In this document: positions 1 through 58,537 of the stretch, piece after piece
How positions within the stretch are numbered: position 1 is the first letter of the stretch
Layout: every line of letters begins with the position of its first letter
Assembly: GCA_902786275.1 (NCBI GenBank)
Contig: CADACC010000009.1
Span: forward strand, 1 to 58,537
Direction: 5' to 3'
Source: an uncultured Erysipelotrichaceae bacterium
GTDB lineage: Bacteria > Bacillota_I > Bacilli_A > RF39 > UBA660
Length of the DNA stretch: 58,537 nucleotides
Notes under the pieces: model-generated
What the model saw: only the letters and a program-made list of their open reading frames with translations
The model's database searches: none
What the model was told of the DNA's origin: nothing
Position numbers and translations under genes: made by a program

Positions 1-1250
1 GGTCTAATAATTTGTTCAACAACTTCATTATTAGCTTTTTCAAGTTCATAATCTCCTGGAGTTGCTGATACATAAACTACTTGATTAATTTTATTTTCAA
101 ATTCTTCAAATCTAAGCGGTCTATTATCAAGCGCTGATGGTAATCTAAATCCGTAGTCAACAAGGGTTTGCTTACGCATTCTATCACCATTATACATAGC
201 TCTTACTTGTGGAAGAGTTACGTGAGATTCATCAATAAACATTAAAAAGTCTTCTGGGAAGAAATCTAGTAAACAACATGGAGTTTCTCCTTCACCGCGC
301 AATGCTAAATGTCTTGAATAGTTTTCAATACCATTGCAAAATCCTGTTTCTTTTAACATTTCTAGAGCATAGTTAGTTCTTTCTCTTAGTCTTTGTTCTT
401 CAATTAATTTACCATTTTCTTTAAAGTACTCTAATCTATCATCTAATTCTGATTTAATTCTTCTAATTGCTTCTTCTCTAATTGCTTCTTCTAGTTTTTC
501 TGATCCTGTTACGAAGTGTGATGCTGGTGATATAACAACTGTTTTTTTGTTTTCTATTAAAGCACCTGTTAATGGATCAAATAATGATATTTTTTCAATT
601 TCATCATCAAATAGATATATTCTTATTCCATGAGCTTTTTCATTAACAGGAATTATATCAATAGTATCACCTTTTGATCTAAAAGTACCTCTATGAAAAT
701 CTAGTTCATTTCTTTCATATGTCATATCTATTAGTTTATTTAATATAACTCTTCTATCAATTACATCACCAACAGATAATACAAGCATATTATTTTCATA
801 TTCTTCTTTTTCTCCAATACCATAAATACATGATACTGATGCAACTACAATAACATCATCATAGTTAATAAGTGATGATGTAGCACTATGTCTAAGTTCA
901 TCAATTTCATCATTAACTGATGAATCTTTTTCAATATATGTATTAGATGATGGAACGTAAGCTTCAGGTTGATAATAATCATAATATGATACAAAATACT
1001 CTACATGATTATTTGGAAATAATTCTTTAAACTCTGCGTATAACTGGCCTGCTAAAGTTTTATTATGTGCAAGAACTAATGTCGGTTTATTTACTTCTTT
1101 AATAACATTTGCCATTGTAAAAGTTTTACCTGTTCCAGTTGCACCAAGTAATACTTGATCGCGTTTTCCTTTATTAATGCCTTCAACTAATTTTTTTATT
1201 GCTTCAGGTTGATCTCCAGATGGCTTATATTTTGATGAGATATTAAACAT
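1..1250 (-). CDS. uvrB: UvrABC system protein B, N-terminal part (cut by window edge)
   Basis: Damage-verification helicase of nucleotide excision repair; it takes DNA from UvrA and recruits UvrC. Read from the minus strand, 416 codons are present without a stop. The Walker A motif GATGTGKT lies at about residues 36-43, and the tyrosine-rich hairpin typical of UvrB ([14 protein letters not shown]) at about 90-103, so the identification is firm. The start at 1250 is preceded by AGGAAG at good spacing. UvrB is usually about 660 residues, so the C-terminal helicase motifs and the UVR domain lie outside the window. Its partner uvrA lies 7 kb away at 8233-11037 on the same strand, in a separate transcription unit. 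Confidence 0.97.
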
Positions 1251-1312
1251 AGTGTCACTTCCTATTTATAGTATAAGATTTAATATTTAAAATATAAAAT
1301 ATTTTAACATTT

Positions 1313-1346
1313 AAAAACCCATAATACAATAATGTATTAATGGGTT
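1313..1346 (-). terminator. Rho-independent terminator after the 1347-2843 gene
   Basis: On the minus strand AAAACCCAT and AATACA pair with TGTATT and ATGGGTTTT around a four-base loop, followed by a short T-run. It touches the stop codon of the upstream gene and separates it from uvrB. Confidence 0.8.
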
Positions 1347-2843
1347 TTATTTACCTCTTGTTGATGATTCTGAACCATATGCTGCTTGAACATGAGAAGG
1401 CCTAAAGTGTTGAGATAATTCCCAAGGATCTCTTCTCTTTTCATTAATATAATCTCTAACCACATCGTAGTTGTCATCTTTTATTTCTCCAAGGTAATCT
1501 AAAAGATTGCCAATACCTGGATAAATCATATTTAAATATCTATTATTTCTATACATATAAAATTTACCAACAAATAAAGCTATATCATTATTTGTAACTG
1601 CTTCTTTTTTATATATATTAAAATCATAGTGAATGCTGTATTCAAGGATATCTTTTATATCATTTAAGTCAAGTGACGGTACATCTTCACCTTCAAGATT
1701 TTTTTCAGTTCTTAAAACGAAACCCAAATCACTATAGCACTGTCCATAAACTATTCGACAACACTTTTCAAATAAATTTATTATATTACCTTGCTCATAA
1801 TGTTTACTCTTAAGTTCTAAGAATCTATCAAAAAATATTCCTAAGTTTTGATAATAGCTTTTCTTAATTTCTTGGTCAGGTGCAATTCTATTAGAACTAA
1901 TAAGCATTCTTCTAATAAAATCATTTTTAAGCACCTCAAGATCTTCTCCTTCCATAAACTTTGTTAAGTCTACATTTAGGAATGAATTTAGATTTAATCT
2001 TTTTACTAGCGCTTGAGCTTTAACATAGTTTTCATTTAAATCTTTTTCACCAATAGTTACTGCGTATACACCTATTGGTTTATCTTCTTCTTTTAACTCA
2101 ATTTTATAACTATCCTTATTTAATTCATTAAATGGAACCATTATACTTTCATCTTCGTTAGTTGCTGATTTAATACTTGTTGGAGAATATATTAAACCGT
2201 ATGAAAACATATATGCATTATTTTTATTTAGTAAATATACATCATTGTCTTCCTTAATTAAGTATGTACCAGAAAATTCATCGGAAACAACATTTGATAA
2301 GTTCTTGAAATATGTTTTTCTAATAATTGACTCTAGTAATTTTTTAATATTTAAATATTGTTCGTAATCTCCGCCCTTATTTTTAAGTTCACGTAAACCT
2401 GCCTTAATTGTTTCAAGAGAATATGAAAGGTTATTTGATTCAACAATATGAATTAGTTGTTTAATCTCTTTTTTTATAACTGGAATTCTTTTTATGTTTA
2501 AAATTTCTTTAGCAATTTTTAATGTTATATCAAATAGTTCTTCATTTGATGCATTTTCACCATTTAAATAATGAAAATTATTTCTAACTCTAGTAAATGA
2601 TTTATCATAACCTTCAGATACAAGTTCATCTAAAGAGTCACAATTAATTCCTTCTTCGTCTCGATTTATATTCCTTTCTTCAATTCTAACAGAAATTATA
2701 AAATCTCGTTTAATAAGTTCAAAATCTTCTAATGGAACAGTATATATACCCTTTTCAAGTCGGTAGTTGCTAAAAACGGAATTCTTTGTAAATTCCATAA
2801 TTATATTAGCATCGTTTTGTTTTACTTTAACTATTTCAGCCAT
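1347..2843 (-). CDS. Hypothetical protein, about 498 aa
   Basis: I do not recognise this protein. It looks soluble: no signal peptide and no membrane segment. It is mixed alpha/beta with a helical middle region (about residues 130-190) and a C-terminal third rich in Tyr, Asn and Asp, ending in a polar tail. The longest frame opens at a GTG at 2855, but AAAGG sits only two bases before it. The ATG at 2843 (protein beginning MAEIVKVK) is 9 bases behind GGTAGTG and is the better start. It is a single-gene unit between its own terminator and the terminator of the surface protein upstream. No functional inference is justified. Confidence 0.75.
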   Translation of the reverse strand: MAEIVKVKQNDANIIMEFTKNSVFSNYRLEKGIYTVPLEDFELIKRDFIISVRIEERNINRDEEGINCDSLDELVSEGYDKSFTRVRNNFHYLNGENASNEELFDITLKIAKEILNIKRIPVIKKEIKQLIHIVESNNLSYSLETIKAGLRELKNKGGDYEQYLNIKKLLESIIRKTYFKNLSNVVSDEFSGTYLIKEDNDVYLLNKNNAYMFSYGLIYSPTSIKSATNEDESIMVPFNELNKDSYKIELKEEDKPIGVYAVTIGEKDLNENYVKAQALVKRLNLNSFLNVDLTKFMEGEDLEVLKNDFIRRMLISSNRIAPDQEIKKSYYQNLGIFFDRFLELKSKHYEQGNIINLFEKCCRIVYGQCYSDLGFVLRTEKNLEGEDVPSLDLNDIKDILEYSIHYDFNIYKKEAVTNNDIALFVGKFYMYRNNRYLNMIYPGIGNLLDYLGEIKDDNYDVVRDYINEKRRDPWELSQHFRPSHVQAAYGSESSTRGK

Positions 2844-2897
2844 AGTAAAAAACACTACCTTTCTATTATTAATAATATCAAGAAAACAATATTCTTA

Positions 2898-2946
2898 TCA
2901 AAAAAAAGACGAGTATTTGTTTAATTTTTACAAATACTTGTCTTAA
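2898..2946 (-). terminator. Rho-independent terminator after the surface-protein gene
   Basis: Minus-strand stem AAGACAAGTATTTGT pairs with ACAAATACTCGTCTT around an AT-rich loop, followed by eight Ts. It lies directly downstream of the stop codon at 2948. Confidence 0.88.
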
Positions 2947-2947
2947 A

Positions 2948-5092
2948 CTAGTTAATACTTTTATTAATTTTTCCCATTCTTATTGTCATATTAGAAAGAG
3001 TTGCTTTTACATTTCTTTGAATAGAACTATTTGGAATAGATGATGATCCAAAATATACAGGACTATCGAATGTATGATCAAAGTTAGACATATCAGATAA
3101 CTTTTTATATTTATCACCATTAATGCTATAGTAAATTATATTATCTTTTTTTAGTACTCTAACATTTTGAACTGATTTATAATTAATACTTACGCTATCA
3201 GCTTTTCCTTTACCATCTTTAACGCCTATATAAATATTGTTTCCATTTTTTCTAACAACAATTCCAGGATAATCATATTCTTCAATTTCTAGTTTTGCGT
3301 TCATAAAAGTTTGTTGATTGTTTGATGAATCTTGGTTTGTTGGATCATATGCATTAATGTCAAATGATATTTCAAAGTCTTTTTTGTAGTTTTCCTTACT
3401 AAATAAATTTATATTAGTATCAATTGATTTTTCATTTGAATATTTTGAACAATTTTCACCAGTTATGTTTCCATTATCACCGTTAAATTCGCATTTACCT
3501 TTTAATTTAAATACAATAGGGAAATCTTCATCATAATCATTATTGATTACAGAACCTAACGACAACTCATTATCATATCTAAATGAAATATTATCTATCT
3601 TACCTTCAAAATATCTATCAGTATTACCATTATAATAAGTTGCTCCAAATGATATCATAGCATCATTTGCAGGCATTTCAGTCATATCTTTTAAGAAAAT
3701 AAGATTTTGATTATCAACTGTGTAATATAATCTAATTGATGATCCTTGGTTAATTCTTATTAATTTAAACTCTTTATTAATCAAATCATTTATTGGAAGT
3801 GTAAATGATTTTTTTTCTTCAATAGAATTACCTACTTCAAAAACCCATCTATTATTTCTTAGTCTTAGTGTTACACCTGGATTATCAGATGATATGTCAC
3901 TAGCATTTGGTACTATTGTGAAAATAGTATCTAGGTTATTTTTAGCTCTTTTCAAATCAAATTCTGATATTTTAAATGAAAGCACAAATCCTTTTTCTCT
4001 ATTTTCTTCAGTAAATGGTTGAATACCTGTATTTAAATAATCCATATTTTGATTATTAGATAAGTCTCCTTCTACAGTTTTATCTTTTCCATTAAAAATA
4101 TTTGTTCCTTCATAAGTTGTTCCATTGGTTCTATTTTCCCATATAGCATATAAAGTTACTTTTTCTTTATTAGTAATATTTTTTACAGCTTCGTTAGCAC
4201 CATAGTTTGTTCCTGATGCATCCTTCTTAGTATTCCATCCAACAAACTTATACCCATATCTTATATAAGAATTTACTGGAAGATTATATTCTTTATCACG
4301 GTCATATTCAATTGGATCAATTAATCCAGATCCACCATTTGCATCAAATGAAACTGTATATGTTTTTGATTGTTTTTGAAGTTCTTCATCAATATTTATA
4401 CTGTATGTTAAAGCATTACCATTAACATGAGCATTGTTAAATGAAATATTAATCTCATATTTTTCTTCAGTGTTAGCTTTTATAAATGTTGGTAGCAATA
4501 CAAATGCAACCGTAACAAGAGCCAAGAATCTTTTTACTTGTTTCTTCGTTATATTTGTAGCAATTAATGCTGAAGACACAACAAATATAATTGCATAGAT
4601 TTTAATAGTGTCGTATGTTTTAGGATTATTTATAACTATCTTTGCTTGAGAACCATCTTCTTTTACTAGATCAAGAGTTATTTTTACGTTCTCTAAAGAT
4701 AAAACCTCATCTTCTTCTACTTTTTTATTGTAAGCAAATTTAATAGTTATTTTCTTTTTACCATTTTCTTTTATTTGTTTATCATCATAACTGTATGAAA
4801 TACTAATATTCTTATTTTTGTTATTATCAGTAATACTTTCTATTGAATACTTAACATCATCGTTATTTTTAAGAGTCACTTCAAAAATAACATAATCATC
4901 AATCGAATCAAATGTTATTTCAGAAGATACTTTATTATCCTTAATAACAGACTTAGTAACCTCAACGGCATCAGATTTAGACAATACATTTATATCTTCA
5001 ATACCTATATTAATATCTTTAGCACTTACATTCATTATGTTGATCAAAAATAGAGTTAGGACAAATAAGGCTAATCCTTTAAAACCTCGCAT
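2948..5092 (-). CDS. Large surface protein with InlB-type repeat and two LamG-like domains
   Basis: A 714-aa exported protein. Residues 1-24 form a signal peptide ending VSA. Residues 25-160 form a beta-rich extracellular domain. Two hydrophobic segments follow at about 163-181 and 187-205, separated by a Lys-rich turn; the second ends in a signal-peptidase-like FIKA and could act as an internal signal. Residues 246-319 are a Listeria-Bacteroides (InlB B) repeat with the typical FDANGG, GYKFVGWNT and TLYAIWENR elements. The rest holds two similar beta-sandwich regions (about 330-515 and 530-700) resembling concanavalin/LamG-type binding domains. There is no LPXTG motif. The likely role is adhesion or carbohydrate binding at the cell surface (inference). 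It is a single-gene unit with its own terminator. Confidence 0.75.
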   Translation of the reverse strand: MRGFKGLALFVLTLFLINIMNVSAKDINIGIEDINVLSKSDAVEVTKSVIKDNKVSSEITFDSIDDYVIFEVTLKNNDDVKYSIESITDNNKNKNISISYSYDDKQIKENGKKKITIKFAYNKKVEEDEVLSLENVKITLDLVKEDGSQAKIVINNPKTYDTIKIYAIIFVVSSALIATNITKKQVKRFLALVTVAFVLLPTFIKANTEEKYEINISFNNAHVNGNALTYSINIDEELQKQSKTYTVSFDANGGSGLIDPIEYDRDKEYNLPVNSYIRYGYKFVGWNTKKDASGTNYGANEAVKNITNKEKVTLYAIWENRTNGTTYEGTNIFNGKDKTVEGDLSNNQNMDYLNTGIQPFTEENREKGFVLSFKISEFDLKRAKNNLDTIFTIVPNASDISSDNPGVTLRLRNNRWVFEVGNSIEEKKSFTLPINDLINKEFKLIRINQGSSIRLYYTVDNQNLIFLKDMTEMPANDAMISFGATYYNGNTDRYFEGKIDNISFRYDNELSLGSVINNDYDEDFPIVFKLKGKCEFNGDNGNITGENCSKYSNEKSIDTNINLFSKENYKKDFEISFDINAYDPTNQDSSNNQQTFMNAKLEIEEYDYPGIVVRKNGNNIYIGVKDGKGKADSVSINYKSVQNVRVLKKDNIIYYSINGDKYKKLSDMSNFDHTFDSPVYFGSSSIPNSSIQRNVKATLSNMTIRMGKINKSIN

Positions 5093-5186
5093 AACACCAC
5101 TCCATTTTCATTATAGAATAATATACTTTTAATTTACATATAAAAATGTATATCACTCTGTAAACTTTACAATTTTGTGGTGTAAA

Positions 5187-5218
5187 CAAAAAATCGTAGG
5201 ATTTAATTCCTACGATTT
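5187..5218 (-). terminator. Rho-independent terminator overlapping the 3' end of the YugP-type gene
   Basis: Minus-strand stem AAATCGTAGGA pairs with TCCTACGATTT around a six-base loop, followed by TTTTT. The first stem arm encodes the last codons of the gene and the stop codon lies in the loop. Confidence 0.88.
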
Positions 5219-5874
5219 AGAGCAATAATAATTCTAAGAACTTGAAGTGCGGATGATAATACTCCGGCTAAGTAAGTTGAAGCTGCTGCAACCAGTACGC
5301 TTTTTACTCCGCTTGCATCGCTTGTATTTACTAGTCCAAGTTTTCTTAATTGTTCTCCAGCTCTTTTACTAGCATTTATTTCAACTGGTAAAGTTACTAA
5401 TTGAAATAATAATCCTAGTCCAGTAAATGCTATACCAGCGTATATTAAACCTGCAAATTGAAGTAAACATCCTACAACAATAATTATATATGATAGTGCA
5501 GTTCCAATTCTTACTATTGGAAAGATTATAGATCTTAACCTTAGTAAGAAGTAACCTTCTTTATCTTGAATAGCATGTCCACATTCATGTGCTGCTACTG
5601 CCATAGCTGCGACTGAATCATCATTAAAATTATCAGTTGATAATCTAACTACTTTTCTTGATGGATCGTAATGGTCTGTTAATGTACCAGGTGTTGATAC
5701 AATATCCATATCTTTTAGATTATTAGCATCAAGAATTTTTCTTGCTACTTCAAATCCACTTAATTTTTCTCCATTTTGTACTTCACTATATTTTTTATAA
5801 GAAATAGTAATAAATGCCTGAGCTATTGCTGGAATAGTTATAATAGCAATAAATAATATAATTTGAATTAACAT
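5203..5874 (-). CDS. yugP: Membrane zinc metallopeptidase, YugP family
   Basis: A 223-aa membrane protein of the Zn_peptidase_2 (YugP) family. The HExxH zinc motif is HECGH at residues 96-100. A hydrophobic segment lies at the N-terminus (1-25), and others at about 112-133 and 138-160 with one near the C-terminus, so the catalytic part is held at the membrane. Length agrees with the Bacillus YugP family. The physiological substrate is unknown; a housekeeping membrane protease role is family-level inference. The start is preceded by AAGGAGG inside the last codons of cysS, only 5 bases upstream, so the two genes are translated from one message. Confidence 0.88.
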   Translation of the reverse strand: MLIQIILFIAIITIPAIAQAFITISYKKYSEVQNGEKLSGFEVARKILDANNLKDMDIVSTPGTLTDHYDPSRKVVRLSTDNFNDDSVAAMAVAAHECGHAIQDKEGYFLLRLRSIIFPIVRIGTALSYIIIVVGCLLQFAGLIYAGIAFTGLGLLFQLVTLPVEINASKRAGEQLRKLGLVNTSDASGVKSVLVAAASTYLAGVLSSALQVLRIIIALNRRN

Positions 5875-5879
5875 ATTAC

Positions 5880-7268
5880 TTAAGCCTCCTTATATGTAGT
5901 ACCTTCTCTTGTATCAACAAGAATAATACCTTTTTCTAATAAATCATTTCTAATCTTATCAGCTGTTGCAAAGTCTTTATTTTTCTTTGCTTCGTTTCTT
6001 TCATCAATTAGTTTCATGATTTCATCATGATCTTCTCTTTGTGTTTTTTCTTTAACTAAGTTAAGTGATAATACTTTGTCAAAGTCTTTTACTAAATATA
6101 ATTTTTCAGCATCATTTAAATCACTTTTTAATACTTCAAATAATGTTGTTAGAGAATTTGATGTATTTAGATTATTTTCTAATGATTCTTTGAAATCATT
6201 CTTAAATTTATTAACTTTATTTTCATCAATATTAAGGTTATTTGGATTTAATCCATTAACTTTATTAACTAGTTTATCATATAAGTTTTGTGCTTGATCA
6301 AGAGCTGCATATGAGAATGTTAATTGTTTCTTATAATGAGTTTGCAAACATAGTAGTCTATAAGCAAGTGGATTATATCCTTTAGATTCTAAAAGAGATA
6401 CTGTTAAAAACTCTCCACTACTTTTACTCATCTTGCCAGATTCATCATTTAAATGTTCTGGATGGAACCAATACTTACACCATTCATGTCCAATTCTACT
6501 TTCAGTTTGGGCAATTTCATTTGTATGATGTGGAAATATATTATCTACACCACCACAATGAATGTCTAAGTATTCTCCTAAGTATTTAAGTGATATTGCA
6601 GAACATTCAATATGCCATCCAGGATATCCATATCCCCATGGTGACTCCCACTTAAGTTCTTGATCTTCAAATTTTGATTTAGTAAACCATAGGACGAAGT
6701 CATTTTTATTCTTTTTATTTTCATCAACTTCTACATCATCGCGAACAGCTTCTACTAAATCATCTTCATTTTGATTAGTTAACTTATAATAATTGTCTAA
6801 TTTAGAAGTATCAAAGTATACGTTACCACCAGCAGTATAAGTATAACCTTTATTTTCTAGGTCTGTTATAAACTTAATATATTCATCTATTTGAGTTGTT
6901 GCAGGCACAACTATTTCAGGCCACTTAATATTTAATTTATCGCAATCTTCTTTGAATTTATCAGTATAAAACTTAGCTATATCTAAAACAGTTTTATGTT
7001 CTCTTTTAGCACCTTTTACCATTTTATCTTCGCCTGTATCAGCATCTGATGTTAAATGTCCAACATCAGTTATGTTCATACATCTAGTTACATTAAAACC
7101 AACATAGTTAAGTGATTTTTCAAGAATATCTTCATTAATATATGTTCTTAAATTTCCTATATGAGCAAAATGATATACTGTAGGTCCACAAGTATATAGT
7201 TTTACTTTTCCAGGTTCATTAGGAATAAATTCTTCTACTTTTTTTGTTAATGTATTATAAAATTTCAT
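5880..7268 (-). CDS. cysS: Cysteine--tRNA ligase
   Basis: Class I aminoacyl-tRNA synthetase that charges tRNA-Cys. From the chosen start the HIGH motif appears as HIGN at about residue 36 and KMSKS at about 279-283, and the zinc ligands sit in TCGPTVY, HIECS and HHTNE. The length of 462 residues is normal. The longest frame opens at ATG 7274, but the sequence is AAGGAG-AG-ATG-TAT-ATG: the first ATG is 2 bases from the Shine-Dalgarno and the second (7268) is 8 bases away, so the second is used here. The gene leads a two-gene unit with the YugP-type protease. Confidence 0.98.
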   Translation of the reverse strand: MKFYNTLTKKVEEFIPNEPGKVKLYTCGPTVYHFAHIGNLRTYINEDILEKSLNYVGFNVTRCMNITDVGHLTSDADTGEDKMVKGAKREHKTVLDIAKFYTDKFKEDCDKLNIKWPEIVVPATTQIDEYIKFITDLENKGYTYTAGGNVYFDTSKLDNYYKLTNQNEDDLVEAVRDDVEVDENKKNKNDFVLWFTKSKFEDQELKWESPWGYGYPGWHIECSAISLKYLGEYLDIHCGGVDNIFPHHTNEIAQTESRIGHEWCKYWFHPEHLNDESGKMSKSSGEFLTVSLLESKGYNPLAYRLLCLQTHYKKQLTFSYAALDQAQNLYDKLVNKVNGLNPNNLNIDENKVNKFKNDFKESLENNLNTSNSLTTLFEVLKSDLNDAEKLYLVKDFDKVLSLNLVKEKTQREDHDEIMKLIDERNEAKKNKDFATADKIRNDLLEKGIILVDTREGTTYKEA

Positions 7269-7301
7269 ATACATCTCTCCTTAGTAATATATTTTATCAT
7301 A

Positions 7302-7341
7302 AAATAAAAAGAAATAACACGATTTGCGTTATTTCTTTATT
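7302..7341 (-). terminator. Rho-independent terminator after lgt
   Basis: Minus-strand stem AAAGAAATAAC pairs with GTTATTTCTTT around a short loop, then a TTTTATTTTA tract. Confidence 0.85.
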
Positions 7342-7344
7342 TGT

Positions 7345-8157
7345 TTAAAATCTTATTTTATTATCCTTATCTGAATTATATAAATTTTCAAATTTTGTTT
7401 GCTTTTTATTTCTAATGATTAATGTTAATCCAACAGCAAATAAGATAATCGAAATAATTTGTGCTACTCTAAATCCGCCTAACATTAATGAATCAGTTCT
7501 TAAGTGTTCAATAAAGAATCTTCCAATTGAGTACCACATTAAATATACTCCTGTAATGCTTCCAACTTTTAAGTACTTATTTCTTCTTAAGATTAATAAA
7601 ACTATAAATCCAATAAAACACCATATTGATTCATAAAGGAATGTTGGATGGTAATATACACCATTAATGTTCATTCCTTTTATAACAAAGTTCGGGATAT
7701 GTAGAGACTCAAGTTTTGCTAAACTAGTTGCAATTCCATGAGCTTCACTGTTAAAGAAATTTCCCCATCTACCTATTGCTTGAGCAATAATAACAGAAGG
7801 TAACGCCATATCTATAATTTTTAATGTATTTGCATTGTTCTTTTTACAGTAAAAGAATAATGTAATTGTTCCTGCTATTAATCCACCATGAATAGCAAGG
7901 CCACCTTCCCATATTTTAAAAATACTCAATAAATCATTTTTATATAGACCAAAGTTAAATGCTACATAATATATTCTCGCACCTAGTATTCCAAAAATAA
8001 GTGTCCAGAAGGCTAGATTAAATATAAAATCCCAGTTCATTCCAAACTTCTTAGCTTCTTGTTTAAGTAAAAAAATACCAAGTGCCATAGCAACAAGTAG
8101 TAAAACTGAATACCATCTAATAGATAAACCAAATATTGTAAACATTATAGGATTCAT
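7345..8157 (-). CDS. lgt: Prolipoprotein diacylglyceryl transferase
   Basis: Integral membrane enzyme that moves diacylglycerol from phosphatidylglycerol to the lipobox Cys of prolipoproteins, the first step of lipoprotein maturation. The 270 residues contain about seven hydrophobic helices. The Lgt signature GRWGNFFNSEAHG lies at about 129-141, with the essential arginine, and the conserved histidine is in GGLAIHGG near residue 90. It is a single gene between its own terminator and that of uvrA. Its presence implies that lipoproteins are made by this organism. Confidence 0.97.
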   Translation of the reverse strand: MNPIMFTIFGLSIRWYSVLLLVAMALGIFLLKQEAKKFGMNWDFIFNLAFWTLIFGILGARIYYVAFNFGLYKNDLLSIFKIWEGGLAIHGGLIAGTITLFFYCKKNNANTLKIIDMALPSVIIAQAIGRWGNFFNSEAHGIATSLAKLESLHIPNFVIKGMNINGVYYHPTFLYESIWCFIGFIVLLILRRNKYLKVGSITGVYLMWYSIGRFFIEHLRTDSLMLGGFRVAQIISIILFAVGLTLIIRNKKQTKFENLYNSDKDNKIRF

Positions 8158-8205
8158 AATATCACTCTTTCTTGTACTATTATACCAAATTATTCATCTT
8201 ATAGA

Positions 8206-8233
8206 TAAAAAAAAGAGAATTACTTCTCTTTTT
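8206..8233 (-). terminator. Rho-independent terminator after uvrA
   Basis: Minus-strand AAAAGAGAA pairs with TTCTCTTTT around a four-base loop and is followed by more Ts. It abuts the uvrA stop codon. Confidence 0.88.
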
Positions 8234-11037
8234 TATAATATTTTCTTTAAAAATTCTCCGGTATAAGAATTCTTAACTTTTGATACCTCTTCAGGAGTTC
8301 CAGTAGTAACTATTTCTCCACCACCGTCTCCTCCATCTGGGCCAAGATCAATAATATAGTCTGCAACTTTAATAACATCTAAATTATGTTCAATTACTAA
8401 AACTGTATCTCCATTATCAACTATTCTATTTAAAATATTTAATAGTTTCTTTATATCATCAGTATGAAGTCCTGTTGTAGGTTCATCTAATATAAATATT
8501 GACTTACCAGTTGGTTTCTTTTGCAATTCTTTTGCAAGCTTTACGCGTCCTGCTTCACCACCTGATAATGTTGTTGCACTTTGTCCTAATCTTATATAGT
8601 CAAGTCCAACGTCATACATAGCTTGAAGTTGTGTTTTTATTTTTGGAACATTATCAAAGAATTCAAGTGCTTCACTTACTCTCATATCAAGGACTTCTGC
8701 AATATTTTTACCCTTAAATTTAATATCTAATGTTTCTGTATTATATCTATTTCCATGACATACATCACATGGTACATATACATCTGGTAAGAAATGCATT
8801 TCAATTTTCTTTATACCGTCTCCCCAACAAGCTTCACATCTTCCACCTTTAACATTAAATGAGAATCTTGATTTAGTATATCCTCTCATTTTTGCTTCCT
8901 TAGTTTCAGCAAAAATGTCTCTTATGTCATCAAACACTCCAACATATGTTGCAGGATTACTTCGAGGAGTTCTACCTATTGCATCTTGAGTTATAAGTAC
9001 AACTTTGTCTAAGTTCTCAATTCCTTCTATCTTTTTATGTTTACCTGGAAGAACACGGTTCTTGTTAATTTTATGAGCTAAACTCTTATATAATATTTCA
9101 TTAACTAAAGATGACTTACCAGATCCTGATACACCAGTTACACACACAAACTCACCTAAAGGTATATCTACATTAACATTTTTTAAGTTGTGTTCTTGAG
9201 CACCTTTAATCTTGATAAATTTACCATTACCTTTTCTTCTAGTTTTAGGTACTTCAATTTTTAATTTACCTGATAGATACTGGCCAGTTATACTATCTTT
9301 AACTTTCATAACTTCTTCTGGAGTTCCAGCAGCCATAACACGTCCACCATTATCTCCAGCGCCTGGTCCTATATCAACTAAATAGTCAGCTGCAAGCATA
9401 GTATCAGTATCGTGTTCAACAACAACAAGAGTATTACCTAAATCCCTCATTTGTTTAAGAGAGTTTATTAATCTTTCATTATCTTTTTGATGAAGTCCAA
9501 TAGATGGTTCATCTAATACATATAAAACTCCTGATAGTTTGCTTCCTATTTGAGTTGCAAGTCTAATACGTTGTGACTCTCCACCAGAAAGAGTACCTGC
9601 TGATCTAGCTAATGTTAAATAACCTAAACCAACGTTATCTAAGAACTCTAATCTATTTTTAATTTCTTGAATAACAAGATGTGATATTTCTTCTTGTTCT
9701 TTGGTTAGTTTTAATTTGTCCATAAATGTTCTAATATTTTTAATGGACATTTCAGTTACATCAATAATATTTTTTCCATTTATGAAAATGGATAATACTT
9801 CATCTTTTAATCTTTTTCCATGGCATTTTTCACATTCTGTTTCTACCATGAATCTTTCAAGCCATTCTCTTATCCATGCACTTGATGTTTCCATATATCT
9901 TCTTTGAAGATTATTAATAATACCTTCAAAATATTCAGTTGTATATCTTGTGTTTCCATTTTTTGATACATATTTTATAGATAAAGGTTTATCTGACCCA
10001 TAGAATACATAATCTTTTTCTTTTCTAGTAAGTTTATTAAATGGTTTATCCATATCAATTTTATATTCTTCACACAATGCTAGAAGCTGTGTAGAACCTA
10101 TATTATTGTCTAGATTAAATGGAACAATTGCGCCTTCATTTATAGATTTTGTTTCATCAGGAACAACTAGTTCTTCAACTATTTGAAGTTTAGAACCTAA
10201 GCCTTTACAAGATTCACAAGCTCCATATGGGGCATTAAATGAAAATAGTCTTGGCTCAAGTTCAGCAAGTGAATAATCACATTTTAAACATGCATAATTT
10301 TCACTCATGAGAATTTCTTCTCCACCAATTACGTTTATTACTACTTTACCATGTGCTAACTTACAACTTGCTTCAATAGATTCAAATATTCTTGATCTTT
10401 CTTCTGCTTTTACTTTTATTCTATCAATTACTACATCAATATTATCTTTAGTATTTTTATCAAGCTTTATTTCTTCAGATAGATCAAACATTTCTTTATT
10501 AACTCTTACTCTTGAATAACCAAGTTTTCTTAAATTATCAAATATATCTTTATGAGTTCCTTTTTCTCCATGAACTATTGGTGATAATATTTCTATTTTA
10601 GTTCCTTCTTCTAAATCCATTACTTTATTAGTCATTTCTTCTATAGATTGACTTGTAATGGGTTCATGATGATTAGGACAATATGGAACGCCAATACGAG
10701 CAAATAATAGTCTTAAATAATCATATATTTCTGTTATTGTACCTACAGTAGATCTTGGGTTTTTATTTGTAGTTTTTTGGTCTATTGAGATACTTGGAGA
10801 TAAACCTTCTATTGAATCAACATCTGGTTTAGTACTATTACCTAAAAATTGTCTTGCATAAGCACTTAAAGATTCAACGTATCTTCTTTGACCTTCTGCG
10901 TATATTGTATCAAAAGCTAAACTACTTTTGCCTGATCCAGATACACCAGTCATTACTATAAGTTTATTTTTAGGTAATTCAAGATCAACATTCTTAAGAT
11001 TGTTTTCTCTTGCACCTTTAATTATTATTTTATCCAT
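8233..11037 (-). CDS. uvrA: UvrABC system protein A
   Basis: DNA-damage sensor ATPase of nucleotide excision repair; it forms a dimer that loads UvrB. Two ABC-type ATPase halves are visible, each with a Walker A (GVSGSGKSSL), an LSGGE signature and a DEPS/DEPT Walker B. Zinc modules lie at CLKC...CESC in the first half and CEAC...CDVC in the second. The length of 934 residues is normal. The longest frame opens at GTG 11046, but the ATG at 11037 (MDKIIIKGAREN) is 8 bases after AGAGAAG and matches the usual UvrA start. It is divergent from the Asn/Thr-rich protein gene. Confidence 0.98.
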   Translation of the reverse strand: MDKIIIKGARENNLKNVDLELPKNKLIVMTGVSGSGKSSLAFDTIYAEGQRRYVESLSAYARQFLGNSTKPDVDSIEGLSPSISIDQKTTNKNPRSTVGTITEIYDYLRLLFARIGVPYCPNHHEPITSQSIEEMTNKVMDLEEGTKIEILSPIVHGEKGTHKDIFDNLRKLGYSRVRVNKEMFDLSEEIKLDKNTKDNIDVVIDRIKVKAEERSRIFESIEASCKLAHGKVVINVIGGEEILMSENYACLKCDYSLAELEPRLFSFNAPYGACESCKGLGSKLQIVEELVVPDETKSINEGAIVPFNLDNNIGSTQLLALCEEYKIDMDKPFNKLTRKEKDYVFYGSDKPLSIKYVSKNGNTRYTTEYFEGIINNLQRRYMETSSAWIREWLERFMVETECEKCHGKRLKDEVLSIFINGKNIIDVTEMSIKNIRTFMDKLKLTKEQEEISHLVIQEIKNRLEFLDNVGLGYLTLARSAGTLSGGESQRIRLATQIGSKLSGVLYVLDEPSIGLHQKDNERLINSLKQMRDLGNTLVVVEHDTDTMLAADYLVDIGPGAGDNGGRVMAAGTPEEVMKVKDSITGQYLSGKLKIEVPKTRRKGNGKFIKIKGAQEHNLKNVNVDIPLGEFVCVTGVSGSGKSSLVNEILYKSLAHKINKNRVLPGKHKKIEGIENLDKVVLITQDAIGRTPRSNPATYVGVFDDIRDIFAETKEAKMRGYTKSRFSFNVKGGRCEACWGDGIKKIEMHFLPDVYVPCDVCHGNRYNTETLDIKFKGKNIAEVLDMRVSEALEFFDNVPKIKTQLQAMYDVGLDYIRLGQSATTLSGGEAGRVKLAKELQKKPTGKSIFILDEPTTGLHTDDIKKLLNILNRIVDNGDTVLVIEHNLDVIKVADYIIDLGPDGGDGGGEIVTTGTPEEVSKVKNSYTGEFLKKIL

Positions 11038-11102
11038 AAATATCACTTCTCTTGCGTTAATATTTTAACACAAAATGAAGGAATTATTAACTTTTTTATC
11101 AA

Positions 11103-11131
11103 TTGACAACATATATCGATTGTGTTAGTAT
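11103..11131 (+). promoter_or_regulatory. Sigma-A type promoter for the 11169 gene
   Basis: A perfect -35 box TTGACA (11103-11108) is followed after 17 bases by TAGTAT (11126-11131). It lies 38 bases before the ATG of the only plus-strand gene in this area. Confidence 0.65.
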
Positions 11132-11168
11132 ATATAACCAATAAATAAGTTTTTATGGGGGTAGCAAT

Positions 11169-12233
11169 ATGTACGAAGAAAAACGATTTATAAAAAGAAA
11201 AATTAATTGGGTTAGTGTTCTTTTAAAACTATTATTATTATTTCTTGTTGTATTCTTAATTTGGTTTTTAATTTTTGGTAGAAAGAATGATAATAAACCT
11301 GCTAAAAAAGGTAAATCAATGGAAGATAATCTTAAGGTATTAAAGAAGGATTCAATCAAGTATTTTGATAAAGATAAATTACCAAAGAATATCGGAGAAG
11401 TTAAAAAAGTTACTTTAGAAGAAATGATTAAAGATAAAGCTACTAAAGAAGTAGTTGATAAAAATGGAAATACTTGTTCAAAAACATCTTCATATTCACA
11501 AGTAACAAAAGTTGATGAAAATAATTACAGTTTAAAAGTTTATATTAAGTGTAAAAATGAAGCTGATTCAATTATTACTAGTATATCAACTGGAAAGAAA
11601 ACTAATAAGAATAATAACACTAACACTAATAATAACAAAACTAATAATAACACTAATAACAATAACAAAACTAACACTAACACAAATACAAGCAATAATA
11701 ATTCAACAAAGAAAACTACTACTACAAATAAAACTACAAACAAAACTACAAAAGAAACTAGTACTGTAAAAATTAGTGGTAATACTAATACAAACAATAA
11801 TACTAATACAACAGTTGCAACTAATAATAATACTAACACTAATACAAATTCTAACAGTAATACAAATACAACTCAAACAACAGAATTTGTTCCAACACAA
11901 CAAAATCTACTTTATACAGAATATGAGTTAGTAAAATATGGTGAATGGACAACTACTAAACCTGAAACTGGTAAATTTAAAACACAAATTTTAAAAGTTG
12001 TAGTTAATAAGTACTGTTATGGAAATGATAATTATAATTGTCATACTATTCCAAAAATGGATAAATACAAAGATGATATAGATTTCTTACTAGCTCAAGG
12101 TTATAGAGAAATATATGATCATACAAACCAAACTTATGTATATTTACCATATGAAACAATCTGGTCTAAAACTAAGGACGTAGATGGTTATACATATACT
12201 GGTAGATATAGAGACGTACATAAAATGAACTAA
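11169..12233 (+). CDS. Membrane-anchored Asn/Thr-rich protein of unknown function
   Basis: A 354-aa protein. A basic N-terminus (KRFIKRK) precedes one membrane helix at residues 15-36, so the remainder is probably outside the cell. Residues 45-140 are a polar domain containing two cysteines. Residues 143-239 are low-complexity sequence made almost only of Asn and Thr with some Lys and Ser, encoded by imperfect repeats of AAT, AAC and ACT triplets. The C-terminal 115 residues (240-354) form a Tyr-rich domain with two more cysteines (NKYCYGN and NYNCHT), which could form a disulfide. The linker may act as a flexible, O-glycosylatable stalk that pushes the domain through the wall (inference). 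I do not recognise the family. Confidence 0.8.
   Translation: MYEEKRFIKRKINWVSVLLKLLLLFLVVFLIWFLIFGRKNDNKPAKKGKSMEDNLKVLKKDSIKYFDKDKLPKNIGEVKKVTLEEMIKDKATKEVVDKNGNTCSKTSSYSQVTKVDENNYSLKVYIKCKNEADSIITSISTGKKTNKNNNTNTNNNKTNNNTNNNNKTNTNTNTSNNNSTKKTTTTNKTTNKTTKETSTVKISGNTNTNNNTNTTVATNNNTNTNTNSNSNTNTTQTTEFVPTQQNLLYTEYELVKYGEWTTTKPETGKFKTQILKVVVNKYCYGNDNYNCHTIPKMDKYKDDIDFLLAQGYREIYDHTNQTYVYLPYETIWSKTKDVDGYTYTGRYRDVHKMN
11590..11880 (+). repeat. Low-complexity Asn/Thr triplet tract inside the coding region
   Basis: Imperfect tandem triplets (AAT, AAC, ACT, ACA) encoding Asn-Thr runs. Such tracts can change in length by replication slippage without shifting frame. The antisense and shifted open frames across this tract are by-products of its composition. 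Confidence 0.8.
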
Positions 12234-12261
12234 GAAGATATTTAAAATATCTTCTTTTTTT
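12231..12261 (+). terminator. Rho-independent terminator of the Asn/Thr-rich protein gene
   Basis: AAGAAGATATTT pairs with AAATATCTTCTT around a one- to two-base loop and is followed by a T-run. It starts at the stop codon. Confidence 0.88.
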
Positions 12262-12265
12262 ATGC

Positions 12266-12298
12266 ATAAAAAAAGAAGTAACTATTAGTTACTTCTTA
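12266..12298 (-). terminator. Rho-independent terminator after pheT
   Basis: Minus-strand AAGAAGTAACT pairs with AGTTACTTCTT around a short loop, then seven Ts. It sits tail to tail with the plus-strand terminator at 12231 and overlaps the restored stop codon of pheT at 12285-12287. Confidence 0.88.
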
Positions 12299-14546
12299 AT
12301 TCTGCATTTAAGCTTTCACAAACTTTATTAATAATATTATTAAATACTTCCATAACTTCTTCATCAGAAAGCGTTCTAGTATCATATCAATACTATCAAG
12401 AAGTCTTCCACCAGCTTTTTTAATAGATTCTTCTAACATCTTATTAGTTACATCATTATCAACAATGAAAGCAACATCTTTTTTAATTGATGGGTATTTA
12501 GAAGCTTCTTTAAACTTAAGTGGTTTAACAGTATAGTTATATAACTTAGTCATAGAAAGTTCACATACATAAATATCATCTTTATAAAGTGTTGGATTTA
12601 TTTTACCTATAATACCAACTGGTTGTCTATCAATTAAGATTGATGCAGATACTCCAGGATGAAGTTCCTAAATACTTAAGTAAATTTTCAACAATACCTT
12701 TAAGTAAATAGAAATCTGTTTTAACGTTAACACTATTTACGGCATTACTTAGATAGTTTCCTGAAATAAGCATTGCTACTTTATGATCTTCTTTATATTC
12801 TTTATCATATGTTTTAGCTATTTCATAAATATTAATATTATCTACTTTTCTAGATTTGTTGTATGTATAAGTTTGAAGTAAAGATGGAAGAATAGATAAT
12901 CTTAAATATCCTTTATCTGATGACATTGGATTTGGAAGTGCTAATACTTCCTTATTATCATTGTTGAACATATTAGCTGTTTTTTCATCATTTAAAGTAT
13001 ATGTTCTAACTTCAGTTAAACCTAAAGTTCTTAATCTTTTAGAAATTGATTTTCTTAAAGCTACGTCACCAACATATACTCCACGTTTAGTTCCAACTTC
13101 TGGAAGAGTATCTTCAAGATTATTGTATCCATATAATCTACCAATTTCCTCAGCTAAATCAGCTTTATTTGGTTCAACATCTAATCTTCTTCTTGGAATA
13201 ACAATTTTGAATGTATCCCCATTTAGTTCATATTTGAAATCTAGTTTATCTAATTGTGCTTCAATATCTTCATTAGTCATACTCATACCAAGAACACCAT
13301 TTAGTTCTATAGCAGTCACACTAATTTCTTTTTCTGTTTTATCAACTTTATCATGAAGAAGTTCTCCTGATAATACTTCACCAGATGCATATTCTTCAAG
13401 TAGTGATAGACATCTATCCATTGCAGCTATAGTATATTCATAATTTAAACCTTTACCATATCTTTTAGATGCTTCTGATTTTAGATTTAATCTTGATGCA
13501 GTTTTAGTAATTGAGAAAGCATCAAAGATAGCTGCTTCAATAAAGATGTTTTTAGTGTTTTCATCAACTTCAGTATTAAGTCCACCCATAACACCAGCAA
13601 TACATGTTGGAGTAGTTCCATCAGTAATTACGATATCATTAGACGTTAAATCTCTTTCTTCATTATCTAAAGTAATAATCTTTTCACCATCTTTAGCATC
13701 TCTTACTAGTACTTTTTTACCAAGTTTATCAGCATCGAAGAAATGAGTTGGTTGTCCATATTCAAGCATTACGAAGTTAGAAATATCAACAACGTTATTA
13801 ATAGGTCTCATACCTGCAGCTGTAATTCTTTTCTTAATCCATTCTGGAGATTCTCCTATTTTTACATTTCTAACCATTCTACCCAAATAATATGGACATT
13901 TTTCAGTTTCAACTTCAAGTGATACATAGTTTTCTACTTTATCACTTGTTTCATTATATTTAGATTCAGGATACTTAACTTTTTTACCAAGTACAGTTCC
14001 TATTTCATGAGCAAAACCAATATGATAATAACAATCATTATTTCTGTGTTTGTGAACATCTAAGTCATATAAAGTATCATCACAACCAAGATATTCCATT
14101 GCATCCATTCCAACAGGTGCATCAGATGGTAATTCTTCAATACCTTTAGCATATGTTTCTTCAGTCTTTTCTTCTAAACCTAGTTCGAATAATGCGCAAA
14201 TCATACCATTAGATTCTTCACCACGAATTTTACCAGCTTTGATTTCAAAGTCACCAGGTAAAATAGCACCAGGTAAAGCAACGATAACTTTAATACCTTT
14301 TCTTACATTAGGTGCTCCGCATACTATTTGAGTAGTTTCTTTTCCAGTATTAACCTTACATACATGTAAGTGGTCTGAATCCGGATGGTCTATACAATCA
14401 ACTACTTCACCAACAACTAAATTATCAATATGATTAGATATTACTGCTTCAACATTAATACCTGCTTTAGTTACTTTAGTAGCTAGTTCTTTTAAATCTT
14501 CACCTTCAAGATCAATGTAATCTTTAACCCAATTAAGTGATATCAT
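12285..14546 (-). pseudogene. pheT: Phenylalanine--tRNA ligase beta subunit, broken by two internal deletions with frameshifts
   Basis: Beta subunit of the PheS2-PheT2 synthetase. The first frame (14546 to about 12666) carries the N-terminal tRNA-binding OB domain, B3/B4, B5 and core regions and reads normally to ENLLKYLGT, then runs out of frame to a TGA at 12630. Conserved sequence resumes in another frame at LHPGVSASILIDRQPVG and continues to GGRLLDSID (about 12390). It resumes a third time, back in the first frame, at DTRTLSDEEV and ends ESLNAELRSN with TAA at 12285-12287. Total length is about 754 codons against roughly 800 in the family, so about 15-18 and 20-25 residues are missing at the two junctions. 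The gene follows pheS by one base. It is either a genuine lesion or an assembly error; an essential function would need another copy. Confidence 0.9.
12376..12387 (-). repeat. 12-mer at the second pheT junction, shared with dnaB
   Basis: The minus strand reads ATATGATACTAG exactly where the pheT frame breaks for the second time. The same 12 bases, followed in both cases by one variable base and AC, lie at the dnaB frame break (54276-54287). I did not notice a third copy when reading the window. Confidence 0.7.
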
Positions 14547-14547
14547 A

Positions 14548-15594
14548 TTAATTTTCCTCCTTTCTATCGAAAGAGCTTGTTTCTCTTAAATCAACATTAT
14601 AGAAAGTTCTAATATCACTGATACCATATTTAAGCATTGCACATCTTTCCGCTCCAAAACCAAATGCGAATCCACTCCATTTTTCTGGGTCATATCCACA
14701 TCCTTTTAAAACATCATAATGTACTACACCAGCCCCACCAATTGTGATCCATCCAGAGTTTTTACAAATATTACATCCTTTACCCTTACAGTTAAAACAT
14801 GAAATATCCATTTCAACAGATGGTTCAGTAAATTGATAATATGATGGCCTAAATCTAGTTACTGTATCTTCACCGAACAATTTCTTACAAATTACTGTAA
14901 CTGTTCCTTTTAAGTCTGATAACTTAATATCTTTATCAACAATTAAACCTTCAATTTGAGTAAATTGATGAGAATGAGTTGCATCATCATCATCTCTTCT
15001 ATATGCTTTACCAGGGCATATAATTCTAACAGGTTCTTTGCCTTCTTTACTAGTCATAACTCTAGCTTGAACTGGGGATGTATGACTTCTAAGTAATAGT
15101 TCATCACCTTTAACATAGAATGTGTCTTGAGCATCTCTTGCAGGATGTCCTTTAGGTAGTCCTAATAATTCGAAGTTATATCTGTCTTCTTCTAGTTCTG
15201 GTCCATCCACAACATCATATCCCATAGACATAAATACTTCTTCAAAGTCTTCAATAACCTTTTCTAATATGCTTGGTGCTCCATTTACTATTTCAGTACC
15301 AGGTAAAGTAATATCAATTGCTTCTTTAGATAATTTTTCATTTAAGATAGCATTATTAATTTCTTCTTCTTTACCTAATATTTTACTTGTTGCGTAGTTC
15401 TTAATTTCATTTGAAAGCATTCCAGCTTCTTTTCTTTCTTCTGGAGATAAGTCTTTCATATTTTTAGTTAGTTCTGTAATACATCCATTTTTACCAATGT
15501 ATTTAGCTTTTATATCAACTATATCTTGAGTAGTCTTAATTGTTTCTAAGTCTTTATCAAGTTCTAGTTTGATTGCTCCTATTTTCTCTTTCAT
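14548..15594 (-). CDS. pheS: Phenylalanine--tRNA ligase alpha subunit
   Basis: Catalytic class II alpha subunit, 348 residues, intact. Motif 2 is recognisable around VRIICPGKAYRRDDDDATHS with the typical HQFTQIEGL, and motif 3 as GFAFGFGAERCAMLKYGI near residues 310-327. A small cysteine cluster (CFNCKGKGCNIC) interrupts the core as in many Firmicutes PheS. The N-terminal 90 residues form the usual coiled-coil arm for tRNA. It is the first gene of the pheST unit, controlled by the T-box leader directly upstream, and is followed by pheT after one base. Confidence 0.98.
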   Translation of the reverse strand: MKEKIGAIKLELDKDLETIKTTQDIVDIKAKYIGKNGCITELTKNMKDLSPEERKEAGMLSNEIKNYATSKILGKEEEINNAILNEKLSKEAIDITLPGTEIVNGAPSILEKVIEDFEEVFMSMGYDVVDGPELEEDRYNFELLGLPKGHPARDAQDTFYVKGDELLLRSHTSPVQARVMTSKEGKEPVRIICPGKAYRRDDDDATHSHQFTQIEGLIVDKDIKLSDLKGTVTVICKKLFGEDTVTRFRPSYYQFTEPSVEMDISCFNCKGKGCNICKNSGWITIGGAGVVHYDVLKGCGYDPEKWSGFAFGFGAERCAMLKYGISDIRTFYNVDLRETSSFDRKEEN

Positions 15595-15614
15595 TTATAA
15601 TCAATTCCTTTCTT

Positions 15615-15816
15615 ATTTTTTATAACAAAAAAAATCATAAACATAAGGGCGAATAATTAAATCCGTGGTACCACCTTAATTCATGATTTCATGCACTTTA
15701 TGTATTTATTAACGGTAATAAACCGATTTATTACTCCCATATATGAAATTCATTATATAAGTTATTTAGAATACTTTCAGCTTAGATATTCCTCTCTGGT
15801 AAATACTTTTATATAA
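15615..15816 (-). promoter_or_regulatory. T-box leader controlling pheST (phenylalanine specifier)
   Basis: Minus-strand leader between rbr and pheS. The antiterminator core AAGGTGGTACCACGG is present (TGGTACCACG at 15664-15673), preceded by a Stem I region with CCAGAGAGG and AAGTATTC elements. A candidate specifier TTC (Phe codon) followed by A is at 15745-15747. A competing terminator ends in eight Ts at about 15626-15633. Uncharged tRNA-Phe should bind and allow read-through into pheST. A TATACT box at 15823-15828 could be the -10 of its own promoter, although read-through from rbr is also possible. Confidence 0.9.
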
Positions 15817-15852
15817 CTACTTAGTATATGATCTTAATAATAAATTTTTCTA

Positions 15853-16392
15853 TTAATAATTATCTGCTTTCATTTCCATATATGATTGTGGATGATTACA
15901 GATTGGACATACAGCTGGAGCTTCTTTTCCATAATATACATGTCCACAGTTGCGACATATCCAAACAACTTCTTCGTCTTTTTTAAAGACTAAGTTGTTA
16001 TCAATATTATCAACTAATTTTAAGAATCTTTCTTCATGATGTTTTTCTATTTCACCAACACCTCTAAATAAACGAGCTATTTCAGTGAAACCTTCTTCTT
16101 CAGCTACTTTAGCAAACTCTTCGTACATTTCTGTCCATTCATAGTTTTCACCATTAGCAGCATCCTTTAAATTATCTATTGTAGAAGGAACAGATCCATC
16201 ATGTAGTTGTTTAAACCACATTTTAGCATGTTCTTTTTCATTATTTGCAGTTTCTTCAAATATAGCTGCTATTTGTTCATATCCTTCTTTTTTTGCTTTA
16301 GAAGCATAATAAGTATATTTATTTCTTGCTTGAGATTCACCTGCAAATGCAGCCATTAAATTAGCTTCAGTTCTACTTCCTTTTAATTCCAT
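15853..16392 (-). CDS. rbr: Rubrerythrin
   Basis: Non-haem di-iron peroxidase that removes hydrogen peroxide in anaerobes. Residues 1-140 form the ferritin-like four-helix bundle with the iron-ligand motifs AGESQARN near residue 20 and [11 protein letters not shown] near 47-57, and a second pair in the EEGF...E...EKHHEERF half. Residues 143-175 are a rubredoxin-like domain with two cysteine pairs (WICRNCGH and VCPICNHP). The length of 179 matches the family. It is a single gene behind a good AAGGAG-type site. Together with the absence of respiratory genes here it points to an anaerobic or microaerophilic lifestyle (inference). Confidence 0.96.
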
Positions 16393-16445
16393 GTTAATAT
16401 CTCCTTTTTTCTTTAATTATTATAATATAATCGTTTTTAAAAGTA

Positions 16446-16473
16446 AATAAAAAGCAAACCTAATGGTTTGCTT
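16446..16473 (-). terminator. Rho-independent terminator after the 16472 gene
   Basis: Minus-strand AAGCAAACC pairs with GGTTTGCTT around a four-base loop, followed by TTTATTT. It overlaps the stop codon of the small gene upstream. Confidence 0.87.
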
Positions 16474-16717
16474 ATAGTTGTTCTTTAAATAGCTTTGTTA
16501 ATTTAAGTAAAAGATCAGAATCTATTACCTTTTCAACATAATATCCTTCATCATCTTTTAACTCTTCTATTATAACAACTTTTGATGAATCTATTTCGTT
16601 ATCTTTTATGATACCCATAGTTAAGTAAAAATCTCTTTCTTCATCATTTAGATGGTTAATAACTACATATTTTTCATCATTATTTAATTTAATAATTGTA
16701 TCTAGTTCTATTTTCAT
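16472..16717 (-). CDS. Small acidic protein, DUF1292-like
   Basis: An 81-residue acidic protein with no cysteines or membrane segments. The first part has the pattern of a strand, an acidic turn and another strand (IIKLNNDEKYVVINHLND), then a segment like the second half of DUF1292/YrzB proteins (KVVIIEELKDDEGYYVEKV) and a C-terminal helix. The family assignment rests on this pattern only. It begins one base after the stop codon of the long coiled-coil gene, so the two are translationally linked and may share a process. Confidence 0.6.
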   Translation of the reverse strand: MKIELDTIIKLNNDEKYVVINHLNDEERDFYLTMGIIKDNEIDSSKVVIIEELKDDEGYYVEKVIDSDLLLKLTKLFKEQL

Positions 16718-16718
16718 G

Positions 16719-18509
16719 TTAGTTTTCCTCCATATCTGACATAGCTGTTTTTATATCAACATAATCATCATCTTGGAAATCATTAATCATGAAATTTTTT
16801 TCTTCTTCTTTTTCACTTACATCTTCTGTGATAGGAATAATTTCAACAACTCTTAATTTTTCTTTCTTTTCTTCTTTAACTATAGATTCATCAATTGGCT
16901 TAATTTCAATTAATTCTTCTTTAGTTTCTTCTAAAACAGGTTTATCTTCCTCTTTAACATCTTCTATTTTATCTATTTTTGCTTCTTTTTCTTCTTCTAC
17001 TTTCTTAGATTTGCGAGACATTCTTGTTTTTTTATCAACAAATTCTAGTGAAGAATAAAGCATTTCAAATTCGTCTAAAATAGCTGATAGAGATTTATTA
17101 TATTGCTCTCTATTTTTAAGTTCAACAATCTTATTATTAATCTTTTCTAAAGTTAATTTATCTTTCTCTTCTTCTAAGATATCTTTAGATGTTGTACTAA
17201 GTGAAAGTTTTTTACTTAGTTCATCATATTCTTCATCTTTAGATTTAACTTCTTGTTCATATAAACCAATAAGTTCACCAATATCTTTAAGTTCACCAAT
17301 ATTTAAAACCATGTCTTGACGATATCTCTCAGCTATGACATAGATGTTTCCTTTTTCTTCAATTAACTTATTATATGCAGCTTGAACTACTGTTCTTGGT
17401 ATTTCATTATCGCTAAAGTCATAGTTTTCATATTCAACTAAACTATCATCTATTGCTTCAAGTTGAGATTCAGCACGATAAATCTTAGCACTTAATAAAT
17501 CATTTTCACTACTTAAAAGTTTCTTTCTATTTTCAAGATCTTTTATTCTTTCTTTAGTCTTTTTAATATAATCTTCAAGATAAGTGATTCTTTCTTCTAT
17601 AAATTCAGCATCAAGTGTTTGATATACTTTTTGTGAGATTTCTTTGTCATATGATGTAAGTTCATCACTTAGTTTTTGCATTTCAACACTAATTTGGTCA
17701 TTTTCAAGATCCATATAAGGTATTTCTCTTACTTTTTCAACTAAATGATTAAATTCGGATTCTACTTCCTCTTTTCTTTCATTAGCAATATGCTCTTTAA
17801 TTGCTGATGCAATATAAACAGGATCTTCAAGAATTTCACTTTTATGCCAGAATAGATCATCTAGATAATTCTTAATATCTAAATACATTTGCTCATCTTC
17901 TTCCTTAGCATCTGTATCAACATAAGATTTAATATTAGATAAACTATTTTCTATTTCAATTAATCTTTCATTTTCTTTAGATATTTTGTCAGCCATTTCA
18001 TTTGAAGACTGTGCAAGATATTCAACTTTCTTTTGAATTTTTTCATATCTATTTTCAAGATCTTCTTTTGCTTGGTTTAATCTGTTAATACGTGAGTTTT
18101 CAATTGCAACCATTTCTGAATAAGCATCAGATTTATCATCAATTTCATTAATTACAGAGTTATATGTATTAGCATTGCTTATTTCTTCTGTAATATTTTC
18201 AAGTTCTATATGAAGACGATTTTCTTCTTCCATTACATCTTCTAGTTCTCTATCAATATCATTTTTAATCTTAGTTAACTTTTGAATTTTTTTAGTTAAA
18301 CTAATTTTAATATTTCTATCGACTATTTCATTAGATGCATCAAAATATTTATCGTCACTCATTTCATCTTCGAGTCTTCTTAATTCTTCTTGAGTTTCTT
18401 CAATTTTTATGTCTGTATCATCTAAATCTGCTTTAAGTTCATCTATATTAGAATTTGATCCAGACATTTTAACTAGTAAATCTATTAATTCAAAAATATT
18501 TGATTGCAT
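16719..18509 (-). CDS. Long coiled-coil protein of unknown function
   Basis: A 596-residue, very charged protein that is nearly all predicted coiled coil from about residue 15 to 490, with heptad-like Leu/Ile spacing and Glu/Lys-rich helices. No Walker motifs are visible, so it is not an SMC or Rad50 ATPase. There is no signal peptide or membrane segment. Residues 500-560 are a Lys/Glu-rich disordered linker, and the last 25 are acidic (NDFQDDDYVDIKTAMSD). It may be a cytoplasmic scaffold or division-related filament (inference). The ATG lies 7-9 bases after AAAGGGTG. It is followed after one base by the DUF1292-like gene. Confidence 0.72.
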   Translation of the reverse strand: MQSNIFELIDLLVKMSGSNSNIDELKADLDDTDIKIEETQEELRRLEDEMSDDKYFDASNEIVDRNIKISLTKKIQKLTKIKNDIDRELEDVMEEENRLHIELENITEEISNANTYNSVINEIDDKSDAYSEMVAIENSRINRLNQAKEDLENRYEKIQKKVEYLAQSSNEMADKISKENERLIEIENSLSNIKSYVDTDAKEEDEQMYLDIKNYLDDLFWHKSEILEDPVYIASAIKEHIANERKEEVESEFNHLVEKVREIPYMDLENDQISVEMQKLSDELTSYDKEISQKVYQTLDAEFIEERITYLEDYIKKTKERIKDLENRKKLLSSENDLLSAKIYRAESQLEAIDDSLVEYENYDFSDNEIPRTVVQAAYNKLIEEKGNIYVIAERYRQDMVLNIGELKDIGELIGLYEQEVKSKDEEYDELSKKLSLSTTSKDILEEEKDKLTLEKINNKIVELKNREQYNKSLSAILDEFEMLYSSLEFVDKKTRMSRKSKKVEEEKEAKIDKIEDVKEEDKPVLEETKEELIEIKPIDESIVKEEKKEKLRVVEIIPITEDVSEKEEEKNFMINDFQDDDYVDIKTAMSDMEEN

Positions 18510-18565
18510 GTTAACACACCCTTTTACTCTATTAACATACTAACATATAAGGACTTTTATTTCAA

Positions 18566-18596
18566 TAAAAAAGAGAGGAAAATATAGCCTCTCTTA
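18566..18596 (-). terminator. Rho-independent terminator after the 18606 gene
   Basis: Minus-strand AAGAGAGG pairs with CCTCTCTT around a nine-base AT loop, followed by a T-run. Confidence 0.85.
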
Positions 18597-18605
18597 TACT
18601 ATTTA

Positions 18606-19157
18606 TTACCTTTTATTAACAATTCCTTTTTCCACCATTACTGTAATTAAAGTGCTAATATCAATAATCTTATCAAGATTCTCACATTCGCCACATTTTT
18701 GTATAAAATCTCCTTTAAAAGCTTCCATCTCTTCACTATTAAAGCGAAAAATTTTATTCTCTTCATTTGATGCAAACCTACGAAAATTATGTGAACTTTC
18801 ATCTAAGCTATCAGTATGCGCTTGTAATCTTATCGTATCATCACTTTTGTTATATAAAGCACTTTTAATATCTTCACCTTGAGATATTTTTCTTCTAATC
18901 ATTAAACCAATAATTTTTTCTGATTCCAAGACAAAATACTCTGCGTTATTTGTTGCTTTATAATAATAGTTACCTGAATAATATTCATTTGAATTTGGTT
19001 CTTTTCCAGCTATTATAAAATCTCCCCTTAAATAATCTTTTATAAATTTTTGTTCTTCATCATTGCATGAATACCATAGAGTCATTGTGTTGATTTGGTT
19101 CGGTATTTTTGCAACCTTAAACCCTAATTCATCTTGCTTAATTTCTATAAATTTCAT
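18606..19157 (-). CDS. Hypothetical protein, second gene of an unknown pair
   Basis: A 183-residue soluble protein with no recognised family. The N-terminal half is beta-rich with many Tyr and Asn residues (NEYYSGNYYYKATNN), and the C-terminal third is helical with an isolated CGEC pair. The start codon overlaps the stop of the preceding membrane-protein gene by four bases, so translation is coupled and the products may act together. The pair ends in its own terminator. Confidence 0.7.
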   Translation of the reverse strand: MKFIEIKQDELGFKVAKIPNQINTMTLWYSCNDEEQKFIKDYLRGDFIIAGKEPNSNEYYSGNYYYKATNNAEYFVLESEKIIGLMIRRKISQGEDIKSALYNKSDDTIRLQAHTDSLDESSHNFRRFASNEENKIFRFNSEEMEAFKGDFIQKCGECENLDKIIDISTLITVMVEKGIVNKR

Positions 19158-19810
19158 ATATCATTCTCCATATCCATTTGCTTTACTATATTAAATTGTG
19201 CTTCGACTGAAAAATTAGTTAATCCGAATGAACCTTCAAACATCAACCAGTAGGTTCCAGGTTCATCAATATATTTAGTTATATTATGGATCATTTTACC
19301 TTTGTATAAAATCTTTGATTCGTCTCCGATTTTTTCTAATGTTACATATTTTAATTTATATTTCATCTCTTTTGTTTTATCTTTATGACTTCTACATCTA
19401 ACTCTTCTTCGTTGATAATAACACTCATACGTATTAAAATCCATATAATAATTATCTCCAAAAAATAATTCTTCTTCATCTAAATCTTCATCAAACATAT
19501 CATCATTAGAACTTTTAACATATATAAATAAAGGAATTATTGGAAATTTTATATTATATAGTGAATACGAGGCTAGTACTTTATCATTTATTTTTATTTC
19601 ATAAAACCTATTAACACTTGATGGGTAACCAAATGGATTATTTATTACTAAAGGCCCTGCAATTCCACGTATAATAAGTATGATTGCAACTACAAAAATA
19701 ATCTTCAAGATTTTGATTATTTTTTGTTCTCTTAACTCATGAGATGTAATCATAGAATCATATGATACCTTATCATAATCTTCTTTATATTTAATTTCTC
19801 TTTTTTCCAT
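19154..19810 (-). CDS. Hypothetical single-pass membrane protein, first gene of an unknown pair
   Basis: About 218 residues. A charged cytoplasmic N-terminus of some 30 residues is followed by one membrane helix (KIIFVVAIILIIRGIAG, about residues 37-54). The rest is beta-rich and probably extracellular, with a single acidic loop (DDMFDEDLDEEE) and a CYYQRRRVRCRS segment whose two cysteines could pair. As in cysS the upstream region reads AAGGAG-T-ATG-TAT-ATG; the second ATG (19810) has the correct spacing of about 7 bases. It overlaps the next gene by four bases. No function can be assigned. Confidence 0.72.
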   Translation of the reverse strand: MEKREIKYKEDYDKVSYDSMITSHELREQKIIKILKIIFVVAIILIIRGIAGPLVINNPFGYPSSVNRFYEIKINDKVLASYSLYNIKFPIIPLFIYVKSSNDDMFDEDLDEEELFFGDNYYMDFNTYECYYQRRRVRCRSHKDKTKEMKYKLKYVTLEKIGDESKILYKGKMIHNITKYIDEPGTYWLMFEGSFGLTNFSVEAQFNIVKQMDMENDI

Positions 19811-19931
19811 ATACATACTCCTTAATACGTTTTTATTGGAGCTTTTTAAATAAATGCTTTATTCACACATCTATCATTAAAATTATATCATAAAGAGAAA
19901 ATATACAAAACGTTCATTGTAAATTAATATT

Positions 19932-19966
19932 AAAAAAAGATATTAAGGAAACTAATATCTTTTTTA
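19932..19966 (-). terminator. Terminator of the ribosomal protein supercluster
   Basis: Minus-strand AAAAAGATATTA pairs with TAATATCTTTTT, ending in a T-run directly after rplQ. This is the first clear intrinsic terminator after rpsJ, 14 kb upstream. Confidence 0.88.
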
Positions 19967-19971
19967 TTATA

Positions 19972-20316
19972 TTATTTTACTAATTCTAATTTAACTTCTA
20001 AAGCATCGTCACCAACACGTTCATTAAGTTTAATAATACGTGTATATCCGCCTTCTCTTGTTGCGTAACGTTTTGCTAAATCGTCAAATACTTTTTTAAC
20101 AACTTCATTATCATTGTGAACAAAAGCAAGTGCTTTTCTTCTAGATACTAAAGTTCCTCTTTTTCCGTAAGTAATCATCTTATCAACGAATTTTCTAACT
20201 TCTTTAGCTCTTGCTTCAGTAGTTACAACAGATTCATTTAAGATAACTGTTTTTGTAAGTCCAGCTAGGATACTTCTTCTTTTTCTTGATTCTCTTCCTA
20301 ATTTTCTATATAACAT
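19972..20316 (-). CDS. rplQ: 50S ribosomal protein L17
   Basis: Large-subunit protein near the tunnel exit. The 114 residues match bacterial L17, with the typical [20 protein letters not shown] start and the [15 protein letters not shown] stretch. It is the last gene of the alpha cluster, 15 bases after rpoA, and ends at the supercluster terminator. The ECF transporter genes that often follow rplQ in Firmicutes are not here. Confidence 0.98.
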
Positions 20317-20331
20317 AAATTATTCTCCTTA

Positions 20332-21276
20332 CTAATCACGGAACTTAAGATCCATCTCATGAACTTTATCAATAACTTCTTTAAGTGATTTTTTACCTAA
20401 GTTTCTTATCTTAGTAACTTCTACTTCACGTTTATTAATTAAATCTTGAACTGTATGAATGCCAGCTCTTTTTAGACAGTTATAAGCTCTTACTGAGAAT
20501 TCTATTTCTTCAATAGGTGTTTCTAAAGTCTTAGTGATATTATCTACTTGTTTTTCTTGCATTAAGCCAGATACATTACTAATAGCATTTAAATCCGCAA
20601 TAATATTGAAATGTTCAATTAAAATTTTTGCAGAAAGTGCCATAGCTTCTTCTGGAGTAATACTTCCATTTGTATAAACATGCATTGTTAATTTATCAAA
20701 ATTTTCATTTTGACCAACACGAGTTTTTTCGTCTTCAACCTTAACTAATTCGATTGGTGAATATGATGAATCAATAGCTATAACTTCAGGTTTTCCTTCG
20801 CAGAATAATTTCTTATTTTCTTTTGCTTCAACATAACCTTTACCGTTATTTACTGTCATTTCCATATCAATTTTTCCACCCTTAACAAGTGTACAAATTA
20901 CATGATCTGGATTAATGATTTCAACTTCAGCATCTTTTTCAATATCTCCAGCAGTTACAACGCCTTCTTTATCAGCAGATAAACGAATTGTTTTTACTTC
21001 TTGAGAATGATTTTTTAAAACTACGCCTTTTAAATTTAAAACGATAGTTGTAACGTCTTCAACAACGCCTTCGATTTTTTGGAATTCATGTAAAACTCCA
21101 TCAATTTTTACAGTAGTAATAGCGCTACCTGGTAAGCTTGATAACATTACTCTTCTTAGAGCATTTCCAATAGTAATTCCAAATCCTCTTTCAAGAGGTT
21201 CTAATTCAAACTTTCCGTAGTGATTGCTTTCTACATATTCAGCTATTTTATATTCTGGTTTTTCAAAACTTATCAT
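20332..21276 (-). CDS. rpoA: DNA-directed RNA polymerase subunit alpha
   Basis: Alpha subunit, 314 residues. Residues 1-230 form the dimerisation domain that nucleates polymerase assembly (RGFGITIGNALRRVMLSSLPG). After a flexible linker the C-terminal domain (about 245-314) carries the RAYNCLKRAGIHTVQDL and RNLGKKSLKEV helices that contact UP elements and activators. It sits in the usual place between rpsK and rplQ. Confidence 0.99.
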   Translation of the reverse strand: MISFEKPEYKIAEYVESNHYGKFELEPLERGFGITIGNALRRVMLSSLPGSAITTVKIDGVLHEFQKIEGVVEDVTTIVLNLKGVVLKNHSQEVKTIRLSADKEGVVTAGDIEKDAEVEIINPDHVICTLVKGGKIDMEMTVNNGKGYVEAKENKKLFCEGKPEVIAIDSSYSPIELVKVEDEKTRVGQNENFDKLTMHVYTNGSITPEEAMALSAKILIEHFNIIADLNAISNVSGLMQEKQVDNITKTLETPIEEIEFSVRAYNCLKRAGIHTVQDLINKREVEVTKIRNLGKKSLKEVIDKVHEMDLKFRD

Positions 21277-21303
21277 ATTTCCTTAACCCTTCCTTTATCC
21301 AAA

Positions 21304-21687
21304 TTAATTTCTAGGTCTCTTTGGTGGACGACAACCATTATGAGGTACTGGTGTTTGATCAACAATACTTGTGATTTCTAATCCAGCAGTTTGAAGAGAA
21401 CGAATTGCGTTTTCACGTCCAGAACCAAGTCCTTTAACAAAAACATCAACTTTTACTACGCCTTGTTCCATAGCAGCTCTTGCAGCAGCTTCAGCAGCTA
21501 CACCAGCAGCAAATGGAGTTTTCTTTTTACTACCTTTATATCCGATAGTACCAGCAGAAGCCCAAGAAATTACGCTTCCGTCTTTTTCACAAATAGATAC
21601 GATAGTATTATTATAAGTTGAATGGATATGAGCTTCAGCTTCAGGTATATTCTTTTTGATTTTTCTTTTTCTTCTATTATATGCCAT
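21304..21687 (-). CDS. rpsK: 30S ribosomal protein S11
   Basis: Platform protein of the small subunit, 127 residues. The conserved C-terminal [20 protein letters not shown] and the [13 protein letters not shown] tail are present. Normal length, in the standard rpsM-rpsK-rpoA order with short spacers. Confidence 0.99.
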
Positions 21688-21697
21688 AATTATCCTC

Positions 21698-22072
21698 CTA
21701 CTTTCCTACCTTTTTCTTATTTGCTACTACTTTACCTTTACCTTTACGAGTCTTAGCATTTCTACTAGTTCTTTGACCTCTAACAGGTAATCCTTTTTTA
21801 TGTCTAGTACCTTGGTAGCAATTAATTTCCATTTTATTTTTAATGTTCATTTGAACTTCACGACGTAAATCACCTTCAACCATATGGTTATCTAATTCTT
21901 TACGTAATTTATTAACTTCATCATCAGTTAAATCTTTTACCTTTTTAGATGGGTCTACTTTTGCTGCTTCACAAATTTGAAGTGCTAAAGGGCGACCAAC
22001 ACCATAAATAACAGTTAAACCAATTTTAATTTGTTTATTTGCAGGTAAATCAATATTTTTAATACGTGCCAT
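21698..22072 (-). CDS. rpsM: 30S ribosomal protein S13
   Basis: Small-subunit head protein contacting the P-site tRNA and the large subunit, 124 residues. It begins [15 protein letters not shown] and ends with the basic [18 protein letters not shown] tail that reaches the tRNA. Ten bases upstream of rpsK. Confidence 0.99.
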
Positions 22073-22090
22073 TTAACTTATTTCCTCCTA

Positions 22091-22204
22091 TTAACCTTGA
22101 GTTTGTTTATGTTTTTTGTTTTCACAAATAACCATAACTTTACCTTTTCTTCTTATGATTTTACATTTCTTACATATCTTTTTTACAGATGGTCTTACTT
22201 TCAT
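22091..22204 (-). CDS. rpmJ: 50S ribosomal protein L36
   Basis: A 37-residue protein beginning [20 protein letters not shown] and ending KHKQTQG. It is the zinc-binding (C+) form with CxxC near residues 11-14, a third cysteine at 27 and a histidine at 32. It lies between infA and rpsM with a normal AGGAG site. Its place and sequence leave no doubt. Confidence 0.97.
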
Positions 22205-22218
22205 AAAACTAATTTCTC

Positions 22219-22458
22219 CTATCTTTTATTCCATGTAATGCGCCCACGTGTTAAGTCATAAGGGGATAATTCGATAGTTACTGTATCACCTGGTAAGATA
22301 CGAATTGAATTAACGCGCATTTTACCAGAAACGTAGGCTTTAACAGTATGTTTATTTGGAAGTTCTACGATAAATTCTCCTCCGTGTAATACTTCAAGAA
22401 CTTTACCTTCTACTTCTATTTTATCTTCTTTTTTTTGGGAATTATTATTTTTCGCCAT
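22219..22458 (-). CDS. infA: Translation initiation factor IF-1
   Basis: A 79-residue OB-fold protein that occupies the A site during initiation. The core from [13 protein letters not shown] to [15 protein letters not shown] is typical. Compared with most IF-1, the N-terminus has an extra hydrophilic stretch of about eight residues (NNNSQKKE). It overlaps the end of map by 14 bases, a sign of coupled translation. Confidence 0.98.
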
Positions 22459-23212
22459 TCTTTTCCTTATCTCCTGTTAAAATTTCATATCCATCATCGG
22501 TTACAACAACAGTGTGTTCGAAGTGAGCTGATGGATAGCCATCTTCGGTAACTATTGTCCAGCCATCATCTAAAATTCCAATTTCTTTAGAACCAAGATT
22601 AAGCATAGGTTCAACAGCTATAACCATTCCTTTTTTTAGTGTTATCCCAGTTCCTGCTTTTCCATAGTTTGGAACATCTGGATCTTCATGAATATCAGTT
22701 CCAAGACCATGACCAACAAGTTCTTCAACAACACTTAAGCCATGTTCATGAGCAAAAGTCTCAATTGCATGCCCTATGTCACCTATTTTAGCACCAGCTT
22801 TGATTTTACTCAAGCCCACATATAATGCTTCTTCAGTATATTTTACTAAATCTTTGACATCATCTGGTGCATCACCAACAATGTAAGTATTAGCACTATC
22901 GCTTTGATAACCATTATATTCAGTGCAAAAATCGAAAGAAACAACATCACCATTTTGTATTTTATAGTTTCCAGGTATACCATGAACTACTTCATCGTTA
23001 ACTGAAATACAAATACTCTTTGGATAACCTTCATAACCTAAACAACTAGGTTTACCACCATGACTTCTAATAAATTTATCTGCGATATTATTAAGTTCAT
23101 TAGTAGTTATACCAGGTTTTAAATGTTTCTTTAGTTCCTCATGAGTTAAATAATTAATATATCCAGCTTGTTTCATGATTTCAATTTCACGATCACTTTT
23201 AATACTAATCAT
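22445..23212 (-). CDS. map: Methionine aminopeptidase, type I
   Basis: Removes the initiator Met from new proteins. The 255 residues carry the metal-ligand set of the pita-bread fold: D in [15 protein letters not shown] in SANTYI, H in [15 protein letters not shown], and E residues in IAVEPMLN and HFEHTVVV. Starts one base before the adk stop region and overlaps infA at its 3' end. Confidence 0.98.
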
Positions 23213-23875
23213 TTATTTCACCCCGGTAACATAAGTTTCTATATTCTTAAAAATATCTTCAGCATTCTTAGATGCATCAACATTAATAAGTTTATTTAAA
23301 TCATTATAATAATTAAGTATTGGTTCAACGTTATTTATATATGTATCAAATCTATCTTTAAATGTTTCTTCAGTATCATCTGATCTTTTCTCAAGATTAG
23401 ATGAACATGAATCACATATTCCTGATACCTTTGGCATTAAACTTTCAACTAAATCATTAAATGATTTACCACAGTTTGGACATATTAAACGTCCAAGTAC
23501 TCTTTTTTTTGCTTCTTCATAATCTAAATTCATGTAGATAACTTGATAGTTATCAACATTTAAATCATTGAAGCATTTTGTAAGCATTTCTGCTTGGTTA
23601 GGTGTTCTTGGAAAACCGTCAATGATAAATGCTTTATTTTCTTCTAAAACAGATGTTAATTTGTTTTTAAGAAGAGTTAAAACGATATTATCATCAACAA
23701 GTTTTCCTGAACTTATAATTTCATTAATTTGTATTCCTAAATCGCTATTTTTAGCAACTTCTTCACGTAGTAAGTCTCCTGTAGATATATGACTATAACC
23801 ATATTTTTCAACTAAAAATTTACTTTGTGTTCCCTTACCTGCAGCAGGTGGGGCAATGAATACAAAATTTCTCAT
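23213..23875 (-). CDS. adk: Adenylate kinase
   Basis: Interconverts ATP + AMP and 2 ADP. The P-loop is PPAAGKGTQ at residues 9-17, and the AMP-site motifs DGFPRTPNQAE and STGDLLREE are present. The long LID domain has four cysteines (CPNCGKSFN and CDSCSS), so it binds zinc as in other Gram-positives. The length of 220 is normal. Located between secY and map with 2-base and 0-base spacing. Confidence 0.98.
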   Translation of the reverse strand: MRNFVFIAPPAAGKGTQSKFLVEKYGYSHISTGDLLREEVAKNSDLGIQINEIISSGKLVDDNIVLTLLKNKLTSVLEENKAFIIDGFPRTPNQAEMLTKCFNDLNVDNYQVIYMNLDYEEAKKRVLGRLICPNCGKSFNDLVESLMPKVSGICDSCSSNLEKRSDDTEETFKDRFDTYINNVEPILNYYNDLNKLINVDASKNAEDIFKNIETYVTGVK

Positions 23876-23877
23876 AA

Positions 23878-25143
23878 TTACTTTAACCTTTTTCTTCTTT
23901 CTGAATAGCTTCTTGAAATTAAGCTACTTTCAATTTGTTTATATGTTTCAATTGCTACTCCAACAACGATTAAGATACCTGTTCCACCAACAGTTACTGA
24001 TGAAGGTAACTTAGTGAAGTTTGAAACAATTACTGGAAGTCCAGCAAGAACAACTAAGAATAAACTACCTACTAAAGTAAGTTTTCCTAAGCTGTTACTA
24101 ATATAATCGGAAGTATCTTTTCCAGGTCTTACACCAGGAATATAACCTCCTCTTTCATTTAAATCTTTACTCATTTCTTCTGGATTCATACTTAAGAAAG
24201 TATAGAAGTATCCAAAGAAAATGATTAATACTATATAAAGTGCAAATCCAACAGGTGTTGTATACACAATATATTTTTTAACAAATTCGATTGCAGCTTT
24301 TTTACCAGTTAATTGAACAACTGTTGCAGGTATTGTTGTTAATATTGATGCAAAGATTACAGGCATAACACCAGCAGAGTTAATTTTAATTGGTAAAAAG
24401 CTTTGTTTAGCACCATATGCACTTGCTGTTCTATTTGCATACTGTATAGGTATTCTTCTTTCAGCAAGTGTAATCCAAATAATTCCAATAATAATTACTA
24501 AATATAATAGAACAAATAAACCAAATAATACAGATCCAACACCTGTTGTGTAGCTTCCGCTTGTAACAAGTGATTGGAAAGCTGATTTGAAGATATTTGG
24601 CATACTTTGAACAATACCTGCCATAATTAGTAGTGATTGTCCATTACCAATACCTTTTTGAGTTATTTGATCACCAATCCAAAGTAGGAATGCTGTACCA
24701 GCAGTCATAACTAAAGCTGTTTTTAGCATTGCAACACTTGATGCACCTTTCATGTAGAACACGATAATTGCATAAGCTTGGATAAATGCAAATATAATTC
24801 CTAAATATCTAGTTATTTTATTAATCTTTTGTCTTCCAGTATATCCTTGCTCTTTTAACTCCTTAAAATATGGAAGAATATCCATTTGAAGAAGTTGAGT
24901 AATGATTTGAGCTGTAATGTATGGGGATACACCTAAAGCAAATATTGAAAATGTTCTAAGACCTCCACCACTCATTAAGTTAAAGATTTCTAAAAATCCT
25001 AAATCAGAATATATTTCTTTAGCCCATGGAATTGTTATTGTAGTACCTAAACAAAATATACCAAGGCAAGCAAGCGTAAAAACTATACGCTTTCTTAAAT
25101 CCTTATTACTTTTATTAAATATTTGCGAAATTACGCGAAACAT
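23878..25143 (-). CDS. secY: Protein translocase subunit SecY
   Basis: Channel subunit of the SecYEG translocon, 421 residues with ten hydrophobic helices. Signature regions GVSPYITAQIITQLLQMD (helix 2) and NPEEMSKDLNERGGYIPGVRPG (cytosolic loop before helix 9) are clear. Standard position after rplO, which ends only one base upstream. Confidence 0.99.
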   Translation of the reverse strand: MFRVISQIFNKSNKDLRKRIVFTLACLGIFCLGTTITIPWAKEIYSDLGFLEIFNLMSGGGLRTFSIFALGVSPYITAQIITQLLQMDILPYFKELKEQGYTGRQKINKITRYLGIIFAFIQAYAIIVFYMKGASSVAMLKTALVMTAGTAFLLWIGDQITQKGIGNGQSLLIMAGIVQSMPNIFKSAFQSLVTSGSYTTGVGSVLFGLFVLLYLVIIIGIIWITLAERRIPIQYANRTASAYGAKQSFLPIKINSAGVMPVIFASILTTIPATVVQLTGKKAAIEFVKKYIVYTTPVGFALYIVLIIFFGYFYTFLSMNPEEMSKDLNERGGYIPGVRPGKDTSDYISNSLGKLTLVGSLFLVVLAGLPVIVSNFTKLPSSVTVGGTGILIVVGVAIETYKQIESSLISRSYSERRKRLK

Positions 25144-25144
25144 T

Positions 25145-25591
25145 TTAGATCACCTCAGCTTTACCGCCAGCATCTTCAATTTTAGTTACAGCTTTACTTG
25201 AGAATCTGTTAGCTTTAACAGTAACTTTCTTTTCAAGTGTTCCATTTCCTAAAACTTTAACACCGCTTAATTGCTTTTTGATGATTCCTCTTTCTTTTAA
25301 TACTTCAGGAGATACTGTTTCTCCGTCATTAAAGTATTTATTAATTACATCTAAATTAATAGTTGCATATTTTACTTCAAAACGAGCATTGTTAAATCCA
25401 CGTTTTGGAATTCTTCTATAAAGTGGTGATTGTCCACCTTGGAACCAAGCTGAAATACCTGAACCACTTCTAGCATGTTGACCTTTTTGACCACGAGTAG
25501 ATGTCTTACCCATTCCTGATCCAGGTCCACGTCCAACTCTTTTAGTTGCTTTAGTTTCTTTACTCTTAGGTAGATTTTCTAACTTCATCAT
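25145..25591 (-). CDS. rplO: 50S ribosomal protein L15
   Basis: A 148-residue large-subunit protein with the Gly-rich RVGRGPGSGMGKTSTRGQKGQ N-terminal extension and a folded C-terminal half. Two adjacent ATGs offer alternative starts one codon apart. It directly follows rpsE with two bases between, where rpmD would normally lie. Confidence 0.98.
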   Translation of the reverse strand: MMKLENLPKSKETKATKRVGRGPGSGMGKTSTRGQKGQHARSGSGISAWFQGGQSPLYRRIPKRGFNNARFEVKYATINLDVINKYFNDGETVSPEVLKERGIIKKQLSGVKVLGNGTLEKKVTVKANRFSSKAVTKIEDAGGKAEVI

Positions 25592-25593
25592 AA

Positions 25594-26094
25594 TTATAAT
25601 TCCTCAACTTTCTTACCACGTAATGCAGCAATCTTAGCAGGAGTTCTTTGCATTTTTAATGCTTCTAAAGTAGCTTTAGCAACATTAACTTTTGTGTTAG
25701 AACCTAAAGATTTTGAAACGATATCTTTAATACCAGCTAGTTCGATAACTGCACGAGCAGCACCACCAGCAATGATTCCATTACCTTCTTTAGCAGGTTT
25801 AATTAATACAACAGCACGACCAACTTTAGCAGTTGCTTCATGACAAATTGTTCTATTATCAATTAAAGATACTTTGCAAACATTTTTATTTGCTGTTTGG
25901 ATAGCTTTTTTAATTGCTTCTGGAACTTCGTTAGCTTTTCCAGTACCAATACCAACTAAGCCTTTTCTGTTACCTACTACAACAGTAGCTGAAAAACGGA
26001 AATGTCTACCACCTTTTGTAACTTTTGTAACACGGCCAATGTTTATAACTTGTTCTTCAAGTAAATTCTTTTTAACTTCGTTATTTTGTCTCAT
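25594..26094 (-). CDS. rpsE: 30S ribosomal protein S5
   Basis: A 166-residue protein important for decoding fidelity. The dsRNA-binding N-terminal half ([21 protein letters not shown]) and the C-terminal half ([18 protein letters not shown]) are typical. Normal length. Unlike most Firmicutes, no rpmD (L30) follows. Confidence 0.99.
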
Positions 26095-26103
26095 AAAAGC
26101 CTC

Positions 26104-26460
26104 CTAGAATTCTAGTCCGTTTTCTCTAGCAGCTTCAGCAAGTGCAGCTACACGTCCATGATATAAATATCCACCACGGTCGAAAACAACTTTCTTAATT
26201 TTTGCTTTTTTACATTTTTCAGCAATGTCTTTACCTACAGCTTTAGCGCCTTCAACATTACCGCCGTTTTTAATTTTTAGTTCAACTGAAGATGAGCTAA
26301 CTAGGGTAGTTCCAGTTACATCATCGATTACTTGAACAAAAATTTGACTATTAGATCTAAATACATTTAATCTAGGACATTCTTTAGTTCCTGATAATTT
26401 TTCACGAACTCTAGTATGTCTTCTCTTACGAGTATCATTTTTTGATTCTTTTCTTATCAT
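26104..26460 (-). CDS. rplR: 50S ribosomal protein L18
   Basis: A 118-residue 5S rRNA-binding protein. Basic N-terminal region ([15 protein letters not shown]) followed by the globular [14 protein letters not shown] and [20 protein letters not shown] motifs. Standard place between rplF and rpsE. Confidence 0.99.
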
Positions 26461-26484
26461 ACTTTACTGTCTCCTTTACCCTAA

Positions 26485-27021
26485 TTAAGCTGCCTTTTTA
26501 CCTTCTTTACGGTGAACGATTTCGTCTTTATATCTGATACCTTTACCTTTATATGGTTCTGGTTGTCTTATTTTACGAACGTTAGCCGCAAATTCAGCAA
26601 CTTTTTGTTTATCTACACCTGAAATTGTTATTTCAGTTGCACTAACTAATTCTACCTTTAAATCAGCTGGAACTTCAACGATTACTGGGTGAGAATATCC
26701 TGCGTTAAGAGTAATTTTATTACCACTAACTGCAAATCTATATCCAACACCTACAGCTTCAAGTCCTTTAGAAAAACCTTTATCAAGTCCTTCGATCATT
26801 CCTTGAATATTTGAATTTGTAGTTCCTTGCATTATATTAGCTTCTTTAGAAGGATTCTTTTGAATAGTTTCAACGATTCCTTCAGAAACTTTAACTTCAA
26901 TTAAATTACTTACAGTTGTTTTAAGTTCACCTTTAGAACTTTTAACTGTAACTTCGTTACCATTAACTTCAACAGTAACACCAGCTGGGATTGTAAGCTT
27001 TCTATTTCCTATTCTACTCAT
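26485..27021 (-). CDS. rplF: 50S ribosomal protein L6
   Basis: A 178-residue protein built of two repeated domains near the GTPase centre. Starts MSRIGNRKLTIPAGV; the C-terminal motif RQPEPYKGKGIRYKDE is intact. Standard position after rpsH. Confidence 0.99.
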   Translation of the reverse strand: MSRIGNRKLTIPAGVTVEVNGNEVTVKSSKGELKTTVSNLIEVKVSEGIVETIQKNPSKEANIMQGTTNSNIQGMIEGLDKGFSKGLEAVGVGYRFAVSGNKITLNAGYSHPVIVEVPADLKVELVSATEITISGVDKQKVAEFAANVRKIRQPEPYKGKGIRYKDEIVHRKEGKKAA

Positions 27022-27031
27022 AGATTATTCC

Positions 27032-27430
27032 TTACCAAATATAGGCAAGTACTTCGCCTCCTAATCCAGCTTCTCTAGCTTCTTTATCAGTCATTAAACC
27101 TTTAGAAGTTGAGATTATAGCAATTCCAAGTCCGTTAAGAACACGAGGAATTTCATCACATTTTGCATAAACACGTAATCCAGATTTAGAGATTCTCTTA
27201 AGTCCAACGATTACTCTTTCTTTCTTATCACCATATTTTAGGTTTAAAGTTAATTTATCACCATTAGATGCTTTTTCATATTTGAAATCTTCAATGAAAC
27301 CTTCTCTTTTAAGAATTTCAGCAATTCCTAAAGTCATTTTTGAACCTAATACTTCAACAGTATCATATTTCATTTGGTTAGCATTTCTGATACGAGTAAG
27401 CATGTCAGCAATTTTATCTTGTACAAACAT
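27032..27430 (-). CDS. rpsH: 30S ribosomal protein S8
   Basis: A 132-residue central-domain assembly protein and, in well-studied bacteria, translational repressor of the spc operon. The conserved C-terminal [20 protein letters not shown] is present. Normal length and place after rpsN. Confidence 0.99.
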
Positions 27431-27448
27431 ATTACTTTTCCTCCTTTC

Positions 27449-27634
27449 CTACCAACTTGATTTCTTTACACCAGGAATTTGTCCTTTATTTGCTAGTTCT
27501 CTAAAACAAATACGACAAAGACCAAATTTACGAAGCACACCATGAGGTCTACCACATCTAGTACAACGAGTGTAAGCACGTGATTTAAACTTAGGTGTTC
27601 TTTGTTGTTTTACAATCATACTTTTCTTAGCCAT
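27449..27634 (-). CDS. rpsN: 30S ribosomal protein S14, zinc-binding short form
   Basis: A 61-residue type Z S14 with two CxxC pairs (CTRCGRPHG and CRICFRELA) that bind zinc. The short zinc form is typical for Firmicutes and Mollicutes. Sits between rplE and rpsH. Confidence 0.99.
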
Positions 27635-27649
27635 AAGTTAATAACCTCC

Positions 27650-28189
27650 TTAATTTCTATAAGGCATACCGAATGCCTTTAATAATGCTTCTGCTTCTTT
27701 GTTTGTTTTAGCAGTAGTAACAAATATAATGTCCATTCCTCTTACTTTAACAACATTATCATATTCAATTTCTGGGAAAATTAATTGTTCTTTAATACCA
27801 AGAGTGTAATTTCCTTTACCATCAAAAGCAGTTTTTGATACGCCATGGAAGTCACGAACACGTGGAAGAGCAACTTTAATAAGTTTTTCCATGAAATTGT
27901 ACATATTTTCACCTCTAAGTGTAACTTTAACACCTACAGGTTGTCCTTCTCTTAATTTAAATCCTGCAATAGATTTTTTAGCTTTAGTAACAACAGGTTT
28001 TTGACCAGCGATTGCTTCTAAATCTTTTACTGCAGCTTCGATGAATTTATCATCTTTAGAACCTTCACCAACACCCATATTGATTACGATTTTCTCTAAT
28101 TTTGGAATTTCCATTTTAGATGTATAACCGAATTCATCATGAAGGGCTTTAGTAATTTCCTTATTATATAAATCTTTAAAATTACTCAT
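27650..28189 (-). CDS. rplE: 50S ribosomal protein L5
   Basis: A 179-residue protein that binds 5S rRNA and contacts the P-site tRNA. Conserved stretches [31 protein letters not shown] and the C-terminal [11 protein letters not shown] are present. Standard position after rplX. Confidence 0.99.
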
Positions 28190-28199
28190 ATATATTCAC

Positions 28200-28517
28200 C
28201 TACTTACTTTCCTTTTTAGTAGATTTTTTTGCTGCTGCTTTTTTAGCAGGAGCTTTCTTTTCAGCAGTTTTCTTTTCTGCTTTTTCTTTAGTAGCTTTTG
28301 TATCAATAACTTTTACATTAGAAACATGAATTGGTGCTTCAATTGAGAAGATACCACCTTTATCGTTAGTATTATTTGGTTTTGAGTGTTTTTTAACAAT
28401 ATTTAATCCTTCAACAACAACTTGATCTTTTTTCTTTAAAGTACGAATTATTTTGCCTTCTTTACCTTTATCTTTTCCAGCAATAATTCTTACGTTGTCT
28501 CCAACTCTAACTTTCAT
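28200..28517 (-). CDS. rplX: 50S ribosomal protein L24 with basic C-terminal tail
   Basis: An assembly-initiating large-subunit protein. Residues 1-73 form the KOW-containing core (VRVGDNVRIIAGKDKGKEGKI). The last 30 or so residues are a Lys/Ala-rich tail with repeats such as AEKKAPAKKAAAKK that most L24 proteins lack. The tail resembles bacterial histone-H1-like tails in composition. Position between rplN and rplE is standard. Confidence 0.98.
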   Translation of the reverse strand: MKVRVGDNVRIIAGKDKGKEGKIIRTLKKKDQVVVEGLNIVKKHSKPNNTNDKGGIFSIEAPIHVSNVKVIDTKATKEKAEKKTAEKKAPAKKAAAKKSTKKESK

Positions 28518-28531
28518 AAAATTAAGACCTC

Positions 28532-28900
28532 CTATATAACTTCGCTAGCTAGTGAAACGATTTTCATGTAATCTTTTTCACGTAACTCACGAGCAACTGG
28601 ACCTAAAACACGAGTTCCAATTGGTGTTTTATCATCTCTGATAATTACACATGCGTTGTCATCAAATTTAATATATGAACCGTCACTACGACGAACACCT
28701 TCAACACTTCTAACGATTACAGCTTTTACGACTTTACCTTTTTTCATGTTACTGTTTGGGATAGCTTTTTTAACAGTTCCAACAACAACATCACCGATGT
28801 TAGCAGATTTAACTTTAGAACCACCCATAACACGGATAACTAGAAGTTCTCTTGCTCCAGTGTTATCAGCAACTTTTAATCTAGATTCTTGCATTACCAT
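28532..28900 (-). CDS. rplN: 50S ribosomal protein L14
   Basis: A 122-residue protein at the subunit interface. Begins [20 protein letters not shown] and has the typical [19 protein letters not shown]. First gene of the spc part of the run, 14 bases after rpsQ. Confidence 0.99.
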
Positions 28901-28914
28901 AACGCATATCCTCC

Positions 28915-29178
28915 TTATAGAATAACAGCTTCAATTAGAACATCAACTAATTCGAACTTTTTAGTTTTAGAAAGTGGTCTAGTTGCTCTAATTCTTACTG
29001 TATCTCCAACTTTTGCTTTATTATTTTCGTCGTGAGCTGCATATTTTTTAGAGTATTTAACTCTTTTTCCATATAATGGATCTTTTTTGTAAGTTTCTAC
29101 TAGAACAGTAATAGTTTTGTTATTAGCAGCACTAACTACTCTACCAGTAAATTCTTGACGACTATTAGTTTTCTCCAT
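28915..29178 (-). CDS. rpsQ: 30S ribosomal protein S17
   Basis: An 87-residue OB-fold protein that binds the 5' domain of 16S rRNA. Shows [18 protein letters not shown] and the [10 protein letters not shown] motif. Its start (after AAGGAG) overlaps the end of rpmC by 14 bases. Confidence 0.99.
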
Positions 29179-29371
29179 TTTCTGCTCCTTCTCTTTCTTT
29201 TAGTATAGTTTTGATTCTTGCTACTTCTTTTCTTAAATTTTTAATTTGTGAAGGTTTTTCTAGTGAACCAGTTGATTGTTTTAATCTTAAATCAAATAAC
29301 TCATGTTTATTTTCATTAACTTTTTTAACTAATTCTTCAGTAGATAATTTTCTAAGTTCATTAGTTTTCAT
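29165..29371 (-). CDS. rpmC: 50S ribosomal protein L29
   Basis: A short two-helix protein at the tunnel exit, about 68 residues. The longest frame starts upstream with MKRLVNQ, inside rplP; the ATG at 29371 ([14 protein letters not shown]) is behind GGTGA and matches L29 homologues, so it is used. Contains [21 protein letters not shown]-type helix sequence. Confidence 0.97.
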
Positions 29372-29795
29372 TTGATTCACCAGCCTTTTCATCTTTTCTT
29401 ACGAATTTGCATTGAACAGGTAATTTATGAGAAGCAAGTCTTAATGCCTCACGAGCGATGTCTTCAGTAACACCACTAATTTCAAACATAATTTTACCTT
29501 TTTTAACAACAGCAACCCATTCATCAACGTTACCTTTACCTTTACCTTGACGAGTTTCAAGAGGTTTTTTAGTAATTGCTAAGTGTGGGAAGATATTAAT
29601 AAATACTTTACCACCACGTTTCATATAACGTGTCATAGCGATACGAGCTGCTTCAATTTGTTTAGCTGAAACCCAAGCACCAGTTTTGGCTTGAAGTCCA
29701 TATTCTCCTAAGCTAAGTTCAGTGTTTCCTCTAGCGTGTCCATCATAAGATACTCTATGGGGTTTACGATACTTAGTTCTTTTTGGCATCAACAT
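29361..29795 (-). CDS. rplP: 50S ribosomal protein L16
   Basis: A 144-residue protein at the base of the central protuberance near the A site. Begins [14 protein letters not shown]; the functional loop [14 protein letters not shown] and the C-terminal [13 protein letters not shown] are intact. Overlaps rpsC by 23 bases and the rpmC start by 11. Confidence 0.99.
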
Positions 29796-30453
29796 TTTTG
29801 TCTTCCCCCTTTACTACTTTACCTTTAGCAGGAAGGATTTCATCTTTGTAGATCCAAACCTTTACACCAATTTTTCCATAAGTTGTATCAGCTTCTGCAG
29901 TAGCATAGTCGATATCAGCTCTAATTGTATGTAGAGGAACTGTACCTTCAGTATATCCTTCAGTACGAGCCATTTCAGCTCCACCTAAACGACCAGATAC
30001 AGCAGTTTTAATACCTTTAGCACCAGCCTTCATAGTGTTTCTGATAGCTCTTTTTTGAGTGCTTCTAAATGGAGCACGGTTTTCAATTTGTTGAGCAATA
30101 TTTTCTGCAACAAGTTGAGCATTTAAATCTGGGTTCTTAACTTCAACGATATTAACGAATACGTCTTCGCCAACAACCTTTTTAATATCTTTACGAAGTT
30201 TTTCGATGTCTTCTCCACCACGTCCGATGATAACACCTGGTTTAGCAGTATTAATAGTTACATCAGTACGATTTTTCTTTCTTTCGATAAGAACAGAAGC
30301 AATACTAGCGTTTTTTAAGTTCTTTTCGATATATTTACGAATTTTGATGTCTTTATCTAGGTTAGATGCGAATTCTTTATTTGAATACCATTTTGATTCC
30401 CAGTCTTTATTAACACCAAGTCTTAATCCTATTGGACTTACTTTTTGACCCAT
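29773..30453 (-). CDS. rpsC: 30S ribosomal protein S3
   Basis: A 226-residue protein at the mRNA entrance. N-terminal KH domain includes [14 protein letters not shown], and the C-terminal domain includes [20 protein letters not shown]. Normal length. Ends inside the beginning of rplP. Confidence 0.99.
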
Positions 30454-30455
30454 AA

Positions 30456-30827
30456 TTATGCTCCTTCCTTACCTTTTTTGATTTCTTTAACTTCTTTATT
30501 ATCACTTACTTTTACAGTAATGTGAGAAGTTCTTTTATCTCTACGATCTACATTTCCACGTGAAGCGAATTTAATTCTTTTTAAAACAACACCAGGATTA
30601 ATGTAGCATTCAACTACTTTTAATTCTTCTTCTTTAGCTCCAAAGTTATTAACTGCATTTGCAACAGCAGAATTTAATACTTTAGAAATTAATCTTGAAG
30701 CTTTAGTGTTAGTATTAGCTAAAATACCTTGAGCTGTGTTAACACTTTTACCTCTAATTAGATCTAGTGTCATACGAGCCTTACGAGGAGCGATCATAGC
30801 ATTTTTATGTATTGCATAAGTTTCCAT
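30456..30827 (-). CDS. rplV: 50S ribosomal protein L22
   Basis: A 123-residue protein lining the exit tunnel. Contains [17 protein letters not shown] and the beta-hairpin region [20 protein letters not shown] that lines the tunnel, followed by a short basic tail. Standard place between rpsS and rpsC. Confidence 0.99.
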
Positions 30828-30840
30828 TAATCTTTACCTC

Positions 30841-31104
30841 CTACTTTTGACCTGCATGTCCACCAAACTTACGAGTTAATGCAAACTCACCAAGTTTGTG
30901 ACCTACCATATCTTCTGTTACATATACTGGAATAAATTCTTTTCCGTTATGAACAGCAATTGTGTGTCCTACAAAATCTGGAAAAATAGTAGAACGTCTT
31001 GACCAAGTTTTAACAACTTCTTTTTTATTTGATTCATTTAATTTTTGGATTTTCTTAAGTAAGCTTTGAGCTACATAAGGTCCTTTTTTCAAACTTCTTG
31101 CCAT
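30841..31104 (-). CDS. rpsS: 30S ribosomal protein S19
   Basis: An 87-residue head protein near S13. Begins [11 protein letters not shown] and has [22 protein letters not shown]. Normal length, between rplB and rplV. Confidence 0.99.
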
Positions 31105-31113
31105 TATATCCTC

Positions 31114-31944
31114 CTATTTTTTCTTTCTACTAACAATAAGCTTGCTAGATGCTTTTTTAGATTTTCTAGTCTTATAACCAAGTGCTGGTTTACCCCAAGG
31201 AGTAAGAGGACTCTTACGTCCGATAGGAGCTCTACCTTCACCACCACCATGTGGGTGATCGTTAGGGTTCATTACAGAACCACGGTTAGTTGGTCTAATA
31301 CCCATATGACGAGTACGTCCAGCTTTACCAATATTAACTAGTTCATAATCTTCGTTTCCAACAACTCCGATAGTAGCTATACAAGTACCAAGTACTTTTC
31401 TAACTTCACCAGATTGTAAACGAATTAGAACATATTTATCTTCTCTACCTAGAATTTGTGCACTAGAACCAGCGGCTCTACATAATTCTGCACCTTTACC
31501 AGGTTTTAATTCTACACAGTGAATAACAGTACCTACTGGAATATTAGCAAGTGGTAAGCAGTTACCAACTTTAATATCAGCTTCAGGTCCATTTTCAATT
31601 ATTGCTCCAACTTTTAAATCTTTTGGTGCAATAATATAAGCTTTTTCACCATCTTTATAATTAATTAATGCAATATTTGCACTACGATTTGGATCGTATT
31701 CAATTGTTGCTACTCTACCAGTAACTCCAACTTTATTTCTTTTATAATCAATTAAACGGTATTTTCTTTTAGCACCGCCACCGATATGACGAACAGTCAT
31801 TTTACCTTGATTATTACGTCCACCAGTTTTTGATTTTGTTTTTAAAAGTGATTTAGTAGGAGTACTAGTTGTAATTTCTTCGTTAGCAAGAGTAGTCATG
31901 CCACGACGTCCATTTGTTGTTGGACGATAAGCTTTAATTGCCAT
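31114..31944 (-). CDS. rplB: 50S ribosomal protein L2
   Basis: A 276-residue primary rRNA-binding protein needed for peptidyl transfer and subunit joining. Includes the C-terminal [19 protein letters not shown] loop with the conserved histidine. Normal length and place. Confidence 0.99.
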
Positions 31945-31963
31945 AAATTATTTTTCCTCCCTA

Positions 31964-32239
31964 CTATATTTCGATTTGTTGACCATCTTTTAATGTAACA
32001 ATCGCTTTCTTATAAGTTTTAGTTTGGCCAGTATAACGACCAACTCTTTTATCTTTAGATTTAGTAACTAGTGTATTAACACTTTTTACTTCAACGCCAA
32101 ATGCTTTTTCAATAGCCCATTTGATTTGAGTCTTAGTTGCTGATTTACTACATTTAAATGTATAAACGTTTTCTTGAGCATTCTTAGCAGATTTTTCAGT
32201 AACAACTGGAGCTAAGATAATATCAGAATAATCCATCAT
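31964..32239 (-). CDS. rplW: 50S ribosomal protein L23
   Basis: A 91-residue protein at the tunnel exit, docking site for trigger factor and SRP. Shows ILAPVVTEKSAKNAQENVYTF and KAFGVEVKSVNTL. Its start overlaps the last base of rplD. Confidence 0.99.
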   Translation of the reverse strand: MMDYSDIILAPVVTEKSAKNAQENVYTFKCSKSATKTQIKWAIEKAFGVEVKSVNTLVTKSKDKRVGRYTGQTKTYKKAIVTLKDGQQIEI

Positions 32240-32859
32240 TATTTAAGACCCTCCTCTAATGTTTTAACAGCTGCTTCTTCAATAACAACATAATCAGCAT
32301 AAACTAAATCTAAAACATTAACTTCGTCTACTAATAAAACATTTGTATAACCTAAGTTACGGCAAGCCATAAATAAGTTTTCATTATCATCATTAGTAAT
32401 AAATAGGATATCTCCTGCTAAATTTAATGATTTGATTAAGTTCTTAGCTTCAGATGTTTTAAGTGAAGCAAGTTCAATTTTATCAACTACAACTAATGCT
32501 TTTTCTTTTGCAAGTTCAGTTAAAGCAGATTTTAAAGCAATAGTTCTTTCTTTCTTATTAATTTTAAATGTGTAATCTCTTGGAGTTGGTCCGAATACAA
32601 TTCCTCCGCCTCTCCATAGAGGTGATCTACTAGATCCAGCACGAGCACGTCCTGTACCTTTTTGTTTCCATGGTTTTCTTCCTCCACCAGAAACTTCAGA
32701 TCTTGTTTTTGCTTTAGCAGTTCCTTGACGAGTAGCTGCTTGTTGTAATTTAATGCTCTTCTTTAAGCAATCTTCATTAGTTTCAATATTCCAAACAGAA
32801 TCATTTAAAGTTAAATCTTTAACTTTTTCACCGTTTAAATTTTTAACACTTATCTTCAT
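32239..32859 (-). CDS. rplD: 50S ribosomal protein L4
   Basis: A 206-residue protein with a globular domain and a loop reaching the exit tunnel (KTRSEVSGGGRKPWKQKGTG and SSRSPLWRGGG). In several bacteria L4 also represses its own operon through the S10 leader. A leader of that type is seen upstream of rpsJ here. Confidence 0.99.
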   Translation of the reverse strand: MKISVKNLNGEKVKDLTLNDSVWNIETNEDCLKKSIKLQQAATRQGTAKAKTRSEVSGGGRKPWKQKGTGRARAGSSRSPLWRGGGIVFGPTPRDYTFKINKKERTIALKSALTELAKEKALVVVDKIELASLKTSEAKNLIKSLNLAGDILFITNDDNENLFMACRNLGYTNVLLVDEVNVLDLVYADYVVIEEAAVKTLEEGLK

Positions 32860-32882
32860 AATTATTCCTTTCTAAAACTAAA

Positions 32883-33689
32883 TTAATTAGTTTCTCCTTC
32901 AGAATCATTATTTTCTTCTGCTTGAGTTTCTTCTTTAACTTCTTCAGCTGGAGCTTCAGTAGTTTCTGTAACCTCTGCTACTTCTTCAGTAACTGGTGTT
33001 TCTTCAACAACTTCGTCAACAACTGTTTCTTCAGCATAACTTAAAATTTCTTTAGCTTCAGCTTTTTTAGAATTCTTAACTGCTGATTTAATTAAAACTA
33101 ATGATTGTTTAGGTCCTGGAATATTTCCGCTAACTAAAATGTAATTTTCACTTGGGTTAACTTCAATAATTTCAAGATTTTGAATTGTTACTGTTTCATG
33201 TCCCATATGTCCAGGTAAGTTTTTACCTTTTAAAACACGTTTAGGTAACATTGTACCAAGAGAACCAGGTCCTCTATGATAATGTGATCCGTGAGTCATT
33301 GGACCACAAGATTGATTGTGACGTTTAATAGTTCCTTCGAATCCTTTACCTTTAGAAGTTCCAGTTACATCTACAACTTCGCCAACTGTAAAGATTTCTG
33401 CACCAATTTTATCCCCTAAATTGTAACTAGCTTCTACGTCACGAATTTCTTTTAAGAAGCGCTTAGGGTTTGTACCAGCTTTTTTAGCATGGCCAATGCT
33501 AGCTTTTGTAGCATTTTTTTCTTTCTTGTCGAATACGCCTAATTGAATAGCAGAGTATCCATCTTTTTCAGGAGTTCTAACTTGCATTACAACGTTTGGT
33601 TCAACTTCAACAACTGTAACAGGAATTAGAGCACCATCTTTAGTGAACACTTGAGTCATTCCAACTTTGCGTCCTAAGATTCCTTTCAT
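32883..33689 (-). CDS. rplC: 50S ribosomal protein L3 with acidic C-terminal extension
   Basis: Primary 23S rRNA-binding protein. Residues 1-210 are a normal L3 ([15 protein letters not shown], the [22 protein letters not shown] loop and the [11 protein letters not shown] motif). About 55 more residues follow, nearly all Glu, Val, Thr and Ala (for example [18 protein letters not shown]), ending NNDSEGETN. Such acidic tails are absent from most L3 proteins, so it is probably a disordered lineage-specific addition. Standard place after rpsJ. Confidence 0.98.
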
Positions 33690-33722
33690 CTTTTTATTTC
33701 CTTCCTTTTATTTTTTCTTAAA

Positions 33723-34031
33723 TTATAATTTGATATTGATATCTACACCACTTGGTAAATCTAAGTGTGTTAAAGCATCAACTGTTTCTTTACTTGGGTC
33801 TTTAATATCAATAAGTCTTTTATGAGTACGCATTTCGAATTGTTCTCTTGCGTCCTTATATTTGTGTACAGCTCTTAAAACTGTATATTTTTGAACCTCT
33901 GTTGGAAGAGGTACTGGACCAGATACTATTCCACCAGTTCTTTTAACTGTTTCAACAATTTTACCAGCAGCTATATCAAGAAGTCTGTGGTCATATGCTT
34001 TAAGTGTAATACGAACTTTAGTATTAGCCAT
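33723..34031 (-). CDS. rpsJ: 30S ribosomal protein S10
   Basis: A 102-residue head protein that also partners NusB in antitermination. Contains [25 protein letters not shown] and the extended loop [16 protein letters not shown]. It is the first gene of the 14-kb ribosomal run, behind AAAGGAG and a leader of about 120 bases. Confidence 0.99.
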
Positions 34032-34051
34032 TTGTTTGTTCTCCTTTCGTC

Positions 34052-34158
34052 TATATCTAGTATAGGCTCGCTCCGTAGCAAATTAACCTGATTTTAATTT
34101 GAGTATCGAACAACATACCCTAGTGTATCAGCAACCTTGCACATCTAAGCAGTCATAC
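34052..34158 (-). promoter_or_regulatory. 5' leader of the S10 operon, probable ribosomal-protein leader
   Basis: The mRNA leader between the promoter and rpsJ contains AAGGTTGCTGATACACT, very like the motif in S10 leaders of other Firmicutes, and a small hairpin CTATA-CTAGA-TATAG just before the Shine-Dalgarno. By analogy, a large-subunit protein such as L4 may bind here to repress the operon. The assignment rests on motif memory and position only. Confidence 0.55.
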
Positions 34159-34165
34159 AGATTCA

Positions 34166-34194
34166 ATTATAGCAGTATATCTTACGAAAATCAA
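34166..34194 (-). promoter_or_regulatory. Sigma-A promoter of the S10-spc-alpha run
   Basis: On the minus strand TTGATT (34189-34194) is followed after exactly 17 bases by a perfect TATAAT (34166-34171). It is the strongest promoter I see in the window, which fits its 27 genes. Confidence 0.85.
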
Positions 34195-34232
34195 GCATAA
34201 AATATGCATTTTTTTCAAGGTTTTTAAAGCAA

Positions 34233-34260
34233 ATAAAAAAATCAGAATTATATTCTGATT
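34233..34260 (-). terminator. Rho-independent terminator after gpmI
   Basis: Minus-strand AATCAGAAT pairs with ATTCTGATT around a three-base loop, followed by seven Ts. It abuts the gpmI stop codon. Confidence 0.88.
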
Positions 34261-35775
34261 CTATTCTTCCATACTTGCAATTAAACTTGGAGTCCCTGCC
34301 ATTTCTTTTGGAACAGCAATGTCCATGTATTCAAGAATAGTTGGAGCTACATTTATAAGACTTCCATCATCTTTAAGTTTTACTTTATTGTCAGTTATTA
34401 TAAATGGGACTTTGCTTAATGTATGTGTTGTTATAGGCACTTTATTCTCATCATACATAATATCAGCATTTCCATGATCTGCTAATAGAATAATCTTATA
34501 AAAGTTCTCATCTGCTACTTCAAGTAATTTTCCTAAACATATATCTACTGTAATGCAGGCTTTAACTGCAGCATTCCAATCTCCTGTATGTCCAACCATA
34601 TCAGGATTTGCATAGTTTACTAAAATGAAGTCATAGTCTTTTTGCATACAATCAATTACTTTTTTAGTAACTTCTACAGCACTCATTTCAGGTTTCAAAT
34701 CATAAGTTGATACTTTTGGAGAAGGTATCAAGAACTTATCACACTTATCTATTTTTCCATTATAGGCGCCATCAAAGAAATATGTAACATGGGCATATTT
34801 TTCTGTCTCTGCTACTCTTGCTTGGCTTAAGCCTAACTGTGATAAATATATGCCAAGAGGATTCTCAACTAGATTTGTTGTTAAGAAATTTTTTGACTTT
34901 ATACTTTTATCAAGTGGAAAGAATGTATAAACATTTAAATTCTTATATTGTATATTCTTAAATCCTTCAAAGTCTGGATTTGTTAGACTATCTACAATTT
35001 GTTTTCCCCTATCAGATCTATAGTTAATCCAAATAACACTGTCATTATCTTTAATTATACCTTTTTCATCTAGTAAAACCGGTTCAATAAACTCATCAGT
35101 AACACCTTTTTTATATGAGTTATTAATAGCTTCTTCAGCATTCTTTGCTTTTGGACCTATACCAGATGTAACTAGATCATAGTATTGTTTTGTTCTTTCC
35201 CATTTTTTATCTCTATCCATTGCATAATATCTACCAGATAAACTTGCAATAGAACCGATTTCATTTTCTTTAATTAAATCTTCAATTTTTTTAATAAAAC
35301 TATATGAAGAATCAACAGCAGTATCACGACCATCAGTTATTAAATGAAAATATATATTATGAACACCATTATTAATTAAATGGTTATAAAATTTAATAAA
35401 ATGTTCCATATTAGAGTGAACTAATCCATTAGAGCATAAACCCATTAAGTGTACTGCTTGATTTGGATTACTTCTCGTATAATCAATTAACATTTGGTAT
35501 GTTAAATTATTATCAATATCTTCGAAAAAGTTATCAACAAGAGTTTCATTTTGTGGAACAATTCTACCAGCACCAATGGTTGTATGACCTATTTCACTAT
35601 TACCAAACTGTCCATGTCTTAAGCCTATTGGTTCTTCTGATGCAAATAGAGTTGTGTGTGGGTATGTATTCCATAAATTTTCAAAATTTTTCATTCTTGC
35701 AGCGATAATAGCATTGCCATCTTCATCTGTTCTAAAACCGAAACCATCAAAGATTATTGTTAATATCTTTTTCAT
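34261..35775 (-). CDS. gpmI: Phosphoglycerate mutase, 2,3-bisphosphoglycerate-independent
   Basis: Cytoplasmic glycolytic enzyme converting 3- to 2-phosphoglycerate through a phosphoserine, with manganese. The alkaline-phosphatase-like motifs are visible: FDGFGFR at the start (first metal Asp), FGNSEIGHTTIGAGR with the catalytic Ser near residue 59, DGRDTAVDS, and NYANPDMVGHTGD with LLADHGNAD near the end. The length of 504 is normal. It is a single gene with its own terminator, separated from the other glycolytic genes by two unrelated units. Confidence 0.98.
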   Translation of the reverse strand: MKKILTIIFDGFGFRTDEDGNAIIAARMKNFENLWNTYPHTTLFASEEPIGLRHGQFGNSEIGHTTIGAGRIVPQNETLVDNFFEDIDNNLTYQMLIDYTRSNPNQAVHLMGLCSNGLVHSNMEHFIKFYNHLINNGVHNIYFHLITDGRDTAVDSSYSFIKKIEDLIKENEIGSIASLSGRYYAMDRDKKWERTKQYYDLVTSGIGPKAKNAEEAINNSYKKGVTDEFIEPVLLDEKGIIKDNDSVIWINYRSDRGKQIVDSLTNPDFEGFKNIQYKNLNVYTFFPLDKSIKSKNFLTTNLVENPLGIYLSQLGLSQARVAETEKYAHVTYFFDGAYNGKIDKCDKFLIPSPKVSTYDLKPEMSAVEVTKKVIDCMQKDYDFILVNYANPDMVGHTGDWNAAVKACITVDICLGKLLEVADENFYKIILLADHGNADIMYDENKVPITTHTLSKVPFIITDNKVKLKDDGSLINVAPTILEYMDIAVPKEMAGTPSLIASMEE

Positions 35776-35826
35776 ATTTCCACCTTCGCATAAATAATAA
35801 CATAATTTATTTTAAAAAACAAATAA

Positions 35827-35853
35827 CAAAAAAGATGCATTGTTATGCATCTT
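35827..35853 (-). terminator. Rho-independent terminator after the 35852 gene
   Basis: Minus-strand AAGATGCAT pairs with ATGCATCTT around a four-base loop, followed by five Ts. It includes the stop codon. Confidence 0.87.
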
Positions 35854-37111
35854 ATTTTAACTTGTTAATTATGTTATTTATCTTATCAACAGAATATGTT
35901 GAACTACACTTGTTAGTTTCAACATCATTTTTATAATCCGCATGGTTAAAATCATCATCAGATTTTAAGAAGTATTCGGTTGAATCCGTTCCATTTATTT
36001 TATTTATTATATCAAGAGATATATCTGAATTATACCACTTATTATCAATTTTAATTTGATTGTAAGTATGAGGAACTTTATTATTTAAATTTGCTGATGA
36101 AATCATTAATGAATCAACGCCTACATAATTAAGTAAAATATTTAAATATGAGGAAATAGCATAGTGTGAACCTTTTTTATTATTAAGAAGATATGATATT
36201 TGTTTTTTCTCAGCAATTTTATCTTTATTTTTAGTTGAAAGTTCTGCTTCTTCTTTTGCAGCGGCTTCATCTAACGAATAATTTTCAATAATATATGAAT
36301 ACATGTAAACTGCTTTTTCAAGATCAGATGGATTACTAAATTTTGAGTATAAATCTTTCTTTACCTTTTTTACTTCGTTAATTATATTAACAGCAGTTTG
36401 TAAATCATAATAACTATCATAATCATCGCAAAGGTCTTTGTCTATCAAACAAATTTGAATATTTTTATAAGCTTTATCATTAATGTTACCAATATTTTTT
36501 ACGTTATTTTCATCAAAACTATCTATATATAAATATATTGTTAAGTTTTCATTTGTTTCAGATAATTGAATAATTTCGTTTTTTAGTTTTTCAAGATCTT
36601 TATACTTTTTGTTAACATTAATATATAGTTTTTCAAGCGATTTTAAATCTTTTATACTTGAAATGTATTTAGGATTAGTTAAATATAAATTCTTTTCTTT
36701 ATCTATATTATCTTTTGTAAATGCATAGCAATAGCTTTTTTCATCAGCATATTTTCTACATTCTTTATTATTTTCGTTACTATAACAAGTTCTATTAATT
36801 TTATCTACAGCTTTAGAACTTTCTCCACAATTATAGTATAGTGCATTCTTACTTAATACTGATTGTCCATATTTAACTTCTTCTATGAATTCTTTTTTAA
36901 AAGTTTTACAATCATCAAATTTACAAGTTGCGTAACCTTTAGTTCCAGCTTCTTCATTTTTTTTCTTACCAAAAACAACAATTAGACCTATGATTAGGAC
37001 AATTATTATAAATACAATAATTCTTCTTCTACCCTTATTTTTTTCATATGAATCAATTACTTCCCTTGTAGTAAGTTTTTGCATCAATTCTTGCTTCTTA
37101 TTTTCATTCAT
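35852..37111 (-). CDS. Membrane-anchored protein with degenerate transglutaminase-like domain
   Basis: A 419-residue protein. A cytoplasmic N-terminus of about 28 residues precedes one membrane helix (IIVFIIIVLIIGLIVVF, about 31-48). The extracellular part has six cysteines at about 60-135, probably disulfide-linked. The C-terminal third (about 325-385) looks like a transglutaminase/protease core: GSHYAISSYLNILLNYVGV, then HTYNQIKIDNKWYNSDISLD. In active relatives these positions read GxCxGYA, HAWN and D-P-TWD. Here the catalytic Cys position appears to be Gly and only the His is kept, so the domain is probably non-catalytic. It lies directly downstream of spo0A but behind its terminator. A wall- or spore-related role is speculation. 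Confidence 0.65.
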   Translation of the reverse strand: MNENKKQELMQKLTTREVIDSYEKNKGRRRIIVFIIIVLIIGLIVVFGKKKNEEAGTKGYATCKFDDCKTFKKEFIEEVKYGQSVLSKNALYYNCGESSKAVDKINRTCYSNENNKECRKYADEKSYCYAFTKDNIDKEKNLYLTNPKYISSIKDLKSLEKLYINVNKKYKDLEKLKNEIIQLSETNENLTIYLYIDSFDENNVKNIGNINDKAYKNIQICLIDKDLCDDYDSYYDLQTAVNIINEVKKVKKDLYSKFSNPSDLEKAVYMYSYIIENYSLDEAAAKEEAELSTKNKDKIAEKKQISYLLNNKKGSHYAISSYLNILLNYVGVDSLMISSANLNNKVPHTYNQIKIDNKWYNSDISLDIINKINGTDSTEYFLKSDDDFNHADYKNDVETNKCSSTYSVDKINNIINKLK

Positions 37112-37166
37112 ATATCAACCAGTCCTTACTATATATAAAGTATACCATAAAAATATTTATTTATAA

Positions 37167-37212
37167 AAAAGAATGGAAAACTTTTAATATGTATAAATGT
37201 TTTCCATTCTTA
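37167..37212 (-). terminator. Rho-independent terminator overlapping the 3' end of spo0A
   Basis: Minus-strand AAGAATGGAAAAC pairs perfectly with GTTTTCCATTCTT around a 17-base loop and ends in a T-run. The upstream arm lies within the last spo0A codons. Confidence 0.85.
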
Positions 37213-37942
37213 TATGATCTGCAATTGTTGCTATAAACTCAGAATTTGTTGGTTTAGCTTTATCATAATCAACGCTATGGCCAAATATTTCATCCATAAC
37301 ATCATAATCTCCTCTATTCCAACTAATTTCAATTGCATGTCTGATTGCTCTTTCAACTCTTGATGGAGTTGTGTTATATTTTCTTGCTATCTCAGGATAT
37401 ATTTCCTTTGTAATTCCTCCAAATACATCATGAGAATTGTACATAATGTTAATACTATCTCTTATATATAAATAACCTTTTATGTGAGATGGAACTCCTA
37501 AAGTATGTAATACTTTTGTAATCTTCTTTTGAAGTTCAATATCTTGATTATTAATATAAGTATCAGATATCAATACATCCTTTAATCTATATTCAAGGCT
37601 TTCAAGACTAAATGGTTTCATCATATAATATGAAATATTATATTTAGATAAAGATTTTACAATCTTATCATTTCTAAGTGATGAAAGAACAAGTATTTTC
37701 TTAACAATTCCTTTTTCTTTCATTTTTTCAATTATTGATAAACCATCCATATTTGGAAGGACAAGATCTATTATTAAACAATCAAATGAATTCTTATTAT
37801 TTAATATATAGTTTAAAGCTTCCTTTCCATCTGAAATCGTCTTTACTACATTCATTACTGCGTGACCACTAAAATAGTTTTCTAATTGACTACTAGCATC
37901 AAAATCATTATCAACTACTAGTAATCGATACGTGTTTTTCAT
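37184..37942 (-). CDS. spo0A: Sporulation master regulator Spo0A
   Basis: Response regulator that, when phosphorylated, starts sporulation. From the chosen start (252 residues) the receiver domain has acidic DND at 11-13, the phospho-acceptor Asp at 59 (IIDLVLPNMDG) and the Lys of YYMMKP near 109. The effector domain (about 140-252) has the Spo0A-specific GVPSHIKGYLYIRD and the recognition helix region PSRVERAIRHAIEISW. The longest frame starts 13 codons earlier, but the ATG at 37942 is 7 bases behind AAGGAG. Spo0A-type C-terminal domains are restricted to endospore-forming Firmicutes and close kin. Two Spo0A-box-like heptamers lie upstream at 38029 and 38059. Confidence 0.96.
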   Translation of the reverse strand: MKNTYRLLVVDNDFDASSQLENYFSGHAVMNVVKTISDGKEALNYILNNKNSFDCLIIDLVLPNMDGLSIIEKMKEKGIVKKILVLSSLRNDKIVKSLSKYNISYYMMKPFSLESLEYRLKDVLISDTYINNQDIELQKKITKVLHTLGVPSHIKGYLYIRDSINIMYNSHDVFGGITKEIYPEIARKYNTTPSRVERAIRHAIEISWNRGDYDVMDEIFGHSVDYDKAKPTNSEFIATIADHIRMENIYTY

Positions 37943-38007
37943 TTTTTCTCTCCTTACCATTTTTACTGCACGCAAATTCATTATATATAATATTTTGACA
38001 ATTATAA

Positions 38008-38045
38008 AGAAAATAAAATGACACTATCTGTCGATAAGTGTCAAT
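38008..38045 (-). terminator. Rho-independent terminator after tpiA
   Basis: Minus-strand TGACACT pairs with AGTGTCA, extended by ATC/GAT inside, followed by TTTTATTTT. It lies between tpiA and spo0A and so separates the glycolytic unit from the sporulation regulator. Confidence 0.75.
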
Positions 38046-38052
38046 AATTTTA

Positions 38053-38772
38053 TTATTTTGTCGAATTAATAGCTGTTTCGCAAATTTTGATTACTTTTTT
38101 GTAGTCATTTGATGCTCCACCAACCAAAAATCCATCAATTTCATCAATACTAATTAAGTTTTCTATATTTTCATCGCTTACAGACCCACCATATAATATT
38201 GATGCTTTAATTTCTTTTTCATTTAGATAATTTCTAATAAACTTTGCTACTTTAGATATTTCAAAGTTACTAGGTACTATACCTGTTCCAATAGCCCATA
38301 TAGGTTCATACGCTATTGATAATTTTTTAATTACTTTTAAATCTATATTATTAAATAATCCATTTAATTCATTTAATAATACAGTTTCAGTTTCTTTTAG
38401 TTTATAATCTACTAAGTTTTCTCCAATACAGTATACAATTTCTATGTTTTCATTAGATGCTGTTATAAACTTTTTAACAAGTTCATCATCAGTCTCGTGT
38501 TGATTTTGTCTTCTTTCACTGTGACCTAGTATTACAGCTTTTATACCAATAGATTTTGCTTCTTTAGCAGTAGTTTCACCCGTTTGATTTTTTTGATTAC
38601 TTACAGCTATATTTTGAAGTCCCGTAATATAACCATTTTCAATAAACTCTTTTGCATATAACTCTGTTGGAAAAATAGTAAATTTGTTTTGATATATTTT
38701 TAGTTTGGTAACATATGTTTTTATATCATCATACGTCATACCAGACTTTTGGTTAAGCATTATTTTTTTCAT
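38053..38772 (-). CDS. tpiA: Triosephosphate isomerase
   Basis: Interconverts dihydroxyacetone phosphate and glyceraldehyde 3-phosphate. The catalytic His is in ILGHSERR and the catalytic Glu in AYEPIWAIGTG; the phosphate-binding YGGSV and FLVGGAS loops are present. The start of the enzyme is unusual: the common GNWKMN is LNQKSG here, keeping only the Asn and the active-site Lys, and the following helix is short. At about 239 residues it is slightly shorter than usual. ATG 38772 is 7 bases after AAAGGAG; the frame ATG at 38778 is too close. It overlaps the end of pgk by 20 bases. Confidence 0.96.
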   Translation of the reverse strand: MKKIMLNQKSGMTYDDIKTYVTKLKIYQNKFTIFPTELYAKEFIENGYITGLQNIAVSNQKNQTGETTAKEAKSIGIKAVILGHSERRQNQHETDDELVKKFITASNENIEIVYCIGENLVDYKLKETETVLLNELNGLFNNIDLKVIKKLSIAYEPIWAIGTGIVPSNFEISKVAKFIRNYLNEKEIKASILYGGSVSDENIENLISIDEIDGFLVGGASNDYKKVIKICETAINSTK

Positions 38773-39958
38773 AATCATGCTCCTTTAAATATTCAACAGC
38801 TTCTAGTTTTCCATCACCTAGAAATTCAAGTGATGCACCTCCACCAGAAGACAAATATTTAAATTTAAACTCGAAACCAAGTTTTTTAGCAGCTGAAACA
38901 GAATCTCCTCCACCAACATATACATTTGCTCCACTTAATGACATATTATTAAAGCATTGTTGTGTACCATTTGCATATCTTGGGTCTTCATATAACCCAC
39001 AAGTACCATTTACAAAAATAGTTTTGCTTCTATCTATTGCCATTTTATACTTTTGGATTGTTAAATTACCAATATCATAGATAATATCATTATCATTAAC
39101 ATCAGCAATTGATTTATGTTTTAAATAATTTTCATCATATGTACTTGCAACTGTAACATCAAGTGGTAATATTATTTTATTTTTATTATCACGCATCATA
39201 TGTTGTAATTTACCGATTATTTCTGGATTATTGGTTGATATAGATTCACCAACATTAAATCCTAGTGCCTTTAAAAATGAATTTGCAATACCGCCTGTTG
39301 CTAAAAAATAGTCACATTTAGGAAGTAGCGAATCCATAAGTTTAATCTTATCGTCTATTTTTGCTCCACCCATCATTATAGTAAATGGTCTTTCTGGAGA
39401 ACCAGCTATATATGATAAGTTTTCAAGTTCTTCTTGCATTAAGAAACCTAAGCAAGAAGGAATATATGCACCTATTCCAGCAGTAGATGCGTGAGCTCTG
39501 TGAGCACTACCAAATGCATCTAAGCAGAAAATATCACCAAGCGATGCAAAGTATTTTGCAAGCTCTGGATCATTTCCACTTTCTAGTTTATTAGGTACAT
39601 CTTCATATCTTGTATTTTCTAACAAAACAATAGATCCTTTAGGAAGAGCTTTTATATCGGCACTATAATTATCATCTCTAACTACGCCATAGAATAATAC
39701 AGTTCTTTTTAACTCTCTAGTTAGATACTCTGATACCACTCTTAAAGAATTTTTAGCTTTATCTTCTTCAGTTTTTACTCTACCTAAATGGCTTAAAAGT
39801 ACCAGCTTTCCTCCATGATCTAAAATGTAATTAATAGTTTTTAAAGACTTTTGAATCTTTGTATCATCATCGATTTGTCCATCTTTAAGAGGAACATTAA
39901 AGTCACATCTTAATACAACTGTTTTACCATCTAATTCAAAATCTTGAATATTTCTCAT
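38753..39958 (-). CDS. pgk: Phosphoglycerate kinase
   Basis: ATP-forming glycolytic enzyme, 401 residues. Signature VVLRCDFNVPLKDGQI at the start, substrate-binding SHLGR and SAHRAHAST, and the nucleotide-binding PFTIMMGGAKIDDKIKL and YVGGGDSVSAAKK are all present. Follows gapA by 19 bases and overlaps tpiA, giving the order gapA-pgk-tpiA common in Firmicutes. Confidence 0.99.
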   Translation of the reverse strand: MRNIQDFELDGKTVVLRCDFNVPLKDGQIDDDTKIQKSLKTINYILDHGGKLVLLSHLGRVKTEEDKAKNSLRVVSEYLTRELKRTVLFYGVVRDDNYSADIKALPKGSIVLLENTRYEDVPNKLESGNDPELAKYFASLGDIFCLDAFGSAHRAHASTAGIGAYIPSCLGFLMQEELENLSYIAGSPERPFTIMMGGAKIDDKIKLMDSLLPKCDYFLATGGIANSFLKALGFNVGESISTNNPEIIGKLQHMMRDNKNKIILPLDVTVASTYDENYLKHKSIADVNDNDIIYDIGNLTIQKYKMAIDRSKTIFVNGTCGLYEDPRYANGTQQCFNNMSLSGANVYVGGGDSVSAAKKLGFEFKFKYLSSGGGASLEFLGDGKLEAVEYLKEHDYEKNNA

Positions 39959-39977
39959 ATTCCTCTTCTCCTTTTAT

Positions 39978-40982
39978 TTATTTAAACATTACTTTAGCAG
40001 TTCTTAACATTTGAGCAGTATAACCATACTCATTGTCATACCAAGCTAAAATTTTAACTAATTGTTTTTCGTTTACTTCAATAACATTTGTTGATAGTCC
40101 ATCAACTAATGCTCCAAGTTTCTTTCCTAAAATATCAGAAGATACTACAGGATCCATAGTTATATCTATAGTTTCACTTTTATTATTTTCAAATACTTTA
40201 TTAATCTCTTCAATAGATGTATTTTTCTTAAGTTCAAGTGTAACATCAATTAAAGAACCATCACTTACTGGAACTCTAACTGCGTTACCATCTAATTTAT
40301 TTAGTAAATCAGGAATTACTAAACCAATTGCAGATGCTGCACCTGTTGTTGCTGGTACAATATTTGCAGCGCATGCTCTACCACGACGAGATTTAATACC
40401 TTTTTTATGTGCTATATCTAAAGTTGCTTGATCGTTAGTATATGCATGAACAGTTGTCATAAATCCTTTTTCAATACCAAATTCTTTATTTATTAAATCA
40501 AGTACAGGAGCAAGACAGTTAGTTGTACAAGATGCTCCAGAAATGATTGTATCATTACTATTAATTATATTATGGTTAACATTATAAACTACTGTTTTAA
40601 CATCACCTTTAGCAGGTGCTGATATTAAAACCTTTTTTGCACCAGCTTTTAAATGAGCAGATGCTTTTTCTTCACTTGTAAATAAACCAGTACACTCTAA
40701 TACTAAATCAACTCCAAGTTCACCCCAAGGTAAATTTGCAGGATCTTGTTCTGAATATACTTTTACTCTTTTCTTTCCACAAATAACTATTTCATCACCT
40801 TCAAATGTTATTTCATCTTCATGAAATGAACGATGATTTGTGTCATATTTTAGAAGATATGCTAAATCTTCTGCTCCTGTTAAATCGTTTATTGCAACGA
40901 TATCGAAATCTGCATCAACAATCATTTGTCTAAATGCGATTCTTCCTATTCTACCAAATCCGTTTATTGCTACTTTTATCAT
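39978..40982 (-). CDS. gapA: Glyceraldehyde-3-phosphate dehydrogenase, type I
   Basis: NAD-dependent glycolytic dehydrogenase, 334 residues from the chosen start. NGFGRIGR binds the nucleotide, SGASCTTNCLAP holds the catalytic Cys, and WYDNEYGY is near the C-terminus. The longest frame begins six codons earlier, but that stretch is the Shine-Dalgarno itself (GGAGGAG), and ATG 40982 follows at correct spacing. The Shine-Dalgarno also encodes the last Gly-Gly-Glu of the kinase upstream, whose stop is one base from this ATG. Confidence 0.99.
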   Translation of the reverse strand: MIKVAINGFGRIGRIAFRQMIVDADFDIVAINDLTGAEDLAYLLKYDTNHRSFHEDEITFEGDEIVICGKKRVKVYSEQDPANLPWGELGVDLVLECTGLFTSEEKASAHLKAGAKKVLISAPAKGDVKTVVYNVNHNIINSNDTIISGASCTTNCLAPVLDLINKEFGIEKGFMTTVHAYTNDQATLDIAHKKGIKSRRGRACAANIVPATTGAASAIGLVIPDLLNKLDGNAVRVPVSDGSLIDVTLELKKNTSIEEINKVFENNKSETIDITMDPVVSSDILGKKLGALVDGLSTNVIEVNEKQLVKILAWYDNEYGYTAQMLRTAKVMFK

Positions 40983-40983
40983 A

Positions 40984-42627
40984 TTATTCTCCTCCTCCAA
41001 TAAACTCTCTTAAAATTGAATCTTTACTAACATACTCACTAGGTATTGGACTAAATTGTCTTAAAAAACCTAAAAGTCTTCTTGCTTCCTCATAGTATGG
41101 CGAATCAATGCCAACTGATAATAAAAGTGGTGCAGCATACACTTCAAGCACTCCTATTTCATAGTTTAAAGCAGTATTTAAAACCATATCAGCTTGGTGA
41201 ATATATGGGAATATATTCAAAACTTCACCTTTTCTTACTGTCTGCCAGTAATCCATAGTTTCTTCAACTTTTCTACCTCTGGTTCTGTTATCTCTTACCA
41301 TTCTTCGAAGAAGTCTTAAATCTGTTGTCGAAATATAATTATGTCTATCAATATTAATACCAATAAATGGTGAAATATAAATTTTATATTTATATTTGCT
41401 ATCTACTATTGGAATTAAATCATCATTAAGTGAATGCAAACCTTCAACAAGAACTATAGTCTTTTCAGTAAACTTAACTTTTTGACTACTTTCACTTCCT
41501 TTTCCCGTAACAAAGTCATATACAGGAAGTGTTACTTCTTTTCCATCAAGAAGGTTTTGTATATCTTTATTAAGCTTATCAACATTTACTGCATGTAAGC
41601 ATTCAAAATCTGGTTTACCATTTTCATCCTTAGGATTTTTATCTCTATCAACAAAATAATCATCTGTTGACATTACTATTGTGTGATATCCAGCACATTC
41701 TAAATAAGTTTTTAATCTCTTAGTTGTTGTGGTTTTTCCTGAAGATGATGGACCTGCTATCATTACAAATTTTATATTTGGTCTTTTTACTATATTTGTA
41801 ACAATATTTCTAATTTCATCATTAAATTTTATTTCATTAACATTAATAAAATCTTTTATAACTGAATTTGAAATATCATCATTAACATCTGATAAATATC
41901 TTTTACCTAATCTATCAAGCCATTCTTGTGTTGATCTAAAGGACTCAATTATACCTTCATAATTAACAAACTCTGGAACTCTTCCAGCTGTATTTTTATC
42001 TGGTAATATTAAAACTAATTTATTATCACCTAAATACTTAATATCATATAGATTAACTGCTGATGTTCTACTAGGCATATCAGAATAATAATAGTTTCCC
42101 AATTTATTTAGAACATAGTATGTTACAGCTTTATTAGCAAAGTTTTGGATATTTTTTGCTTTTTCTATATAGCCATATTCAGTGCAATATTTAATTGCAT
42201 CTTTTTTAGCTAAAGTAAATTTTTTAATTTTTTGATTATTACTTACAATAGTAGCCATCTTACTTTTTATTTTTCTAAAGTCATCATCAGTTAAAGTATA
42301 ATCTCCTTTAACTTCAGCATAAACTCCTTTTGGATGACTATGTAAAAAATTAACTTCTAAATTTGGAAATAACTCTTTTAAAGAAACTTCAAAGATAAAC
42401 ATTAATCCTGATTTATATATCTTATATCCTGTCGGGTCCAAAAAATCTATGAAATGAATTTCTGCATCACTTTCAGCTTGATCTGCTAGTGAGAAAATTA
42501 CATTATTTATTTTTACACCGACATATGGATACTTTCCAGGATAGTCTTTAGCAATTTCTTCAAAGGTTGTACCTTTTGGATATGATTTAACTGTACCATC
42601 ACTGAATGTTATCTTAATTTCATTCAT
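40984..42627 (-). CDS. Nucleoside (uridine-type) kinase with N-terminal TGS domain
   Basis: A 547-residue protein. Residues 1-65 form a TGS domain (GTVKSYPKGTTFEEIA), then a region resembling the second additional domain of threonyl-tRNA synthetase (about 66-200). The C-terminal half is a uridine-kinase-like P-loop domain with Walker A GPSSSGKTT at 292-300 and the STDDYFVDRD motif. This architecture is common in Firmicutes and annotated as nucleoside or uridine kinase; the substrate is not proved. It heads a unit with gapA, pgk and tpiA, one base before gapA, which suggests coupling of nucleoside salvage with energy metabolism (inference). Confidence 0.88.
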   Translation of the reverse strand: MNEIKITFSDGTVKSYPKGTTFEEIAKDYPGKYPYVGVKINNVIFSLADQAESDAEIHFIDFLDPTGYKIYKSGLMFIFEVSLKELFPNLEVNFLHSHPKGVYAEVKGDYTLTDDDFRKIKSKMATIVSNNQKIKKFTLAKKDAIKYCTEYGYIEKAKNIQNFANKAVTYYVLNKLGNYYYSDMPSRTSAVNLYDIKYLGDNKLVLILPDKNTAGRVPEFVNYEGIIESFRSTQEWLDRLGKRYLSDVNDDISNSVIKDFINVNEIKFNDEIRNIVTNIVKRPNIKFVMIAGPSSSGKTTTTKRLKTYLECAGYHTIVMSTDDYFVDRDKNPKDENGKPDFECLHAVNVDKLNKDIQNLLDGKEVTLPVYDFVTGKGSESSQKVKFTEKTIVLVEGLHSLNDDLIPIVDSKYKYKIYISPFIGINIDRHNYISTTDLRLLRRMVRDNRTRGRKVEETMDYWQTVRKGEVLNIFPYIHQADMVLNTALNYEIGVLEVYAAPLLLSVGIDSPYYEEARRLLGFLRQFSPIPSEYVSKDSILREFIGGGE

Positions 42628-42734
42628 ATCAACTACCCCTATTCTTATTCATTGTATCATAAAAAGAAGATTTTTGTTATATTCTTTTTTACATATTTAC
42701 TTATTTACTTTATATAATATTAAAGGTGATAAAA

Positions 42735-43298
42735 TTGATTCCATCTATAATTGAGCATGGTAACCATAAAGATTATATCTATGATATATATTCTCATCTT
42801 CTTCAAAACAGAATTATTTTTTTAAGTGGTGAAATTAATAACATTACATCTAATATTATAATTTCAGAACTTTTATATTTAGATAGTATTTCAAATGATG
42901 AAATATGTTTATATATTAATTCTCCTGGAGGAGAAGTTAATTCAGGTCTTGCAATAATTGATACAATTAATTATATAAAAAGTGATGTAAGAACAGTATG
43001 TGTTGGTTTAGCTGCAAGTATGTCAGCAATTATTCTTGCATCCGGAAAAAAAGGAAAAAGATGCGCTTTACCAAATTCGGAGGTTATGATCCATCAACCA
43101 ATTGGTGGGGTTGAAGGACAAGCAACAGAAATAAAAATTGTTGCTGAACATATTATTAAAACTAAAGAAAGAATTAATAGATTATTATCAAGACTTACAA
43201 ATAAAAAATATGAGGATATAGTTAATGATACTGAAAGAGACTACTATTTAAGTAGTCAAGATGCAAAAAAGTACGGCTTAATCGATATGATTATTTAG
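42735..43298 (+). CDS. clpP: ATP-dependent Clp protease proteolytic subunit
   Basis: Serine protease that works with ClpX/ClpC-type unfoldases. The triad is recognisable: Ser in LAASMSA (about residue 95), His in MIHQP (about 120) and Asp in the DTERD motif (about 165). The handle-region GGVEGQATEI is typical. The longest frame starts at GTG 42726, but that GTG is part of the ribosome-binding site AAAGGTG. The TTG at 42735, six bases later, gives M-IPSIIE, matching the mature ClpP start. The only plus-strand gene between 12 and 49 kb. It overlaps whiA tail to tail by 8 bases. Confidence 0.92.
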   Translation: MIPSIIEHGNHKDYIYDIYSHLLQNRIIFLSGEINNITSNIIISELLYLDSISNDEICLYINSPGGEVNSGLAIIDTINYIKSDVRTVCVGLAASMSAIILASGKKGKRCALPNSEVMIHQPIGGVEGQATEIKIVAEHIIKTKERINRLLSRLTNKKYEDIVNDTERDYYLSSQDAKKYGLIDMII

Positions 43299-43312
43299 CC
43301 GTACTTTTATTT
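43266..43312. terminator. Bidirectional terminator shared by clpP and whiA
   Basis: AAAAGTACGGCT (43267-43278) pairs with AGCCGTACTTTT (43297-43308). T-runs exist on both strands. The hairpin is encoded within the final codons of both convergent genes. Confidence 0.85.
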
Positions 43313-44226
43313 TTATGTCTTTCCATTAACTCTCTCATTTTAATAAAATGGTGATTAATTCCTGATTTTGATATGTGATAACTAGTCTCCATTGATATAA
43401 CTTCAGATAATTCTTGATATGATAACTCTGGATACTTTTCGCGATAATTAATAATAATCTGAGTTTTTTCATCAAGTAGTGTTATTAAATCATTTTCTTT
43501 TAAGTACTTTATATCTTCAATTTGTTTTAAACCTGTATTAATAGTTTTATCTAAATTTGCTTGCTCACAGTTATTTAATCTATTAACCATATTAATATGG
43601 TCCTTTTTTGTTCTTATATCTTCAAAGTAAAAAAATGATTGATTTGCCTCAAATATTTTTAACATATCGCTTATTTCTTCAGAAGCTTTAACATACACCA
43701 TGTATTTAGTACTTCTCTTAATAACTTTTGAGTTTATGTTAAATTCATGAAGAATATTTGAAATAAAATCGGAAGTCTTTTTAGTATTAAAAACAAATTC
43801 CATATGGTAACCACTTGTGTTTGGATCACTAACAGAACCTGTTGCTAAAAATGTACCTTTTATGTATGATTTTTTTTCAGAGTCTTTTTTTAAATCTATA
43901 TCTTCATTTATAAGTTTTCCATTTTTTATTTTTATATTACAATCATCAATTATTCGATTTATACCATTTCTTATTGATAGTATATATATCTGTTTGGTTC
44001 TAAATCTTTTTTGAATACGGATTGTAATTTGAGGTTTTATAACATAAACTTTATTTATCAAATTATACATTATTCTAGCAATTTTAGGATTTTCAAATGT
44101 AAGAGTTAAACTATCATTTGAAAATCTACTAGCATATTTAATAAATGATGTTAAAAAATAATGTTCATCATTTTTAGGTAGATTTTCATCAACAATTTCT
44201 TCTTTAATTTTTGCAGTATATGACAT
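43291..44226 (-). CDS. whiA: Sporulation/division regulator-family protein WhiA
   Basis: DNA-binding protein with an N-terminal LAGLIDADG-homing-endonuclease-like domain (lacking nuclease residues) and a C-terminal helix-turn-helix. The HTH is visible at SYQELSEVISMETSYHISKSGINHH near residues 265-295. In Bacillus WhiA affects division and chromosome segregation and is conserved in walled and wall-less Firmicutes. About 311 residues. ATG 44226 is behind GGTGAG; it starts one base after the yvcK stop. Confidence 0.95.
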   Translation of the reverse strand: MSYTAKIKEEIVDENLPKNDEHYFLTSFIKYASRFSNDSLTLTFENPKIARIMYNLINKVYVIKPQITIRIQKRFRTKQIYILSIRNGINRIIDDCNIKIKNGKLINEDIDLKKDSEKKSYIKGTFLATGSVSDPNTSGYHMEFVFNTKKTSDFISNILHEFNINSKVIKRSTKYMVYVKASEEISDMLKIFEANQSFFYFEDIRTKKDHINMVNRLNNCEQANLDKTINTGLKQIEDIKYLKENDLITLLDEKTQIIINYREKYPELSYQELSEVISMETSYHISKSGINHHFIKMRELMERHKNKSTAK

Positions 44227-44227
44227 T

Positions 44228-45178
44228 TTACTCACCATCCATTAGGTATGAAAAGATTAAATAGCCTACTTTTAATGAATCGTGTCTTAAAAATCCATTT
44301 TCTATACTAATTAAATTATCTTTAATTAATTCTATATCCATTTTCTTTAATTTATTTTCATCTATTAATACCGGGTCTTTTTGTTCTCTTGTTGCATATT
44401 TCTTTGCCATTTCTTTATTTATAGTTTCTCCGTTTGCAAGCACAATATTTATTCCGCCTACACCTAGATGTTTTTCTAACATTTTGATATGATCACTGAC
44501 TTTAAAATTATCAGTTTCACCTGGTTGAGTAACCAAATTACATATATACATAGTTTTTGCTTTACTTTTGCTTATAGCATCAACTACATCAGGAGCAATT
44601 ATATGTGGATAAATACTTGTAAATAAACTTCCTGATGAAAATATTATTAAATCTGCGTTTTTAATAGCTTTTATAACATCTGCGTTTACTTTTATTGGTT
44701 TAGAATATCTAACATCAACTATTTTTTTATCTGAATGTGATAGTTCATCTTCTCCAACGATTTCTTCACCTTTATCAGTTATTCCAATTAAATCAACAGA
44801 GTCTTCAGTTAAAGGTAAAACTCTACCTTTAACTAAAAGCATTTTATTTAATACTTTTAAGGCATCTTTACAATTACCTTTAATATCAAGAAGTGCTGTC
44901 AACATTAGATTTTTAATTGAGTGACTTTCAATACTACTAGATGCATGGAATCTATAATTTAATAGATCTATAGTATCTTGGTCCGCATCTGACATTGAAA
45001 GCATTACTTTAGTAATATCTCCAACAGCAGGTATATTAAAATCTTTTCTTAGCATTCCTGTTGACTTACCATTATCAGACATTGATACAATTGCAGTCAA
45101 ATCAATTGGAAATAATTTCAATCCTTTTAATAATTGTGATAGACCACTTCCACCACCGAATATTACTATTTTTTTCAT
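44228..45178 (-). CDS. yvcK: YvcK-type gluconeogenesis/cell-shape factor (CofD-like)
   Basis: Nucleotide-sugar-binding protein that in Bacillus is needed for gluconeogenic growth and correct localisation of penicillin-binding proteins. The N-terminal VIFGGGSGLSQLLKGLK loop, SDNGKSTGMLRKDF and later LFTSIYPHIIAPDV are characteristic. 316 residues from ATG 45178, which is 6 bases after GGAG. Linked to whiA as usual, but the rapZ gene that normally precedes yvcK is absent. Confidence 0.95.
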   Translation of the reverse strand: MKKIVIFGGGSGLSQLLKGLKLFPIDLTAIVSMSDNGKSTGMLRKDFNIPAVGDITKVMLSMSDADQDTIDLLNYRFHASSSIESHSIKNLMLTALLDIKGNCKDALKVLNKMLLVKGRVLPLTEDSVDLIGITDKGEEIVGEDELSHSDKKIVDVRYSKPIKVNADVIKAIKNADLIIFSSGSLFTSIYPHIIAPDVVDAISKSKAKTMYICNLVTQPGETDNFKVSDHIKMLEKHLGVGGINIVLANGETINKEMAKKYATREQKDPVLIDENKLKKMDIELIKDNLISIENGFLRHDSLKVGYLIFSYLMDGE

Positions 45179-45209
45179 AAGCATCTCCAATTAAAGTTTA
45201 TCATACAAT

Positions 45210-45244
45210 AAAAAAAATTAGAAGAACATGTTGTTCTTCTAATT
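45210..45244 (-). terminator. Rho-independent terminator after the M23 hydrolase gene
   Basis: Minus-strand AATTAGAAGAAC pairs with GTTCTTCTAATT around a five-base loop, then eight Ts. It separates the ftsEX unit from yvcK-whiA. Confidence 0.88.
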
Positions 45245-45245
45245 A

Positions 45246-46463
45246 TTATTTATAGAATTGATATCTATTAGTAAATTTCCAGTTTTTAGGACCAAATCCT
45301 GGAGGAGTCATACTTTTTGATACTAAAGTACTATATGAAGAATATCCTTCTTTTCCACCACCAAGATAGAATCCTTTAGCAACTCCAAAGTGTAAGTGAG
45401 CACCTGTTGAGCAGCTATCATAACTTCTTGTTTGTTTACCGCCTCCAACGGTACCTATTACAGTATCTGTTTTTACCTTATCTCCTACTTTAACGTTAAT
45501 TGTTAGTAAGTGGAAATAATATGTTGTATAAGCTGTTCCATTAACATATACGTGAATATATACTTTATTACCACCACAACTTGATTTTCTTGTAATGGCA
45601 GCAACTGTTCCTGCAGCAGCTGCATATACTGGTGTACCTTCACTGTTACCAGCTAAATCGATACCATTATGTAATTTATAAACACCAGTTGTTGGATGTT
45701 TTCTATATCCGTATAAACTTGATACATAGCCTTTATTAAGAGGTTTTAACCATCCAGAGTTGTTTGCAATTGAAACACATTGTTGCAAGTTTTGATCTTC
45801 CTTACAACCAAGGCCTACATAATAATCAATTAATGCCTTTTGGTTTTTTATTTGATCATCTATACTATCTGCAAGTTCATCAAGCTCTGCAAGTCTTGCA
45901 TCTAACTTATTGATTCTTTTTTCATAAGCTTCAATATTGTTATTTAGTTGAACTTGATAATTAGCCATATCTATTTTCAATTGTTCATTTTCTTTAATTA
46001 GATTTTCTAATTTTTTTAATTGTTCTTTATTATAATCTGTTATTTGATCAACTGCTGACATTCTCATTATCATTTCAGTTAATGAACCTGCACTTGAAAT
46101 ATATTCAAAATAAGCATTTTCACCACTCATGATTTGCATTGATCTCATAAGTTCATTTGTTTCATCTGTAATATTTTCTATTTCTATTTCAGATTGAGCA
46201 ATTTTTTCTTTAGCTATTTCTATTCTATTTTTTGCAACTTCAATTTCTTGATATGAAGTGCTTATAGCAGCTGTTTTATTTTTTATTTCTGTCTTAGATG
46301 ATTGTTTTTCAGATTCGTTTGCCTTCTTTTCTGCTTGTAAATTTGAAAGCTCTTTTCTTAAATCTTTAAGAGTTTCAGCACTTTTTGCGCTAGCAATGCT
46401 TCCAAATAATACAAATGTTAAAAGAAAAACTATTAAATATTTATAACAACACTTTAACTTCAT
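45246..46463 (-). CDS. Secreted coiled-coil M23 peptidase, FtsEX partner
   Basis: A 405-residue peptidoglycan hydrolase or hydrolase activator. Signal peptide 1-26 (ending ASA); coiled coil about 29-215, typical of EnvC/PcsB/CwlO-like proteins; M23 (LytM) domain about 255-400 with zinc motifs HNGIDLAG and GAHLHFGV. All metal ligands appear present, so it may be catalytic. The start overlaps the last base of ftsX. In other bacteria FtsEX controls just such a coiled-coil hydrolase, so it is very likely the FtsX-gated wall hydrolase here. Confidence 0.9.
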   Translation of the reverse strand: MKLKCCYKYLIVFLLTFVLFGSIASAKSAETLKDLRKELSNLQAEKKANESEKQSSKTEIKNKTAAISTSYQEIEVAKNRIEIAKEKIAQSEIEIENITDETNELMRSMQIMSGENAYFEYISSAGSLTEMIMRMSAVDQITDYNKEQLKKLENLIKENEQLKIDMANYQVQLNNNIEAYEKRINKLDARLAELDELADSIDDQIKNQKALIDYYVGLGCKEDQNLQQCVSIANNSGWLKPLNKGYVSSLYGYRKHPTTGVYKLHNGIDLAGNSEGTPVYAAAAGTVAAITRKSSCGGNKVYIHVYVNGTAYTTYYFHLLTINVKVGDKVKTDTVIGTVGGGKQTRSYDSCSTGAHLHFGVAKGFYLGGGKEGYSSYSTLVSKSMTPPGFGPKNWKFTNRYQFYK

Positions 46464-47356
46464 TATACTTTTAAATACTTTCTAACAGCTCTATAACTAC
46501 TAAAGAAACCAACTACAGCACCTATGGTAACTAAGATTAGTGATACATATAACACAAAACTAAATGGTTTAACAAGTTCAATCATACGACTGAATATGTG
46601 CCCGTTTAATTTTGAATATGCAATTAAATATCCATAGATTGTTACGATAATTGGAATTATTGAACCAATTATTCCAAGAAATAATCCTTCAAATACAAAT
46701 GGTAATTTAATAGCGTAGTTACTAGACCCAACAAATCTCATGATTTCAATTTCACTACGTCTAGAGAATATTGCTATTTTAATAGTATTATTAATTAAGA
46801 AAGCTGTTACTAAAACTAATGCAATTACGATAACAACTGTTACCCTTTTAATTAAATCAAATACACTAACAAGCTTATCAACAGTTCCTTCGCCATATTC
46901 GGCTGATCTAACTATTTCTTGCTCTTTTATTGTATCTGCTGTTTTTCTTAAATATTTTGCATCTTTTACTTTAACAGCATAAGAATCAAGAAGTGGATTT
47001 TCTTTTAAATAAGATAATGTTGAATTAAGTGTTGATGAATAATTTTGCATTTCAAATTTCCACTCATCTTTACTTTTGTAAGTAACTTTTTCAACGTTTG
47101 GAATATTTTCAATTGTTTTTTTCAAATTCTCCGCTTGGTCTTTTGTTGCTTCTCTTTCAAGATATACAACTATTGTTAACTCATTTTCTAGTTTTTCTGT
47201 TACATTTTTAATATTATAAGAAACTAAAATAGCAATAGATACTAGTATTAAAGTTATAGTTGTACAAGCAACTGATGCAGCACTCAAACTAAAATTACGG
47301 AAAACGCTTTTAAAAGCTTCTTTAAAACTTCTTACAAATACTCTAATTGCTTTCAT
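46463..47356 (-). CDS. ftsX: Cell division protein FtsX
   Basis: Permease-like subunit of the FtsEX complex, 297 residues. One membrane helix at about 24-45, a large extracellular loop (50-165) that should bind the hydrolase, and three helices near 170-195, 220-245 and 265-288. The RSEIEIMRFVGSSNYAIKLPF segment is the FtsX/MacB signature. It overlaps ftsE by 14 bases and the hydrolase gene by 1. Confidence 0.96.
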   Translation of the reverse strand: MKAIRVFVRSFKEAFKSVFRNFSLSAASVACTTITLILVSIAILVSYNIKNVTEKLENELTIVVYLEREATKDQAENLKKTIENIPNVEKVTYKSKDEWKFEMQNYSSTLNSTLSYLKENPLLDSYAVKVKDAKYLRKTADTIKEQEIVRSAEYGEGTVDKLVSVFDLIKRVTVVIVIALVLVTAFLINNTIKIAIFSRRSEIEIMRFVGSSNYAIKLPFVFEGLFLGIIGSIIPIIVTIYGYLIAYSKLNGHIFSRMIELVKPFSFVLYVSLILVTIGAVVGFFSSYRAVRKYLKV

Positions 47357-48044
47357 GTTTCTTATATTTTCCTTTCATAACATCACTAGTGACTACTCCA
47401 TTATCCATTGTGATAACTCTTTTTTTCATACGGTTAACAATTTGATCATCATGTGTAACCATAACAATTGTAGTACCTAGTTTTTTATTGATAGAATCTA
47501 TAACACCCATGATTTCTTTTGAAACATCTGGATCCAAGTTTCCTGTTGGTTCATCACAAAGAAGTAACTTTGGCTCATTAACAATTGCTCTTGCAATACA
47601 TACTCTTTGTTGTTCTCCACCAGATAATTGATCAGGAAAACTCTTAATTTTATCTTTTAAACCTACAAGCTCTAAAGCTTTAAGAACTTTAGGTCTTATT
47701 TCTGTATCTTTAATTCCATTAGAACTTAGTGGAAAAGCTACATTTTCGTATACTGTTTGTTTTGGAAGAAGTCTAAAGTTTTGGAATATAATTCCTAATT
47801 TTCTTCTTAACTTATACACTTTTCTATTTCTTAATTTTTCAACGTTTATTCCACCAACAATAACATTACCTTTTGTTGGTTTTTCTTCTCTATATAAAAG
47901 TTTCATTAAGGTTGATTTACCACATCCAGTTGGTCCTATGATAAATACAAATTCACCTTTTTGAATCTCTAGATTTATATCTGCTAGTGCAGTCACTCCA
48001 TTAGGATATACTTTGTAACAATTCTTTAACGATATAAATTTCAA
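47343..48044 (-). CDS. ftsE: Cell division ATP-binding protein FtsE
   Basis: ABC-type ATPase driving FtsX. Walker A GPTGCGKST near residue 38, signature LSGGEQQRV, Walker B LLLCDEPTGNLD and switch His in VTHD are all present. The frame could open at GTG 48053, but that GTG is part of the AGGTG ribosome-binding site; TTG 48044 lies at proper spacing and gives M-KFISLKN. About 233 residues. First gene of the ftsE-ftsX-hydrolase unit. Confidence 0.96.
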   Translation of the reverse strand: MKFISLKNCYKVYPNGVTALADINLEIQKGEFVFIIGPTGCGKSTLMKLLYREEKPTKGNVIVGGINVEKLRNRKVYKLRRKLGIIFQNFRLLPKQTVYENVAFPLSSNGIKDTEIRPKVLKALELVGLKDKIKSFPDQLSGGEQQRVCIARAIVNEPKLLLCDEPTGNLDPDVSKEIMGVIDSINKKLGTTIVMVTHDDQIVNRMKKRVITMDNGVVTSDVMKGKYKKHESN

Positions 48045-48089
48045 ATATATCACCTACTATCATTTAATAATTATATCATATTTTTAACT

Positions 48090-48977
48090 CTATAAAAATG
48101 GTAAATGTTGTCTTTTATACCCTCCGTTTACTTCGTAACAGTCATTTATAACAAAGAATGCATTCTTATCAATATTAAGCACCACTTCTCTAAAAGCATA
48201 GTAATCTCTAGTTGAAACAACACACATTAACATTTCACCTTTATAGTGTGAATACCCTCCTAAAGTTGGAATTATTGTAAATCCTATTGTTCCATTTTTT
48301 ACTAAGGCATCTCTAACTTGGTCTATTTTTCTTGTGTAAACAAAGAAAACTTTACTATTTGATATACCAATATTAATCTTATTTGTTACAACTGTTTCAA
48401 CAATTAAAGTTATTGCTGAATATGTAACAAGTCTTACTCCTATAATCGGAAGGCCACATAAAACAACTAATAAGTTAGCTGCAAGTGATGCATCACCTTC
48501 TGGCATTTTTAGATATTTATTAAGAAGCTGCATTACAACGTCAAATCCACCAGTACTAAATCCTGTTTTATAAATAATACCAAAACCAAAACCATATAGA
48601 GCACCAGCTAGGACAACTACAACAATAAAGTCATCAAGTTTTATGTATGGGATTAAAAGTTCAGCAACAGGAGCTGATAACATAATCATTATTGGGTATA
48701 AAAATGTTCCTATAATATTATGTTTAGTTATTTTATAACCCAAGAATATAAAACTAATTACAAGTAAAAATATGCCCGTAAATAAAATAAATAATCCAGC
48801 ATTCCAGCCAAATAATTTTTCAAATATAATAGATAAACCTGTTGTACCACCAACTACTAAAGAATTAGGAAGTAAAAAGGTGTTATATGTTAAGGCAACA
48901 ATATATGTTCCTATCAAGAACATTGAAAATCTATAAAGGTTATGAATAATATTATTTTTTGTAGTAATGTGTTTCAT
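48090..48977 (-). CDS. YitT family membrane protein
   Basis: A 295-residue integral membrane protein with about five or six hydrophobic helices in the first 210 residues and a C-terminal soluble DUF2179 domain (about 215-285) seen in FTIIPTLGGYSHYKGEMLMCVV. Bacillus has several paralogues whose role is unclear; transport has been suggested. The start follows AGGAGGAG. It is next to ftsE in the same direction, 45 bases upstream, but may be separate. Confidence 0.92.
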   Translation of the reverse strand: MKHITTKNNIIHNLYRFSMFLIGTYIVALTYNTFLLPNSLVVGGTTGLSIIFEKLFGWNAGLFILFTGIFLLVISFIFLGYKITKHNIIGTFLYPIMIMLSAPVAELLIPYIKLDDFIVVVVLAGALYGFGFGIIYKTGFSTGGFDVVMQLLNKYLKMPEGDASLAANLLVVLCGLPIIGVRLVTYSAITLIVETVVTNKINIGISNSKVFFVYTRKIDQVRDALVKNGTIGFTIIPTLGGYSHYKGEMLMCVVSTRDYYAFREVVLNIDKNAFFVINDCYEVNGGYKRQHLPFL

Positions 48978-49022
48978 ATGCTCCTCCTATCATAAAAATT
49001 ATAGATGATTTTTACTAATTAA

Positions 49023-49051
49023 TCAAATTATTTATTCTTATTTCATATATT
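49023..49051 (+). promoter_or_regulatory. Possible sigma-E-type promoter ahead of gerQ
   Basis: TCAAATT (49023-49029) and CATATATT (49044-49051) are 14 bases apart. They resemble the mother-cell sigma-E consensus (kmATATT, about 14 bases, CATACAmT) with few mismatches. The expected transcript start is very near the Shine-Dalgarno, and the region is so AT-rich that chance is likely. Confidence 0.3.
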
Positions 49052-49068
49052 TAAAAGAGGTGAATAAA

Positions 49069-49422
49069 ATGAACGGAAATTTTTTTCAAAATCCAACATT
49101 TCCAGGTAATCAACTAAACGAAACTCCTCCAGGAAATATTTCAAGTCAGGACACATTAATAATGGAACAAAGTTTAATTGAAAACATTCTAAGATTAAAT
49201 AAGGGAAAGAAAGTAAAAGCATATGTTTCATATCCGGAATCATCTGCTTGGCAAAATAAAATTTATGACGGAATAATCGAGCAAGCCGGTAGAGATCATT
49301 TAATTATACGTGATATCAAAGATAATACTTGGTATTTAATTAGAATGATATACCTTAATTATGTTGAGTTTGAAGAAAAAATAAATTATGTTAATACATA
49401 TAATGAAAATTTAAATTATTAG
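49069..49422 (+). CDS. gerQ: Spore coat protein GerQ
   Basis: Spore-coat protein that in Bacillus is cross-linked by a transglutaminase and is needed for the cortex-lytic enzyme CwlJ. A Pro/Asn-rich N-terminus (about 1-25) precedes the conserved core: MEQSLIENILRLNKGKK, SAWQNKIYDGIIEQAGRDHL and WYLIRMIYLNYVEFEEKI, all close to Bacillus GerQ as I remember it. 117 residues from ATG 49069, behind AAAGAGGTG. The GTG in that site is the start of the longest frame and is rejected. A plus-strand gene divergent from the YitT gene. Confidence 0.9.
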   Translation: MNGNFFQNPTFPGNQLNETPPGNISSQDTLIMEQSLIENILRLNKGKKVKAYVSYPESSAWQNKIYDGIIEQAGRDHLIIRDIKDNTWYLIRMIYLNYVEFEEKINYVNTYNENLNY

Positions 49423-49478
49423 AAACTTAGACTACAAAAACAATTAAAATATTGTTATAATTGTTTAAGGTGAATGAT

Positions 49479-50018
49479 ATGTCAAAGTTAGCAATATTTT
49501 TATTAATCATTATTTTTATAGGTGTTATATCACTTGTTTTCTTTTTAATTTATGGAAAATTAGCTTATTTATTCGATAAGATAAATTTTGCTGATAAAGC
49601 TGTTAATGAAGAAATTGAAAAGAAAATTAAATGTCTTATTAAAATAAATAATCAAGCTAAAAAAACCTTAAGAGCTAAAAAAGATTATTTACAAGAAATT
49701 AATGAATTAAGTGACAAAGACATAGATAGTCAAGAAAAAGACAAAATATTATCTAATTATAATATAACTGTTAATAACTTAATTAGTGATTACACTAAAC
49801 TTGCTAATAATAAAGAGATGAAAAAATGTATTGCAAATCTTCTAGAGATAGATGAAAAATTAGATGCATCTAAATCATACTATAATAAAAATACAGAGAA
49901 GTTATCTGAAATATCAGTTAAATTCCCTGCTAATATTATTGCTAAAATTATGAAGATAAAAATTAAACCTTTATATGATACTAACGAAGATATCAAAAAA
50001 GGAACTGAAGAATTATAA
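49479..50018 (+). CDS. LemA-like membrane protein
   Basis: A 179-residue protein. N-terminal membrane helix (LAIFLLIIIFIGVISLVFFLIY, about 4-25), then a helical domain. The C-terminal stretch YNKNTEKLSEISVKFPANII resembles the LemA hallmark (YN...fPsniia). The other helices are more divergent than in typical LemA proteins. ATG 49479 is 6 bases behind AAGGTG. It follows gerQ by 56 bases and may be co-transcribed. Its function is unknown in bacteria. Confidence 0.72.
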   Translation: MSKLAIFLLIIIFIGVISLVFFLIYGKLAYLFDKINFADKAVNEEIEKKIKCLIKINNQAKKTLRAKKDYLQEINELSDKDIDSQEKDKILSNYNITVNNLISDYTKLANNKEMKKCIANLLEIDEKLDASKSYYNKNTEKLSEISVKFPANIIAKIMKIKIKPLYDTNEDIKKGTEEL

Positions 50019-50669
50019 AGACCAGTCAATTATTGATTGGTTTTTTTCTTTTAAATAAGCATTTGTTTTTGAAAACGGTTTACTTCCAAAAAATCCTCTT
50101 GATGCAGATAATGGTGATGGATGATTAGATTCTATTACCAAATTTCTTTTTTGGTTTATTAGTGCTTTTTTGCTTCTTGCATTATTACCCCATAAAATGA
50201 ATACTACTCCTTCTTTATTATCGCTTATATATTTAATAATAAAATCAGTTATTTTTTCCCAACCTAAGTTTTGATGAGATAGTGGTCTATCTTTTTCAAC
50301 TGTTAATATTGTGTTTAAAAATAGAACTCCTTGCTTAGCAATTTCTGTTAAGTCGGTACTATTTCTTATTATTCCAAGATCATTTTTTAATTCTTTAAAT
50401 ATATTTCTAAGTGATGGTGTAATTCTTACGCCATTATTTATAGAAAAAGCTAGTCCATTAGCTTCATTTTCTCCATGATATGGATCTTGACCTAATATAA
50501 CAACTTTTACATTTTTAAATGGTGTTAGATTCAAAGCTCTAAAAATATTATTTTCAGCAGGATATATCTCTTTACCTGATGAAACATCTCTAACCTTACT
50601 TAGAGTTGATTTAATATCATCATATATATTGTTATCTTTAAATATTTGTAACCAATCGTCATTTAACAT
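50013..50669 (-). CDS. ung: Uracil-DNA glycosylase, family 1
   Basis: Base-excision enzyme removing uracil from DNA. The catalytic-water motif VVILGQDPYHG and the DNA-intercalation motif NHPSPLSASRGF are both intact, with the uracil-binding FLNTILTVE between. About 218 residues from ATG 50669, 9 bases after AAAGG. It overlaps the plus-strand LemA-like gene tail to tail by six bases. Confidence 0.97.
   Translation of the reverse strand: MLNDDWLQIFKDNNIYDDIKSTLSKVRDVSSGKEIYPAENNIFRALNLTPFKNVKVVILGQDPYHGENEANGLAFSINNGVRITPSLRNIFKELKNDLGIIRNSTDLTEIAKQGVLFLNTILTVEKDRPLSHQNLGWEKITDFIIKYISDNKEGVVFILWGNNARSKKALINQKRNLVIESNHPSPLSASRGFFGSKPFSKTNAYLKEKNQSIIDWSL
50020..50048 (+). terminator. Rho-independent terminator after the LemA-like gene
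   Basis: ACCAGTCAAT (50021-50030) pairs with ATTGATTGGT (50032-50041), followed by TTTTTT on the plus strand. It lies in the 3' coding part of ung, so it acts for the plus-strand gene. Confidence 0.82.
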
Positions 50670-50701
50670 ATTTATCAACCTTTATATAATTATATACTAA
50701 T

Positions 50702-50740
50702 TAAAAAAATAAAGAAAGAAGCTAACTTCTTTCTTTATTT
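50702..50740 (-). terminator. Rho-independent terminator after rlmH
   Basis: Minus-strand AAATAAAGAAAGAAG pairs with CTTCTTTCTTTATTT around a four-base loop, followed by a T-run. It overlaps the rlmH stop codon. Confidence 0.88.
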
Positions 50741-51172
50741 ATGATATGATTCATTATTTAATATTTTTAATGAACGATATATTTGTTCAAGTAATATACC
50801 TCGGAATAATCCATGAGGAAAAGTCATACTAGAAAATGATAATCTATAATTAGCTATATTACGAATATTTTCTGTAACTCCATTAGATCCACCAATTATA
50901 AATGTTATCTTTGGGTAACTAATAAAAGTTTTATCAATTAAGTTTGAAAGTTCTACACTATCAATCATTTTTCCTTTTATATCTAAAAGAATAATATAAC
51001 TTTTTTTATCAATATTTTTAAGGATTAATTCTTCTTCAATTTTTATATTCTCATTATCTTGAAGCTCAATTATATTTAATTTAAGGTATTTACCTATTCT
51101 TTTAGAATAATCATTAATTAATTCTTTTAAATATAATTCTTTAATTTTTCCTAAACATATTACATCTATCAT
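50735..51172 (-). CDS. rlmH: 23S rRNA (pseudouridine1915-N3)-methyltransferase RlmH
   Basis: SPOUT-fold methyltransferase acting on pseudouridine 1915 of assembled ribosomes. The knot region ITFIIGGSNGV and C-terminal FPHGLFRGILLEQIYRSLKI are typical. The length of 145 is slightly shorter than average but complete. It overlaps walJ by four bases; walJ-rlmH neighbourhood is conserved in Firmicutes. Confidence 0.95.
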   Translation of the reverse strand: MIDVICLGKIKELYLKELINDYSKRIGKYLKLNIIELQDNENIKIEEELILKNIDKKSYIILLDIKGKMIDSVELSNLIDKTFISYPKITFIIGGSNGVTENIRNIANYRLSFSSMTFPHGLFRGILLEQIYRSLKILNNESYHK

Positions 51173-51933
51173 AATTCTATCACTTCACTAATTTCATTTT
51201 GACTAGCACAAGAAATATTTTTAAATTTAACTTCATATTCTTTAAATACGTCTTTTACAGTATTAAGTGCTATATCTGGTGTATTATTAGTTTCACTTAA
51301 ATGAATAAGGATAACTTTTTTAGTATTTTTACCAATAAACTTTGATAAATATACACCAGCAGATATATTTGATAAGTGTCCGCTATCACTTAAAACTCTT
51401 TTCTTAAGCCATTTAGGATATGGACCATTATTAAGCATTTCAATGTCATGATTACTTTCAAATAAGTATATAGTGTGGTTTTCAAGTTCTTTAAAATATT
51501 TTTGATTTATGTACCCAGTATCAGTAATGTAACAAAGAGAATATTTACCATCATATAGCACAAAATTTCTCGCATCATTACTATCATGAGATATCTTTAT
51601 AGATTTAATAATATCCTCGGATAAATTCAAATCATCATCATACATTATTAAATTGTCATATTTTTTCATGTATGGGATATGGTCTAGTATTTCTTCTGTT
51701 AAGCAAACTTTTGTTTTGTAAGTTTTAACAAAGGTCTCAAGTGCAGATACGTGGTCATCATGACTATGACTAATAATTATATAGTCAATGTCGCTTGGTT
51801 TAACTCCAATTTCCTTTAATTTTTCTTCTATATATTTTTTATTTCGTCCTATATCAAATAAGTACTTATGTGAAGATGTCTCCACATAAGTACTATTTCC
51901 TTTAGAACCACTAGAAAGTACACAAACTCTCAT
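51169..51933 (-). CDS. walJ: Metallo-beta-lactamase-fold hydrolase WalJ (YycJ)
   Basis: A 254-residue MBL-fold protein. Metal motif SHSHDDH near residue 55, then the later His in SDSGHLSN and HLSETNN. The start VLSSGSKGNSTYVET matches the YycJ family, a probable 5'-3' exonuclease or regulator tied to the WalRK system. Here there is no walRK next to it; it overlaps rlmH downstream and the LysM-M23 peptidase upstream by one base. Confidence 0.92.
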   Translation of the reverse strand: MRVCVLSSGSKGNSTYVETSSHKYLFDIGRNKKYIEEKLKEIGVKPSDIDYIIISHSHDDHVSALETFVKTYKTKVCLTEEILDHIPYMKKYDNLIMYDDDLNLSEDIIKSIKISHDSNDARNFVLYDGKYSLCYITDTGYINQKYFKELENHTIYLFESNHDIEMLNNGPYPKWLKKRVLSDSGHLSNISAGVYLSKFIGKNTKKVILIHLSETNNTPDIALNTVKDVFKEYEVKFKNISCASQNEISEVIEL

Positions 51934-53429
51934 TATCTATATAGTTGCATTGGGTTAAATGGTTGACCACCTTGATATGGCATTCCGTGGAAGGCAGCAA
52001 AGTGTAAGTGTACACCTGTTGCACGTCCTGTATCTCCCATTCCACCAAGTACTTGACCTTTTTTAACCGTTTGACCAGCACTAACGCTAATTACATCCAT
52101 GTGAGCATACTGAGTATAAATATTATTATCATGCTTTATTACAACATAGTTTCCTAAGCTCCATCCACTACCAGATCCTCTTGTTGCTGTTACAACGACA
52201 CCATCACCAGCAGCATATATTGGTGATCTTCTTGGAAGCCATGCTATATCAAGTGCAGCATGAAGTTTACCCCAACGCCATGCATAGTTACTTGTAATCT
52301 TATAACCACTGTTTGTTGGCCATGCCCATGTTCCACCAGTATCAATAAAGTTACCAGATATAGAACCGTAATTAACCTTTTTACCTTTAGTTGTAATTTG
52401 ATTAACTTTTTCTCTTAATACTTCTTTTTTAAGTACATTAGCTGCACCAGGTTCGCCATTAACAGATTTATATGTTTCTGTGAATCGTGTAATACCATTA
52501 ACACCTTGTTGTGTTACTTTTGAATATCCATATGGTTTCTTTTCATCATATACAGTTTGTTTTTCAAAATATTGTTCAACATCTTCAACTACGTACATTT
52601 CAGTTACAAGTGAAAGTTGTGGATTGATAAGTGCTATAGATACATTATCACCAATAGTAAGCAAACTATTTTCATCACGATATTTTGGGTTAGCTATTAA
52701 GAATTCTTCTGGGTTTAACTTATGATTTTCTGAAATCTTAGGTATTGTATCACCAGTTTTAATAGTATATTCTTCTTGTTTAATATCACTACCAAAAAGT
52801 AAATATTGGCTTAACTGTGTTGCATCTGTATAAATTTTTTCTTTAACACTAATATTATCTTCTTTAATAGTTATATTTTCACTAAAATACATTTTTTGAA
52901 TTATTTTACCTACATCTTTTATTTCAGGTTGTGTATTATTTAAATAATTATTATATGCATCTTTACCAATAAATGAATATACGAATCTTTTAATAGCTTC
53001 ATTAAAAACTTTCTTGTTTAATACATGAATTACAATATCATCAGGAACTTTACCAGTTTCTTCATCTTTTTCTGTTTTATGAATTGTAATCGTATATCCT
53101 TTTATTGTAAAATCGTCTTCTTTTTCAATTTGATTATATATTTCATCAACATCATTTACCATATCTTCATAGGTATATGATTTAACAATATCAAATCCAT
53201 TTGGTGGATAAACATTTTTAACGTTATATTTTTTCTTTATTTCTTTTTGTCTTTCATTAATTAAGTCATATAAGTCTTCATCATTAGCAATCATACCAAT
53301 TTTATTACCATTTAGATAAACTTGATATACTTCTTTCGCTTTTGAATAATTTTTATTAGCAAAACTTACCAAAAATATACTTACAGATAATATAAGAATG
53401 ACTAAAATTGAAATTATTTTATTCTTCAT
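51933..53429 (-). CDS. Membrane-anchored M23 peptidase with LysM and G5-like domains
   Basis: A 498-residue cell-wall hydrolase. N-terminal membrane anchor or uncleaved signal (about 3-25), a long unrecognised extracellular region (26-215), a LysM domain (about 222-266: YTIKTGDTIPKISENHKLNPEE), a G5-like beta domain (about 280-350), and a C-terminal M23 domain (about 375-498) with zinc residues in HAALDIA and GVHLHFA. ATG 53429 is 8 bases after AGGTGG, within which a GTG opens the longest frame. Probably remodels peptidoglycan; at its 3' end it joins walJ-rlmH. Confidence 0.9.
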   Translation of the reverse strand: MKNKIISILVILILSVSIFLVSFANKNYSKAKEVYQVYLNGNKIGMIANDEDLYDLINERQKEIKKKYNVKNVYPPNGFDIVKSYTYEDMVNDVDEIYNQIEKEDDFTIKGYTITIHKTEKDEETGKVPDDIVIHVLNKKVFNEAIKRFVYSFIGKDAYNNYLNNTQPEIKDVGKIIQKMYFSENITIKEDNISVKEKIYTDATQLSQYLLFGSDIKQEEYTIKTGDTIPKISENHKLNPEEFLIANPKYRDENSLLTIGDNVSIALINPQLSLVTEMYVVEDVEQYFEKQTVYDEKKPYGYSKVTQQGVNGITRFTETYKSVNGEPGAANVLKKEVLREKVNQITTKGKKVNYGSISGNFIDTGGTWAWPTNSGYKITSNYAWRWGKLHAALDIAWLPRRSPIYAAGDGVVVTATRGSGSGWSLGNYVVIKHDNNIYTQYAHMDVISVSAGQTVKKGQVLGGMGDTGRATGVHLHFAAFHGMPYQGGQPFNPMQLYR

Positions 53430-53445
53430 AAAAAATACCACCTAA

Positions 53446-54661
53446 TTATCCTTCGTTATTTGTGTGAACTACATTTCTAAAATTACTCATATTAAGTTCA
53501 AATAATAAATCAATCTTTCCTGTTGCACCTTTTCTATGTTTTGCAATAATTAAATCAACCGGAACAATTGTTTCCTTAATATCTTTTTTAGTATCATAGT
53601 AATCTTTTCTATTAATAAATAGAACCATATCGGCGTCTTGTTCTAGTGAACCAGATTCACGTAAATCTGCAAGCATTGGTTGAGAATTTTCTCTTTTTTC
53701 AGCATTACGTGAAAGCTGAGCTAATGCTATTACTGGAACATTTAGCTCTAAAGCCATTGTTTTAAGAGAACGAGATATCTCGGAAACCTCAACTTGTCTT
53801 GATTCAGTTCTTTTACCACCAGATGTTACAAGTTGTAAATAGTCGATTACAACTAAACCTAATCCTTTTTCAGAATTAGCTAATCTACGACATTTTGCTC
53901 TAATCTCAGATGCTGTTATACCAGCATTATCTTCAATATATATATTTGTATCGGCAAGCTGACTCATAGCTTCGTTATATCTTTTCCAATCATTACTTTG
54001 TAGTTGTCCAGTTTGAAGTTTATATGAATCAATTTGTCCAACAGCAGATATCATTCTATTAACAAGCATTTCAGCTGACATTTCTAAGTTGAATATAGCT
54101 ATTGCTTTATCTGTTGTCATTGCAGCATTGGTTGCGATATTTAATGCAAATGAAGTTTTACCCATACCAGGACGAGCGGCTAAGATAATCATTTCACCAC
54201 CATGAAGTCCAGCAGTATGTCTGTCTAAATCATAAAACCCTGTTTCAAGTCCTGTAACAGTTCTTTTATTTTGTGCTAGTATCATATGCGTCACTTGCAA
54301 TACTTGTTGCAGTATCAATTAAATTACGTCTAACATAATTATCTTTTACTATTTGCATGTAATACTCTAGATTAGATGCTATAGCAACAGAATCTATTAC
54401 ATCAGATAAATAATCTATTCCACCAGATGCACTAAGTTTTTTCTTTTTTTCTAAGTCATCTGATACTGTTGTAATATCAATGGCTATTTTATTTTTATGT
54501 AAGTCACAAACAGATTCAAAAATAGTACGGTTTTTTTCATCAAAAAACATTTCAGGTAATAGTTCTTCACAAACTTTATCTAAAGCATATTCATTTAAAA
54601 AACATATACCTAAAACACTCATCTCAGCATCTAGGTTTTGTGGTAATTTACGTTGTGCCAT
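53446..54661 (-). pseudogene. dnaB: Replicative DNA helicase, broken by an internal deletion and frameshift
   Basis: The first frame (54661 to the TAA at 54266) has the N-terminal helicase domain, from RKLPQNLDAEMSVLG to SIASDAYDTST. The second frame picks up near 54282 at QNKRTVTGLETGFYDLD and continues through Walker A ARPGMGKTS, Walker B VVIDYLQLV, SQLSRNAEKR-type and RESGSLEQDAD motifs to the stop at 53446. The linker of about 40-47 residues that joins the domains in Bacillus DnaC is missing and the frame changes. Total coding length is about 405 codons against roughly 450. The junction contains ATATGATACTAG. It is a real lesion or an assembly error; DnaB is normally essential. A perfect AGGAGG precedes the start. 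Confidence 0.9.
54276..54287 (-). repeat. 12-mer at the dnaB junction, shared with pheT
   Basis: Minus strand reads ATATGATACTAG and is followed by CAC; the pheT copy at 12376-12387 is followed by AAC. It lies just at the break between the dnaB frames. Confidence 0.7.
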
Positions 54662-54670
54662 AAAAACCTC

Positions 54671-55117
54671 CTATTTTGAAAGTATTACTTTAATTTCAAA
54701 TTTTACTTTCTTGTGTAATTCAATTTCAACAATATGTGTTCCTAAAACATCTAAATTTGTTGATGTTTTTATTTTCTTTTTATCTATATCAAAACCAAGT
54801 TTTTTTAATTCTTCTGATATTTGTTTTGTAGAAACTGTACCAAAAACTTGATCTTCTTTTCCTGTTTTTACTTTAAATTTTAATTCTTTGTTTTCTAATT
54901 TTTTCTTTATTTCATTTAAACTAGCAACAAGCTTGTCTTCATCATCATTTCTCTTTTGTATTTGTTTATCTAAAACACTTTTACTTTTTTCTGTATATGG
55001 TACTGCTAAACCATTTTTAATTAAAAAATTGTTTGCATAACCATCAGATACATTAATTATGTCATCTTTTTTTCCTTGTTTTTTTACATCTTGAAGTAGT
55101 ATTACTTTCATAAACAT
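54671..55117 (-). CDS. rplI: 50S ribosomal protein L9
   Basis: A 148-residue protein binding near the L1 stalk. The N-terminal domain [26 protein letters not shown]-type motif (from the second Met) and long central helix to the C-terminal domain ([19 protein letters not shown]) are typical. The longest frame adds MF before MKVIL; the ATG two codons in is equally likely. Located ten bases before dnaB, as usual. Confidence 0.98.
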
Positions 55118-55175
55118 ACCTCCTTAATTTGTATAAATTATTATATCATAAATATACTTAAAAGTACTAATCTAA

Positions 55176-55601
55176 TTAGCTATCTTTGCGTTTCGAAGAT
55201 TTTCTACTTTCGTTTTCTGCTAACGCTTTTCTTGACTTTTCCTTAAGAACAGAAATTTCTTCACTAAACTCATCATAGAATGGTCTTCTAGATGCATTTA
55301 TTCGTGAAAACATATCATTCCACTCATCATATAAGCATTTATCAAATTTTTCTATATCATGAAGAATTTCATGGCTGATATTTCCAAGTATTGCAGCATT
55401 ATCAAGTGTTACTTTATCACTTTCATTTTTTTCTCTTAAAGTAGACGCTCTTACAATATGATGAACAGTCGGAGTATTATACTCATCAAATTCTGCACCC
55501 ATAAAGTCGTAACATTTATTTTTTAATAAGTTCCCTTCTGGATAAAAATACTTTGATAATTCATTTAATATCTTCTTATTATGTTTTGAATCATTTCCCA
55601 T
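55176..55601 (-). CDS. Hypothetical protein with HNH-like motif
   Basis: A 141-residue soluble protein. The middle holds PTVHHIVRAST, then LDNAAILGNISHEILHDIE: the order His-His, Asn and later His resembles the metal finger of HNH nucleases (ββα). The CxxC zinc pairs of many HNH proteins are absent. The C-terminus is very charged (KSSKRKDS). It may be a small nuclease or an inactive relative. It lies between the zinc-ribbon protein gene and rplI, where other Firmicutes often have gdpP (yybT). Confidence 0.5.
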   Translation of the reverse strand: MGNDSKHNKKILNELSKYFYPEGNLLKNKCYDFMGAEFDEYNTPTVHHIVRASTLREKNESDKVTLDNAAILGNISHEILHDIEKFDKCLYDEWNDMFSRINASRRPFYDEFSEEISVLKEKSRKALAENESRKSSKRKDS

Positions 55602-55660
55602 ATCTCATAGTGCCTCACAATCTAGTTATTTGCAAATGTTATTATAACAAATATACGTTA

Positions 55661-55685
55661 AAAAAACTACTCATAAGAGTAGTTT
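55661..55685 (-). terminator. Rho-independent terminator after the zinc-ribbon gene
   Basis: Minus-strand AAACTACTC pairs with GAGTAGTTT around a four-base loop, followed by TTTT. Its stem is nearly the same as that of the rpsR terminator 620 bases away. Confidence 0.87.
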
Positions 55686-55689
55686 AATA

Positions 55690-56241
55690 TTAATCATCAT
55701 CATTTTCTTTCTTCTTAAATATGTAACCTATAACTATAAGTATTATGCCAATTAAACTAAGTACTATAGTAATAGGAAGAAATGATTCATTTGTATAAAA
55801 AACAAAAATCGTATCAGATATACTCAATGAGCTTGATGATAGGGCTCCAAAAATTGCTGCAACCATAAAAAATAGAAAGCTCATTGCTAAAGGAGCAAAT
55901 AAAATACTTCCACCTATATGAATAAATAGTTTGCTTTTAGAAATAATTCTTTTGGATTTTATTTCTACTTTATCATGAGTAGACTCTAATCCACAATTTG
56001 GACAAATAGAATTTTTACTTTTTAATTTTGCATTACATTTAGGACAATAATATTCCTTCTTTGAAACCATTAAAAATAGTATATATATCATTACAGCAAG
56101 ATATATAAACGATTTAACAAAATATACAAAATCAGTAAAATCACCGTTTATTAATGAATCAAGAAAAACTATACCTAAAAAAGTAATGATAATTATGGAA
56201 ACAACTTTATGTCTTTTTATAAAATCAGCAACTTTTTGCAT
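55690..56241 (-). CDS. Hypothetical membrane protein with zinc ribbon
   Basis: A 183-residue protein with hydrophobic helices at about 13-30, 39-60, 108-135 and 152-174. Between the second and third lies a zinc ribbon, YYCPKCNAKLKSKNSICPNC (two CPxC pairs), placing it on one face of the membrane. The tail is charged (KKKENDDD). The family is not recognised; such zinc-ribbon membrane proteins are common and poorly understood. It lies between two almost identical terminators. Confidence 0.75.
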   Translation of the reverse strand: MQKVADFIKRHKVVSIIIITFLGIVFLDSLINGDFTDFVYFVKSFIYLAVMIYILFLMVSKKEYYCPKCNAKLKSKNSICPNCGLESTHDKVEIKSKRIISKSKLFIHIGGSILFAPLAMSFLFFMVAAIFGALSSSSLSISDTIFVFYTNESFLPITIVLSLIGIILIVIGYIFKKKENDDD

Positions 56242-56282
56242 TTTATTCGCCTTCTTAAATAATATTATACAATCGATACAAT

Positions 56283-56307
56283 AAAAAAACTACTCTTTTG
56301 AGTAGTT
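56283..56307 (-). terminator. Rho-independent terminator after rpsR
   Basis: Minus-strand AACTACTC pairs with GAGTAGTT around a four-base loop, followed by seven Ts. Ends the rpsF-ssb-rpsR unit. Confidence 0.88.
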
Positions 56308-56317
56308 ATTATTATTA

Positions 56318-56533
56318 TTATTTTACGTATGGAATTAATGCCATGAAACGTGCATATTTAATTTGTTGAGCAATATGTCTTTGATGTTTAGCACAAGCAC
56401 CTGTCATACGACGAGGCATAATCTTACCTTTTTCAGTAATATATTTGCTTATGATTTGAACATCTTTATAATCAACATCTTTGCCAGCACACATTTGACA
56501 AATTCTTTTTTTCTTACGATAAAATTCAGCCAT
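56318..56533 (-). CDS. rpsR: 30S ribosomal protein S18
   Basis: A 71-residue protein that dimerises with S6 on the platform. RRMTGACAKHQRHIAQQIKYARFMALIPYV is the classic C-terminal region. The N-terminus has a CxxC-like pair (KKRICQMCAGK), indicating the zinc-binding (C+) form. Third gene of rpsF-ssb-rpsR. Confidence 0.98.
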   Translation of the reverse strand: MAEFYRKKKRICQMCAGKDVDYKDVQIISKYITEKGKIMPRRMTGACAKHQRHIAQQIKYARFMALIPYVK

Positions 56534-56549
56534 GTTTATTCCTCCTTAA

Positions 56550-56999
56550 TTAAAATGGTAAATCGTCATCTGTTAAAGTGACTTCATCACCAAAGTCTTT
56601 AAATGGATCTTCTGATGTTTCATTAACTTCAACATCATTTTCCATATTTTGTGGAGCAGAACTATTTTGATTTGAACTATCTCCACGTGATCCTAGGAAT
56701 GAAACATTATCACATACTATATCAGTTGAGTAACGTCTAGTACCATCTTGAGCTTCATAGTTATTAGTTTGAAGTCTACCTTCAACTGCTACTTGAGTTC
56801 CTTTATGACAGTATCTAGCAATATTTTCAGCTTGTTTTCTCCAAGCTACACATCTAAAGAAATCAGTTTCTCTTTCACCATTTTGATTAGTGAAATTTCT
56901 TGATACAGCAATGTTAAATGTAGTTGTAGCAACACCATTTGGTGTAGTTCTCATTTCAGGATCTTGTGATAATCTTCCGATTAAAATTACTTTATTCAT
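56550..56999 (-). CDS. ssb: Single-stranded DNA-binding protein
   Basis: A 149-residue OB-fold protein coating single-stranded DNA in replication and repair. MNKVILIGRLSQDPEMRTTPNG starts the OB fold (to about 105), then a Gln/Asn-rich linker and the acidic tip ending DDDLPF that binds partner proteins. Between rpsF and rpsR as usual. Confidence 0.98.
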   Translation of the reverse strand: MNKVILIGRLSQDPEMRTTPNGVATTTFNIAVSRNFTNQNGERETDFFRCVAWRKQAENIARYCHKGTQVAVEGRLQTNNYEAQDGTRRYSTDIVCDNVSFLGSRGDSSNQNSSAPQNMENDVEVNETSEDPFKDFGDEVTLTDDDLPF

Positions 57000-57004
57000 A
57001 TATC

Positions 57005-57304
57005 TTACTCCTCATCTAATTTAATGATTAAATGTCTTAAAACTCTTTCATCAAGTAGAGCTTTACGATTGAATTCAGATACAGCTTCATGAGTTGCTTC
57101 AACTTGCATTACAAAGTAATATCCATTGATTTCTTTTTTTATTGGGTAAGCTAACTTCTTTTCTCCAAGTTCTTTAAATTCAACAACTTTAGATTTGTTG
57201 TCAGTAATAATAGCTTTCATAGCATCAGCTGTTGCAGCTACTTCAGAACTTTCTTGAGTTGCTTTAGCAATAAACATAATTTCGTATTTATTCATTTCTC
57301 GCAC
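57005..57304 (-). CDS. rpsF: 30S ribosomal protein S6
   Basis: A 99-residue protein that forms a complex with S18. The longest frame begins MREMNKYEIMFI; ATG at 57295 (MNKYEIMF, three codons in) is the start most like homologues and has the AAGGAGG site at correct spacing, but both lie close. First gene of rpsF-ssb-rpsR, behind a leader likely bound by S6:S18. Confidence 0.98.
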   Translation of the reverse strand: MREMNKYEIMFIAKATQESSEVAATADAMKAIITDNKSKVVEFKELGEKKLAYPIKKEINGYYFVMQVEATHEAVSEFNRKALLDERVLRHLIIKLDEE

Positions 57305-57342
57305 CTCCTTATGGTCATTCGGCTTCCTAACGAAGCAAGGAG
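57305..57342 (-). promoter_or_regulatory. S6:S18 leader element (autoregulation of rpsF-ssb-rpsR)
   Basis: On the minus strand CTCCTT (57337-57342) pairs with the rpsF Shine-Dalgarno AAGGAG (57305-57310). Between them a hairpin GCTTC-GTTAG-GAAGC (57322-57336) is followed by CCGAATGACC. This layout matches the known leader that binds the S6:S18 complex through its CCG bulge. Protein binding should mask the ribosome-binding site. Confidence 0.8.
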
Positions 57343-57363
57343 TAAATTAATTACTCGCTATGT

Positions 57364-57392
57364 AGTATAACAAAAAATAGAATTTAAGTAAA
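57364..57392 (-). promoter_or_regulatory. Sigma-A promoter of rpsF-ssb-rpsR
   Basis: On the minus strand TTTACT (57387-57392) is followed after 17 bases by TATACT (57364-57369). It lies just upstream of the S6:S18 leader. Confidence 0.6.
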
Positions 57393-57417
57393 CAATTTAT
57401 TTATATTTTTTTCTGAT

Positions 57418-57428
57418 TTTGCTATAAT
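57418..57428 (+). promoter_or_regulatory. Extended -10 promoter of the PIG-L gene
   Basis: TTTTGCTATAAT carries a perfect -10 hexamer (57423-57428) with the extended TGn element. A -35 box is weak. It lies 30 bases before the plus-strand gene at 57459. Confidence 0.55.
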
Positions 57429-57458
57429 TTATACATGAATAATAAAGGAGTATCAACC

Positions 57459-58537
57459 ATGAAAAAAATATTATTATTAATTTTACTTTTAATTCCATTT
57501 AATGTATATGCAGAAGAAGCTAAGAATTTATCAAAAGGTGCTGCATACACAATAAACAATTCGCCAACTTATAAATATAATGATGATAACATTAAAACAT
57601 ATAATACTTTATCTAAAGAAAAAGAATTAAGAATAACTTCTAGCGATAAAATATCACATGTTTATATCATTTATGAATTATCAAGTAAAGCTGGCACCTT
57701 AAAAACTGATAATGAAGAAATATCACTTGGAACTAATGGATATTTACATGAATATCAAGAATTAACAGTTCCATCTAATACTCTTACATTAACATATAAT
57801 GAAGATGTTAAAATAAATGAAATAAAAATATATGGTGAAGGTGATATCCCAAAAGATGTTCAAAAATGGACAACCGAGGATAAAACAGATTTAATGATTT
57901 TCTCAACACATGCAGATGATGAACAATTATTTTTTGCAGGTGTTATGCCTACTTATATAAATCAAGGTAAAAAAGTACATGTAGTTTATTTAGCAAGACA
58001 TGATATTGGGTCATATTATAATCCAAGTAGAATGCATGAACAACTAAACGGTTTATGGACGCTTGGTGTAACTGACTATCCAACATTTGGTTTAATACCT
58101 GATGCCTTTTCTGAAGGAAATAATAGTTTAGCAACTGCCGAAGCTCAAATTAAGCAGGCTGGTTTTACAACAGATGATATTATAAAATTTGATGTTACTG
58201 AAATTAGAAAATATAAACCTAAAGTTGTTTTAGGCCATGATGTTGAAGGCGAATATGGACATGGACAACATAAACTTAATACATCAACATTAAAACAAGC
58301 AATTGAAAAATCAAAAGATTCAAATTACATAATCGAAGGATTAGAAGCTTATGATGTTCCAAAAGTATACTTACATTTATATGACTTAGATAATAAAACT
58401 GTTCTTGATTATGATGTGCCTTTAGAAAAATATGATGAAAAAACTGCTTATCAGGTATCTAAAGAAGGATACAAAATGCACTTATCTCAGCAATATACTT
58501 GGTTTACAAATTGGTTAAACGGAAAGAATAACTCATA
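57459..58537 (+). CDS. Secreted PIG-L family deacetylase (reaches the window edge)
   Basis: A likely N-acetyl-sugar deacetylase. Signal peptide 1-18 (ending VYA), a beta-rich N-terminal domain (about 20-130) with no assigned family, then the PIG-L/LmbE catalytic domain. Its metal motif is HADDE at 151-155 with the later His region EYGHGQHK near 265-272. Family members remove acetyl groups from N-acetylglucosamine-type substrates; a role in surface glycan or wall processing is inferred. The ATG follows AAAGGAG. The last two window bases are TA, so the frame may end exactly there or continue. Confidence 0.9.
   Translation, partial: MKKILLLILLLIPFNVYAEEAKNLSKGAAYTINNSPTYKYNDDNIKTYNTLSKEKELRITSSDKISHVYIIYELSSKAGTLKTDNEEISLGTNGYLHEYQELTVPSNTLTLTYNEDVKINEIKIYGEGDIPKDVQKWTTEDKTDLMIFSTHADDEQLFFAGVMPTYINQGKKVHVVYLARHDIGSYYNPSRMHEQLNGLWTLGVTDYPTFGLIPDAFSEGNNSLATAEAQIKQAGFTTDDIIKFDVTEIRKYKPKVVLGHDVEGEYGHGQHKLNTSTLKQAIEKSKDSNYIIEGLEAYDVPKVYLHLYDLDNKTVLDYDVPLEKYDEKTAYQVSKEGYKMHLSQQYTWFTNWLNGKNNS

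Follow-up and report, generated by a model that had tools for sequence, protein, structure and literature searches.

Results

Interrupted pheT and dnaB Genes

The window, which is the whole stretch of 58,537 nucleotides analyzed here from the draft genome of an uncultured Erysipelotrichaceae bacterium, carries two genes with interrupted reading frames (table 1). One is pheT, encoding the beta subunit of phenylalanine--tRNA ligase and broken twice; its long part matched the NCBIfam model TIGR00472 over its first 638 aa (E 1.6e-193). The other is dnaB, encoding the replicative DNA helicase and broken once. An open reading frame adjoining pheT (11169-12233, plus strand) has a membrane-like N-terminus followed by a long Asn/Thr-rich stretch of low complexity.

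The breaks in both genes were checked by alignment and tblastn against intact relatives of the genus. The segments missing here are present in these relatives, and their loss is specific to this assembly. Neither an intact copy of pheT or dnaB nor the missing segments of either gene were found elsewhere in the assembly. In a survey of 80 dnaB loci, 43 of the 45 with a recognized Walker A motif had a long frame upstream and the other 2 were cut by a contig end, the remaining 35 loci not being recognized by the Walker A pattern used. Both frames resume immediately past the break, as would be expected if programmed frameshifting or bypassing let the ribosome read pheT and dnaB across it. However, 13, about 22, and 42 residues of the relatives are absent from the DNA, and no decoding event can restore them; recoding is therefore rejected as extremely unlikely.

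Table 1. Coordinates of the broken genes, their junctions, and the shared 12-mer (window coordinates unless a locus and contig are given)
Feature	Position	Strand	Remarks
pheT, broken twice	12288..14585	-	Extent of matches to intact relative
First pheT break	12664..12668	-	41 bp missing vs. genus relatives; 2 bp junction homology (GA); without the 12-mer
Second pheT break	12380..12386	-	67 bp missing vs. genus relatives; ~2 bp junction homology (AT)
12-mer ATATGATACTAG at second pheT break	12376..12387	-	Join at position 2-4 of the 12-mer, whose right 8-10 bases belong to normal pheT
dnaB, broken once	53446..54661	-	TIGR00665 and NF004384 (NCBIfam) match both halves
dnaB break	54278..54283	-	128 bp missing vs. 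relatives, between N-terminal and helicase parts; at most ~3 bp junction homology
12-mer ATATGATACTAG at dnaB break	54276..54287	-	Left 7 bases are left flank, right 4-5 are right flank
fusA (EF-G)	L217:3530-3690, contig C15 near 3610		37 bp missing, out of frame
gatB	L220:1750-1910, contig C23 near 1830		71 bp missing, out of frame; 2 bp junction homology
rbgA/ylqF	L155:12120-12275, contig C3 near 52197		22 bp missing, out of frame; 2 bp junction homology
HerA-like ATPase gene (doubtful)	L151:5880-6080, contig C2 near 5990		Low-complexity, Lys/Glu-rich variable tail; frame change vs. relative

Occurrence of the 12-mer in the Genome and the Family

An earlier reading of the sequence alone had noticed that the same 12-mer, ATATGATACTAG, lies at the second pheT break and at the dnaB break, that one variable base and then AC follow both copies, that there is no third copy, and that the first pheT break lacks it. 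These observations were all borne out. Exactly two copies occur in the window, on the minus strand, from which pheT and dnaB are also encoded, and both lie at frame breaks; they read ...CTAG-A-AC at one copy and ...CTAG-C-AC at the other. Matches with at most two mismatches were at chance level (17, against 13.65 expected). The sequence-only reading had also proposed a count over the full genome, and the exact count over the draft genome (1,099,038 bases, 68 contigs) was 2, so that every exact copy falls at a broken gene. Matches with at most two mismatches were at chance level (17, against 13.65 expected).

In 57 other family members we counted 28 copies, about one for every two genomes, and 5 of these genomes had two. 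Two copies in one genome are thus not unusual; the only unusual thing is that both lie at breaks. Of 12 copies examined in context in the other genomes, 11 stood in long open frames (1 of the 11 on the other strand), and 8 of these 11 used the phase A-TAT-GAT-ACT-AG, coding for Tyr-Asp-Thr-Arg/Ser. Considering these long open frames and the predominant phase, the 12-mer is ordinary coding sequence for AT-rich genomes such as these. Many copies in intact genes had been named beforehand as an observation that would speak against a special role for the sequence; copies in intact genes do occur in the family relatives but not in this genome, which holds no third copy.

Different Registers of the Two Copies

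The two copies were compared with the corresponding sequences of undeleted relatives. At the second pheT site, the relative G004 (locus L016) is undeleted and reads GATGATACTAGAAC; the sequence there that corresponds to the right flank of the break is AAAGATGATACTAGAACA, with no deletion. Judged by this alignment, GATACTAG at least is normal pheT sequence, and the normal part probably extends to ATGATACTAG. The pheT copy is almost entirely right flank, that is, native sequence coding for Asp-Thr-Arg-Thr-Leu. In dnaB, the relatives show GCATATGATGAAGAA as the left flank and CTTGCACAAAA, or a sequence close to it, as the right flank, and therefore the join lies at about position 7-8 of the 12-mer. 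Because the position of the join within the 12-mer differs between the two genes, the copies were put together from different flanks.

Further Short Deletions in the Same Genome

About 664 kb of this genome (~60%) was compared, stretch by stretch, with the relative G001. Three further clean, frame-breaking deletions were found in this part, in fusA, gatB, and rbgA/ylqF, and the HerA-like gene is, from its alignment, a possible additional case. The protein flanking the fusA junction is 98-100% identical to that of the relative despite the loss of 37 bp, and the sole EF-G gene found in this genome ends at residue 517 of ~692. All of the clean deletions break the frame, lie in conserved core genes, and measure 22-128 bp. 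In the reverse comparison, G001 showed no such deletion at places where this genome is intact, and none was seen in 80 kb of G004. The sampled sequence had no N bases, an observation that speaks neither for nor against the removal of N gaps as the source of the breaks.

The 12-mer is absent from all four of the other clean junctions (the first pheT break, rbgA, gatB, and fusA) and from the doubtful HerA-like case. With only two exact copies in the draft genome, any junctions in the remaining 40% cannot carry one either. Apart from the pair formed by the second pheT break and dnaB, junctions shared only 5-8 bases pairwise. Homology at the joins was 0-3 bp as measured against the relatives' sequence, not the true undeleted sequence; on this measure 5 of the 6 joins had 2 bp or more, versus 20% expected (P ~0.002; by summed length, P ~0.03).

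Chance of a Shared 12-mer

Deletion junctions were simulated in this genome's own coding sequence, with windows of 12-20 bases on either side. The probability of a shared 12-mer was 0.0002-0.002 for three junctions and 0.0006-0.006 for five, before allowing for post hoc selection. For a match between 2 of 6 junctions it is roughly 0.001-0.01, which is still unlikely and counts against coincidence. Nevertheless, the match was chosen after the fact from the whole window, and as a coincidence it is notable but tolerable. Whether the 12-mer is a scar is settled by the register and by the other junctions rather than by the P-value.

Discussion

No Role for the 12-mer as a Scar or Hotspot

The sequence-only reading had offered three explanations of the shared 12-mer as the mark of one mechanism: a site-specific excision scar, a recombination hotspot, or a joining artefact of the assembler. 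If ATATGATACTAG were the recognition or residual sequence of such a scar or hotspot, the finding that its only two genomic copies both lie at junctions would be well explained. However, the register of a scar or recognition site would be constant, and here the join falls at 12-mer position 2-4 for pheT but at ~7-8 for dnaB. The sequence does not recur at the genome's other deletion sites, four clean junctions having formed without it, and it occurs in long open frames of family genomes. Moreover, 8-10 of the 12 bases of the pheT copy are normal gene sequence, so that most of this copy is ancestral and present in an undeleted relative. In the relatives, the sites hold no element, only stretches of ordinary coding sequence (41, 67, and 128 bp), and these lost gene pieces differ in length. 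We therefore give almost no credence to a scar or a hotspot. The third explanation survived in part: the breaks themselves are likely to be artefacts, but the 12-mer has no role in them.

Real Deletions or False Joins

Short deletions that truly exist could also account for the breaks, if the lineage, or a minority of cells whose version was assembled, carried broken pheT, dnaB, fusA, gatB, and rbgA. The contig is continuous and without N, and 0-3 bp of junction homology is what end-joining or slippage would leave. However, these are all genes of translation and replication without which known bacteria cannot live; searches for a second, intact copy of pheT, dnaB, or EF-G found none; and every clean case breaks the frame. 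Real deletions are thus quite improbable. A variant of this explanation, to which we assign a very slight probability, would have real deletions recur at very short homologies while the cells survive on intact copies kept in the population or in an unassembled part of the genome.

We consider it highly probable that the pheT and dnaB breaks belong to a set of six or more short, false deletions of 22-128 bp in this draft genome, which was put together from mixed DNA, and that the common 12-mer is a coincidence. To our knowledge, no living clone could lack EF-G, PheRS-beta, and DnaB together, and for this reason the breaks, as read from the assembled sequence, most likely arose as artefacts, either in assembly or through library chimeras. 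The two further expectations of an artefact agree with the data: pheT, dnaB, and the EF-G gene are broken and no intact copy of them was found in the assembly, and such deletions were confined to this assembly in the comparison with G001 and 80 kb of G004. The assembler, a gap closer, or a chimeric library molecule may have joined two nearby ends over a thinly covered stretch. Collapse of long repeats by the assembler was also considered; the joins share only 0-3 bp, which rules it out and agrees with the joining of ends over very small overlaps, as chimeric library molecules or a gap-closing step might produce. The shared 12-mer is made up nearly entirely of right flank in pheT and is a composite of left and right flanks in dnaB.

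So, a striking sequence common to two gene breaks can be due to chance. Several essential genes of this genome (pheT, dnaB, fusA, gatB, and rbgA) carry breaks that are probably false and should not be taken for pseudogenes, recoding, or recombination scars.

Comparison with Known Systems

The scars left by Xer/dif and by integrases at att sites resemble the present case in the short common sequence that remains at separate places. In contrast to them, the copies here lack a common register, no element was excised, and the bases in common are ancestral sequence of the genes. The indel errors of draft metagenome-assembled genomes are a closer likeness in that gaps break the frame of core genes in one assembly only and are absent from relatives, whereas the deletions found here are of 22-128 bp with little homology, for which a simple collapse of long repeats is inadequate. 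A search of the literature for such an artefact returned nothing specific. Microhomology-induced chimeric reads arising in library preparation have been described from formalin-fixed human tissue, where they gave mostly point changes (PMC8674242); they are alike in being joined in vitro at a few shared bases, but the setting, fixed tissue, is different, and they are a candidate parallel only.
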